From: Trichocoleus desertorum ATA4-8-CV12
GTDB lineage: Bacteria; Cyanobacteriota; Cyanobacteriia; FACHB-46
Length of the DNA stretch: 46,875 bases
Assembly: GCA_019358975.1 (NCBI GenBank)
Contig: JAHHIL010000047.1
Span: 1-46,875 of the forward strand
Direction of reading: 5' to 3'
The notes beneath the pieces were generated by a model. The model saw only the letters and a program-made list of their open reading frames with translations, was not told where the DNA came from and made no database searches. The translations under genes were made by a program, and so were the position numbers. Below are positions 1 to 46,875 of the stretch, in pieces. Position 1 is the first letter of the stretch. Each line of letters starts with the position of its first letter.

Positions 1-47
1 CCAAGACAGATGTGATTCGAGAGTTCATTAGGTCGTTGGAGAAGTAG
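1..47 (+). CDS. C-terminal tail of a ribbon-helix-helix-like protein (partial)
   Basis: The frame beginning at base 3 is open from the window edge to a TAG stop at 45-47 and reads KTDVIREFIRSLEK. The pattern T-D-V-I-R-E-x-I-R is what the last helix of many small ribbon-helix-helix DNA-binding proteins (CopG/antitoxin type) looks like. Only 14 residues are visible, so this is a resemblance and not an identification; any short amphipathic helix could look similar. The rest of the gene is outside the window. Confidence 0.3.
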   Translation, partial: KTDVIREFIRSLEK

Positions 48-141
48 CCTACCTAGCTGTTCGTCTTCGACTCACCGCCTTATATCCCACCGAAGACAGC
101 ATGTGGGTTTTACGGCGATTTCTATAAGACTAAAGTCTAAA

Positions 142-149
142 GCGATCGC
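142..149. repeat. HIP1 octamer GCGATCGC (one of many copies)
   Basis: First clear copy of the highly iterated palindrome GCGATCGC. Further copies occur throughout the window, both inside genes and between them (for example 14116-14123 between infC and the transporter gene). Extreme over-representation of this octamer is a known hallmark of many cyanobacterial genomes. Copies look sparse in the AT-rich patch at 35.8-37.4 kb. Confidence 0.85.
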
Positions 150-191
150 TCACACATTATCCCTGACTCAAGCGTATATAAACTTGTACTG

Positions 192-881
192 ATGCTAGTT
201 CCATTAACCCGCGAAAAGTTTGAACAACTGGTGCCGCTCGTGGCTACTTTTCCTCAGTACAAGTATCACTGGGGAAAGCTTTCAGATTTTTTGAAGCGAT
301 TACTCATTTCCGTCATCGGAATTGTAGTTGTCGCGATCACCCACTCCCTGATTGGTGAGGCTGGTGGAGTCATCCTTTTCTTTCTAGGAGTTGCCAGCAG
401 CCTTTACTGGCTCTGGGCTCCCATTCTTTGGGCTACCCTCCGAAACCTGGAAGCTCGCAAACCCCGCCATAGTGGTTTTTGGCAAGGCCGCGTCCTAGAT
501 GCCTACGTCAGCGAAGAACTGATCGGTACGGAAGAGACCGTGAATAAGAAGGGAGAGTTGGTACTAGTCGAAAATCGCGAACGCCGTTTGAACTTAGAAG
601 TAGGCGACGAAAGTGGATTTAGAATTCCAGTCCAGGTGCCTCTGCGCCGAGAGCACAAAGCCATTCGCCCCGATCAACCCGTCGAGATGGTGGTAATGTC
701 CCACTTGCCTGACTTAAGTCGCATTGCCAAAGTCTCTGACATTTACATTCCAAGTCAAAATATCTGGGTCAGCGACTACCCCCAAGTGCAACGGGATAAT
801 TTTCTGGAAGTAAGCCGACGACTACGCTCTGAGCCCAAACCTCGCAGACCATCTCGTCGTCGCGCCGCCATGGATATCTAA
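192..881 (+). CDS. Conserved two-helix membrane protein, function unknown
   Basis: A 229-residue protein with two hydrophobic segments close together (about residues 34-50 and 57-80, a probable helical hairpin), a cytosol-like charged region after it, and a very basic Arg/Pro-rich tail (last 20 residues). The central part (about 95-190) has beta-rich character with several VxV patterns and could be a small soluble domain, but I recognise no catalytic motif. It looks like a cyanobacterial conserved protein; similar proteins are sometimes labelled transport-related, which nothing here supports. The ATG at 192 is the only good start near the open-frame boundary. The stop lies 10 bases from the end of cobH, which runs the other way. 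Confidence 0.75.
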   Translation: MLVPLTREKFEQLVPLVATFPQYKYHWGKLSDFLKRLLISVIGIVVVAITHSLIGEAGGVILFFLGVASSLYWLWAPILWATLRNLEARKPRHSGFWQGRVLDAYVSEELIGTEETVNKKGELVLVENRERRLNLEVGDESGFRIPVQVPLRREHKAIRPDQPVEMVVMSHLPDLSRIAKVSDIYIPSQNIWVSDYPQVQRDNFLEVSRRLRSEPKPRRPSRRRAAMDI

Positions 882-891
882 ACTTTGCGCC

Positions 892-1521
892 TTAGCCAAT
901 GCCAGAGTTGTCCTGACCGTAGGCTTTCCAGGCCAAATCCACTAAGCCATTCATAATTGCAGCAGCGACGACAGCACTGCCTTTACGCCCTTCAATGCGA
1001 ATGTGAGGCACCAACGAATCTTGTAAACGCTGTTTGGTTACTTCAATATCGACAAATCCTGAAGGAGTGCCAACCACCAAAGCTGGGCGGATTTCTTCCG
1101 CTTCAATTAAATCCACAATGGCAGACAAGGCAGTTTGGGCCTGACCAATGACAAAAATGCCTTCTGGATAGCGTCGCGCTAGAGTTTCAATGCCCCATGC
1201 CGCACGAGTTCTATCTCGTTGGGGTCTCGTTAGGGCGTCCATGCTGCAATATACCGGGTTGGCAAACGTATTTTGGATGTTGGAAGTAATACCAACTTGC
1301 ACCATTGGTACATCCACCACAATAGTGGTACGCGCTGCTAGAGCTGCGGCTCCTGCTTGCAGAGCTTGTTCCGAAAAGCGAATCAAGGATTTGTACTCAA
1401 AATCAGCAGTGGCATAAATCACTCGACGCACAATTTCATATTCAGCCGGGGAAAACGTGTGTTCACCTATTTCTCGGTCGATAATTCCTAAACTTTGAGC
1501 GTCCGTAATATGCCACTCCAT
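892..1521 (-). CDS. cobH: Precorrin-8X methylmutase
   Basis: CobH/CbiC family. It moves the methyl group from C-11 to C-12 of precorrin-8X to give hydrogenobyrinate (or the cobalt form), a late corrin-ring step of cobalamin synthesis in the cytoplasm. Family features visible: N-terminal GIIDREIGEHTF-like segment, the central DVPMVQVGI region, and the C-terminal stretch around VVGTPSGFVDIEVTK and GRKGSAVVAAAIMNGL. The frame continues upstream to a TTG at 1539, but the ATG at 1521 (protein starting MEWHIT) is preceded by GAGG about 10 bases upstream, so I take the ATG. About 209 residues, full length. The other corrin gene here (cbiA, 18.3 kb) is far away, so the pathway is scattered. Confidence 0.93.
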   Translation of the reverse strand: MEWHITDAQSLGIIDREIGEHTFSPAEYEIVRRVIYATADFEYKSLIRFSEQALQAGAAALAARTTIVVDVPMVQVGITSNIQNTFANPVYCSMDALTRPQRDRTRAAWGIETLARRYPEGIFVIGQAQTALSAIVDLIEAEEIRPALVVGTPSGFVDIEVTKQRLQDSLVPHIRIEGRKGSAVVAAAIMNGLVDLAWKAYGQDNSGIG

Positions 1522-1717
1522 GCCTAACTTATCCCTCAAATATAGTTTTCAGGGTTTGAGATAGTTATACACTCCTAAGCAGCCACACAGCGTAATTGCT
1601 GCATGACTGCTGCTGGCGAGCTAGGCGATCGCGTCGGTATTTCTATGTCTCAGCTGCTTGATATTAGTCTCTGTAAGAGGTTCCGTTCAATTTTACCGAC
1701 AGTCAAGTCACCCAAAA

Positions 1718-2521
1718 TTAACTCTCAGAGGTGGAAGACTGAGTAAACGTCGGTGATAGGTAGGCGACCAAAGCCCCTAGCATGAACCCCACTACATTGC
1801 GAAATAGGGGTAGCCACTCGGAGGTGCGGGTCACCACTGGGCCAATCCCAAAGGCAATAAACAAGATTCCCCACAAAGGCGAGAAGATTAAAGCCCATTG
1901 CCAAGCAAAAACTTGACCTTCTTTGCGGGGATGAGCTGCAAAGCCAAAGATCACGCCGCCCACGAGGGAGGTAATTAAGGTAAGAATCCACTGTTCTTGA
2001 GGTAAACCGGGCACAACTTGGCACCCACCTCGACGCAGGCAGGTTTTGACTGACTCTAGTGCTTGAATAATGGCTTGATCTTCGCCATTTTCTCGCACAA
2101 AGAATTGGTTGCCGTAGCGAGTTTGCAGCTCAATCCAGAAGGTACGCGGCATTAATTCATAAAAGGCATCCCCAACACTAAAGTTAAGGATGTTGCCACC
2201 CCGCGCATCAGCCACTAACAACACGCTCTTATCGTCTAAACCCCAGAAGTCCTTGACAGCCCGACCGGGAGTTTGGTCAAACTGAGTCAGAACTCGGAGT
2301 TTCCAGCCTGTCTCTGCTTCAAATGCCTCTAAATCTTTGGCCAGAGTTTCTTCTTGAACTCCAGTTAGGTTTTTCGCCAAGTCAATAACTGTAGTTGGCT
2401 CACTGGGCAACAACTGGGGATTGTCATAGGCTTGGGCTGCTGGCGCGATCGCCCAGATCGACAACGATAAGCAAAATGTGGCGAGGAAAGTGAGAAGCCG
2501 TCGCGGAGAAAGGTACTGCAT
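1718..2521 (-). CDS. TPM-domain thylakoid protein (Psb32/TLP18.3 type)
   Basis: Secreted/membrane protein with a signal peptide (basic MQYLSPRRL, hydrophobic core, Ala-rich end at AAQAY), a TPM domain (about residues 40-165, containing the PTTVIDLAKNLT start and the GWKLRVLTQ strand), and two C-terminal membrane helices. This order matches the cyanobacterial Psb32/TLP18.3 family, associated with photosystem II repair or stability in plants and cyanobacteria. Numbering is from the ATG at 2521; an in-frame ATG at 2584 would add 21 residues before the signal peptide and is less likely. Two Cys flank a Gly-Arg stretch near the end of the lumenal domain. Family assignment is good; the photosystem role is inferred from family. 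Confidence 0.82.
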   Translation of the reverse strand: MQYLSPRRLLTFLATFCLSLSIWAIAPAAQAYDNPQLLPSEPTTVIDLAKNLTGVQEETLAKDLEAFEAETGWKLRVLTQFDQTPGRAVKDFWGLDDKSVLLVADARGGNILNFSVGDAFYELMPRTFWIELQTRYGNQFFVRENGEDQAIIQALESVKTCLRRGGCQVVPGLPQEQWILTLITSLVGGVIFGFAAHPRKEGQVFAWQWALIFSPLWGILFIAFGIGPVVTRTSEWLPLFRNVVGFMLGALVAYLSPTFTQSSTSES

Positions 2522-2917
2522 TGGCAACGCTGGATTCAACCTTAATAAGTGGATGCTATGGGTGATGCTACAAATGAACAACAATCACCTATTTGTTTAC
2601 ACTTGTTTACTTTAATTTAATCTTACGGACTTGGGACGGAAGCCGTCAATTCTACCTGTCGCCTAAAAATCAGGAACTTTTCCGCAGTAACTGGGCTAAA
2701 TCGGCAAATTATTCCAGCAATTGTGGCGAAACTTGTACTTTAATCGGGCTTGATCGCTAAATTCTGTAAAAACTGATGAAGTTAATGCTGCATCGGCAGA
2801 AACAACGAGTACTCTCAAATTAAGAAAACGTAGTGTTGCTTGCTACAAATGCGAGTCGTTTCTGCTGCCAGGGCACTATAAGGATCTGCGGTACTTAAAT
2901 TTGCTCCCTGTCTGACT
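2522..2917. other. Intergenic region, divergent promoters expected
   Basis: About 400 bases between the divergent Psb32-type gene and the TPR gene. It must hold both promoters. An AT-rich stretch with TATAAG at 2878-2883 lies about 35 bases before the TPR start codon and could be a -10 element, but no convincing -35 is at the right distance. I see no RNA gene, repeat or reading frame worth calling. Confidence 0.4.
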
Positions 2918-3466
2918 ATGTCTACTACCCAGTCATTTCAGTCGTCTCATGCTCGGTCACGCTATCCGTATCAGCAGGCCACTTCTGCCCGAAGCAGCCG
3001 ATCTGTTCGCTTGCAGGATAGTATTGATCCCCGGCGACGGCTGGAGTACGAAGCCGCGATCGCTAGCTGTGATCGAGCCATTGCACGACAACCAGATGAT
3101 GTCAATGCCTGGTATGAGCGTGGACAGGCACAAGCAAATTTAGGCTCTTATGTAGAGGCGATCGCCAGCTTGAACAAAGCTCTAGCCCTAAAACCTCAGC
3201 ATACGGCTGCTTTAGTATTTCGAGCCGTAGCGTTTATCCACCTGAGTTGCTATGAAGAAGCTTTACTCAGCTGCAATACCGTTCTGGCCATTCAACCTCA
3301 TCACTCAGAAGCTTGGTTGTTTCGTGGAGTAGCCTTGCGTTCTTTACACCGCTACCAAGCAGCCTACGCTAGTTACGACAACGCCTTAGGAATTCGCAGA
3401 CCTTCCCTTTGGCAAAATATTTCAAGAATTCTAGGATGCTTCGCGAGTCGCAACCGTCAACCCTAA
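2918..3466 (+). CDS. TPR-repeat protein
   Basis: A 182-residue protein with three consecutive tetratricopeptide repeats (about residues 45-78, 79-112 and 113-146), each with the W/Y-G-Y-A-P spacing: for example AWYERGQAQANLGSYVEAIA followed by LALKP. The first 40 residues are Ser/Arg/Gln-rich and probably disordered; there is no signal peptide. TPR modules are protein-protein adaptors, so a scaffold role is likely, but no partner is indicated. The next gene, hflX, begins about 75 bases downstream on the same strand and could be co-transcribed. Confidence 0.85.
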   Translation: MSTTQSFQSSHARSRYPYQQATSARSSRSVRLQDSIDPRRRLEYEAAIASCDRAIARQPDDVNAWYERGQAQANLGSYVEAIASLNKALALKPQHTAALVFRAVAFIHLSCYEEALLSCNTVLAIQPHHSEAWLFRGVALRSLHRYQAAYASYDNALGIRRPSLWQNISRILGCFASRNRQP

Positions 3467-3540
3467 GGTTTGATAAGAGTCAGTAGAAGTAGAATAGGAT
3501 TGAGTGCATTCGAGGGCCAGCTTTCTGGTTACATAAGTCT

Positions 3541-5223
3541 ATAGAAACGATTTACGGCAATCTTCAAGGTCTAAAATCCAGTCAGCTTAAGCAGCTGCAA
3601 CGTTTGTACCATCAGCGGCTACCGGGCGATCGCCTCACCACATCCGAATTTGCCCAACGACTGGCCGCGATTAGTACAGACCTTAACCAACCTGTTTGTG
3701 TTTATATCAATCGTCGAGGTCAGGTCATCCGGGTAGGAGTCGGTACCCCACGACAAACTCAGATTCCACCTCTAGAACTGCCTCGTTATGGAGCCGAGCG
3801 TCTCAGTGGCATTCGCTGCTTGGCAACCCAATTAAAAATTGAGCCTCCGAACGAAGCGGCTTTGACAGCGATGGCAATTCAGCGGCTCGATAGCTTGGTG
3901 GTGCTTACCTTGTCGGGCGCAGGATTTGAGCGGCGTGGCGGCGGAGCCACTGGATATGTCAAACACGCTTATTTAGCGCATTTAGTCCCCGACTCAGCCG
4001 CTAATTGGACTGTTTCATCACCCACCAAGCTGGATGATTTAGCCGATCAAGACTTTCTGGATTTAGTAGAAAATTTAGAAGCCGAGTTTCAGCGTGAGTA
4101 CGTTGCCCAGCAAGTCGATCGCGATCACGATCAAGTATTGATTGTGGGCTTAATGACTGATGAGCGAAAATCTCAACGCTTCCAGGATGGCCTAGTCGAA
4201 CTAACTCGCCTGATAGAAACTGCGGGCGGCACGGTTGTAGAAACCCTCACCCAAAAGCGCTCTCGCCCCCATCCGCAAACTGTCGTCGGTGAAGGTAAAG
4301 TGCAAGAAATTGCGCTCGCTGCTCAGACAGTGGGTGCAAATCTAATCGCTTTTGATCGCGACCTGCATCCTGCCCAAATCCGCAACTTGGAAACTCAAAT
4401 CGGCATTCGGGTGGTCGATCGCACCGAAGTCATTTTAGATATTTTTGCCCAGCGGGCTCAGTCTAGAGCCGGGAAGTTGCAAGTAGAGTTGGCGCAGTTA
4501 GAATACATGCTGCCGCGTTTGATTGGACGAGGACAAGCCATGTCGCGCTTGGGAGGTGGCATTGGTACCAGAGGCCCAGGTGAAACCAAGCTAGAAACCG
4601 AGCGTCGTGGCATTCAAAGGCGAATCTCGCGATTGCAACAAGAAGTGAACCAATTGCAAGCTCACCGTTCTCGACTACGGCAACGTCGCCAGCACCGAGA
4701 AGTCCCATCGATCGCGATCGTAGGTTATACCAACGCTGGCAAGTCTACGCTATTAAACACATTGACCAATGCGGAAGTATATACCGCAGATCAGCTCTTC
4801 GCGACCCTTGACCCTACCACCCGACGGTTAATCATCCAAGACGTAGTGACGGATGAACCCCGCTCTATTTTGTTGACTGACACAGTTGGCTTTATCCATG
4901 AGCTACCCCCGTCGCTGGTTGATGCGTTCCGAGCCACGTTGGAGGAAGTCACAGAGGCAGATGCTTTATTGCATTTGGTAGATCTCTCCCATCCAGCATG
5001 GCAAAACCAAATTCGCTCTGTCATGAAGATTTTGTCAGAGATGCCCATCACACCGGGACCCGCGTTAGTGGCTTTCAACAAAATTGACCAAGTGGATGGA
5101 GATACCTTAGCCTTGGCCCAAGAAGAGTTTCCTCAAGCTGTATTTCTCTCGGCCAGCGATCGCCTAGGCCTAGAAACCTTACGCCATCGGCTAGCTCAAC
5201 TCGTGGACTACGCTGTCTCTTAG
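3541..5223 (+). CDS. hflX: Ribosome-associated GTPase HflX
   Basis: HflX-family GTPase that binds the large ribosomal subunit and helps split stalled or hibernating ribosomes. It has a long N-terminal cyanobacterial extension, the HflX glycine-rich segment (GGGIGTRGPGETKLE), a coiled-coil linker, then the G domain with G1 GYTNAGKST, G3 DTVGF and G4 NKID. The frame is open upstream of the first canonical start (TTG at 3604) to a stop at 3490. Codons 3541-3603 encode a segment beginning (I)ETIYGNLQGLKSSQLKQL, which as I remember the family corresponds to the conserved METIYGNL start, with ATA where ATG is expected. I therefore place the start at ATA 3541 (560 codons); the conservative alternative is TTG 3604 (539 residues). 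No clear ribosome-binding site precedes either. Confidence 0.85.
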   Translation: METIYGNLQGLKSSQLKQLQRLYHQRLPGDRLTTSEFAQRLAAISTDLNQPVCVYINRRGQVIRVGVGTPRQTQIPPLELPRYGAERLSGIRCLATQLKIEPPNEAALTAMAIQRLDSLVVLTLSGAGFERRGGGATGYVKHAYLAHLVPDSAANWTVSSPTKLDDLADQDFLDLVENLEAEFQREYVAQQVDRDHDQVLIVGLMTDERKSQRFQDGLVELTRLIETAGGTVVETLTQKRSRPHPQTVVGEGKVQEIALAAQTVGANLIAFDRDLHPAQIRNLETQIGIRVVDRTEVILDIFAQRAQSRAGKLQVELAQLEYMLPRLIGRGQAMSRLGGGIGTRGPGETKLETERRGIQRRISRLQQEVNQLQAHRSRLRQRRQHREVPSIAIVGYTNAGKSTLLNTLTNAEVYTADQLFATLDPTTRRLIIQDVVTDEPRSILLTDTVGFIHELPPSLVDAFRATLEEVTEADALLHLVDLSHPAWQNQIRSVMKILSEMPITPGPALVAFNKIDQVDGDTLALAQEEFPQAVFLSASDRLGLETLRHRLAQLVDYAVS

Positions 5224-5455
5224 CAGGTGTAAAAACCCAAAAGCCGAGCGGAGAACTACTGAGCTAGTTTCAAAAAAATTAGTATCGTTATAAAGCTTCA
5301 ATAAAGCCATAGAGAAGCTGCCAGTTCTGTCAAAAACCTGGGCAAATTCAACTCAGGCTTGCAGATACTAGTATAGTTTTGCATCTATCTATCTCAGTAA
5401 GCCCTTTTCACAACTTTGAGCACTGTTTTGTTACTTCATCAAAGGAAATAGGGCA

Positions 5456-6235
5456 ATGTTGAGGTCTCTTACGAACCTGGCTCTTGGGGTTTCTATTTTA
5501 TCTGCCTTAGGCACTCTCGCGATCGCTCCCGCAGCTTCGGCCTTCAGTTTCAGCGGTGGTAGTGTCACCATTGATGCAACCGATAAAGACAAGTCCTTCA
5601 CAGTCAACTTCGACGGCAATGTCGCAACGAAAACTGTCGCTGGATTGTCTTCCCAAGCCATCTTTAAGTTCTTGGGCTTTAACACGGCAGGAACCAAAAC
5701 TGAAGCCGCTTTTGAAGTCACCCTAGATAACACCTCTAGCGGTGGTATTACTTCTAGAACTTCTGCTTTAGGATTCAATGTTAACCAAACGCTAGTCGGT
5801 ATTGGCGAGGCTTCTGGCAGTGGGAATACCCGCTCTTCGGGAATTTTCACTAACGACAGGTCTGGTTCATTTCCTAATCAGTTTGGTGCAGTTGATGTCT
5901 GCTTTACGGACGGTAAGACTTGCCAAGGCGGTAGTAACGGTGGGGTAAAAACGGCTGATTCCCCCGGAAAGTTCTCTTCCACTCTCGCTTTCAGCAGTAC
6001 CGTATCAAGTTTTACTCTCAGTAACTTTGGAGTTCGTTACCAAAGCATTAATGGTAAAAGCATTGATGGTGATGATTTCAACGGAGACAGTGGCACAGGC
6101 CAAGGCACTCCTGTCCAACCTGAGTCACCCAAGCCACCTACTAAACATGTGCCTGAGCCTAGTAGCACCACAGCTCTTGTAATACTTGGTGCTGGGTTGC
6201 TCTATGGCCGTAAGAAGCGGTCTGAACTCGCTTAG
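5456..6235 (+). CDS. PEP-CTERM sorted secreted protein
   Basis: A 259-residue exported protein. Signal peptide at residues 1-29 (MLRSLTNLALG..., cleavage after ASA). The C-terminus carries a PEP-CTERM signal: VPEPSS from residue 232, a hydrophobic helix, then a basic end GRKKRSELA. Such signals are processed by an exosortase, typically anchoring or exporting proteins linked to extracellular polysaccharide. The body (30-230) is Ser/Gly/Thr-rich with predicted beta-strand character and two cysteines close together (DVCFTDGKTCQGG), possibly a disulphide. I recognise no enzymatic domain. It is a single-gene unit ending in a strong terminator. The exosortase is not in this window. Confidence 0.85.
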   Translation: MLRSLTNLALGVSILSALGTLAIAPAASAFSFSGGSVTIDATDKDKSFTVNFDGNVATKTVAGLSSQAIFKFLGFNTAGTKTEAAFEVTLDNTSSGGITSRTSALGFNVNQTLVGIGEASGSGNTRSSGIFTNDRSGSFPNQFGAVDVCFTDGKTCQGGSNGGVKTADSPGKFSSTLAFSSTVSSFTLSNFGVRYQSINGKSIDGDDFNGDSGTGQGTPVQPESPKPPTKHVPEPSSTTALVILGAGLLYGRKKRSELA

Positions 6236-6279
6236 GTCTAGTTACTCTAATTTCTTTTAGCCCTTCATTCACCTTCTAG

Positions 6280-6310
6280 CCTTCCTACTGAAATAGTAGG
6301 AAGGTTTTTT
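6280..6310 (+). terminator. Rho-independent terminator of the PEP-CTERM gene
   Basis: A perfect 10-bp stem, CCTTCCTACT (6280-6289) pairing with AGTAGGAAGG (6295-6304), a GAAAT loop, and six T directly after it. It lies 45 bases after the PEP-CTERM stop codon and is the cleanest terminator in the window. Confidence 0.92.
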
Positions 6311-6470
6311 AATCACGACTACACAATTCAGCGATCGCCTACGTTAACTACTGCCTTCTTCATACGCTTTTTTCAAACAGTCGCGACGCTTCAAAACTAC
6401 CACTGGAACCAAATTAAACTCGTCGGGCTAAACTAAGATCAAGAAACATTGCTTAACGTTTGAGGTTGCT

Positions 6471-6737
6471 ATGGCTTCTAAAGTTGAAATCTACACTTGG
6501 CAGACCTGTCCCTTTTGCATTCGTGCTAAAGCGCTGCTAGACAAAAAGGGCGTTGAATATACCGAATACAGTATTGATGGAGATGAAGCAGCTCGCGCTA
6601 AAATGTCTCAGCGTGCTAACGGCAAACGCTCCGTGCCCCAAATTTTTATTGACGACCAGCATATTGGTGGTTGTGACGACATTCATGCTTTGAATGCTCA
6701 AGGCAAGCTTGATCAACTTTTGCAGACTGCTGGCTAG
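6471..6737 (+). CDS. grxC: Glutaredoxin 3
   Basis: An 88-residue dithiol glutaredoxin with thioredoxin fold. The active site CPFC is at residues 14-17 (WQTCPFCIRAKALL); the cis-Pro region is RSVPQIFID, and GGCDD near the end contacts glutathione. It reduces protein disulphides and mixed disulphides with glutathione in the cytoplasm. GAGG lies about 6 bases before the ATG. It is followed 119 bases later by gshB on the same strand, so the enzyme that uses glutathione sits beside the one that makes it, a pairing common in cyanobacteria. Confidence 0.95.
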   Translation: MASKVEIYTWQTCPFCIRAKALLDKKGVEYTEYSIDGDEAARAKMSQRANGKRSVPQIFIDDQHIGGCDDIHALNAQGKLDQLLQTAG

Positions 6738-6856
6738 TTTGTAGTTAGTTAATTAGTAGTTGGTTAATTAAAGGATTGTGCGAGACTCAAAGCGATCGCA
6801 CAGACAGCACTGTCTCATCGGTGTAAAAGCGCCACATTGTTGCAGAGGGTAATTCA
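6738..6856. other. grxC-gshB spacer with TTAGT/TTAAT-rich repeats
   Basis: Just after grxC (about 6737-6772) is a low-complexity run built of TAGTTAGTTAAT- and TAGTTGGTTAAT-like units, followed by a HIP1 site at about 6791-6798. It lacks a hairpin plus T-run, so grxC and gshB could be read together. Confidence 0.4.
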
Positions 6857-7882
6857 TTGAAATTCGCATTTATTATTGACCCCATTCAAAAACTTGATCC
6901 TTGTCATGATACAAGTGTTGCCCTGATGGAAGCAGCACAAGAACTGGGTCATGAAGTGTGGGTGACTCAAGCGAATTTATTGAGTGTGGTAGATGGGAAA
7001 GCTTGGGCAATATTAGAACAGGTCAAGTTGACACCGATTCAATTAGTGGATAGCCGCTGGGTTGCTGCTGAATCTTGGTATTCCCTAGAAAGTTCCTTAC
7101 AAGATTCCACCCAGGCTAAGGGTTTGGGCAACCTGCGTCCGTTAGAAGAAATGGACGTAGTCTTTATGCGAACTGACCCTCCCGTCACTACGGCTTACCT
7201 TTACGCAACCTATATTCTGGACTACATTGATCCAGCTAAAACGCTGGTCGTGAATGCACCGAGAGGTCTGAGAGCCGCCAATGAAAAGATGTATGCGCTC
7301 CAGTTTACCGAGGCGATCCCCACTACGATCGTGACTCAAAACAAGCAGGTGATTCGCCAGTTTGTGGAGCAGCAAGGAGCGGCGGTTCTGAAGCCTCTCG
7401 GTGGCAAAGCGGGTGAAGGCATCTTGTTCTTGGAACCGGGGGATCGCAACCTGAATTCCATGATTGAAATCAGCACCCTACAAGGACAACTGCCAATCAT
7501 GATTCAGACTTACTTGCCCGAAGCGAAAGCAGGTGACAAGCGAATTATCTTGCTAGACGGAGAGCCGATTGGAGCCGTTAACCGCGTGCCCACGGGCAAT
7601 GAGTTCCGGGGCAACATGGCCGTGGGTGGCAGAGTCGAGTCAGTAGATATCACACCTAGAGAGAGGGAGATCTGCACTCAGCTAGCTCCAGTATTGCGCC
7701 GAGATGGACTAATTTTTGTGGGAATAGATGTGATTGGCGGCTACCTGACAGAGGTTAATGTCACCAGTCCTACAGGTATCCGCGAGATTGATCGCCTCAA
7801 TCAATCTAGACTGGGCCATCAAGTAGTTCAGTGGCTAGAGAAAGTTAGAGCTAACAAGCTCAGCCTGACTGCACCTGCTTAG
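6857..7882 (+). CDS. gshB: Glutathione synthetase
   Basis: ATP-grasp ligase that joins glycine to gamma-glutamylcysteine, the second step of glutathione synthesis, in the cytoplasm. 341 residues, the usual prokaryotic GshB length. Visible family features: N-terminal FAFIIDPI, the MRTDPP segment, ANEKMYALQF, the ATP-binding lysine region VLKPLGGKAGEGILF, and the C-terminal metal/ATP segment DVIGGYLTEVNVTSPTGIRE. Translation starts at TTG 6857; GAGGG at 6845-6849 is well placed and no ATG or GTG is in frame nearby. Probably coupled in function, and possibly in transcription, with grxC upstream. Confidence 0.95.
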   Translation: MKFAFIIDPIQKLDPCHDTSVALMEAAQELGHEVWVTQANLLSVVDGKAWAILEQVKLTPIQLVDSRWVAAESWYSLESSLQDSTQAKGLGNLRPLEEMDVVFMRTDPPVTTAYLYATYILDYIDPAKTLVVNAPRGLRAANEKMYALQFTEAIPTTIVTQNKQVIRQFVEQQGAAVLKPLGGKAGEGILFLEPGDRNLNSMIEISTLQGQLPIMIQTYLPEAKAGDKRIILLDGEPIGAVNRVPTGNEFRGNMAVGGRVESVDITPREREICTQLAPVLRRDGLIFVGIDVIGGYLTEVNVTSPTGIREIDRLNQSRLGHQVVQWLEKVRANKLSLTAPA

Positions 7883-7941
7883 GGCGATCGCTGGCAAGGC
7901 TGGGCATAGAAACTAAACTTTCAAAACCTAGTTGACTAGAG

Positions 7942-8613
7942 TTAGACATCCGCCCACTTGCGGAGCAAATTAGCATGGCTTTTAGAAATTAGGTCGAACT
8001 CTGTCGTCTTACCCTGTCTATCAAACAAAGCCCGACGAGCTACATCTAAGTCAAACAAGATCTCCCGTTCGTGGGGGTCACGCACTAAGCTTTGCACCCA
8101 AGCTACAGCCACTAATCGCACCCCTTCAGTAACTGGGTTAACGCGATGTAGGGTCGAAGAAGGATAAATAATTGCTGAGCCTGCTTCCAGCTTAAACATC
8201 GTTTCCCCTTCAACATTCTCAATCACTAACTCACCCCCACCATAACTAGAAGGAGGATTCAGAAACAACGTCAAGGAGACATCGGAGCGTAAAAATTCTT
8301 GGCCGCCCATCAAGGCATTATCAATATGGCTACCATAGGACATCCCCAGTTCATAGCGGCTAAACAGCAGCGAGTGGACTCGTTTAGGCTGCACAGCAAT
8401 TTGAAACAGAGTGTTGCCCTTCAAAGCATTTTGGATGGTTTCCTTCAGGTCCTGGCCATAGCTAGCTTCACTTTTGAGCTGAGTATTTTGCTTGACTAGC
8501 TTTGCATGCCAACCAGCAGTGGTTTTGCCATCCACAAAGTCAGCCGTATCTAGGATAGAAACTACAGAATTCAGTTCTTCTGACGTAAGGACATCAGGAA
8601 TAGTCAGCATCAT
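7942..8613 (-). CDS. PKHD-type Fe(II)/2-oxoglutarate dioxygenase
   Basis: Family of PiuC/YbiX-like hydroxylases. Fe(II) ligands appear as H99 and D101 (SYGSHIDNA) and H159 (SSTLHRVNP), with R169 as the likely 2-oxoglutarate anchor (numbered from the ATG at 8622). These enzymes are often linked to iron uptake in proteobacteria, but the substrate is unknown and no TonB receptor or siderophore gene is nearby. Three ATG codons compete at the start (8622, 8613, 8610); the family N-terminus aligns best with MMLTIPDVLT, so I use 8613. About 224 residues, complete, with all key residues intact. Confidence 0.88.
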   Translation of the reverse strand: MMLTIPDVLTSEELNSVVSILDTADFVDGKTTAGWHAKLVKQNTQLKSEASYGQDLKETIQNALKGNTLFQIAVQPKRVHSLLFSRYELGMSYGSHIDNALMGGQEFLRSDVSLTLFLNPPSSYGGGELVIENVEGETMFKLEAGSAIIYPSSTLHRVNPVTEGVRLVAVAWVQSLVRDPHEREILFDLDVARRALFDRQGKTTEFDLISKSHANLLRKWADV

Positions 8614-8764
8614 TGCAAGCAACCTCGGACAGCAGCAATAACGAAAAGGAATAAACCACAGACTGGCCGAGTTCTAGCTTAAGTCGGCTTGTGGCAGTTT
8701 TAGGCAGCGACGAACTCAAAAACTTGTAGAATGAGTGACTTATTTATAAAGTACATAAAGAACT

Positions 8765-8770
8765 GAGGAG
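8765..8770 (+). promoter_or_regulatory. Ribosome-binding site of the small lipoprotein gene
   Basis: GAGGAG, 9 bases before the ATG at 8780; it fixes the start of the short lipoprotein. Further upstream TTGTAG (8724-8729) and TATAAA (8745-8750) are 15 bases apart and may be a weak promoter. Confidence 0.6.
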
Positions 8771-8779
8771 AAATACTCA

Positions 8780-9052
8780 ATGCGTACAAAGTCGGCTGGG
8801 CTACTACTACTTCTAGGTTTGATCGCTCCTGTAGCGGGATGTGGTACAGAAAACGAAACCACCCCACCTGTTGAGCAGAATGGTGGAGCAGGAACTACGA
8901 CTTCTCCATCTCCCACAACTTCTCCTTCCCCAGATGCCCAAGGCAGTGCTGGCGAAGGTGGCGAAGGCGGCGAAGAAGGAACTACGACTTCTCCATCTCC
9001 CACAACTTCTCCTTCTCCTGCTGGCGAAGGCGGCGAAGGTGGCGAAGGTTAA
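8780..9052 (+). CDS. Small Ser/Thr/Pro-Gly/Glu repeat lipoprotein
   Basis: A 90-residue putative lipoprotein: MRTKSAG, a hydrophobic core, then the lipobox PVAGC with the lipidated Cys at residue 21. The mature part is low-complexity: a GTTTSPSPTTSPSP block, a Gly/Glu block (GEGGEGGEE), then both again. The frame is supported by a good ribosome-binding site and by the signal peptide. A Pro/Ser/Thr-rich linker alternating with an acidic glycine-rich segment suggests an extended, surface-exposed or periplasmic tether; I recognise no family. The repeats make reading frames on the other strand and frames open too, but those lack starts with support. Confidence 0.7.
   Translation: MRTKSAGLLLLLGLIAPVAGCGTENETTPPVEQNGGAGTTTSPSPTTSPSPDAQGSAGEGGEGGEEGTTTSPSPTTSPSPAGEGGEGGEG
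8891..9015 (+). repeat. 38-bp direct repeat inside the lipoprotein gene
   Basis: The same 38 bases occur at 8891-8928 and 8978-9015, beginning GGAACTACGACTTCTCC. The period is 87 bases (29 codons), so the duplication keeps the frame. Base 39 differs (C at 8929, T at 9016). Identity at the DNA level, including third positions, means a recent duplication. Confidence 0.9.
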
Positions 9053-9089
9053 AGCTGAGAGTTTCAGTTTCAACTGAACACCGATTAAC

Positions 9090-9953
9090 CTACCGTTGGA
9101 GCCGTAACATCCCGATCGCTTTTTGCAATTTGGGGCGTAACGGCTCTATATAGGCAGGCCAGCCAACTAAAATGGGTTGCTTGTGGGCCAGCGTTTCTGG
9201 ATCAAGCGCGTCTGGGGTAAAGCGAATCGGTTCTCCTTCGAGATCGCAGCAAACTAATCCTGCTGCTTTTGCAAGAGCCAAAGGCCCGGTCGTATCCCAA
9301 AGCTTGACCCGACCATTAAAGTAAACATAAAGACCAGCGCGGCCACAAATCACTTCCATCACCTTCAGGCCGAAGCTGCCTAGCGTGCCAAATTGCACAT
9401 CCGGGATTAGTCGAGCGATCGCTTCTCCAAAGTTATTTTGGTCTTTTGTCCCGATGATCATGGGGCAAAACCCAGATTGAGGCGGCGGCGGCTCTACAGG
9501 CTCCAACCGCGTGCTATCCTGCCCAGGTTTTTCTTGAAACAATCCCCAACCACAGCCACCGTAATACATCTGGTTCAGCATTGGCGCATAGACCCAACCC
9601 GCGATCGGCTGGTATTCCTGCAACAGCCCTACCATAATGGCAAACTCTGCTTTGCCTTTAATAAAATCCTCAGTACCGTCTAGCGGATCAATCAGCCAAA
9701 GCCGCGAGTAGTCAGCCCCAAAAGCTTGCCTTGACTGAGCATTTTCCTCGGTAATCAAACCATCGTGAGGAAATAAAGTTGAGAAAGCTGCTGTCAATTC
9801 TCGATCTAAAGCGCGATCGACATTGGTTACGTAGTCATCCGGACCCTTTTGAGAAATTTGGAACTGCTCTTTCGCCATCCGTTCTACTTGCAAACCGCAA
9901 CTACGAATCACTTGGCGAATTTTTTGGTCTTGTTCAGCAGAAGGCAAGGGCAT
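9090..9953 (-). CDS. Inositol monophosphatase family phosphatase (CysQ-like)
   Basis: Mg-dependent, Li-sensitive phosphatase superfamily. Metal-binding motifs are visible: EE at 74-75 (LITEEN), DPLDGT at 94-99 and WDTTGP around 224-229 (numbered from an ATG at 9968). Substrate could be 3'-phosphoadenosine 5'-phosphate, as in CysQ, or a sugar or inositol phosphate; DPLDGTEDFI resembles the CysQ branch, but residues alone do not settle it. The ATG at 9953 (MPLPSAEQ) gives a natural N-terminus. 288 residues, intact. It is read on the minus strand, downstream of the terminator that closes the Ycf35 gene, so it probably has its own promoter around a HIP1 site at about 9960. Confidence 0.88.
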   Translation of the reverse strand: MPLPSAEQDQKIRQVIRSCGLQVERMAKEQFQISQKGPDDYVTNVDRALDRELTAAFSTLFPHDGLITEENAQSRQAFGADYSRLWLIDPLDGTEDFIKGKAEFAIMVGLLQEYQPIAGWVYAPMLNQMYYGGCGWGLFQEKPGQDSTRLEPVEPPPPQSGFCPMIIGTKDQNNFGEAIARLIPDVQFGTLGSFGLKVMEVICGRAGLYVYFNGRVKLWDTTGPLALAKAAGLVCCDLEGEPIRFTPDALDPETLAHKQPILVGWPAYIEPLRPKLQKAIGMLRLQR

Positions 9954-10024
9954 AGCGGGCGATCGCAACAGGGCTAGAAGTATCTATCTTAGAGGTCACT
10001 CCCGTCAGTCTACACGATTGGCAT

Positions 10025-10047
10025 AAAAAAACGGGCTAACCCGTTTT
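10025..10047 (-). terminator. Intrinsic terminator after the Ycf35/DUF1257 gene
   Basis: Read on the minus strand: AAAACGGG, loop TTAG, CCCGTTTT running into a seven-base T tract (A at 10025-10031 on the plus strand). The stem has up to 8 pairs and ends transcripts from the DUF1257 gene, whose stop is at 10085. Confidence 0.85.
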
Positions 10048-10084
10048 AGTGGTTAACCCGTAAGCTTGGGAACGCGCAGAGAAA

Positions 10085-10438
10085 TTACTTTTGCAGAACT
10101 AGTTTAACGTTGGCATTTTGCAGACCAGGCCGCTTAACTTCTGCCAGAGTCTTATTAACTGCGTACTTTTGATTGATGGAGTTGATGAGTTCGGTTTGGT
10201 TGTGCTTCTTAGCAACGCCCCAGAGGTCAGCGATGAGGTCGAAAGAACCATCACTATTACGAGACCAGCCTAGGTCGTATTCACCTTCGAGAACAGCAAC
10301 GATGTCAGAACGAACTCTTTGACCGTTGTAGCCACGTACATCAGCTTCAGATTTGACCGTAATACCCAAATCACCCAAAGAAGCTTTCAGGATTTCTGCA
10401 TCAGTAATCTTGGTACGTAGAGTGCTGAAGTGAGACAT
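10085..10438 (-). CDS. ycf35: Ycf35/DUF1257 family protein
   Basis: A 117-residue soluble protein of the DUF1257 (Ycf35) family, found in cyanobacteria and red-algal plastids. It begins MSHFSTLRTKITD, which is characteristic, and contains VRGYNGQ and the tail region GLQNANVKLVLQ. Its function is not established. A very strong ribosome-binding site (AGGAGG about 8 bases before the ATG) suggests high expression. It lies downstream of Ycf46 on the same strand, separated by 146 bases that hold two hairpins and a possible promoter, so it may be separately regulated. It is followed by an intrinsic terminator. Confidence 0.85.
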   Translation of the reverse strand: MSHFSTLRTKITDAEILKASLGDLGITVKSEADVRGYNGQRVRSDIVAVLEGEYDLGWSRNSDGSFDLIADLWGVAKKHNQTELINSINQKYAVNKTLAEVKRPGLQNANVKLVLQK

Positions 10439-10521
10439 TTCGGATTTCCTCCTGGAGAGATTGAGAGAAACGACAACGTTTGATTTGATGAGATGTTTAC
10501 CGCGATACTGGCACGGTATTT

Positions 10522-10527
10522 TGTCAA
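10522..10527 (-). promoter_or_regulatory. Possible -35 box of the DUF1257 gene
   Basis: TTGACA on the minus strand, about 85 bases before the DUF1257 start codon and directly next to a 20-nt near-palindrome. No good -10 hexamer is found at 16-18 bases; TATCGC is at 14. It is only a candidate. Confidence 0.35.
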
Positions 10528-10530
10528 ACT

Positions 10531-10550
10531 GCTAGCAAAAATTTGCTAGC
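10531..10550. promoter_or_regulatory. 20-nt inverted repeat between ycf46 and ycf35
   Basis: GCTAGCAAA and TTTGCTAGC flank a two-base centre: nine-base arms, perfectly complementary. It abuts the candidate -35 box, so it could be an operator; on RNA it would be a tight hairpin and could help end ycf46 transcripts. Confidence 0.55.
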
Positions 10551-10551
10551 C

Positions 10552-10582
10552 TTTCCTCCTGTTGGGAGCAGGAGTGAAAGCC
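10552..10582 (-). terminator. Stem-loop just after the ycf46 stop codon
   Basis: On the minus strand CTTTC-A-CTCCTG pairs with CAGGAG-GAAAG, an 11-bp stem with one bulged A and a seven-base loop. It starts within a few bases of the ycf46 stop, and TTTTT occurs in the next hairpin. It may be a terminator, attenuator or RNA 3'-end stabiliser. Confidence 0.5.
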
Positions 10583-10584
10583 TT

Positions 10585-12105
10585 TTAGAACTCCAGTCGC
10601 TGATACTCTGCGACGGAAGATGCAGCAGGTCGCGCGCGCTGCCTTGCCCAGTCTCTTAGGGCTGTCACCTGCTCATTCATTGTTTTAGATAGAGGCAATG
10701 TTGACTTGATGGCAGCAATAATGTCGAGCTGAGTAAATTCACGCTCTTGGGCAAATGCCTCGTACATTGCTGCAATCAAAGCCTGTTCAATTTCCGCCCC
10801 GGAAAAACCTTCGCAAACAGTCGCGAGCTGGTCTAGATCAAACCGAGCAATTTCACGCCGCCGCTTGCTTAAGTGAATATTGAAGATCTCTGTGCGCTCC
10901 TCTTTAGTTGGCAGATCGACAAAGAAGATTTCATCGAAACGCCCTTTTCTGAGGAACTCCCCTGGTAAACGCTCCACCCGGTTGGCAGTTGCCATGACAA
11001 ATACCGGAGAGGTTTTTTCTTGCATCCAGGTGAGGAAGGAACCAAAAATACGGCTGGAGGTACCACCATCAGAATCCGCAGAACCAGTGCTACCTGCAAA
11101 CGCTTTATCAATCTCATCGATAAACAGGATTGCTGGAGAGATCGATTCAGCTGTTTTTAAGGCATTACGCAAATTGGCTTCAGAGCGACCTACCATCGAG
11201 CCATCATAAACTCGTCCCATGTCCAGACGAATCAGTGGCAAACCCCAAAGTCTAGAAGTAGTTTTAGCAATCAGGGACTTACCGCAACCCGGAACCCCCA
11301 AAATCAGCATACCTTTGGGCTGAGGTAGTCCATACTCTCTAGCTCTCTCTGTGAAAGCGTTAGAGCGTTGCTTGAGCCAGCGCTTGAGTTCTTCTAAACC
11401 ACCGACAGAATCAATTGTCTCGTCTTCTTCGATGTACTCTAAGATGCCATTACGGCGAATGAGCTGCTTCTTTTCCGATAAAACAATATCTACTTCCGCC
11501 TCTGTTAAGCGGCCTGCGGTCACTAAGGCTTTACGATAAACTTTCTCGGCTTCATCTCGGGTAAGTCCCAGAGCCGCCTTTAGGAGCTTTTCTCGTGCTT
11601 CAGTTGTAATCCGACGGTTGCGAGGCTGTTGGTCTAGCTGTTGGGATAGCACTTGATTCAACTCAGCCATCGTTGGCAGAGTGAAATCGAGCACTACAAC
11701 TTCCTTTTCTAACTCAATCGGAACTTGCTGCACGGGAGACATCAAAATAATAGTTTTTTGTGTTCCCTTAAATCTGGCGATCGCATCTCGAAGTCGCCGC
11801 GTTACTGCTGGAGAATCTTTGAAGGGGTGTAGATCCTTGAACAGGAACACACCAGATGGCTGCCGAATGGCCCAATCAATCGCTGCTTCTGGAGAGACAG
11901 TATTGCTTTGCACTGGGCTACGGGACTGTTCGTGACCCACCATGCCCTCAGTCATTGTCCAAATAAACAGCTGAGGCCGTTGGGGTGATCTAGCTTGAAC
12001 AATTGCGGCAACTGCCTGCTCAGCCCGCTCCTCTTCAGAGGTAACTAGATAGATAAGAGGGTATTGAGCTTGAATTAAAATATTGAGCTCTTCTTGCATA
12101 ACCAT
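10585..12105 (-). CDS. ycf46: Ycf46-type AAA+ ATPase
   Basis: A 506-residue AAA+ protein of the Ycf46 family known from cyanobacteria and plastids. The N-terminal half (1-225) is the family-specific domain starting QEELNILIQAQYPLIYL. The AAA module has Walker A GVPGCGKS at 270-277, Walker B ILFIDE with D330/E331, a sensor-1 segment (VMATANR) and an arginine-finger region (RKGRFDE), all intact. There are no membrane helices and no peptidase zinc motif, so it is not FtsH. Suggested roles in photosynthesis under low CO2 exist for the family, but the mechanism is unknown. A CopG-like gene precedes it and DUF1257 follows, all on the minus strand. Confidence 0.9.
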   Translation of the reverse strand: MVMQEELNILIQAQYPLIYLVTSEEERAEQAVAAIVQARSPQRPQLFIWTMTEGMVGHEQSRSPVQSNTVSPEAAIDWAIRQPSGVFLFKDLHPFKDSPAVTRRLRDAIARFKGTQKTIILMSPVQQVPIELEKEVVVLDFTLPTMAELNQVLSQQLDQQPRNRRITTEAREKLLKAALGLTRDEAEKVYRKALVTAGRLTEAEVDIVLSEKKQLIRRNGILEYIEEDETIDSVGGLEELKRWLKQRSNAFTERAREYGLPQPKGMLILGVPGCGKSLIAKTTSRLWGLPLIRLDMGRVYDGSMVGRSEANLRNALKTAESISPAILFIDEIDKAFAGSTGSADSDGGTSSRIFGSFLTWMQEKTSPVFVMATANRVERLPGEFLRKGRFDEIFFVDLPTKEERTEIFNIHLSKRRREIARFDLDQLATVCEGFSGAEIEQALIAAMYEAFAQEREFTQLDIIAAIKSTLPLSKTMNEQVTALRDWARQRARPAASSVAEYQRLEF

Positions 12106-12203
12106 CGACCTACTAGAGACGGTGCAGACATTGCTAGACCCGAGTTCACCTGACCTGAAATTAATGCGGCACCCTTGCTAGCATTAACCTACAGGTTAGA
12201 GCC

Positions 12204-12557
12204 TTAGCAAGGAACGAGTTCCTCACCTGGCTGATTAGGATTAGAGCCAACCTTCTGAGCTTGTTGAACGGGCAAGGTTTGTCCCACTTCATCCAATACA
12301 CCCGGTTGATCTTTAAGAGTAAGCATTTCTCCGTTTTGGATCACAACCGAGCTAGTACACTCTGGACAGTTGTAAACCTGATGAGATTGGCCGTAGGATG
12401 CTTCCACCTCATCTACCAACTCTGGATGAGCTAGGTAGAAGACAACAGCTCGTTCAACAATTGTTGACATAGGCTCTGCATCGACTGCCGCCCGAATTTT
12501 CAACTTTCGATGCAGCTCCGGTGAAAGATACAACGTAACCTTTTGCTTATCTTGCAT
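12204..12557 (-). CDS. CopG-like ribbon-helix-helix protein with CPEC motif
   Basis: From the ATG at 12557 the protein is 117 residues: an N-terminal ribbon-helix-helix-like domain (QKVTLYLSPELHRKLKIRA, then a helix ending near VVFYLAHPE) and a C-terminal part with NCPEC, which looks like half of a zinc knuckle, and a final Cys. The open frame extends to 12620, but those residues do not fit the family. It is likely a DNA-binding regulator, perhaps of the ycf46 gene 99 bases downstream. With only one CxxC a zinc site would need dimerisation or other ligands. Function otherwise unknown. Confidence 0.72.
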   Translation of the reverse strand: MQDKQKVTLYLSPELHRKLKIRAAVDAEPMSTIVERAVVFYLAHPELVDEVEASYGQSHQVYNCPECTSSVVIQNGEMLTLKDQPGVLDEVGQTLPVQQAQKVGSNPNQPGEELVPC

Positions 12558-12634
12558 ATAACTTCCAGTTCTACCCGGGTATGTATCTGTCAGAATATCG
12601 ACTCTTATTCGTACTGTCAAGACAGCAAGACGTT

Positions 12635-13225
12635 ATGACAGCAGTATTGTTACATCTGTTTACAAAACCAGGTTATTCACTAACTCTCGACCCCAAGAAG
12701 GCCCACCACACGAACACAAGTCCTAGATTGGCTCAGGTAACAAGATTGGCTGGGCTGGCTATGAGCTTGGTTTTCCTGATCAGTTGTCGGAGCTTTGAGG
12801 CATCACCCCCAGGCAGTTGGCAGACTTACCGCAACCCTCGCTACAACTTTGAGTTTCCCTTTCCCAGTAATTGGATTGCCGAGCCACCTCCCGACAATCA
12901 AGACGGGCAAGCGTTTCACGACCCCCAAAATGCTCAAGCGGAGATTCGAGGCTGGGCAGCTCATCAAATCAAGCCGATCGCCAAACCAAAATCGGGTACT
13001 TTACCCTCACTAAAGCCCAACTTCACAACTGAGCAGGGTTTACCGGGTGAACTCCAAGTCAATATTGGCCCAGAGATCAGTTCGATGAAGCTGGTCTTAG
13101 AGCAGGGCGACATTCGCTACAACTGGCAAGGGCGATCGCCAAGTCAGCAGTTTGATGACTACTACCGCTTCTTTTATTACAGTGCCCGACAATATCGAGT
13201 TCCACCTCCACCCCAACAACCCTAG
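12635..13225 (+). CDS. Putative lipoprotein of unknown function
   Basis: From the ATG at 12635 it has 196 residues. A hydrophobic segment ends in a lipobox (LVFLISC), so either the protein starts at 12635 with an unusually long N-region or at the ATG 12761, which gives a compact signal peptide MSLVFLISC. The mature part resembles the exported cyanobacterial proteins with a PsbP-like opening (YRNPRYNFEFPFPSNW, with Trp-Ile-Ala after), but it is short and I would not assign PsbP. It ends in a Pro-rich tail. The upstream region overlaps the promoter of the divergent CopG-like gene. Confidence 0.7.
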   Translation: MTAVLLHLFTKPGYSLTLDPKKAHHTNTSPRLAQVTRLAGLAMSLVFLISCRSFEASPPGSWQTYRNPRYNFEFPFPSNWIAEPPPDNQDGQAFHDPQNAQAEIRGWAAHQIKPIAKPKSGTLPSLKPNFTTEQGLPGELQVNIGPEISSMKLVLEQGDIRYNWQGRSPSQQFDDYYRFFYYSARQYRVPPPPQQP

Positions 13226-13464
13226 ATTAAGGCCCTTAGAGTCAGGCTCCTAAGATAGCGAAACTTAAACTTAGTTATAGTTATTTCAGAAATTAAGTTA
13301 ACAACTAGACAGAAATTTAAACAGACTGAGTAAAATAGCAAATATCAAGTTCTCAAGTGCCATATCTCAACCAAACCCCTTTGGGCCAAGGGTTGATAGT
13401 ACTCGAACTCATCTGTAATTTACACCCCTCACTAATTATCCTTTAGCAGTAGGTCAAAACGGAG
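13226..13464. other. infC leader region
   Basis: A 239-base AT-rich leader. Near 13370-13400 CCCTT and AAGGG, with TCAA and TTGA outside them, can form an imperfect hairpin in the untranslated region of infC. No reading frame is seen. Confidence 0.35.
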
Positions 13465-14013
13465 TTGTCAACGAGAGCACCCTTAATCGAAAAAAAACAA
13501 AATCGTGATTTACCCCAAATCAACGAGCGCATTCGATTTCCCAAAATTCGGGTCATTGATACTGATGGGGCACAACTAGGTATCCTTACCCCTCGTGAGG
13601 CTCTGCAAATTGCAGAGGAGAAAGAGCTGGATTTGGTCCTGGTTAGTGATAAAGCCGATCCTCCGGTCTGCCGGATTATGGATTACGGCAAATTTAAATT
13701 TGAACAAGAGAAAAAAGCTAGAGAAGCTAAAAAGAAGCAGCACACTTCCGACGTAAAGGAAGTAAAGATGCGCTACAAAATTGAAGAGCACGATTACAAC
13801 GTCCGCATTAACCAGGCTGAGCGTTTTCTGAAGGCAGGAGACAAGGTCAAAGCGACGATTATGTTTCGGGGTCGGGAGATTCAGCACAGCGACTTAGCTG
13901 AAACCTTGCTGATGCGAATGGCAAAAGATTTGCAAGAAATGGCTGAAGTGCAGCAATTCCCCAAGAAAGAAGGACGCAATATGATGATGTTGCTTGCGCC
14001 CAAGAAAGCATAG
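13465..14013 (+). CDS. infC: Translation initiation factor IF-3
   Basis: IF-3 binds the 30S subunit, proofreads start-codon selection and prevents premature 50S joining. Both domains are present: N-domain ([19 protein letters not shown]), the linker helix ([14 protein letters not shown]) and the C-domain ([18 protein letters not shown], then [17 protein letters not shown]). The start is ambiguous. TTG at 13465 gives 182 residues, but its GGAG is directly adjacent, with no spacing. Downstream AGAG at 13474-13477 sits about 8 bases before an in-frame ATC at 13486. Either way no ATG or GTG start exists near the conserved beginning. Rare start codons in infC allow self-repression in other bacteria. 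The gene stands alone, without rpmI and rplT. Confidence 0.93.
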
Positions 14014-14632
14014 GCAGTCAGCATCCTTGGAGCAAAATAGGTGTAGCAAGTCTCTATTGGAGCCTCGCTGCTTCTTTTAGTTCGTTATCGCTTCAACCGT
14101 AACGGTGAGCCAGTCGCGATCGCAAAGTCACGGATGCCATATCATGGATGCCATATTTAGTGGCTCCAGCTGCCTCTAAAGCTAAATACTATTAAGAAAT
14201 TCAAAGAACAAGGTGGGTTTATTGCCAACCTTGTTTTTTAATGTCATGACACTTCAAGTCACAACAACGTGCCTATTTCAATTCCATTTGCTTTCTAATT
14301 GCTTTCTAAAATAGAGCTGGATTTGGGCACCCTAGAGAGAACGCGGTTCTGCTCAAATTTGGTAAAAGACTGGTCAGTCAGTGTCATCCATCGACCTTGG
14401 CTCCAGTCGTGTAATCTCTAAGCATGCCCTTACTCTCAACCCCCTCTTGCCCATCTTGCATCAGGATCATGGATAAAAGCTTCGGGAATGGGTTCCACAC
14501 CTTACAGAAGATCTCAATCCGCGCCCCTGGCAAACAAAACTTGCTGTAACAGATTCAGGGGAACGAGAGTGATAAAGCATGTTTAGATGAGAATCAACTC
14601 AACCAGGCTGCGATAGAGGAAATCAACGCTAC
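14014..14632. other. Intergenic region after infC
   Basis: About 620 bases. It holds the infC terminator (14207-14239), a HIP1 site at 14116-14123, an 11-bp direct repeat GGATGCCATAT at 14132 and 14146, and a duplicated TTGCTTTCTAA around 14290. The distal 250 bases presumably contain the promoter of the transporter-HEAT gene. I see no convincing gene here. Confidence 0.5.
14207..14239 (+). terminator. Intrinsic terminator of infC
   Basis: AACAAGGT (14207-14214) pairs with ACCTTGTT (14228-14235) around a 13-base loop that can add a GG/CC pair, and the 3' arm runs into six T (14234-14239). It lies about 195 bases after the infC stop. Confidence 0.82.
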
Positions 14633-17600
14633 ATGACGCTAAAAAATCGGTGGCTTGCTAAAAATAGCCTTGGCCAAAAGCTACTGCGATGGGTCAATCT
14701 CCGCCCAGAAGAGAGCGAGCGTACGATGTTGATGTTTGCTTTTTACACCACAACCTCTATCGGGTTGCTCTGGTTAGAAGCAAGTACAGTCGCTTTATTC
14801 TTAAAAGAGTACGGAGCCGATAAGCTACCTTGGATTTATATTGCTAGCGCCGGGATTGGTTCAGGATTAGGATTTCTCTATTCTTGGATGCAGCGCATCC
14901 TACCGCTACGCCGCGTCATTGTTTTAACTGCTTTATTAATGGCAGTTCCCTTACTCTTATTTCGCTTCGGTCTCAATGTTGAGGATGGAGCCACAATTGG
15001 CAGCCTTACCGTTCTCAGCCTGACAGTTTTGTTGATGCGGCTCTGGCTAGAGGCGATTTACGTCCTTAACGATCTCAACACCTCAATTACGGCCAACCAA
15101 CTTTTTAATATTCGTGAAATTAAACGAACATTTCCACTCATTAGTAGTGGAGTTTTGGTGGCGGATGTCATTAGTGGTTTCTCGTTGCCATTTCTCCTGT
15201 CTTTTATCAAAGTTGCAGATGTAATCTTGATTGCCTGCTTGGTTATGGCGATCGGAGCAGGCGTCTTATTCTACTTGAGCCAAAGTTACAATCAGTTTTT
15301 TCCAGAGGCTCCCCGCAGACGCTTAGAGGAAGCTCATCCCGACCAACTTACGGCTCGTCGGCTGAAAGGGCCGTTGCGGCGATATGTAGTTTTGCTATTC
15401 GCCTTCTTTATGATGGCGCAGGTGCTATTTCTGCTTGTAGATTTCCAATTTCTCAGTCAGCTAGAAAACCAAAATTTATCAGCGCAGGGATTGGTTGGTG
15501 GCATTGCTAGCTTTTTAGGCCTTTTTAATGGGGTGCTAGGCGTTTTTGAATTGGCAACGCAGTGGTTTGCCTCTAGTCGCGTAATTGAGCGGATTGGAGT
15601 GTTTACTGCAGCCATGGTTTTACCGATCGCCATTATTGTTTTAGGCTCTTTTTCCATGACGGGTCTGGTGCCCCTTTTTGTAGGCTTAGTAATCCTCAAG
15701 TTTCTGGATGAGTTGCTGCACTATACCTTATTCACCAGTACAGGGCCTGTCCTCTTTCAAGCCTTACCTGAGAGCGTCCGCAGCGGGCTACAGTCTCTAG
15801 TGAGAGGAATCGCTGAACCGATCGCGACGGGCCTAACGGGACTCAGTATTTTAGGGATTATCTGGTTTTACAAAAATACGGATCTTGCCATCCAGTTGCG
15901 AGATTGGATCTTTTTGGCCCAAATCATTATTCTGGCAGCCATTTGGCTCTTTACTGTTTGGCTGCTGCGTAGCCGCTATGTAGGGCTCCTGGTGGTGGGA
16001 GCAGAGCGAGGGCAACTTAGCATTTCTGATGTAGATTTGCGGGAGCTGAAGCGAGCTGTGATTGAAACGCTCAATCGCCCTGGCACAGAAGCAGACAAGC
16101 GCTCTTGTATTGAGTTACTGAGCCAGATTGATCCGCAGAATGTAGGTGACGCGCTGGCTCCACTGATCGCAAATCTGCCGCCCGCCTTGCAGCGTCAGAG
16201 CTTAGAGGCCATGTTGGTGTATCCCAATGAAGCCTATCTCAGTCAGATTAGAGCTTTAATTGAGCAACCTTTGTTCCCCGAAGTGCTGGCAGTGGCGTTG
16301 CGCTACATCTGGCTCACAGAACGAGAACCTGATATTCGGCAATTGCGGCCTTACTTGCGCCCAGAAGTTGATCCGGTGGTGCGAGGTACGGCGGCATCTC
16401 TGATGTTGCGGCGAGGCACCCCTCGACAGAAGGCGGAGGCTACCAATACGTTGCGGCAAATGCTGACTCACAAAAAAGAGCGCGAACGGGTGATGGGTTG
16501 TCGCGCTTTGGGTGAGGCGGTTTATCTCCAAGCGCTGCGGCTTTACATCCCCAACTTGTTGCAAGATGAATCTTTGCGAGTCCGTTGTGCTTTGCTGGAG
16601 GCGATCGCTGCCACCCATTTAGATGAATACTATCCTTCGCTACTACGGGGCTTGCACTACAAATCGACTCGTGAAGCAGCTATGCGAGCCCTGGTCAGGC
16701 TGGAGGATGAAGCCATTCCTTTGTTGGTGGACTTAGCCGAGGATAGTCATAAACCAGACTTAGTCCGCATGCAGGCTTGGAGTGCGATCGGTCAAATTGG
16801 CACTCACAAAGCTTTAGACGTGCTAGTGGCTCATTTGATGACCGCCTGGGGAGCCACTCGACGTAACGTTCTAAGAATTTTGTTAAAAATTCCCCATGAG
16901 CAGGGTATTGATGCCATCTCCGATCGCTTGGGACGGAGTGGGGTAGAAACCCTGATTGATCAAGAAATGCTGTTTATTGGACAGCTCTATGCTGCCTTAG
17001 TGGATCTCAATTCTGAGCAGATTTTAGGCGGAGAAGCAGATTTACTGCGTCGGGCGTTAGAAGATGTGCATACCGATGCAGTAGAGCGCCTATTTTTGCT
17101 GATGAAGGTGTTGTATCCCTTAGAAGCGATTCAGGCAGCAGCACTCAACCTGCAATCCGCCTCGCCTTCTAGTGTGGCTCAGGGCTTGGAGATCTTAGAC
17201 AATACTTTGGATATTGCCAATAAACGCGCTTTGTTGAGTGTGCTCGATCGCCGCCCTGAATTGGATAAGCTGCAAAGCCTTTCGAGTATGGTGGTCTATG
17301 AACCGATGAGTGCTAGCGATCGCCTGCGCTACCTGTTAGATTTGCGCTATTTTCTACCCGACTGGCCTTTAGCCTGCTGTTTTCATTTAGCGCGTCAGGC
17401 TCGCTGGAGTCTCACATCCGAGCAAATTCTAGCTTGTTTGCGCTACCCCACGGGATATGTCCGGGAGGCCGTCCTGACTTATTTGCAGGTTGCATCTCCT
17501 AGAGCCCTCAAAGAGCTTTTGCCCAAGCTGACTAACGATCCAGATCGACTGGTAGCGGCTCAAGTCCAGCAGATGATGGCAGAATTGGGCTTAGCGACTC

Positions 17601-17680
17601 CTAAAGCGCACCCCAACGGCTCCAAACCCCCGGAGCAGCCTACCAACTTTTCGGATATAGCGGGATTTGAGCCTATTTAA
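14633..17680 (+). CDS. MFS/nucleotide-translocase-like membrane protein fused to HEAT repeats
   Basis: A 1015-residue two-part protein. Residues about 30-450 hold roughly 12 hydrophobic helices in an arrangement resembling the ATP/ADP translocase (NTT) or MFS fold (start RPEESERTMLMFAFYTTTSIG). Residues about 465-1000 are a chain of HEAT-like helical repeats (such as DPVVRGTAASLMLRRG, ERVMGCRALGEAV, LRVRCALLEAIAA), probably cytoplasmic. The substrate is unknown; typical NTT substrate residues cannot be judged by eye. It is followed 124 bases later on the same strand by a stand-alone cyclic-nucleotide-binding protein, suggesting a membrane sensor or gated transporter with a cNMP-responsive partner. 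No frameshift or truncation is seen. Confidence 0.8.
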   Translation: MTLKNRWLAKNSLGQKLLRWVNLRPEESERTMLMFAFYTTTSIGLLWLEASTVALFLKEYGADKLPWIYIASAGIGSGLGFLYSWMQRILPLRRVIVLTALLMAVPLLLFRFGLNVEDGATIGSLTVLSLTVLLMRLWLEAIYVLNDLNTSITANQLFNIREIKRTFPLISSGVLVADVISGFSLPFLLSFIKVADVILIACLVMAIGAGVLFYLSQSYNQFFPEAPRRRLEEAHPDQLTARRLKGPLRRYVVLLFAFFMMAQVLFLLVDFQFLSQLENQNLSAQGLVGGIASFLGLFNGVLGVFELATQWFASSRVIERIGVFTAAMVLPIAIIVLGSFSMTGLVPLFVGLVILKFLDELLHYTLFTSTGPVLFQALPESVRSGLQSLVRGIAEPIATGLTGLSILGIIWFYKNTDLAIQLRDWIFLAQIIILAAIWLFTVWLLRSRYVGLLVVGAERGQLSISDVDLRELKRAVIETLNRPGTEADKRSCIELLSQIDPQNVGDALAPLIANLPPALQRQSLEAMLVYPNEAYLSQIRALIEQPLFPEVLAVALRYIWLTEREPDIRQLRPYLRPEVDPVVRGTAASLMLRRGTPRQKAEATNTLRQMLTHKKERERVMGCRALGEAVYLQALRLYIPNLLQDESLRVRCALLEAIAATHLDEYYPSLLRGLHYKSTREAAMRALVRLEDEAIPLLVDLAEDSHKPDLVRMQAWSAIGQIGTHKALDVLVAHLMTAWGATRRNVLRILLKIPHEQGIDAISDRLGRSGVETLIDQEMLFIGQLYAALVDLNSEQILGGEADLLRRALEDVHTDAVERLFLLMKVLYPLEAIQAAALNLQSASPSSVAQGLEILDNTLDIANKRALLSVLDRRPELDKLQSLSSMVVYEPMSASDRLRYLLDLRYFLPDWPLACCFHLARQARWSLTSEQILACLRYPTGYVREAVLTYLQVASPRALKELLPKLTNDPDRLVAAQVQQMMAELGLATPKAHPNGSKPPEQPTNFSDIAGFEPI

Positions 17681-17804
17681 CCTTCTACCTATCCAAACTC
17701 AAGGCAATTAACAACGTTTACAGCCGTCTTTTAGCCCTCTGTTTTCTCACTAAATTTCTATTTCAACTTAAGCCCGATGTGAACTCATCCGTACCCTAAA
17801 CTTT

Positions 17805-18314
17805 ATGTTAACCAGCGTCGATCGCCTGCTTTTTGTTCGAGGAGTACCTATCTTTAAGGAACTACGGGATGATTTTCTCGTTAGGTTAGCCTCCATTATG
17901 GATGAGCTCTCTTTTCCGACAAAGCACACCATCTTTAAAGAGGGGCAGGAGGGGCGATCGCTTTACATTGTGGTGTCTGGTCGAGTTCGGGTGCATCTAA
18001 GCAATCAGGATTTGGCGCAGTTAGAAAAAGGCGCTTGCTTTGGGGAAATGTCTTTGTTTGATGCCGAGCCGCGTTCAGCTTCAGTTACAACCCTGGAGAC
18101 TTGTGAGTGCTTGGTTCTGACGCAGCAGCAGCTCTACGACGCCATTGATGAGACTCCTGGCATCGCCCTCAATATTATTCGGCTGTTGTCCCGCCGCATT
18201 CGGGAGCTAAATCAGAGGATTAACGCTCAAGACGCCGAAAATCAAAAGTTACTGTCTTTGTACAATCGTCACGTGAACAGTTTGCAAGATAACCGTCTGC
18301 CCTCTTCCTACTAA
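17805..18314 (+). CDS. Stand-alone cyclic-nucleotide-binding domain protein
   Basis: A 169-residue protein with one cNMP-binding beta-roll (about 12-125). The phosphate-binding cassette reads FGEMSLFDAEPRSASV, with the Glu and Arg that usually contact the cyclic phosphate both present, so it should bind cAMP or cGMP. After the C-helix comes a coiled-coil-like tail (RELNQRINAQDAENQKLL), but there is no helix-turn-helix, so it is not a Crp-type transcription factor. Its place behind the transporter-HEAT gene suggests it acts on that protein. Its stop codon overlaps that of the convergent cbiA. Confidence 0.87.
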   Translation: MLTSVDRLLFVRGVPIFKELRDDFLVRLASIMDELSFPTKHTIFKEGQEGRSLYIVVSGRVRVHLSNQDLAQLEKGACFGEMSLFDAEPRSASVTTLETCECLVLTQQQLYDAIDETPGIALNIIRLLSRRIRELNQRINAQDAENQKLLSLYNRHVNSLQDNRLPSSY

Positions 18315-19699
18315 GCTTTCGCGATGGATTGCTGGAATTGAGCACAGGAACGCACAAACTGAGCGGCTAATTCGGGTCGGCTACCCCAGTGGAGATGCAG
18401 ATAAGACGCATGAACTTGATGCGATCGCCAGCCTTCCAGACTGGGTGCTTCCTGCGACGATTGATCATAGCGCCAAGTTTGAAATAGGGGTTGGGGCGTG
18501 GTTGCAGCTAAGGTGGAGCGGTGAAATTCGTGACCGCAAACCATTGTTCCTGCCGTGACTAAGGGGCTGGTTTGTTGCGCGATCGCTCGTCGGTAACCCA
18601 GAGTTAAACGCCCTCCCATCACAGCGGTAGTCGGCAAAATACCAACCATTGGCCAAGATTGCTGATCAAACCCTTGAATCTGCTGGCACAAATACATCAA
18701 CCCACCACATTCGGCGTAAGTGGGCAACCCCGCTTGAATTGCTGCTCGTACCGCATTTCGTCCAGAGGCATTATCTGCCAATTGCTCAGCAAAAACTTCA
18801 GGAAAGCCGCCACCCAAATAAAGCCCCTGCGCTCCTGTAGGCAAATGAGGATCGCTCAGAGGACTCCAAGGAACCAGTTCCGCACCTAGTTGTTCCAGAC
18901 AGTCTAAGTTATCGGCGTAGTAAAAATTGAAGGCGCGATCGCGAGCCACGGCAATTCGCACTTGAGGCTGCGGAAACGAGTTTTGGTCTTGACCATGACT
19001 CTGTTCAGAAAGCTGAGAAGATGGCGCATTGAGCAACGGTAACAGGGTTGACCAATTGAAGCAGGTTTCGCCTAAGTCAGCGAGTCTGTCGATTAATGAG
19101 TTGAACTGATCTAACTCTCCGGTAGGGACTAAACCGAGATGACGGTCGGGGATGGTGATCTCTGCTTGGCGACGCAATACTCCCAAAATCGGCAAATTGA
19201 GCGGCTCCAAAGCTGACTGCAACAGTTCTAAATGGCGATCGCTGCCCACTCGGTTTAGGACCACACCAGCCAATTGAAGGCGCGGATCAAAAGAACGATA
19301 TCCGTGGGCGATCGCGGCGACAGAACGCGATAAACGGCTGCAATCGAGCACCAACAAAACTGGAATATTGAGCAGGCGGGCAATATGAGCTGTGCTGGCC
19401 CAATCTTCTGACCCACTGGCACCATCAAATAGGCCCATCACCCCTTCAACTAAGGCACAATCCACCCCAGCTACATGACGGGCGAAACATTGCTGAACAT
19501 AAGCTTCTGAAGTAAGAACCGGATCAAGGTTGCGGCAAGCCCGACCCGTTACCCGCGCATGAAACATCGGGTCAATGTAGTCTGGACCGACCTTAAAAGA
19601 TTGCACCTGCAACCCTCGCCGCTGCAATGCTGCCAACAGCGCCAAAGTCACCGTGGTTTTGCCAACCCCACTTCTTTCACCCGCGATCGCCAAAGCCAT
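18311..19699 (-). CDS. cbiA: Cobyrinate a,c-diamide synthase
   Basis: ATP- and glutamine-dependent amidation of the a and c carboxylates of cobyrinate in cobalamin synthesis. The N-terminal P-loop domain has GERSGVGKTT (7-16); the C-terminal class I glutamine amidotransferase domain has GLYLGGGFPEVFAEQL and the catalytic Cys at 331 (TYAECGGLMYL). 462 residues, normal for CbiA/CobB. The ATG at 19699 follows a HIP1-containing stretch. It converges on the cNMP-binding gene, and the two stop codons share bases at 18311-18314. Not linked to cobH here. Confidence 0.94.
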   Translation of the reverse strand: MALAIAGERSGVGKTTVTLALLAALQRRGLQVQSFKVGPDYIDPMFHARVTGRACRNLDPVLTSEAYVQQCFARHVAGVDCALVEGVMGLFDGASGSEDWASTAHIARLLNIPVLLVLDCSRLSRSVAAIAHGYRSFDPRLQLAGVVLNRVGSDRHLELLQSALEPLNLPILGVLRRQAEITIPDRHLGLVPTGELDQFNSLIDRLADLGETCFNWSTLLPLLNAPSSQLSEQSHGQDQNSFPQPQVRIAVARDRAFNFYYADNLDCLEQLGAELVPWSPLSDPHLPTGAQGLYLGGGFPEVFAEQLADNASGRNAVRAAIQAGLPTYAECGGLMYLCQQIQGFDQQSWPMVGILPTTAVMGGRLTLGYRRAIAQQTSPLVTAGTMVCGHEFHRSTLAATTPQPLFQTWRYDQSSQEAPSLEGWRSHQVHASYLHLHWGSRPELAAQFVRSCAQFQQSIAKA

Positions 19700-19710
19700 A
19701 ACTGAACCAT

Positions 19711-19763
19711 AAAAAATAAGGTGCTAGCCAGAAATCACCCCATGATGATCTTGCTAACACCTT
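19711..19763 (-). terminator. Intrinsic terminator of the opcA end of the operon
   Basis: On the minus strand AAGGTGTTAGC pairs with GCTAGCACCTT (11 pairs, one G-U), followed by ATTTTTT (A at 19711-19716 on the plus strand). The 24-base loop can form a small inner hairpin. It is 20 bases after the opcA stop and separates the sugar operon from cbiA. Confidence 0.88.
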
Positions 19764-19782
19764 AATAAACTAACTCAGGTAT

Positions 19783-21165
19783 TTACTCGGCTGAACGCTC
19801 CTGCAATTTAGCAATTTGAGCTGACACGGCTAGGCTTTCTTCGTACAGTGCATCCCGACCCCAACTTTGAAGTTGTTGACTGAGCAGATTCTCTGCTTTC
19901 TGGTCCAATAGGGATGAAACCTGCTGAATTCGGCAGGCTTGGGCACCGCCCCCCGATTCCATCCGCATACAACCAGAGGTTTCAGAGCAAAGCACTGTAC
20001 AACAATCAGCATTAAGATTCGTCGAAGTAAGACGCAGGGCCATCAAGTCACCTCCCACATCCCCATAATCAGCCGTGGGCATTCCTGCTAATTCTGCTTC
20101 GATCGGGCGCTGATCAGCCGCAACAAACCGCACTCGCCGCAAATCGTAGTCGCCTCCTTCGTACTCATAAGAGACGGGATGCCACTGGAGCCGACTTGCT
20201 AACCAACCTAGAAACATTAAAGCTTGGGTCGGATTTCCTTGCTCGTAGTCAATGGTGACGCGATCGACTTCTGTTAAGGCAGCCCGACGCTCCGGGGGGT
20301 CAAAAGCCTCCGCAGTTAATTCCTGCCATGGGGCCAGCCGTCGCCAGTTCAGGTCAGCCACATGAGTTCCTTGTTCCAGAAGGCTTTGGACTTTGAGCAG
20401 GCCAGTTTCTGCTTCCAAGAAAGTGCTGGAGTCTACAATCACACAGGTAGAAAAACCTGCTAACTGCCTAAATAAGTCTTGGTTAGGCTCAGGCGTCGCT
20501 TTCCACCACAGAAACTTTGGCAGGTCACTAATCAACAAAGAAGAAACCAAACTACTAGATCGGTCTAGCGCTATTTCTGTACCTCGCAGAGTAATGTACT
20601 CACAACAAATCAAAGTACTGCGGCTTTGCTTTTGCACGGGGCAGTAAGCAGAAACTTGAGCTGTCACCCCTTCATCTTCTCCAGAAACGGGGAATAGAGC
20701 GATGATGCGGCAAGGATTTTGGCTGGCGATCGCATCTGCCACCCCTGCCCCTCTAGCATCTCTGGCATAGGAAGGGCTGACCGAGGAAGATTCACCACTG
20801 GCAGCACTCGTACGCTTTTTGGTGAGTTCCTCCTGCAACTTTTGTAGTATTTCGGAAGTGGCTTTGCCTGTAATAGGTAAACCATAGGTTTCCTGGGCTG
20901 TCCTCAGAGCTGCTTCCATGCGAGGACCAGTAATGCCATCAATCGGCCCCGTATAAAAACCGAGGTCAGCAAGTAAGTGCTGAGTTTCCTCCGGTTCATA
21001 AACGATCAAACTAAAAGTAGCGGCCCTCGTCGCCACAGGAAAGGAGCCATCATCACCTGTAGCACTATAACTTTGCCAAATCTTACCAAGTTCCCCGTCA
21101 ATTTCGCTGAGCGAAACATCTTTGGGAGCTTGCAGAGAAACAACAGGAGAAGACTGTTTAGCCAT
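19783..21165 (-). CDS. opcA: Glucose-6-phosphate dehydrogenase assembly/activator protein OpcA
   Basis: OpcA binds glucose-6-phosphate dehydrogenase and promotes its active oligomer; in cyanobacteria thioredoxin acts on it to set activity by light. 460 residues with an N-terminal segment, a peptidoglycan-binding-like helical repeat (LLADLGFYTGPIDGITGPRM, about 65-110), then the OpcA domain proper (CRIIALFPVSG, DLPKFLWWKATPEP, HVADLNWRRLAPWQ). Several cysteines are present (for example the CPVQ region and the paired Cys near 400), which fits redox control. It follows zwf by 88 bases and is the last gene of the fbp-tal-zwf-opcA unit, ended by the terminator at 19711-19763. Confidence 0.93.
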   Translation of the reverse strand: MAKQSSPVVSLQAPKDVSLSEIDGELGKIWQSYSATGDDGSFPVATRAATFSLIVYEPEETQHLLADLGFYTGPIDGITGPRMEAALRTAQETYGLPITGKATSEILQKLQEELTKKRTSAASGESSSVSPSYARDARGAGVADAIASQNPCRIIALFPVSGEDEGVTAQVSAYCPVQKQSRSTLICCEYITLRGTEIALDRSSSLVSSLLISDLPKFLWWKATPEPNQDLFRQLAGFSTCVIVDSSTFLEAETGLLKVQSLLEQGTHVADLNWRRLAPWQELTAEAFDPPERRAALTEVDRVTIDYEQGNPTQALMFLGWLASRLQWHPVSYEYEGGDYDLRRVRFVAADQRPIEAELAGMPTADYGDVGGDLMALRLTSTNLNADCCTVLCSETSGCMRMESGGGAQACRIQQVSSLLDQKAENLLSQQLQSWGRDALYEESLAVSAQIAKLQERSAE

Positions 21166-21253
21166 AGGATTTATTGGGGTAGTTAGGGTTCAGGAATCAG
21201 CGTTTTGAGGTTAGAGATGTAGTTCAGTGCTCTCGATGCTGGCTACCAAAAAA

Positions 21254-22783
21254 CTACGGCCTCCGCCAACGATTGCCATCACGGTTCAGCAACAATTCGG
21301 CTTCGGCTGGTTCCCACGTACCCGCTTCGTAAGTAGGGATTGAGGTGGGGTCAGTGGGAGATTCCCAAACTGTTAGGGCGGGAGTCACGACTCGCCAAGC
21401 TGCTTCCACTTCATCCGCGCGGGTAAACAGGGTTTGATCCCCCATCATGCAATCCAGCAATAGGCGATTGTAAGCATCAGCATTAGAAACGCCAAAGGTA
21501 GAGCCGTATTGGAAATCCATATCCACTGAGCGACTCCGCAAGCTCGGCCCTGGCATTTTGGCATCAAAGCGCAGAGAAATCCCTTCATTCGGTTGAATTC
21601 GTAGCACCAACACGTTGGGGTTTACTTGCTGCGTGGCCGACTGGAAAATTAAAAATGGCACTTCCCGAAACTGGATAGCAATCTCTGTGACCTTCTTGGG
21701 CAACCGCTTCCCAGTTCGCAAGTAAAAGGGCACGCCTTGCCAGCGCCAGTTATCTACTACTAGCTTCATGGCGACATAAGTCGGCGTGGTCGAGTTGGGA
21801 TCAACTCCTGGCTCTTCGCGATAACCCGCAACTTGCTTGCCCTTCATCCATCCGGCTGTGTACTGCCCCCGAATCGCGGAAAACTCTAGGTTATGCTCGT
21901 CGGCTAAATGCGTCGCCTGAATCACTTTGACTTTTTCGGTGCGGATACTGTCGGCATCAAGAGAGTTAGGAGCTTCCATTGCCGTGAGTGAAAACAGCTG
22001 CATCAGGTGGTTTTGCACCATATCCCGCAGCGCCCCAGAGCTTTCGTAGTAGCCCGCCCGATCTTCAACCCCTACCGTCTCGCCAACTGTGATCTGTACG
22101 TGATCGACAAACTGACGGTTCCACAATGGCTCGAAAATAGCGTTGGCAAAGCGAAACACAAGGAGGTTTTGAACGGTTTCTTTACCCAAGTAATGGTCGA
22201 TGCGGTAGACCTGCTCTTCTTTGCAAACCTGACGCACTACTTGGTTGAGAGATTGGGCCGAGCCTAAGTCCCGCCCAAAGGGTTTTTCGATCACCAAGCG
22301 GCTTTTCTGGGGATCGGTCAGCATGTTGGCTGTGCCCAACTGCCGAATCGCTTCACCAAAGAATTTGGGAGCAACCGCTAGGTAGAAAACTCGATTGCCT
22401 CTGGTGCCTCTTTTGCCATCAAGTTCCCCTAAAAATTCTTTGAGCTTGAGATAACTGTCTGGATCATCAATATCGCCAGAGCAGTAAAACAAGCCTTGAG
22501 CAAAATCTTGCCAAGCCTCTTCTGAGCCCACCCCATCAGAGAACTGATCAATCCCTTCCCGCATTTGCTCGCGGAAGTAGTCGTGACTCCAAGGCCGACG
22601 AGCCACCCCAACAATAGTCATTTCAGAAGGTAGCCGCCGTTCTCGCTTGAGTTGATAGATAGCGGGCACTAACTTGCGCTGCGCCAAATCCCCTGAGGCA
22701 CCAAAAATAACCATAATCAGGGGTTCAGGAATTCGTTCCTGCTGCAAACCGACGCGCAGAGGATTTTCGAGCAAAGTCACCAT
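21254..22783 (-). CDS. zwf: Glucose-6-phosphate 1-dehydrogenase
   Basis: First enzyme of the oxidative pentose phosphate pathway: oxidises glucose 6-phosphate to 6-phosphogluconolactone and makes NADPH. 509 residues, as usual for cyanobacteria. Nucleotide-binding motif [10 protein letters not shown] near residue 28, the active-site signature RIDHYLGKE with catalytic His, and the typical C-terminal regions ([24 protein letters not shown]). The product is controlled allosterically by OpcA encoded next to it. Its start is at the ATG 22783; 210 bases containing inverted repeats separate it from tal upstream. Confidence 0.96.
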
Positions 22784-22993
22784 ATTAGAATTGGCAATGA
22801 ATTAATGAGTTAAAACTTAGTAATTAGCACTTAGGCAGTTGGAGTTTAGCTTTTAGCACTTAGCTTTTAGCCATTGGCTGGAGCGATCGCAATACTTTTA
22901 GCGAAGAGAGCTGACACTGCCTCTGGCGCTGTCTTCAGTTGCTAAACCGAAAAGCCAACTGCCAACCGCTAAAAGCTAAGCACCAACCCTGCT
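22784..22993. repeat. tal-zwf spacer with inverted TTAGC-rich repeats
   Basis: The spacer contains GTTGGAGTTTAGCTTTTAGC (22838-22857) and GCTAAAAGCTAAGCACCAAC (22968-22987). They are inverted copies with 18 of 20 bases matching, and further shorter TTAGC units lie around them. In RNA they could form a long hairpin with an internal HIP1-bearing arm. A related unit appears at about 25620-25650. This looks like a dispersed intergenic repeat family; it may reduce read-through or stabilise the separate mRNA segments. Confidence 0.65.
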
Positions 22994-24139
22994 CTACACA
23001 GGAGAGAGAAGATTGATTTTTTCTTCCAACGCCTGCATCAGCGAATGGAAGGGTTGAACGAACTTATCAAGCCCCTCGTGTAACAGTTCGGTCATGACTT
23101 GGTGGAGGTCGATATCGATGTCGGGATCTTTCAGACTTTCAATCAGGTTATACGCTTGGTCTACATCAGTTTCAATGCGGCTCGCGACATCACAGTGATC
23201 CACACAGGCATCAATGGTGCTGGGAGGCAGGGTGTTGACGGTGTCAGGCCCCACTAGACCATCCACATACATGACATCACTGTAGTCGGGGTTCTTCGTT
23301 CCAGTGCTCGCCCACAGCAGACGTTGCACATTCGCGCCTTTGGCTGTTAAAGCTTGCCAGCGATCGCTCTGGATGATCTTTTTGTATTCTTGATAAGCAA
23401 CTTTGGCGTTGGCGATCGCGACTTTACCTTTCACCGCTCTGAGCTTGGCTTCTTTTTCGAGGCGATCGACCCCTGCCTTCAGTTGGTTATCAATGGCCTC
23501 GTCCACTTTGATGTCAATGCGGCTGAGGAAGAAACTGGCAACTGACGCTAGTTTGCTGATGTCTCCACCCGCAGCAACTCGCTTTTCTAGACCCCGAATG
23601 TAAGTCCAAGCGGTTTCGATGTAGCTGTCAACCGAGAACAACAGGGTGACGTTGACGTTGATCCCTTCGCTGATCACTTGCTCAACGGCAGGTAGACCTT
23701 CTGCGGTACCGGGGATCTTGATCATGACGTTCTCACGACCAATTTCGCGGTAGTAGCGACGGGCCTCTTCGATGGTTTTTTGCGTATCGTTGGCGATCGT
23801 GGGAGGAACTTCAATGCTGACGTAGCCATCCAGGCCACCGGACTCATCGTACACAGCGCGAAAGATATCGCAAGCATTCCGAATGTCATCAAAGATCAAC
23901 GATTCATAGATCTCTTGCAGAGGCTTGCCAGCCCGCACTCCTGCTTCAATATCGGCATCGTACATGGCATTACCGATAATCGCTTTCTCAAAAATAGCTG
24001 GGTTAGAGGTAAGTCCCCGGATGCCTTGCTCTTCAATCAATCGCTTCAGTTCACCGGATTGAATCAAATCACGGGCCAAGTTATCCATCCAGATGCTCTG
24101 ACCTTGATCTTTGATTTCTAGTAAATGGTTTGTAGTCAT
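22994..24139 (-). CDS. tal: Transaldolase
   Basis: Transfers a dihydroxyacetone unit between sedoheptulose 7-phosphate and glyceraldehyde 3-phosphate in the non-oxidative pentose phosphate pathway. 381 residues, the longer bacterial type. Family motifs: GIRGLTSNPAIFEKAI near the start and the Schiff-base lysine segment VMIKIPGTAEGLPA. The C-terminus is intact. The gene sits between fbp and zwf, the common cyanobacterial order, 69 bases after fbp in minus-strand terms, so co-transcription is likely. Confidence 0.96.
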   Translation of the reverse strand: MTTNHLLEIKDQGQSIWMDNLARDLIQSGELKRLIEEQGIRGLTSNPAIFEKAIIGNAMYDADIEAGVRAGKPLQEIYESLIFDDIRNACDIFRAVYDESGGLDGYVSIEVPPTIANDTQKTIEEARRYYREIGRENVMIKIPGTAEGLPAVEQVISEGINVNVTLLFSVDSYIETAWTYIRGLEKRVAAGGDISKLASVASFFLSRIDIKVDEAIDNQLKAGVDRLEKEAKLRAVKGKVAIANAKVAYQEYKKIIQSDRWQALTAKGANVQRLLWASTGTKNPDYSDVMYVDGLVGPDTVNTLPPSTIDACVDHCDVASRIETDVDQAYNLIESLKDPDIDIDLHQVMTELLHEGLDKFVQPFHSLMQALEEKINLLSPV

Positions 24140-24208
24140 AACAGTCCTTATTTAGTTCCTGATTTAGTTCCTGAAAATTACTTGTGCGTTGAGGCTTAGG
24201 GTAGCTAG

Positions 24209-25276
24209 TTATCGTTTGGCTGCCATCAACCTTTCGTCTTGTTCGCGATCGCGCTCCTGAATAAAAGACTCGACCAGCGCCACATCTTCTTTACTGCCAA
24301 TGAACAGAGGGCTGCGGGCATGCAGCTTGTCAGGCACCACATCCAGAATGTCCTGAGTGCCAGCACTCGCTCTCCCCCCGGCTTGCTCAATCAAAAAGGC
24401 GAGAGGAGCAGACTCATACAGCAACCGCAGCTTGCCTTCTGGCTTTTTCACGGTGCCTGGATAGAGAAACACACCACCCTGGAATAGGATGCGATGAATG
24501 TCTCCAACTAAAGCGCCGCTGTAACGAGCTGTATAACCTTCGTGACGGTGCATGTAGCGGATATAGTCCCGAATCGATTCTTCCCACTGCCAGAAGTTGC
24601 CTTCGTTGACGCTATAGATGGAGCCGTGATCTGGAATGCGAATGTTTTCGTTCGATAAAATAAACTCGCCTAAGCTGGGATCAAGGTTAAACGCATGCAC
24701 TCCCTTACCCATCGAATAGACCAGCATCGTGCTAGGGCCATAGAGCACATAACCTGCCGCAATCTGCTTCCGTCCGCTCTGGAGTAGGTCGCTGGCTGTA
24801 CCGTCATCTTCTCCTTCCTGTTGGCAAATCGCAAAGATAGAACCCACATTGATATTAATGTCTACATTGGATGAACCATCAATGGGGTCGTAAAGGAGCG
24901 TATAGCGACCAATGGGACAGTTTTCAGGGATGTAGTAGGGTTTTTCCATTTCCTCAGAAGCGAGGCGACAGACTAACCCACTTTGCTTAAAGACAGAGAT
25001 GAAAACATCATTAGCATAGACATCCATCTTCTTGACGGTTTCTCCCTGGACATTGATGTCTCCTGTAACTCCCAGGACGTTTTCCATCAACCCAGCACGA
25101 CTGAGACGACGAGCAATCAGCTTTGCAGCTAAGCCAATCCGATTCATGATGGCACTCAAGTCTTGAGCGTCGGCGGAAAAGCTATGTAATTGCTGTAATA
25201 CGTGGCGGGATAAGGTCGTGCAATCGCGATCCAGGCTATGTTCTTCCTGAGCCAAAGGTTGTTGAGTATCAACCAC
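24209..25276 (-). CDS. fbp: Fructose-1,6-bisphosphatase class I
   Basis: Hydrolyses fructose 1,6-bisphosphate to fructose 6-phosphate, acting in gluconeogenesis, the Calvin cycle and refilling of the pentose phosphate pathway. The metal-binding signature DPIDGSSN is intact, as are the [13 protein letters not shown] and C-terminal AGGRAS segments. I place the start at GTG 25276 because GGAGGAG (25282-25288) is five bases upstream and the protein then begins MVDTQQPL; an ATG at 25327 would add 17 residues lacking family resemblance. 355 residues. First gene of the minus-strand fbp-tal-zwf-opcA operon. Confidence 0.95.
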
Positions 25277-25778
25277 GTCTTCTCCTCCTGATCTAGTGAG
25301 TATTAGTAAAGAACTCACTGAGTTCAAAACCTGGCTATTTCTGCCTTCTATCTTAGAGAGGGATTCCCAAACTGGAATCTGACTTTAGGTAAACTACAGA
25401 AACTGAGATGAAAGTATTCACAGTGTCACCCCTGAGAGGGCGATCGCTAGGAGAATCCATTCCGGTCAGCTGCAACCGTGTTTCTCTAATCTTGTTGTCA
25501 GGTGTAGGGGCTACTGCAATTTCTATCGCTTCTATCCCTTGTCGTAAACTTACTTCATAAACCTAGGGGTGAGCAGTCACTGACCTCTCTTACTTCTATT
25601 CTAGAGAGCGAATTCTCTAACTAGCTTTTAACTAGCCTTTAGCCACTGGGACTACCGGATAGCAGTCTCATCGAGATTGTCCGATGCTAAGCGATGCAGT
25701 GGGATATACAACAGTCAACCTTGATACAAAACCCAGAGGTTTACGGTTGAGATTCTAGATTCAGAAAAGCCAGGTTGT
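25277..25778. other. fbp upstream region, between recQ and fbp
   Basis: About 500 bases expected to carry the promoter of the sugar operon and the end of recQ transcription. It holds a HIP1 site (about 25440) and, at 25618-25702, TTAGC-type repeats plus a set of nested inverted repeats: CCACTG (25643-25648) with CAGTGG (25697-25702), TAGCA (25660-25664) with TGCTA (25685-25689), TCTC (25666-25669) with GAGA (25673-25676). I see no reading frame, no GTAN8TAC (NtcA) site and no clear hexamers. Confidence 0.45.
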
Positions 25779-27245
25779 TTAGACTTTGCAGCGATCGCAG
25801 TGCCCACAGTGAAAGCTAGTTGCCTCTGATGCGAAGCCAAAAGCGCTTAACAAAAACTGCCACCGACATTGCCGAGTGCCTAAATAATCCGTCATTTGAG
25901 CCATTGCTTGAGCCATTACTTGAGTCTGAAGTTGGCTCGAAGCAGCAGAATTCTGGCTGGTAGAGACGATCGCGTAATGAAAGGGGTCTTGCCAACGCAG
26001 TTGTCCAGCAGCTTGCAATAGAGAAAGCGCGATCGCCCCGTCGGGAAACTGCCGTGATACCGCTTCTACGGTGCCTTGGCGGGGGAGTTTGTGGATTAAC
26101 TGACTAGCCGTTTGCTGTTGCGATCGCAGCTTATCAGCAAAAAATTGACGACGTTGTTTATCCCCAGAATCCAGCCATCCTGTGGGTTCGCTCACCAATG
26201 TCAATGCTGTTGCGGGTTCTCCGTCTCGTCCCGCTCGGCCAATCTCCTGTACGTATTCTGACAATAGGAAGGGAACGTGAAAGTGGATTACCCAGCGACA
26301 ATCTGGCTTGTTGATCCCCATGCCAAAAGCACAGGTGCAAATCACAAATTGGGTTTGTCCGTGCAACCAAGCTTGCTCAATGGCACGACGCTCCTCCGGG
26401 CTCAACCCGGCGTGGTAAGCAGCGGTGGCATAACCTGCTTGCTCTAGCCAAGTGGCTAAACTTTCACTATCGCGCCGAGTGCGGACATACACTAAACCTG
26501 CTTGCTGTGCTCTCGCTTGAATGAACTGCAAGAGTTGCTGTTTGCGATCTCTGGGAGTCCAAACGGTTTTGACCAACAAGTGTAAATTATCGCGGTAGGG
26601 ATTGCAGCGAAAGACCTGCGGTTGCCGCAATTGCAAACTATGTTGAATAACTTGTTGAGTTTGGGGATCAGCCGTAGCGGTAAAGGCGGCGATCGCAATC
26701 CGAGTGCCTGGAGGCTTTGTCTTTAGCAGCGCTGGACGGACGGCACCGAGGCGATAGTAAGCGGGTCGAAGGCTTTCACCCCATTGCACCAAGCAGTGAG
26801 CTTCATCCAAAACCAAACTATTAATTCTCAAGGCTGGTTGGCACAGTCTTTCCCAAACAGCGGGACTTAGCAAGGTTTCTGGCGAGAGATACAGCAAACG
26901 CAGCTTTTGTTGTTCTAGTGCCCACAACGTTTGTTTGCGCTGTCGAATCGGCAGTTCACTGTGGAGTAAAGCCGCAGGCAGACGGCGTTTTTGTAGCTCT
27001 TGTACCTGGTTTTCCATCAGCGCTACTAAAGGAGAGACGACTAGCGTCAAACCAGGTTGCAGTAGGGCAGGCAGTTGAAAGCAAATTGACTTCCCCCCAC
27101 CCGTCGGCATGATGATTAGAGAATCTCGCTGAGCCAACAAGCTTTGCACAATTTCACCCTGCGGCGGGCGAAAAGACGAATAACCCCAAACTGTTTCTAA
27201 GGTTTGCTGGGCTTGGTTGCAGGTAGTTGCTTGGACTGAGTTCAT
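25779..27245 (-). CDS. recQ: RecQ-family DNA helicase (short form)
   Basis: ATP-dependent 3'-5' DNA helicase of superfamily 2. From the ATG at 27245 the protein is 488 residues: the opening QQTLETVWGYSSFRPPQGEIV, Walker A MPTGGGKS (about 46-53), DEAH box (LVLDEAHCLVQWGE), and the motif VI region QEIGRAGRDGEPAT, then a short zinc-binding tail (CGHCDRCK). There is no HRDC domain, so it is the shortened type common in cyanobacteria. The frame extends upstream to 27437, but that would overlap the neighbouring ligase gene by 137 bases with non-homologous residues. Upstream gene and recQ are 55 bases apart and probably co-transcribed. Confidence 0.9.
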   Translation of the reverse strand: MNSVQATTCNQAQQTLETVWGYSSFRPPQGEIVQSLLAQRDSLIIMPTGGGKSICFQLPALLQPGLTLVVSPLVALMENQVQELQKRRLPAALLHSELPIRQRKQTLWALEQQKLRLLYLSPETLLSPAVWERLCQPALRINSLVLDEAHCLVQWGESLRPAYYRLGAVRPALLKTKPPGTRIAIAAFTATADPQTQQVIQHSLQLRQPQVFRCNPYRDNLHLLVKTVWTPRDRKQQLLQFIQARAQQAGLVYVRTRRDSESLATWLEQAGYATAAYHAGLSPEERRAIEQAWLHGQTQFVICTCAFGMGINKPDCRWVIHFHVPFLLSEYVQEIGRAGRDGEPATALTLVSEPTGWLDSGDKQRRQFFADKLRSQQQTASQLIHKLPRQGTVEAVSRQFPDGAIALSLLQAAGQLRWQDPFHYAIVSTSQNSAASSQLQTQVMAQAMAQMTDYLGTRQCRWQFLLSAFGFASEATSFHCGHCDRCKV

Positions 27246-27300
27246 GGCTCTGCTCGCGATCGCGCCCTGGCTTAGCATGCCCAAACTCGCCTTGAGGCTA

Positions 27301-27888
27301 TTACGGTACAGCAAACAGACCAGTTTCGGTGCAAACTGCTGAGAGAGATTGATCCCAGGCATCGGCAGGTAACTGGGGTAAGCGGGCGAAGTCGAACACG
27401 ATCCCAATGGTGCGCTTGGTGGCCCAAGCAGGATCACTTAAAAGGCGATCGTAAAAGCCGCCTCCATACCCCAACCGATAGCCTTGGCGATCGCAAGCCA
27501 CCGCAGGCACCAAAATTAAATCAACTTGATCAGCTGCTAAAGTCGGGCAGTCGGGATGAGGCTCAGTAATTCCGTAGGTTCCTGATTGCAAAGGCAAACT
27601 GCTGGTGGGGGACCAAACATGCCAAATCAGCGATTTACCGACGCAGCGAGGAAAACCCCAAACGCGATCGCTAGCTTGATTGATCAGAGGAGTTAAATCT
27701 GGCTCTTGGCGAAAACTGAAGTAAGCCAAAATGGTTTTGGCCTCGGTCAATAGAGAAGCTGCTTGTAGGTGGTGGCATAAACGATCGCTTTTAGCTCGCC
27801 AATCCTCCATTGTCATCGCTCGGCGTTGTTGCAATAAAAGTAGTCGTAATTCTGCCTTTTCAACTGAAGAGTTCGGCCCAAGATTCAC
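27301..27888 (-). CDS. 5-formyltetrahydrofolate cyclo-ligase
   Basis: Converts 5-formyltetrahydrofolate to 5,10-methenyltetrahydrofolate with ATP, keeping the folate pool usable. 195 residues. The family C-terminal signature is clear: LIVPAVACD-like segment, then GYRLGYGGGFYDRLL. The N-terminus carries the KAELRLLLLQQRRAM helix that starts the family. Read on the minus strand ahead of recQ; divergent from the hybrid kinase. No oddities. Confidence 0.92.
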   Translation of the reverse strand: MNLGPNSSVEKAELRLLLLQQRRAMTMEDWRAKSDRLCHHLQAASLLTEAKTILAYFSFRQEPDLTPLINQASDRVWGFPRCVGKSLIWHVWSPTSSLPLQSGTYGITEPHPDCPTLAADQVDLILVPAVACDRQGYRLGYGGGFYDRLLSDPAWATKRTIGIVFDFARLPQLPADAWDQSLSAVCTETGLFAVP

Positions 27889-28171
27889 GATTTGATTCCT
27901 TTACTACTACTGGCGACTGGCCTCTACAACGGCGATCGCTTCTAAGCATTTCTGAAGTCGCCAAGCTCGAATCAACAGCCCTGATATTAGTAAATAAAGT
28001 TTGCACAAAAGACGCTTTACTAAGGAGTTTGTCATCCTAGAGAGGTATCAAGCCGCTGCTCTTTGAGTTGCGATCAGTTTTATGGGGAATAGTGTAGTTG
28101 AGCAGTCTAGCAAAAACTCTTAGATTCAACAAATTCAAGCGTTCATCACAGGGTATGAACAAGAGGCATCG

Positions 28172-30583
28172 ATGAGCGTTGATACTACCGAGGAAGGTGT
28201 CATCTTAATCGTGGATGACATTCCAGCTAATCTAGGAGTTTTATTTAATTTTCTGGCTGATGCTGGGTTCCAGGTCTTAATTGCTGAGGACGGTGAAAGC
28301 GCCCTACAGATCGCTGAGTATGCCTCTCCAGATTTAATCCTGCTCGATGTGCTGATGCCAGAAATTGATGGCTTTGAAACTTGTCATCGTTTGAAGTTGA
28401 ATCAGGCTACTCAAAACATTCCCATCATCTTCATGACGGCCCTGACCGAAACCGTCGATAAGGTAAAAGGCTTAAATTTAGGAGCTGTTGATTACATTAC
28501 AAAACCGCTGCAACACGAAGAAGTGTTGGCACGAGTGAAATTGCATCTCAACTTGCGGCAGTTGACAAAGCAGTTGCAAGCCCAGAATCTTCAGCTAGAA
28601 CAAGAGATAGCTGAGCGTAAGCGGGTTGAAGCAGACCTGCGTCTTCACACAGCGGAGCTAACTGAATGGAAAAATCGTTACGAAGCCATCATTCAGGCCA
28701 GCGGCCAAATCCTGTTTGACTGGAATTCGCAGACCCACGAAGTAACCTATGGTGGCAACTTAACCTCAATTCTCGGCTACTCCCTAGAGGAACTGGCAGG
28801 GGGACTGGATCGCTGGGTAACCCTGATCCATCCCGAAGACCGTAGCCGCTTTAATGTAGAAGTCAATCGCGTCATTACGACGAAACAACCCTTTCAACAA
28901 GAATTTCGGGTTGGACGCAAAGACGGCACTTACATCACAGTCGAGAGCAAGGGTTATTTCTTTGCCGACAGCGATGGGCAAGTAGTCCGGATGACAGGGT
29001 TCATCGTAGACATTAGCGAAGCGAAGCGCGACGAAATCGTTCGCAAACGTTACGAAGAAGCGTTACGCGAAACCAGCCAGATGCTACAAGCGCTGATTCA
29101 AGCCTCTCCCTTGGCGATCGTCGTGCTTGATCCGGAAGGTCGAGTGCAACTATGGAACCCAGCCGCCCAGGAAATTTTTGACTGGAGCGAATCAGAAGTT
29201 TTGGGCGAAATTTTGCCCATCGTGCCTACTGCCAAGCAAGGTGAATTTCAGACCTTTATGCAACGTGTGTTGCAAGGGGAATCCTTTACAGGCGAAGAGG
29301 TCAGCCGCCAAAAGCGAGATGGTTCCTTACTAGAACTCAACCTCTCCACCGCCCCACTCCGCAATGCCAACGGTGAAGTAACGGGCATGATCGCCATGCT
29401 GCTAGATGTCACTGCCAAAAAACAATTGGAAGCTCAAGCGTTCCGAGCGCAACGGATGGAAAGCATTGGCACCCTAGCCAGCGGCATTGCCCACGACCTC
29501 AACAACCTGCTCACTCCCATCTTGTCCTCGGCCCAACTGCTCCTCATGCCCACAAAGCTGCCAGAAGACAAAAGGCAAAAGTTGCTAAAAACGATGGAAG
29601 CCAGCACCAAACGAGCCGCTGCTTTAGTTAAGCAAGTCCTCTTATTTGCGAGGGGCGTGGAAGGCAAGCGCATTACCTTGCAAATGTCGCATCTGATTAC
29701 AGAAATCAAACAAATTGCTCAAGAAACCTTTCCCAAATGGATTGAAGTCAAGGCGAATGTAGACCCAAACCTGTGGCTGGTGGCTGGTGACACAACCCAA
29801 CTACACCAAGCGCTGCTAAATCTCTGCATCAATGCTCGCGATGCTATGGCTGATGGAGGCACGCTGAAGATTACGGCTAGCAATATCTGGCTCGATGAGA
29901 AATACGCTCAGCTCAATATTGATGCTAAGGTCGGGCCTTATGTCCGCGTTACCGTCACGGATACAGGAACTGGCATTCCTGCCTCTATTATCGATCGCGT
30001 GTTTGAACCCTTTTTTACCACCAAAGAGGTGGGTCAAGGCACAGGTCTGGGATTATCAACCGTCGTGGGAATTGTGAAAGGTCATGGTGGCTTTGTCCAA
30101 GTTCAGAGCCAAATGGGTCAAGGCACAGAGTTTAGGTTGTACTTGCCGATCGCCCAAACCTATGACCTCAAACCAAACGCAACTGAATACGATGGACTCA
30201 AAGCTGGGCACGGTGAAGTTGTACTGGTGGTTGACGACGAAGAGGCGATTTGTGAAGTAACCAAGACTTCCCTGGAGTACTACGGTTATAAGGTTTTGAC
30301 GGCTAAAGACGGTGTGGAAGCGATCGCCTTGTATGTGCGGCACCAAAGCGAAATTAATGTGGTGCTCGTGGATATGATGATGCCGTCGATGGATGGCCCC
30401 ACCACAATTCGGACACTGCAAAAGATCAATCCCCAAGTCAAGATTATTGGCGTCAGTGGGCTGATCTCCCATTGCCCGATGACTGAGTTTGTCAATAGCA
30501 GCAACGTCAAGAGCTTTTTACCCAAGCCCTACACCTCAGAAGAACTCCTGCAAAACTTACGGGTTGTACTGACGACGCACTAA
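28172..30583 (+). CDS. Hybrid histidine kinase, REC-PAS-PAS-HK-REC
   Basis: An 803-residue soluble signalling protein. Order: receiver domain (about 8-125, phospho-acceptor D59 in [10 protein letters not shown]), a coiled coil (about 130-170), two PAS domains (about 170-285 and 300-420, the first of the PAS-PAC type with [10 protein letters not shown]), HisKA with H441 (SGIAHDLNN), an HATPase domain (N box [11 protein letters not shown] boxes TDTGTGIP and GQGTGLGLS), and a C-terminal receiver with D734 ([13 protein letters not shown]). No membrane helices, so it reads a cytoplasmic signal or another kinase through its first receiver. It is free-standing; its partner output protein is not in the window. 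Confidence 0.9.
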
Positions 30584-30663
30584 AAAACAATACCAAACCG
30601 TCACCATCCATCCCTCGGTGTTGTTATGATCCAGCTAATTTTCTATTTAGATTCAGTAAGCCT

Positions 30664-32592
30664 GTGGCCTACGACTCCATGACTGATAGCATCCTTGACG
30701 TTCACAACTTGCACGTGCAATTTCAAACCGATGAACGGTTGATTAAAGCAGTAGATGGAATTTCCTTTGAGGTCAAGCGCGGACAAACCTTAGGGATTGT
30801 CGGAGAGTCAGGCTCAGGTAAATCCGTCACTTCTCTGGCAGTGATGGGCCTAGTGCCTCCACCGGGTAGAGTGGCGGGGGGTGAACTTTGGTTCCAAGGG
30901 GCAGAGAGCGATACGGGCGCGATCGATTTGGTCAAAGTGCCTCCTAGCCATCGCCGCACCTATCGGGGCAACCAAATTTCCATGATTTTCCAGGAACCGA
31001 TGAGTTCGCTGAACCCAGTCTATACCTGTGGATTTCAGCTCACTGAGGCGATCCGCCTACACCAAAACATTTCTGAAGCTGAGGCTCGGCGGCAAGCGAT
31101 CGCCCTCTTGCAAGAAGTGAAGCTCTTGCCCAGCGATGAAGAACTCAAGCAGCGCTATTTAGAAGAATTGCCTCAAAGTGAGTTGGCACATCCCCCTAGT
31201 GAAGCTGAGCTAAATCGTCATATTAACCAGCAAAAGCAAAGCATCTTAGACCGCTATCCCCACGAACTTTCTGGGGGTCAGATTCAGCGAGTGATGATTG
31301 CGATGGCGATTAGCTGCAACCCCAGCTTGTTGATTGCGGATGAACCTACCACGGCCTTGGATGTTACGGTACAAGCCACAATTCTGGATTTGCTGCGGGA
31401 ACTGCGCGATCGCCGCAACATGTCCATCATGTTCATCACCCACGACTTGGGCGTAATTGCTGACATTGCCGACACGGTGGCAGTGATGTATCAGGGCAAA
31501 ATTGTGGAGTACGGTTCTGTCTGGCAGATTTTCTCTAGTCCGCAACATCCTTATACCAAGAGCCTACTCACCTGCCGTCCCCGACCCGATCGCCGTTTGC
31601 AGCTACTCCCCACAGTCTCAGACTTTATGGAAGTGGTGACCACCCCTAGCGGCGAGACGCTCATCCAAGAAAAGCCCACGGATATGTTCCAAGCGGTGCG
31701 GAACGGGGCTGAAATGAGTGATTTTGACCTAGACCGTCGGCTCACCGAACTGCAACAGCAAGCCCCTTTGTTATCGGTACAAGACCTACAGGTCGCATTC
31801 CCAGTCCGAGGCGTGTGGGGGGAAACCAAGCGCTACGTCATGGCCGTGAATGGTGTCTCGTTTGATGTGTATCCCGGTGAAACCTTGGGCTTGGTGGGAG
31901 AATCGGGTTGCGGCAAAACCACACTGGCTCGGACATTGTTGCGCTTGATCGAGCCTACCCAGGGCAAAATTCTGTTTGAAGGCCGCCCAGCCCACAGCTT
32001 GGAAGGTAAAGCTTTGCGGCAACTGCGGCAAGAAATGCAGATTATCTTCCAAAACCCTTTTGGTTCACTTGATCCACGTATGACGGTTGGGGCAGCGGTG
32101 ATGGAACCGCTCAAAATTCATCGCCGGGGCAATCAGCGGCAGAATCGAGAACGAGCGGCCTATTTGCTAGAGCGGGTCGGCTTAGATCCGCAACTAATGC
32201 ACCGTTATCCTCATGAATTTTCTGGTGGACAACGGCAACGGGTGGCGATCGCGCGAGCATTGGCCTTAAACCCCAAGTTCATCATTTGCGATGAATCGGT
32301 CTCTGCTTTAGACGTATCGGTACAGGCGCAAGTCTTGAACCTCCTGAAAGAACTGCAAGGCGAATTTGGCCTCACCTACATCTTTATTTCTCACGATTTG
32401 AGTGTGGTGAAGTTTATGAGCGATCGCATCATGGTGATGAATCGCGGCAAAATTGAAGAGATCGGCCCTGCGGAAATCATCTACCGCGAACCGAAACAGC
32501 CTTATACTCGTCAGTTGATTGCAGCAATTCCAGTCGGTAGTCTAGAACGCATCCGAGAACGCCAAGTCGAGCGGGGGATCGCAGTGGGGTAA
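30664..32592 (+). CDS. Fused dipeptide/oligopeptide-type ABC transporter ATPase
   Basis: Two complete ABC ATPase domains in one 642-residue chain, as in GsiA-like proteins (DppD+DppF fused). Domain 1 (about 8-285): Walker A GESGSGKS, signature LSGGQIQR, Walker B LLIADEPT. Domain 2 (about 365-610): Walker [10 protein letters not shown], signature FSGGQRQRV, Walker B FIICDES. Each is followed by the peptide-family C-terminal extension (HPYTKSLL and QPYTRQLI). The second domain's Walker B ends DES instead of DEP, normal in this family. Start GTG 30664; ATG 30679 is an equally good alternative. No permease or binding protein genes adjoin it, so it must work with subunits encoded elsewhere. Confidence 0.92.
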
Positions 32593-32650
32593 GCTCGAAT
32601 TCAGCATTGCTTGCAACCAAATTGCTTTTCCAGCCAGCGAGACCAAGACC

Positions 32651-33781
32651 ATGAGTGAGACGATATCTGAGTTGATTCAGAACCTCAGCGATCCAGCTGT
32701 TGAGGTTCGGGCTGACGCTGCCAAAATGTTAGGTGAACATGGTGCCACCGCCAAAGCAGCGGTTCCTGCTTTAATCAAAGCTGTCAACGATCGCTCTGCG
32801 GCGGTGAGGGACAGTGCGATCGCCTCCCTGAGCAAAATCAACCTCGATTCCACAGTCTCCGCCTTAATCCAGAACCTAGAGGATGATGACGATCGGGTCC
32901 GCAATAGTGCCGCTAGAGGCATCTCTACGATGGTGGAGCGCTTTGACCTTCCCCCTTCGACGAAACAACAGGTGTTTACAGCTTTGGCAGGAGCCGTCAA
33001 TAACCGCTGTTGGTTTGTCCGTTCTACCGTGATGTCAACGCTGGGTGAGCTAGCTCCTGTAGAGGAAGTGCTGCCAATTTTGATCGCAGGCTTAGCTGAC
33101 GAAGAAGCAGAAGTTCGTCAAGATGCCGCGATCGCGATTCAGTGCTTTGGGGACGAAGCCGAGCCCGCCGTCCCTTACCTAATCGATGCCTTTTGGCATG
33201 ACATTGAGGTTTACGCAGCTTCGGCGCTGGGTAGCATTGGGCCTGGAGCTGCAGCTGCCCTACCGCACTTACTCACAGCACTCCAACGAGATGATGAAAA
33301 TCTCCGGGGACGGGCCGCTGAAGCAATTGGAGAAATCGGCTCCGAGGCTGCTATTCCCACCCTAATCGATTTTTTGCGGCAAGAAGACGCGGGTCTCCGT
33401 CAAGCTGCCGCCGAAGCGCTGCAAGGTCTCGGTCCTATCGCGAAAGCCGCTGTCCCTGGCTTGATTCTGGCCTTGGAAGACGAATCCGTTGAGGTTAAAG
33501 CAACGGCAGCAAAAGCCTTGGGAGAGATCGAGCCGGAGAACCCAGCGATCGCGGAGCTACTGATGCCGCTGTTGCAAGATGAAAATGCCTCAGTCCGAGC
33601 GAGTACGGCTCATGCCCTACAACTGATGGGCAAACATGCGGAAATCGCTGTCCCCGCTTTGATCGAAGCCTTTAAAGATGAAGTAGAACGAGTCAGTCAG
33701 AGTGCCGCCAAAGCTTTAGCTGAAATTGGGACTCCAGAAGCCAAAGACGCGATCGCCCGTTATCGCCGCCAATGGCCTTAG
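32651..33781 (+). CDS. HEAT/PBS-lyase-like repeat protein
   Basis: A 376-residue all-helical protein made almost entirely of about 11 HEAT-like repeats of 31-37 residues (for example VRADAAKMLGEHG, VRQDAAIAIQCFG, LRQAAAEALQGLG, VKATAAKALGEI). This repeat type is shared by phycobilin lyase subunits and many scaffold proteins. No enzymatic residues stand out, so a lyase role would need evidence. It begins 58 bases after the ABC ATPase on the same strand and is acidic overall. Probably an adaptor or regulator. Confidence 0.85.
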   Translation: MSETISELIQNLSDPAVEVRADAAKMLGEHGATAKAAVPALIKAVNDRSAAVRDSAIASLSKINLDSTVSALIQNLEDDDDRVRNSAARGISTMVERFDLPPSTKQQVFTALAGAVNNRCWFVRSTVMSTLGELAPVEEVLPILIAGLADEEAEVRQDAAIAIQCFGDEAEPAVPYLIDAFWHDIEVYAASALGSIGPGAAAALPHLLTALQRDDENLRGRAAEAIGEIGSEAAIPTLIDFLRQEDAGLRQAAAEALQGLGPIAKAAVPGLILALEDESVEVKATAAKALGEIEPENPAIAELLMPLLQDENASVRASTAHALQLMGKHAEIAVPALIEAFKDEVERVSQSAAKALAEIGTPEAKDAIARYRRQWP

Positions 33782-33835
33782 GTTCTCACTGGGTCTGTAC
33801 GTCTTATTATGTTGACGACAGCCGCCACTAAATCA

Positions 33836-34660
33836 CTAAGATTTTACGGTGCTGAGCCTGCCGTTTTTGATTTGTACGACGGGATGGTTAGACATCCGCA
33901 CCAGTTGCTCATCGTGAGTGGTGACGATTACGGTAATCCCAATGCTGTTCAGCTTCTTCAGAATCTTGATTACCTGCCAAGAATTCTCTGAGTCCAAGTT
34001 ACCTGTGGGCTCATCGGCCAGCAGTAGCGGTGGGGTGCTAACAACCGCACGGGCAATGCTCACCCGTTGTTGCTCTCCTCCAGACAGTTCATCAGGGAAG
34101 CAGTCGGCTTTGTCTTGCAGACCGACCATCCGCAGCGTGGGTTGCAACCGTCGCTGGATTTCCTTGCGGGTATAGCCTTGGGCTTGCAGAACAAAAGCCA
34201 CGTTTTCAGCCACAGTCCGACGAGGAATCAGCTTGTAGTCTTGAAAGACAATGCCAATCCGCCGCCGCAGCAGAGACAGGCGATCGCCCCGCAGCTTCGA
34301 CAAATTGTAGTCATCTACAACCACATCACCCTGGTTGGGACGTTCTGCCCCATAGAGCAACTTCAAAAAAGTAGTCTTGCCAGAACCAGAGGGGCCAGTT
34401 ACAAACAAGAAGCTGCCCCGCTTAACTTCCAGATTCACACCTAACAAGCCACGGCTGCCATTGGGGTAAGTTTTCGTGACACTCTGCAACTGGATAATGG
34501 GCGTGGTCGCTGCGGGTTGAGGCCCTTTCGTAGCCTGAGTTGTGACTTGAGGCTGAGTGTCACTAAGCGGTGTCTGAAGGTGGGCATAGACATCGCTAAC
34601 TGAAGAACCCGAACCGCTAGCAGCAGCCTGGGGAGATTTGCCGTTCAAAACCTGGGGCAT
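33836..34660 (-). CDS. ftsE: FtsE-like cell-division ABC ATPase
   Basis: ABC ATPase with Walker [10 protein letters not shown], the FtsE-type segment [25 protein letters not shown], signature [15 protein letters not shown] and Walker [13 protein letters not shown]. FtsE partners FtsX at the septum to activate cell-wall hydrolases. This copy has about 50 extra low-complexity residues (Ser/Gln/Thr/Pro) before the ATPase domain, so the true start may be a later codon; no other start is clearly better. FtsX is not adjacent, which is common in cyanobacteria. Convergent with the HEAT-repeat gene, and close behind a glycosyltransferase gene on the same strand. Confidence 0.85.
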
Positions 34661-34684
34661 AGAGGAAAACAGTGCCTTTGAGCA

Positions 34685-34716
34685 GCGTGATTGTGACGTA
34701 GCGTGATTGTGACGTA
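34685..34716. repeat. Perfect 16-bp tandem repeat upstream of ftsE
   Basis: GCGTGATTGTGACGTA occurs twice, end to end (34685-34700 and 34701-34716), in the 60-base gap between the glycosyltransferase stop and the ftsE start. Two adjacent copies on about one and a half helix turns could be a regulator site or a recent slippage duplication. Confidence 0.85.
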
Positions 34717-34720
34717 GAGA

Positions 34721-35485
34721 TTATGGTACTCGCTGAGTGACGGGATGTCTTTGGGTGAAACGATAAATTAGGGCTCGAATTGCAAATTTTGGTAACGCTA
34801 GCATCCGTCGCCACCGCCAAGGTTCCTTATATAACCGATAGACCCATTCCAAATGGTTATCCCGCAGCCAAGCAGGTGCCCGCGATTTCTCTCCTGCCCA
34901 AATGTCAAAGCTACCGCCTACGCCAATCCAGATTGCTTCCGGGCAAAGGTGGCGATGCTCTGCAATCCACAACTCTTGGCGAGGCACGCCCAAACCGACA
35001 AAAATTAAGCGAGGTTGCAAGGTTTGTAGCATTTGCCGAAACTCTGGCTGAGCGTCAGCAGAGAGAAAACCATTTTGAACTCCCGCGATCGCCAACCCTG
35101 GAACCTGCTCTTGCCACCGTCTCGCCGCAGTTTCCGCCACGCCGGGAGCCCCACCATAAAAGAACACGGGCCAGGGTTCTGCCGCTTGTCCTGCTTTTTG
35201 GAGGAGTGCTTCTGCTAGTTCAATGCCTGGGCACCGTTCTACCCGTCGCCCTTGCGATCGCAGGTACAGCACCACCCCAGCCCCATCGGGAATCACTAGT
35301 TCTGCTTGACGAATAATGTTAGCTAAAGCAGGGGAGTCTTCTGCCTGCATGGTCATTTCGGCATTGAGCGTGACGACATGCACTCCCCGTCTTTCTTGCA
35401 AACGGGCTGACAGCCAACCTGCATAGTCATTCGATAGGTGAACTGGGAGCCCCAGTACAGGAAATGGTTTGGGTGCTTCAGACAT
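34721..35485 (-). CDS. WecG/TagA/CpsF family glycosyltransferase
   Basis: Glycosyltransferase family 26 enzyme that adds N-acetylmannosaminuronic acid or a similar sugar to a lipid-linked precursor of a surface polysaccharide. Family motifs: HVVTLNAEMTMQAED, the catalytic region VIPDGAGVVLYL, and FVGLGVPRQELWI. 254 residues from the ATG at 35485 (MSEAPKPF); an ATG at 35512 would add nine residues. A peripheral-membrane tail rich in Trp/Arg at the end (RWRRMLALPKF) fits association with the membrane. It precedes ftsE on the same strand. Confidence 0.9.
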   Translation of the reverse strand: MSEAPKPFPVLGLPVHLSNDYAGWLSARLQERRGVHVVTLNAEMTMQAEDSPALANIIRQAELVIPDGAGVVLYLRSQGRRVERCPGIELAEALLQKAGQAAEPWPVFFYGGAPGVAETAARRWQEQVPGLAIAGVQNGFLSADAQPEFRQMLQTLQPRLIFVGLGVPRQELWIAEHRHLCPEAIWIGVGGSFDIWAGEKSRAPAWLRDNHLEWVYRLYKEPWRWRRMLALPKFAIRALIYRFTQRHPVTQRVP

Positions 35486-35812
35486 AGACCGCACTTGCAC
35501 TGCCTCACGCATCTAGTAATGGTCGTTGAGTAGCTCTCTCAGGCGCTAAATTCTACCGCACTCTAGCCCAGAGCGCTACTAATTGCTACTGCTCTAGCAG
35601 TTTTCACCTCAACTACCCATTACGAGCGCGATCGCAGCAAATCCTGATAAATTACGAGCCAAGTAAATTTTAATACGTTTTACAGATGCACATACTGAGG
35701 AATACTGTACTGTTAAGGCGATCGGATATTAAAAGTTCTCTTGAGATGTGATCTCTGAGACTTTAGGGAAAATTGGCATTATTTTAGATAAGAATTTATC
35801 GAGTGACGAGCG
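35486..35812. other. Intergenic region before the hydrolase gene
   Basis: About 325 bases between divergent genes. A HIP1-like octamer occurs near 35627. The last 100 bases become clearly AT-rich as the accessory patch starts. I see no RNA gene or inverted repeat of note. Confidence 0.4.
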
Positions 35813-36901
35813 ATGTCAACTGCAAAAGAAGCAGTCATCCTAGTTCCTGGCTTCTTCGCCAAGGCTCAAGATGATTATTTAGATAAATTGTTAACGATTG
35901 GCCTAACCAGTCGGCTAGAGAATTACAGAGTTGATATAGAAAGAGAGCCAATTAAAATTGCTGGGCAAACAGGGAAAAGATTTATTGCTCACTCTCAGAG
36001 TAATGAAGAAAAAACTATAGATATCTATGAGGCTTATTGGTTAGATCTAATGGAGAAACTGGGAGAAAAAACTCCCAAAGAGCAACTTGTTAGAGGACTT
36101 TATCTTTTTATCTACTGTTTTACATTTAAATTTTGGCTCATGGCGAAACAGTCAAGAGTTCTATTTTTTCAACTCATGATTGTGATGTTCTTGGTAGTGC
36201 TTTGGTACTACGGCATCGTGGCTGTAACGTTAACAGCAATTGGGAAAGCCCCAGATACGCTTGGCTTTCCTCTTCCACCTGATTGGGCAACAACACTAGG
36301 CCAAATAGGTCAAAGGATGGGAGGTTGGTCAGGATGGGTGATTGCCAGTATTCTTCTGAACTTGTTACCTACACCTGTAAGTGTTCTAGTTAATCAGATT
36401 GACTTTACGACTCGTTATCTTCAGGACGAAGCCGAGCTTGAAGTAGGATGCGTTAGAGACCGCATTAGGCTCAGAATTAAAATGATGTTGGATGATGTCC
36501 TGAAGCATGGAGACTATGAAAAAGTAACTCTTGTAGGACATAGTCATGGAGTAACGATCGCTGTTGACCTATTGGCTGACTACTACAACCCAACTCAAAT
36601 ACCCATTCGTCTTGTCAGTCTAGGTGGATTAATGGAGCTATATTCCTATAAAGCTCAGTGGGTAACTGAAGAAACTACTAAATGCCTCAATAGCAGCACA
36701 GTTCAAGAGTGGAATGATTATTACTCAAAACAAGACTGGTTATGTACTAAAACTCCCATTCCTAAGTCAGAAAATAATCAAAAATTCAAAAGTAATTTGA
36801 TACGTTTCAAAGCACCCTTGTCTAAGCAGCTTAGTGGGGAAACACATATTTCTTACTTTTTTGATCAAATAGTCTTAGAAGATTTATTGAACTTTAAGTG
36901 A
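35813..36901 (+). CDS. Membrane-bound alpha/beta-hydrolase-like protein
   Basis: A 362-residue protein with an N-terminal beta-strand start typical of lipases (VILVPGFF, residues 8-15), a nucleophile elbow GHSHG with S244 and a downstream catalytic-Asp/His region not identified by eye (a candidate His is in HISYFFDQIV near the end). Between strand and elbow are two hydrophobic stretches (about 110-150 and 170-190), so a membrane hairpin is inserted into the fold. Substrate is unknown. Composition is visibly richer in A and T than the flanks and codons differ (many AAA, ATT, TTA), as expected for a horizontally acquired gene. Function cannot be assigned; a membrane-active lipase or a defence/toxin role is only possible. 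Confidence 0.7.
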   Translation: MSTAKEAVILVPGFFAKAQDDYLDKLLTIGLTSRLENYRVDIEREPIKIAGQTGKRFIAHSQSNEEKTIDIYEAYWLDLMEKLGEKTPKEQLVRGLYLFIYCFTFKFWLMAKQSRVLFFQLMIVMFLVVLWYYGIVAVTLTAIGKAPDTLGFPLPPDWATTLGQIGQRMGGWSGWVIASILLNLLPTPVSVLVNQIDFTTRYLQDEAELEVGCVRDRIRLRIKMMLDDVLKHGDYEKVTLVGHSHGVTIAVDLLADYYNPTQIPIRLVSLGGLMELYSYKAQWVTEETTKCLNSSTVQEWNDYYSKQDWLCTKTPIPKSENNQKFKSNLIRFKAPLSKQLSGETHISYFFDQIVLEDLLNFK

Positions 36902-37548
36902 ATTAAAGGGTTAATGTGAGTGCTTGGTTAGTAAAACTAGAAACTAGTAAAAAATCAAGAAAAGCGATCGCTTAAATGGAATCTAAAATTACAGAAAACA
37001 GCTTAGAAAAAAGATTTGATAGTTTTAGAATTCACAGCGCTTTAGTGAACCATCCGCATACATTTCCATCGGGACGAGTTCAACCTTGCCGTTTATCTTG
37101 ACTTGAGAGTAGACGATCTTCAGAAAGGGAGATTTGTTTTGATTGAGGCGACGAGACATACACACCACCGGATGAATAGGAGTAAGAATGAACAAATTGT
37201 CTGCTCCTGACTTCAAAGTATCCAATTGGCCGAGCAGACCACTTCTGCCAAATGATTTATTTCGTCTCTTTCCTTTGTCCTAATTCTTGTTCTAGCTGAT
37301 CCCTCGTAAAGATACGAGTATAGCGATGAGTATTCTGATGAAGATATGGTGAAATTGCTGACGACAGCAGCCACCCATTCAGTCCTTTCTGCTCCGGTAT
37401 AAATTGCTCATAAACCGGGGATAATAAAGGCACTCAGCCCGTCGGATCAGCAGGCTTTGGCAACGTCGCGATCGCATCACTCAAACGTGGCCGAAAGACT
37501 AAAATTGACTTCTACAACTTTAGGCTCAGTTCTCCAAGTAACCGAAAC
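36902..37548. other. AT-rich accessory region with a small doubtful frame
   Basis: Following the hydrolase gene the sequence stays AT-rich, with a HIP1 copy near 36964. A minus-strand open stretch at 37025-37279 includes the small candidate described separately. A perfect hairpin CTCGTA-AAGA-TACGAG (37303-37318) without a T-run lies in the spacer, and another HIP1 is near 37468. The last part should hold the promoter of the GH15-like gene. Confidence 0.4.
37025..37225 (-). CDS. Possible small protein or gene remnant
   Basis: A 66-codon frame from TTG 37225 with no good ribosome-binding site; the open stretch actually reaches back to a stop at 37280-37282 and reads DKGKRRNKSFGRSGLL before it, with no ATG or GTG. 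The product has a globular look (VVCMSRRLNQNK, LKIVYSQVKINGKVELVPME, YADGSLKRCEF) but I recognise no family. The absence of a proper start, and its position in the AT-rich accessory patch, make a decayed 3' end more likely than an active gene. Confidence 0.3.
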   Translation of the reverse strand: MDTLKSGADNLFILTPIHPVVCMSRRLNQNKSPFLKIVYSQVKINGKVELVPMEMYADGSLKRCEF

Positions 37549-40500
37549 ATGGCAACCGCATCCCTTGATTTGCAAGCGCGCTTAGATGACTACTACCGCC
37601 AAATCAACACCATCATCCTGACGCGCCAAAATCCCATAACAGGGCTGCTACCCGCAAGCACAGCGGTCAATGCCCACGGCGACTACACCGATGCCTGGGT
37701 TAGGGACAACGTCTATAGCATTCTGGCCGTGTGGGGGTTAGCGCTGGCCTACCGCAAAGTAGACGAAGATCAAGGTCGTACTTACGAACTAGAGCATAGC
37801 GTCGTGAAGTTAATGCGCGGCTTGTTGTTTGCCATGATGCGGCAGACCCACAAAGTCGAGAAGTTTAAGGCGACGCAATCAGCGCTAGACGCACTCCACG
37901 CTAAGTACGACACCCACACTGGCGATACGGTCGTAGGAGATGGGGAATGGGGCCACCTGCAACTCGATGCCACCTCCCTATTTTTGCTGATCTTGGCTCA
38001 GATGACGGCTTCTGGCCTCTCAATTGTCTACAGCATTGACGAAGTCAACTTTATTCAAAACCTGGTCTACTACATTGGACGGGCTTACCGCACCCCAGAC
38101 TACGGCATTTGGGAACGGGGCAACAAAACCAACCACGGCAATCCAGAGCTGAATGCTAGCTCTATCGGCATGGCGAAGGCGGCGCTAGAGGCGATCAATG
38201 GCCTAGATTTGTTTGGTGTGCGGGGTAGCCAAGCGTCAGTCATTCACGTGTTACCCGACGAGATTGCGCGGGCGCGAATCACTCTGGAATCCCTGTTGCC
38301 ACGAGAATCTGGTTCTAAAGAAATTGATGCGGCTTTGTTGAGTGTGATTGGCTTTCCTGCCTTTGCTGTGGAAGATCGCCCGTTGATGGAGCGCACTCGT
38401 ACCGCCATCATCAAGAAGCTGCAAGGCAAGTACGGCTGTAAGCGTTTCTTGCGAGACGGTCATCAGACAGTTTTGGAAGACACCACCCGCTTGCACTACG
38501 AACCTTGGGAGTTGAAGCAATTTGAGCATGTGGAATGTGAGTGGCCGTTGTTCTTCACCTATCTGCTGCTAGATGGCTTGTTCCAAGGCGATCGCGCCCA
38601 AGTGGAAGACTACCAAGCCAAGCTAAAAACATTACTCGTCGAGCAAGACGGCCTGCAACTGCTGCCAGAACTGTACTACGTACCCCAAGAAAGTATTGAT
38701 GCCGAGCGCCAAAAACCCCAGAGCCAGAAGCGTTTACCCAATGAAAACATCCCTCTGGTTTGGGCACAGAGCCTTTATTTTCTCGGCTGTATGCTCAGCG
38801 ACGGTTTAATTGCCTTGGGAGACATTGATCCTCTAGGGCGGCATCTGTGCGTCGGACGACATCGAGAACCCCTAATCCAGATTGCGATGCTGGCTGAGGA
38901 TGAAGCCATTCAGGAGAAACTTGCGGCCTATGGTATCGCCACCCAAACTCCGAAGCAGGTAGAACCATTACAAGTTCGTCATGCCACTGAGTTATCGGCA
39001 GCGTACACCCAGATTGGTCGCAATGATAAACTTGACCTGAGCGGTCGGCCTATACGACGGCTCCGCAGTCTCACTACTTGCCGCGTCTTCCGCATTTGTG
39101 GCGAAACGATCGCCTTCTTGCCTTCTTGCCTCGATCCGCAACAGTTTTATCTAACACTGGACTACCACTTTCTAGTCGCTCAGATCAAAAGTGAGTTGGC
39201 CTATATTCAATCCCATTGGTGTCAACTTGGTAGACCCACTCTCACATTGCTAATCACCAAAGCAATGCTAGAAACAGGCCGTGGAGCGCTTCTGGATTTG
39301 ATGCAAGAGTTGCAGAATGGCTACTGCAATGGCATTGCTGTCCGATTGGGACGACTGAACCAATTGATCCTGACGGCAGGAGTTGAGCGGATTGATTTTC
39401 TGCATAATTTCAAGTTTTCTACCACCTCAGTCCAAGATGCTTCGCCTGTTTGCTCTTACTTGGCGTTCAATCCAGAGCAAAGCGGCCCCTTGGGCTACAC
39501 TCAGGAATTTGTCTTGGAATGCGAAACCAATATCGACTTGCTATTGAGTAGTTTGCGAGAGACGGAAAACATCTACGAGCAAATTGAACTCTTACAAACT
39601 TTGGTAAGGTTGCGAGGGTTAGAGTTTGAGACGGGGTTTGAAGGCCCGCAACGCTCGGTGACAGTAGTTGATCTCCTCAATGAGGTCTATACCAAAGCTG
39701 GAACGTTGCAATTGTGGGCGGTAGTTCGGCGGGCAGCGGGTTTGCTCAATAAAGTAGATATTGGTTTATCGGATGCGGTGACTGATATTTTGGTGCGGCA
39801 AAAGCAAATTACGGTGGGCAAGTCCTACAGTGAAGCTTCCTTAATTACCCGTCCCATGTCTTACACCGAGGTCATCGACAAAATCAAGGAGTTCTGCGGC
39901 GAAGACATTCGCGATCGCGTCCTCACTCAAGAAATCTTGATCTACTGCGGTTTGCTGATCCAATCGGAGCCACAGCTTTTTGATGGTTTGCTGACGCTGC
40001 GAGTGGGCTACCTAATCTTATTAATTACCACTGCTTTGTCCCGTGAATTGCAAGTCACCCAAGACGAAGCTTACGAACACTTGATGGAACTCAGCCCCTT
40101 CGAGCTAAAAATGCGCCTCCGCCAAGTTTTAGCGGGATACGAAGGTTTGAATCAGACCCTGTTCCAGCAAGAATCGTTGCACGTCAAACAACAACAGGCG
40201 ATCGAGTGGGTGGTGTTGCCAGAGCAATCCGAGTCCGAGTCACCTACTGGTAGCTGGTTACAAAAACGTCAATTGGATGGAGCCCTCAACCGTGTACCAG
40301 AAGACTTTTACTTCAAAGTTTGGCGACTGTTAAAACACTGCAAAGGCTTAGTCATTGGCGACAAGCTAGAGCGGCGCAACCGTCTAGACAGTCATTTAAT
40401 TCTGGCGGAAATGACGCCTGGAGAACCCAACTTTGCATTGCGAGTGGAGCATTTGTTGAACAAAATTCAGGCTCCAGAGTATCGCCAAGTCAACATCGAA

Positions 40501-40758
40501 ACTCTAATGGAATTGGCGGCGATCGCAGAACGCAACCCCAACTTACAAATTGAAGAACTGATTGTGCTCGACGTATTGATCGGCCACGCCGTGCGCCTGT
40601 CCTGGCTAGACAGATTCCCCGATCGCGCGGAGCAATATCCCCAATACAAAGCCTCGGCTTGGCGATCGTTCTACGACACTTCACCCTATCTCTGCGCCAG
40701 CTATGTAGTGAAGGCGTTACAGTTCCTGGCTCAGTTGGGTCAAGCCAACCCAGTGTAA
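37549..40758 (+). CDS. GH15 / phosphorylase-kinase alpha-beta-like protein
   Basis: A 1069-residue protein whose first third is an (alpha/alpha)6-barrel like glycoside hydrolase family 15 and the phosphorylase b kinase alpha/beta subunits: DYTDAWVRDNVYSILAVWGLALAYRK near residue 45, GDGEWGHLQLDATSLFLL near 130, and an aromatic segment LPNENIPLVWAQSLYFLGCML. It continues into a long all-helical C-terminal region found with this family in cyanobacteria. Possible activity on glucans (glycogen) follows from the family; whether it is catalytic cannot be judged by eye, as acid residues vary in this subgroup. Single gene, ATG start, nothing truncated. Likely cytosolic. Confidence 0.85.
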   Translation: MATASLDLQARLDDYYRQINTIILTRQNPITGLLPASTAVNAHGDYTDAWVRDNVYSILAVWGLALAYRKVDEDQGRTYELEHSVVKLMRGLLFAMMRQTHKVEKFKATQSALDALHAKYDTHTGDTVVGDGEWGHLQLDATSLFLLILAQMTASGLSIVYSIDEVNFIQNLVYYIGRAYRTPDYGIWERGNKTNHGNPELNASSIGMAKAALEAINGLDLFGVRGSQASVIHVLPDEIARARITLESLLPRESGSKEIDAALLSVIGFPAFAVEDRPLMERTRTAIIKKLQGKYGCKRFLRDGHQTVLEDTTRLHYEPWELKQFEHVECEWPLFFTYLLLDGLFQGDRAQVEDYQAKLKTLLVEQDGLQLLPELYYVPQESIDAERQKPQSQKRLPNENIPLVWAQSLYFLGCMLSDGLIALGDIDPLGRHLCVGRHREPLIQIAMLAEDEAIQEKLAAYGIATQTPKQVEPLQVRHATELSAAYTQIGRNDKLDLSGRPIRRLRSLTTCRVFRICGETIAFLPSCLDPQQFYLTLDYHFLVAQIKSELAYIQSHWCQLGRPTLTLLITKAMLETGRGALLDLMQELQNGYCNGIAVRLGRLNQLILTAGVERIDFLHNFKFSTTSVQDASPVCSYLAFNPEQSGPLGYTQEFVLECETNIDLLLSSLRETENIYEQIELLQTLVRLRGLEFETGFEGPQRSVTVVDLLNEVYTKAGTLQLWAVVRRAAGLLNKVDIGLSDAVTDILVRQKQITVGKSYSEASLITRPMSYTEVIDKIKEFCGEDIRDRVLTQEILIYCGLLIQSEPQLFDGLLTLRVGYLILLITTALSRELQVTQDEAYEHLMELSPFELKMRLRQVLAGYEGLNQTLFQQESLHVKQQQAIEWVVLPEQSESESPTGSWLQKRQLDGALNRVPEDFYFKVWRLLKHCKGLVIGDKLERRNRLDSHLILAEMTPGEPNFALRVEHLLNKIQAPEYRQVNIETLMELAAIAERNPNLQIEELIVLDVLIGHAVRLSWLDRFPDRAEQYPQYKASAWRSFYDTSPYLCASYVVKALQFLAQLGQANPV

Positions 40759-40774
40759 GTAAAGCGCGATCGCA

Positions 40775-40882
40775 CTGACAATTCCAGGCAAAGATGGAGA
40801 TGATGTGCCGCGCTACCTTGAAAAGCAGTTAGCTCAGTTATTAATTGAGCTGGAGAATCTAAGGGAGGACAAGAATTCATGA
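40775..40882 (+). pseudogene. C-terminal remnant of a HicA-like toxin gene
   Basis: The frame reads LTIPGKDGDDVPRYLEKQ... to ...LRE, ending NS at a TGA (40880-40882) that overlaps the hicB ATG in the ATGA manner of a coupled pair. The spacing of TIPGK, GDD, Y-x-EK matches the C-terminal part of cyanobacterial HicA proteins. Upstream the frame passes a HIP1 octamer and meets a stop at 40760-40762, 16 bases after the end of the GH15-like gene; no initiation codon precedes the conserved part. The N-terminal half with the catalytic His is absent, so this is a decayed toxin. Confidence 0.55.
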
Positions 40883-41097
40883 GTCGATACAGCATGATTA
40901 TTCAATGGTCCGATGAAGATCAGCTTTTTCTAGTGACAATTCCAGAATTTGCAGATCTGGTTGTCATGCCTTGCACTCATGGCAAAACCCGTGAAGAAGC
41001 AATTCACCAAGGCGAAGAAGTGATTGAAATGTATCTCGAAGCTTGGCAAGCAGAAGGTGAACCTATACCTGAACCTAGAACACTGCAAGTTGCCTAG
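40879..41097 (+). CDS. hicB: HicB-family antitoxin-like protein
   Basis: A 72-residue protein with the HicB partial RNase H-like fold: MSRYSMIIQWSDEDQLFLVTIPEF and the helix TREEAIHQGEEVIEMYLEAW. In complete systems HicB neutralises the mRNA-cleaving toxin HicA. GGGAGG is about 8 bases before the ATG. It has no C-terminal DNA-binding domain, the short form common in cyanobacteria. The toxin in front of it is only a remnant, so HicB is an orphan here. It is followed after a short gap by a Uma2 gene. Confidence 0.85.
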   Translation: MSRYSMIIQWSDEDQLFLVTIPEFADLVVMPCTHGKTREEAIHQGEEVIEMYLEAWQAEGEPIPEPRTLQVA

Positions 41098-41150
41098 TCG
41101 TTGTGGCGATCGCATTACGAATCATTTTTCGGAGTAAAGCGGAGGAAGGA

Positions 41151-41786
41151 ATGACCATCGCAACGCCCACCTTAGGCGAACAACGCATCATTTTGCACAA
41201 CGTCAGTTGGCGTTTGTTTGAGCTGATGTTGAGTGAGCTAGGTGAGACTAGCAACGCCCGCCTCGCTTATGACCAAGGCATTCTGGAAATTATGTCCCCG
41301 TTGTTTCCTCATGAACATATCAAACGCCTGATCGAAAAGCTGATAGATGTCCTTGTAGAGGAGTTGGATTTACCGATTCGTAGCGCTGGGGCATTGACCT
41401 GTAAACGAAAAGACTTACTCAAGGGCATTGAGCCAGACTCCTGCTTCTACATTCAGAACGAATCTAAGGTGAGAGCGCTAGAAACTATTGATCTCGATCG
41501 CGACCCGCCACCTGATTTAGTGCTGGAAGTAGACTTCAGTAGTTCATCCCTAAACAAAGAGCCGATCTATGTTGCCTTGGGAGTCCCCGAAATCTGGCGT
41601 TACGCCAATGGTGAGTTAACCATCAAACAGCTACAGCAGGGACAATATACTCAACTTAGCTACAGTCCTACCTTTGGAAATTTGCTTCTGACTGTCATTC
41701 CCCGATTTCTGAATCAAAGCCCTGCGATCGGTGAAACAGGTGTAATTCGGACTTTCCGATCCTGGGTAAGAGAACAAAGAGTGTAG
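41151..41786 (+). CDS. Uma2 family (DUF820) endonuclease-like protein
   Basis: PD-(D/E)xK-fold protein of the Uma2/DUF820 family, massively expanded in cyanobacteria. Visible: LAYDQGILEIMSPLFPHE, the central PDLVLEVDFSSSSL with the metal-binding Asp and EVD, and VPEIWRYANGEL that ends the fold. About 211 residues. I start it at ATG 41151, preceded by GGAGG at 41141-41145; the frame runs back to a GTG at 41103 in HIP1 sequence, which is unlikely. Nuclease activity in this family is inferred from fold. Convergent with rpsU. Confidence 0.88.
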   Translation: MTIATPTLGEQRIILHNVSWRLFELMLSELGETSNARLAYDQGILEIMSPLFPHEHIKRLIEKLIDVLVEELDLPIRSAGALTCKRKDLLKGIEPDSCFYIQNESKVRALETIDLDRDPPPDLVLEVDFSSSSLNKEPIYVALGVPEIWRYANGELTIKQLQQGQYTQLSYSPTFGNLLLTVIPRFLNQSPAIGETGVIRTFRSWVREQRV

Positions 41787-41813
41787 CGATCGCTCACTAC
41801 ACTCCTACTGTTC

Positions 41814-41840
41814 AACCGCTGCGGGGGATAATAGCGGGTT
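41814..41840. terminator. Possible bidirectional hairpin between Uma2 gene and rpsU
   Basis: AACCGCT (41814-41820) and AGCGGGTT (41833-41840) form a seven-pair stem with a one-base bulge between convergent genes. There is no T-run on either strand, so the assignment as terminator is weak. Confidence 0.3.
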
Positions 41841-41855
41841 ATTTAACTGACTCAA

Positions 41856-42041
41856 TTAAGCTGAATTAAACCGTCTCTTCCGTCTTCTAGCGATCGCTTT
41901 GCGCTTCTTTTTCTCGATGGGAGTCTCAAAGTGCCGTCGCCGTCTAATATCCGAAAAAATTCCTGCTTTGGAGACCTGACGCTTAAATCGACGCAGCGCC
42001 GACTCAATTCCTTCGTTTTCGCCAACAGTCACCTGGGTCAT
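41856..42041 (-). CDS. rpsU: 30S ribosomal protein bS21
   Basis: A 61-residue, very basic small-subunit protein; N-terminus [23 protein letters not shown]... and a C-terminal run [12 protein letters not shown] are characteristic. It lies near the anti-Shine-Dalgarno sequence of 16S RNA in ribosomes and aids initiation. It follows the RNA-binding protein gene (rbp) on the same strand, an arrangement known in cyanobacteria (rbp-rpsU), with 136 bases and a hairpin between them. Confidence 0.96.
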
Positions 42042-42105
42042 GCGATTGCCTCCTGAGCTTCATTACTTGCTAGGTGGTTGTGAACACCCCAGTATATTTC
42101 TAGCA

Positions 42106-42136
42106 GAGTGAGACACGGCTGGCCCCTGCCTCACTC
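42106..42136 (-). terminator. Hairpin between rbp and rpsU
   Basis: GAGTGAG (42106-42112) and CTCACTC (42130-42136) form a seven-pair stem around a 17-base GC-rich loop. There is no T tract following on the minus strand, so it may attenuate transcription or stabilise the rbp mRNA end, rather than end it. Confidence 0.4.
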
Positions 42137-42177
42137 GCCCACAACTTTTAAGTTAAACCCTAAGCTTTAAGGAAGGT

Positions 42178-42513
42178 TTAGTAGCGGCGAGAAAATCCAT
42201 CTCTGCTGCCACCGCCACCGCCACCACCGCTTCGGCGATTGCCACCGCCACCACCGCCGGGGCTTCTCTCTTCACGGGGCTTCGCTTTGTTAACCTTCAG
42301 GTCACGGCCCATCCATTCAGCTCCATCTAGAGCTTCGATCGCTGCGGTTTCTTCCGCGTCGCTTGACATTTCAACAAAGCCAAAGCCGCGCATACGGCCT
42401 GTTTCGCGGTCTACGGGGAGTTGAACCCGCTTCACCGTACCATATTCTGAGAAGATGTCACTCACATCTTCTTGCGTCACTTCATAAGATAGGTTGCCGA
42501 TGTAGATTGACAT
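42178..42513 (-). CDS. rbp: Cyanobacterial RRM-type RNA-binding protein
   Basis: A 111-residue single RRM protein: RNP2 IYIGNL (3-8) and RNP1 RGFGFVEM (42-49), both with the aromatic residues that stack on RNA. The C-terminus is an unstructured Gly/Arg-rich tail (runs of Gly around NRRSGG, ending GFSRRY). Family members in cyanobacteria are cold-induced through their long 5' untranslated regions, and rpsU is often downstream, as here. The 225 bases upstream are shared with the divergent histidine kinase. Complete. Confidence 0.93.
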
Positions 42514-42715
42514 GGAAAACTCCAGAATCAGAAAAAGTGTAGAGATTGAGATTCGGAGAGATGCCTGTCAATCAAAGAACAAACCCGTCAGCCGAAACTT
42601 AATGCTCACTAGACACGGTAGCACAGAATCTTTAGCCCATCCAAGGCCATCTCTTGTTCCGTTGACAAAATAACGCAGCTAGATTTTGCGACTGGAGCGA
42701 GGGTTTATTGCTTTA

Positions 42716-42734
42716 ATATTAACTTATATTAACT
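42716..42734. repeat. 10-bp-period direct repeat before the sensor kinase gene
   Basis: ATATTAACT occurs at 42716-42724 and 42726-42734, one T apart, ending four bases before the ATG at 42739. Helical-turn spacing is typical of response-regulator dimer sites, but the location at the start codon is unusual. A TTGACA at 42662-42667 is upstream. Confidence 0.45.
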
Positions 42735-42738
42735 GATT

Positions 42739-44169
42739 ATGTTTCAAACGACTCGTCGGCGCTTAGCTTTGTGGTACACGATTGTAACCGCAGTGCTCCT
42801 GTTGTTGTTTGCTAGTGGCTTCTATTTCTATGTGCGTAGCACTTTAATTGAGCGGATTGACGACACGCTAAATCATGTAGTGGAAGTAATTCAGCGATCG
42901 CTGGTCTTGGAACCAGTGCACTTTCACAAAGAAGGTGGCCCTTTACGGATCAATATAGAGGCCAGTTTTCGCAACAATGCCGACACCGTAGAAGATGACC
43001 ACATTGACTTAGAGTGGTTCAGTCCTGAAGGAGAACTGCTGTGGTCCACTCTTTCAGCTCCCTTAAATGTACCTTTGCATCCCAATAGTACAGGCGAAAC
43101 AGTACATCTACCGCCTCAACCGACTGATGGCACCCAAGAACCCGATCTGCTACGGCAAGTAACCCAACGAGTCCAGGTGGGGCGGCAAGTGCTGGGCTAT
43201 TTGCGGGTTAGTCATCCCTGGTTTGAAGTGACCAAACCGATTCGACAGTTAATCTTTGACTTGAGCTTGGGAACTGGCCTGATGGTTGTAGCAGTTGCGG
43301 CCATTGGTTGGTTGCTTTCTGGGTTAGCCATGCAGCCAGTGCAAGCGTCTTACCAACAGCTAAAACAATTTACAGCCGATGCCTCCCATGAGTTGAGAAA
43401 CCCGATCGCCACGATTCAGACCAATGTACAGGTGGCACTCTCTGACCCCAATCCTGATCCGCAGTGGCAGCAACAACAACTTCAAGTGGTGGAACGGCTA
43501 ACTCGACGCTTAGGGCGATTAGTGGATGATCTGCTCTTTTTAGCGCGGCAAGACAGTGGTATGGTGCAACCGCGTTGGACAGTTGTGGCCTTGGATGCGC
43601 TGTTGATTGATGTGGTGGAGGAACAACAAGCGATCGCTCTCGAAAAAGGCGTATTTTTATCCTTAGATATAGAGGAGCCAGCAGAGCCTCCATTAGAGCT
43701 TCGCCCTGAGAGTCGTCCGCGCAATAGCAGTAAAGGTGAAATCCCGCCCGAACCCTTTACCTTACAGGGCGATCGCGATCAATTGGCCCGCCTATTTACC
43801 AATTTGGTCGGCAATGCCGTGCAGTATACGCCTAGTAGCGGACAGGTTGAAGTGATGCTACAGCAGGTGAAGCGCAATCATATCGTGCAGTTGCAAATAC
43901 AGGTGAGAGATACAGGCATTGGCATTCCGCCGGAAGCATTGCCCTATATCTTCGATCGCTTCTATCGAGTTGACCCCGCCCGCACTCACGAAAACGCCGA
44001 AACTAGCATCGCCAAACCTGCAACCACGGGTTCTGGCTTAGGACTGGCGATCGCTCATGCCATTGTCGAGAACCATCAAGGTAGCCTTTGCGTTGACAGT
44101 CAACCGGAACAAGGCACGACCTTTACCGTTACCTTGACCTGCCATCACTCCTTAATCACAAGGGGGTAG
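42739..44169 (+). CDS. Two-helix membrane sensor histidine kinase
   Basis: A 476-residue kinase: membrane helices at about 11-31 and 172-197 enclosing a periplasmic sensor domain (about 35-170), then HisKA with H217 in DASHELRNP, and an HATPase domain with N box NLVGNAVQYTP, G1 DTGIGIP and G2 GSGLGLAIA. A short HAMP-like linker joins helix 2 to HisKA. The periplasmic part is acidic, with His-rich PVHFHKEGG, which could bind a metal. It resembles RppB/NrsS-type kinases, but that is a general similarity. No response regulator gene adjoins it, so its partner is elsewhere. Confidence 0.88.
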   Translation: MFQTTRRRLALWYTIVTAVLLLLFASGFYFYVRSTLIERIDDTLNHVVEVIQRSLVLEPVHFHKEGGPLRINIEASFRNNADTVEDDHIDLEWFSPEGELLWSTLSAPLNVPLHPNSTGETVHLPPQPTDGTQEPDLLRQVTQRVQVGRQVLGYLRVSHPWFEVTKPIRQLIFDLSLGTGLMVVAVAAIGWLLSGLAMQPVQASYQQLKQFTADASHELRNPIATIQTNVQVALSDPNPDPQWQQQQLQVVERLTRRLGRLVDDLLFLARQDSGMVQPRWTVVALDALLIDVVEEQQAIALEKGVFLSLDIEEPAEPPLELRPESRPRNSSKGEIPPEPFTLQGDRDQLARLFTNLVGNAVQYTPSSGQVEVMLQQVKRNHIVQLQIQVRDTGIGIPPEALPYIFDRFYRVDPARTHENAETSIAKPATTGSGLGLAIAHAIVENHQGSLCVDSQPEQGTTFTVTLTCHHSLITRG

Positions 44170-44221
44170 TGGCCCTGCCTCACGACCAGGATTACCCAAA
44201 TCATCAACTCAGATAAGCTTC

Positions 44222-44251
44222 AAAAAAGAGAGGCTGCCCTTATGGACAGCC
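44222..44251 (-). terminator. Intrinsic terminator of the 73-residue gene
   Basis: On the minus strand GGCTGTCC pairs with GGGCAGCC (eight pairs, one G-U), loop ATAA, then TCTC and six T (A at 44222-44227 on the plus strand). It lies about 45 bases after the stop of the small gene and also faces the end of the kinase gene. Confidence 0.85.
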
Positions 44252-44293
44252 GATTAACAGGAATGAGCTTTTAGACTGCTATCTGAGCAGACT

Positions 44294-44500
44294 CTATTCA
44301 GCTATTTCTACCGAGCCATCGGCCAAAACCTTGATGTTGTCAGGATCAACGTAATGGCAAACAGCATCATTCATGCAAATCAGCGCCCAGCCAGATTGGT
44401 CGATCCCAACTAATTTATAGTCTGTATCTTCAATGAAGAAACCCTTATGGTTACGGGTTCCTGATTCGATTTGAACATTATAGTTATCTGTAATAGCCAT
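44294..44500 (-). CDS. Small conserved-looking protein, unknown function
   Basis: From the ATG at 44500 the product is 68 residues (MAITDNYNVQIESG...ADGSVEIAE). It is acidic, soluble, beta-rich and contains two Cys (ALICMNDAVCHYVDP), which may bind metal or form a disulphide. I recognise no family. The intrinsic terminator right behind it and a good coding look support it as a real gene. An ATG at 44515 adds five residues (MGKNT) and is the alternative start; AAGCTTAATC lies before it without a strong ribosome-binding site. Confidence 0.6.
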   Translation of the reverse strand: MAITDNYNVQIESGTRNHKGFFIEDTDYKLVGIDQSGWALICMNDAVCHYVDPDNIKVLADGSVEIAE

Positions 44501-44515
44501 GGTGTTTTTCCCCAA

Positions 44516-45208
44516 GATTAAGCTTTTTTAAATTTACGATTGATGTGTTTCGTTCACATCTTCGCTTGATTCCTAAAAGCTTATCACTAGACAGAGAGAA
44601 CGATCATTAAGTTATTTAATATTTCACTAAAACAGAAAGCAGCCTTTGTTACACAATTGAGGGATCACCAAGAAGTGACGCTAACTAATGAAGAACGAGC
44701 GAATTAGTGAAGCAATTAGAGGGTTCTATGATCTCTGCCTTTTGGTAGAGGTAGAAGTCGAATCACTCACCGCCTCAAGGGTTTCAGTGAACTTGAAGTG
44801 CTGATCCCCCTGAGGCAGATACAAAAAGCAACTCAATAAATGACGCAACAAGTTACTCAAGAGCTATAGCAATTACGGAATTCAATATTGCAACTTAAAC
44901 CAGTAAGTATTTATCCTCAATTACGGAATTCAATATTGCAACTTAAATCAGTAAGTATTTATCCTCAATTACAAAAGTTCATCTAATTCATTCTTGTGAT
45001 TTCAGATGGAAAACTGATGCCCTCAAACGCCCTAATGTAATCTAAATGTTCATCAGGCTTTTGAAGCTGGTTTATGGGATAGCTATCTGTGAAAAGATCA
45101 CGCTCCTGAAGGGCTGATGCTTAATAAAGTGCAAGTAGTGAGCGGTCATGCAAAAAAGCTTGGTATCTTGCTAGCAATCTCGAATATGAGTGGGGAGGGC
45201 AGTGAAGC
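44516..45208. other. Long intergenic region with a tandem repeat
   Basis: About 690 bases, AT-rich. It contains the 48-bp tandem repeat (44870-44965), an imperfect inverted repeat GCCTCA (44772-44777)/TGAGGC (44811-44816), and the ribosome-binding site of the next gene (GGGGAGGG at about 45192-45199). A 38-codon ATG frame at 44688-44804 lacks a ribosome-binding site and is not called. Composition resembles an accessory region and might hide a small RNA or the remains of a mobile element. Confidence 0.45.
44870..44965. repeat. 48-bp tandem repeat, two copies
   Basis: Two adjacent 48-base units (44870-44917 and 44918-44965), each starting CAATTACGGAATTCAATATT and ending GTAAGTATTTATCCT. They differ by one C/T, and the first seven bases of a third unit follow (44966-44972). 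The unit carries AATATT, but no long self-complementary arms. Not a CRISPR, because there are no spacers. Confidence 0.9.
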
Positions 45209-46798
45209 ATGGCATCTCAATCCGATCGCCTGGTTAGGATTGAACTCACCGTTCAGGAGACTTCTGCCTTGCTAGAAGGGCTGGAAGCGTGGCAAAACCT
45301 GGGGCTACTCTCAGACACTCAAATTAAGCAACTTGGCGATCGCTATCTCACCTGTGCCTTACCAGAGCCTGTTCCGGTCACTCCCCTGCCCACCCCCCTG
45401 TCCGTCAGTGATGCTGAGTTTGACTCGGACTTTGTCACTGAGCTACCTGAGCGATCCCCGTCAAGACCCCGCATTAGAACAGGTGTTCGATCTTCCTCTC
45501 GCTCTGCCAGCGTTGCTAGCCCTACTAGCGTTACAAGCTCTACTACCAGGCAAAGCAACTTCTTAGCCGAACGCCTGCAATCATTAATGACCGAGATTAG
45601 CGTCATTTGGCTGCTATTTCTGGGCGTGTTTATGGTGGTGGTGTCTTCTGGAGTGCTCGCAGCAAGCCAGTGGCGCAACTTTCCTCCCACGGGGCAATAC
45701 GGGATTCTGTTTGCCTACACTTTGGCATTCTGGGCAGTCAGTTTGTGGACCGCGAAGCAACCTCACTTACAGCTCACCACTCGCATGTTGCAGACGGCGA
45801 CGTTGCTGATCATTCCAGTTAATTTCTGGATGATGGATGGGTTTAAGTTGTGGCAACAACCTGGGGGCTGGGCGATCGCGGCTATTGCGGCTTTGGTGCT
45901 GACGGCGCTGCTACTGCAACTTTTAGGACTCAGGCGTTTGGGGCTCAGGCAGAGTGCGATCGCTAGTTCTCGGTTGCTCCTGCTCGATAGCATTGCCCTC
46001 AGTTGGCTGCATTGGGGTTGGGGGTGGCCCGGATTTCCGCTGATTGCTACCTATCTAGGGACAGTCGGCACTGCATTTGTGTTGTTGCAGCAAGACCAAG
46101 CTTCAGCAACTACTACGACCCGAGCCGTTCCAGAAGCGCGATCGCCTGATTCAGAGGCCGTTTCTTCTCCCACACCGGGGCAGGCATGGCTAGCGCCTAG
46201 CATCATTGCGGTTGCAGCTTCAGCTTTGCTACTGATTGCCAGAGCTGTTTTGGTCGCCCAAGTCCCAGTCCATCAGTTAGGGTTGGCGGTGGGCATTTGT
46301 GGTTGGCTGCTGTGCTGGCTGGCACGACAGAATCCGGGCAGAGCCTTGTGGGTTCCAGCGGGAGCCGCTTTATTGCTGATTGGCTGGTTGGCTACAGTCG
46401 CAGTGGCACCTCCTTGGCAAGCGATCGCAATTAGTGGCTTAGGGTTATGGCTCCTCAGCGATCGCTTACGGCAGCTACATCAGGTTGTTCCACTCACCGC
46501 TGCTTTTCTGGTGGGGCTACAGGCTTATTGGTTGCTGTGGCGGTTGATTCCGGTGGGAAACAGGCAAGCTGTTCTGAGTTGGGGTGAACAGGTAGCAGGA
46601 GCTTCATTCACCGCTGCGAGCTTGGCTGGGGTAGGCTTCTTCCCCTATTTAGCGTTGATGCTCGTGGTGGCTCAGTATTGGCGACAACGGCAGCAACCAC
46701 GCCTCGCGGACTGGAGTGAATTCTTAGCTTTAGGCTTGGGCATTGCTTTAAGGGGGTTGCAAATAAATAACACCCCTGTCAAGCAGGAAGAATGGTGA
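45209..46798 (+). CDS. Polytopic membrane protein, probably truncated
   Basis: A 529-residue protein: an N-terminal segment (RLVRIELTVQETSALLEGLEAW), a Ser/Pro-rich linker (about 55-115), and about 12 hydrophobic helices from residue 133 on. It looks like the large DUF2157-like membrane proteins of cyanobacteria, which as I recall are much longer. After the last hydrophobic stretch (LALGLGIAL, about residue 513) the sequence turns abruptly hydrophilic for 14 residues and stops. The change coincides with a G5 tract at 46752, and a converging frame overlaps the end. I infer the gene was cut by an insertion or rearrangement. Function unknown. Confidence 0.65.
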   Translation: MASQSDRLVRIELTVQETSALLEGLEAWQNLGLLSDTQIKQLGDRYLTCALPEPVPVTPLPTPLSVSDAEFDSDFVTELPERSPSRPRIRTGVRSSSRSASVASPTSVTSSTTRQSNFLAERLQSLMTEISVIWLLFLGVFMVVVSSGVLAASQWRNFPPTGQYGILFAYTLAFWAVSLWTAKQPHLQLTTRMLQTATLLIIPVNFWMMDGFKLWQQPGGWAIAAIAALVLTALLLQLLGLRRLGLRQSAIASSRLLLLDSIALSWLHWGWGWPGFPLIATYLGTVGTAFVLLQQDQASATTTTRAVPEARSPDSEAVSSPTPGQAWLAPSIIAVAASALLLIARAVLVAQVPVHQLGLAVGICGWLLCWLARQNPGRALWVPAGAALLLIGWLATVAVAPPWQAIAISGLGLWLLSDRLRQLHQVVPLTAAFLVGLQAYWLLWRLIPVGNRQAVLSWGEQVAGASFTAASLAGVGFFPYLALMLVVAQYWRQRQQPRLADWSEFLALGLGIALRGLQINNTPVKQEEW

Positions 46799-46875
46799 TA
46801 TCCCATTTGGGTAAAGTTTCAGACCGTTGCCAGAAGGGGAGATAGGATTCTAATTCCTCAGCCAGCAATTTGATT
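46779..46875 (-). CDS. C-terminal end of an unidentified protein entering from the right (partial)
   Basis: A minus-strand frame is open from the right edge to a TGA (complement at 46779-46781). It reads IKLLAEELESYLPFWQ... and ends KWDITILPA, a coherent amphipathic and aromatic sequence. It overlaps the last 20 bases of the membrane-protein gene in the opposite direction. It could be the end of a transposase or another insertion-borne gene, given the broken neighbour, but only 31 residues are seen and I do not recognise the family. An AGGGG(G)T/ACCCCT hairpin at 46751-46777 lies just beyond its stop. Confidence 0.4.
   Translation of the reverse strand, partial: IKLLAEELESYLPFWQRSETLPKWDITILPA

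Follow-up and report, generated by a model that had tools for sequence, protein, structure and literature searches.

Organization of the locus

The window, that is, the whole stretch of 46,875 nucleotides analysed here, contains two neighbouring genes on one strand (Table 1). The first encodes a protein with an N-terminal nucleotide transporter (NTT) domain and C-terminal HEAT repeats (PF13646), as assigned by Pfam and profile searches. The second, which begins 124 bp downstream, encodes a stand-alone cyclic-nucleotide-binding domain (cNBD; PF00027). Both open reading frames described in the initial annotation are present, and its layout of a 12-helix NTT-like domain, HEAT repeats and a cNMP-binding neighbour agrees with our own domain assignments, in which the HEAT repeats span ~520 residues. 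A scan of the intergenic gap against consensus sequences revealed no terminator-like or promoter-like match on the forward strand. The upstream gene infC served as a control and is not thought to be part of the proposed system.

Table 1. Features of the gene pair and of the control gene
Feature	Position	Strand	Basis or remark
infC (IF-3)	13465..14013	+	Upstream neighbour kept in many relatives; used as control
NTT-HEAT fusion gene	14633..17680	+	1015 aa; ORF call, Pfam and profile searches
NTT-type 12-helix membrane domain (~residues 1-465)	14633..16027	+	Profile matches, hydropathy, key residues
HEAT-repeat solenoid (~residues 466-984), predicted cytosolic	16028..17584	+	PF13646, PF03130; low-confidence model; side from hydropathy and charge
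Intergenic gap	17681..17804	+	124 bp between the NTT-HEAT and cNBD genes
Stand-alone cNBD protein gene	17805..18314	+	169 aa; ORF call, Pfam
cNBD phosphate-binding cassette (residues 79-93, FGEMSLFDAEPRSAS)	18039..18083	+	E81, R90 and S91 invariant

The membrane domain belongs to the NTT family

The window NTT-HEAT protein alone did not match PF03219 at E 0.1 or at E 1. Among 18 aligned members (the window protein and 17 orthologues), nine matched PF03219 at E ≤ 1, with a best value of 3.2e-10. A PF03219 search of the window's own genome gave no matches; as its 14 controls likewise gave none, we replaced this search with profile searches. The 18-member profile, run against 177,635 PDB sequences, matched only 9j3j (1.5e-8) and 9j3n (1.6e-5) at E ≤ 1, both of which are solved NTT sequences. 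A wider profile of 20 sequences strengthened these matches to E 2e-15 (9j3j) and 1e-17 (9j3n), the latter spanning positions 16-434 of 467. Sequence-profile similarity thus places the domain in the NTT/TLC family. A plasmid tblastn search returned a single weak match, to MFS.

The averaged hydropathy profile contains 12 peaks, counted by our own spacing rule (maxima ≥ 0.9, 19 residues apart), consistent with 12 membrane helices. The connecting loops alternate between K/R-rich and K/R-poor, with the N and C ends both inside, and the C-terminal HEAT solenoid is accordingly predicted to be cytosolic. The HEAT region is matched by Pfam (HEAT_2, E 1.3e-17; PF13646 and PF03130), and its best matches among solved structures are designed HEAT-like alphaReps. 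AlphaFold models built from three alignment rows were both poor (mean pLDDT 47.6 and 42.2); in the former, low-confidence model, helix pairs run from about residue 466 to 984.

Both nucleotide-binding lysines are absent

Four charged residues of plant NTT1, K155, E245, E385 and K527, have been described as important (PMC3306366, PMC10654386): the K155E variant is reported to bind neither ADP nor ATP, and the K527E variant to bind no ATP (PMC3306366). We mapped these residues onto the 18 members by remote profile alignments, on which all of the following assignments rest. The positions of E245 and E385 carry D or E in 18/18 members, and the window protein retains the acids E140, D147 and D270. 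By contrast, neither lysine is kept in any of the 18: window residues 67-70, where K155 would fall, contain no Lys in any member, and in place of K527 the members have T (13), S (3), A (1) or I (1), with T399 in the window protein.

These substitutions bear on the 2017 proposal (PMC5381601) of a classical, cAMP-regulated ATP/ADP (or ATP) exchanger in the thylakoid or cell membranes. Family membership and the conserved acids are compatible with such an exchanger, but because both lysines required for ADP/ATP binding in NTT1 are missing, we regard it as quite unlikely. The substrate is probably something other than ATP/ADP handled in the manner of NTT1.

Loss of both lysines, together with the large HEAT solenoid and the cytosolic C terminus, would also suit a membrane part that senses a ligand without transporting it, acting as a transceptor or scaffold on which HEAT repeats and cNBD assemble a signalling complex. 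However, the 61 invariant columns in the membrane part of the 18 sequences and the retained acids would fit a working transporter equally well, and we consider this sensor unlikely, if less so than the classical exchanger.

The stand-alone cNBD protein retains its phosphate-binding cassette

The 169-aa protein matches PF00027 with E 3.2e-22 and has the cassette Glu and Arg expected of a cNMP-binding domain, while a Pfam search at E 0.1 found no helix-turn-helix (HTH) that would make it a CRP/FNR regulator. The earlier description of an intact cassette in a protein lacking a DNA-binding domain is therefore confirmed. By profile, the closest solved domains are of the PKG/PKA type (5dyk, E 4.1e-49). 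E81, R90 and S91 are invariant in 16/16 aligned cNBD sequences, and the cassette is also kept in four copies that are unlinked to NTT-HEAT (G264, G149, G030 and G074). Even the cNBD relatives of G085 and G169, genomes without NTT-HEAT, keep E, R and S. The window's own genome has eight class III cyclase matches above the cut-off.

Natural fusions of all three domains, NTT-HEAT-cNBD, occur within the class. The stand-alone partners that we read keep the cassette; in the fused relatives it is mostly altered, with Arg kept in 17/27 and the next residue being Trp in 18/27. This set derives from 29 loci, two of which (G146 and G182) have no cNBD row; an empty duplicate row was also removed, and the 27 include a contig-end fragment (G153) that does not itself show the fusion. 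The altered cassettes suggest that canonical cNMP binding may be dispensable for the NTT-HEAT-cNBD architecture.

The two genes are mostly retained or lost together

We searched 242 genomes of the class, joining genes matched in pieces, or choosing among the pieces, by hand. A cNBD was present in 133 of the 138 genomes with an NTT-HEAT match, and in 108 of these 133 the two genes form a tandem pair, on the same strand and no more than 1.5 kb apart. The co-occurrence that the initial annotation proposed as a check is thus borne out, and the random neighbourhood that it named as counter-evidence is not what we observe, as most pairs are in tandem and unlinked pairs are still co-retained.

The two genes are mostly kept or lost together even when far apart. 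In family f7 (193 genomes), both are present in 166 genomes and share their absence in 26; cNBD alone occurs in none, and NTT-HEAT alone, counting matches beyond remnant size, in one (G469). Among the matches listed, 25 of the 136 pairs with known places are in tandem (≤2.5 kb); places were available for NTT in 149 genomes and for cNBD in 147, with G414 (38% contamination) left out. Two of the 26 genomes lacking both hold remnant-sized NTT matches, G407 (E 1.1e-22) and G022 (E 2.2e-22), and the G022 remnant comprises the first 71 residues of NTT-HEAT, directly behind infC. Under stricter cut-offs, NTT (E ≤ 1e-259) and cNBD (E ≤ 3e-57) were each found in 31 of 146 genomes, which are the same set, 17 of the pairs being in tandem within 1.5 kb; this count leaves out weaker cNBD sequences (G085, 4.4e-39) and weak NTT relatives.

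Five of the 242 genomes have an NTT-HEAT match without a cNBD match. Besides G022, these are G163, with no cNBD in the 3 kb read behind the NTT-HEAT gene (assembly with 8% contamination); G154, whose NTT-HEAT is divergent and which also holds a fused form; G182, where the gene is near a contig edge; and G331, where it is split over two contigs and no cNBD matched despite 38 kb on the downstream side. Conversely, ten of the 242 genomes, seven of them in family f18, have a cNBD relative (39-54% identity) but no NTT-HEAT, indicating that cNBD can persist without NTT-HEAT.

Divergence from the window sequences is correlated between NTT-HEAT and cNBD: over 103 genomes among the matches listed, which do not include those whose infC diverges most, the Spearman coefficient is 0.63, or 0.65 when infC is controlled for. 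For NTT-HEAT genes matched in pieces (for example, G002, G066, G265, G288 and G334), the identity of one piece or a length-weighted estimate was used. Neither these coefficients nor the co-occurrence figures are corrected for shared ancestry.

Two old genes absent from the same lineages, with adjacency as a relic, could produce a similar picture without any partnership. infC, which has no plausible link to the system, is an at least equally conserved neighbour, found at 28/32 loci examined against 19/32 for cNBD, and upstream in 64/103 genomes among the matches listed. Synteny alone is therefore weak, and we rejected adjacency as sufficient proof of linkage. The ten genomes with cNBD but no NTT-HEAT also favour independence, as do, among the matches listed, the f25 genomes (1.6-2.3 Mb), which have weak HEAT-region matches only and no cNBD. 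However, in f47 all 24/24 pairs are in tandem while infC is directly upstream in 0/24, and both genes are also missing from members of genera g166 and g171 whose genomes measure 7.3-9.8 Mb. The near-perfect co-retention in f7 despite unlinking and the existence of natural fusions further argue against independence, to which we assign a low probability. The NTT-HEAT and cNBD genes are likely to be functionally linked.

A candidate cAMP-responsive membrane system

On the evidence of sequence and gene distribution, the pair most likely encodes a two-protein, cAMP-responsive transporter or transceptor. The initial annotation had suggested a transporter or receptor regulated by cAMP or cGMP through a HEAT scaffold, which is possible. 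In the mechanism that we tentatively favour, at slightly less than even confidence, the two genes form one functional unit. An NTT-family 12-helix protein would carry its HEAT solenoid into the cytosol, and the 169-aa protein would act as a separate cytosolic cNMP-binding subunit. This subunit would bind a cyclic nucleotide, most likely cAMP, dock on the HEAT solenoid and thereby switch the membrane domain's transport or signalling activity. The domain families, the topology from hydropathy and charge, the cassette, the co-occurrence and the joint absence are observed; cAMP as ligand, docking on HEAT, gating, the membrane involved and the substrate are inferences of this model. A more specific version, which we think doubtful, is a two-protein cAMP effector of an uncharacterised type, in which an NTT fold without the ATP/ADP site is controlled through HEAT repeats by a separate cAMP subunit that is kept under selection even once the genes are unlinked, the cNMP module of the fused relatives perhaps having become independent of its ligand.

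Many cyanobacteria produce cAMP. To our knowledge, few of its direct targets in cyanobacteria are known beyond transcription factors. A widespread membrane protein co-retained with a cNMP-binding partner is a concrete candidate for such a target, and would reveal a role for NTT proteins in free-living bacteria, one other than the import of ATP from a host.

Comparison with known systems

The pair is of an already known kind. Major, Embley and Williams (2017; PMC5381601) describe NTT-HEAT fusions in cyanobacteria, in some cases with a cNBD gene immediately downstream, and put forward an operon with cAMP control of uptake. The suggestion that the locus represents an undescribed system is therefore not supported, as both the layout and a similar regulatory proposal are in that paper; the accompanying statement that no such system has been characterised holds within the literature searched, where we found no functional study of NTT-HEAT. 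Our locus shares domain order, the separate downstream cNBD and the phylum with theirs. We add the co-retention test of unlinked pairs and the key-residue analysis, neither of which appears in the part of their paper available.

The same paper reports three-domain NTT-HEAT-cNBD fusions in other bacteria, oomycetes and some cyanobacteria. These combine the same domains in one polypeptide, and in the five that we read (L034-L038) the NTT part is 16-19% identical to that of the window. NTT1-type ATP/ADP translocators (9j3j and 9j3n) share the family by profile, the 12 helices and the conserved acids, whereas the window protein has an additional HEAT tail and lacks both nucleotide-binding lysines. 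With CRP/FNR regulators, the small protein has in common the cNMP-binding domain and its cassette, but no HTH was found in it. The regulatory cNMP domains of PKG/PKA are its closest solved relatives (5dyk), from which it differs in comprising only 169 aa and no kinase part.

Domain composition of the two proteins

The two genes lie 124 bp apart, at the positions assigned in the initial annotation (see table). The first encodes NTT-HEAT, in which a nucleotide translocase (NTT) membrane domain (residues ~1–465) precedes a HEAT solenoid (~466–984); the second encodes cNBD, a small cNMP-binding protein. Their arrangement is real, conserved and previously described.

Features of the locus and other genes in the window
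Feature	Position	Strand	Length	Remark
AAA ATPase	10585–12105	−		CDC48, FtsH and anti-phage IteA models match it, each below its NCBIfam curated cut-off
infC	13465–14013			Directly upstream of NTT-HEAT
NTT-HEAT	14633–17680	+	1015 aa	
cNBD	17805–18314	+	169 aa	
OpcA (G6PDH assembly protein)	19783–21165	−		PG_binding_1 match at residues 60–110, apparent insertion

The HEAT repeats were recovered as annotated, with a match to PF13646 (E 1.3e-17) and designed alphaReps as the best PDB matches of this part. The window membrane half alone gave no match to PF03219 (NTT/TLC family); 9 of the 18 aligned members (the window protein and 17 orthologues) matched it at E ≤ 1, the best at 3.2e-10. Searched against 177,635 PDB sequences, a profile of the 18 found only two at E ≤ 1 (1.5e-8 and 1.6e-5), both NTT ATP/ADP carriers, and a wider 20-member profile that included remote members reached 1e-17, covering positions 16–434 of 467. 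Mean hydropathy over the 18 sequences gave 12 peaks under our own spacing rule which, with the carrier matches, bears out the proposed 12-helix, nucleotide-translocase-like domain. K/R-rich membrane loops (1.9–6.1 per sequence) alternate with K/R-poor ones (0.0–1.1) across the same sequences, placing both termini, and so the HEAT part, inside. The small protein contains a cNMP-binding domain (E 3.2e-22) and gave no match in a search for HTH domains, in keeping with its annotation as a stand-alone protein lacking a DNA-binding domain.

Co-occurrence and gene neighbourhood

Across 146 genomes sampled from the phylum, close orthologues of NTT-HEAT (E ≤ 1e-259) and of cNBD (E ≤ 3e-57) each occurred in 31 genomes, the identical set. 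Co-occurrence, the check proposed with the initial annotation, also held within the class, where raw counts over related genomes, uncorrected for ancestry, gave NTT-HEAT matches in 138 of 242 genomes and cNBD matches in 143 (both 133, NTT only 5, cNBD only 10, neither 94). Fisher values computed on counts of this kind are not to be taken as probabilities. In family f7 (193 genomes), counted in the same uncorrected way, 169 genomes matched NTT-HEAT and 166 of these, but no others, matched cNBD as well. The three lacking cNBD were G022, G407 and G469; the NTT matches of G022 (E 2.2e-22) and G407 (1.1e-22) are remnant-sized only, and scoring these two as losses gives both 166, NTT-HEAT only 1, cNBD only 0 and neither 26. 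G022 still carries about the first 71 residues of NTT-HEAT behind infC (L043:6135–6347), and its cNBD is lost too.

Among the 133 class genomes with both genes, 108 carry them in tandem on one strand within 1.5 kb, 11 on the same contig but not in tandem, and 14 on separate contigs, where assembly breaks may account for some. Placement is looser in f7: of 136 genomes with both positions among the matches listed, 25 have tandem pairs within 2.5 kb, in 44 the genes are separated along a single contig, and in 67 they fall on two contigs. Adjacency alone is weak evidence, because NTT-HEAT is directly preceded by infC in 28/32 loci, with cNBD nearby in 19 of the same 32, and because cobB, the window's convergent neighbour, adjoins a displaced cNBD in G030 and lies within 1.5 kb of one in G074. 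Among the 32 loci, most spanning 1.5 kb either side, cobB was seen at the window only; infC was directly upstream in 64 of 103 class-sample genomes.

The two neighbour relations of NTT-HEAT break independently. Family f47 keeps the NTT-cNBD tandem in 24/24 pairs with infC directly upstream in none, whereas f7 keeps infC upstream in 12/13 loci while cNBD has mostly moved away. Divergence from the window is correlated between NTT-HEAT and cNBD (Spearman 0.63; 0.65 given infC; n = 103 genomes among the matches listed, those with the most divergent infC missing; NTT-HEAT, in the genomes where it matched in pieces, was represented by one piece's identity or a length-weighted estimate).

The cyclic-nucleotide site

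Within the phosphate cassette (residues 79–93), E81, R90 and S91 are invariant in 16/16 cNBD partners, which upholds its annotation as intact, and are kept in all four unlinked copies read. Seven of the ten class genomes holding cNBD relatives without NTT-HEAT belong to family f18. Six such sequences were read from five of the ten (L039, L040, L041, L042, L045); four keep all three residues (G085, G169, G196 and the first of G269), and the arginine is P in G151 and H in the second of G269.

Three-domain NTT-HEAT-cNBD fusions of ~1050–1160 aa also occur in the class, some in genomes that hold the split pair as well. Across 27 fused-group sequences, including a contig-end fragment (G153) and two from outside the class (G004, G038), 21 have E and 6 have D at the cassette glutamate position; 17 keep the arginine, the others carrying H (7), Y (2) or L (1); and the position that follows holds W in 18, S in 5, A in 2 and L in 2. 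Fused proteins (L034–L038, L073–L096) mostly show R-W or H-W in place of R-S. By these counts the stand-alone cNBD keeps a cassette that appears binding-competent, whereas the fused form mostly does not. cAMP signalling is plausible in the window's own genome, where searches gave 8 class III cyclase matches above cut-off and, for the cNMP domain, 11 matches, 9 of them above cut-off.

The transporter site

Passages of PMC10654386 and PMC3306366 report that K155, E245, E385 and K527 of the plant ATP/ADP translocator AtNTT1 matter for transport; a single offset of 84 fits all four letters to residues 71, 161, 301 and 443 of the 9j3j chain. Remote profile alignments placed E385 at window D270 (11 D, 7 E among the 18). 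For E245 the first profile gave D147 and the wider one E140, both columns being D or E in 18/18. Both profiles place K527 at T399, a column of 13 T, 3 S, 1 A and 1 I. The K155 site lies between window residues I68 and Y69, the latter invariant, and none of the 18 has a lysine anywhere from 67 to 70. With both lysines gone, a classical ATP/ADP exchanger is unlikely if the alignments are taken as they stand, and the membrane part would then handle a different substrate or act as a sensor.

Relation to described systems

Our best reading, offered tentatively from sequence comparison, is that NTT-HEAT and cNBD may form one functional unit, a putative cAMP-responsive NTT-fold transporter or transceptor. 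The functional link between the two is better supported than gating, ligand or substrate. We found no functional work on NTT-HEAT in the literature searched; a 2019 review mentions the fusions (PMC6995639), and the relevant passages of Major, Embley & Williams 2017 (PMC5381601) call the cyanobacterial fusions all uncharacterised as of that year. The locus had been put forward as a candidate undescribed system, a claim that does not stand, since those passages already set out both its layout and the proposed regulation. They describe NTT-HEAT fusions as broadly conserved, cyanobacteria included, with a cNBD gene immediately 3′ in some cases and three-domain fusions besides, and they suggest an operon and ATP uptake adjusted by cAMP.
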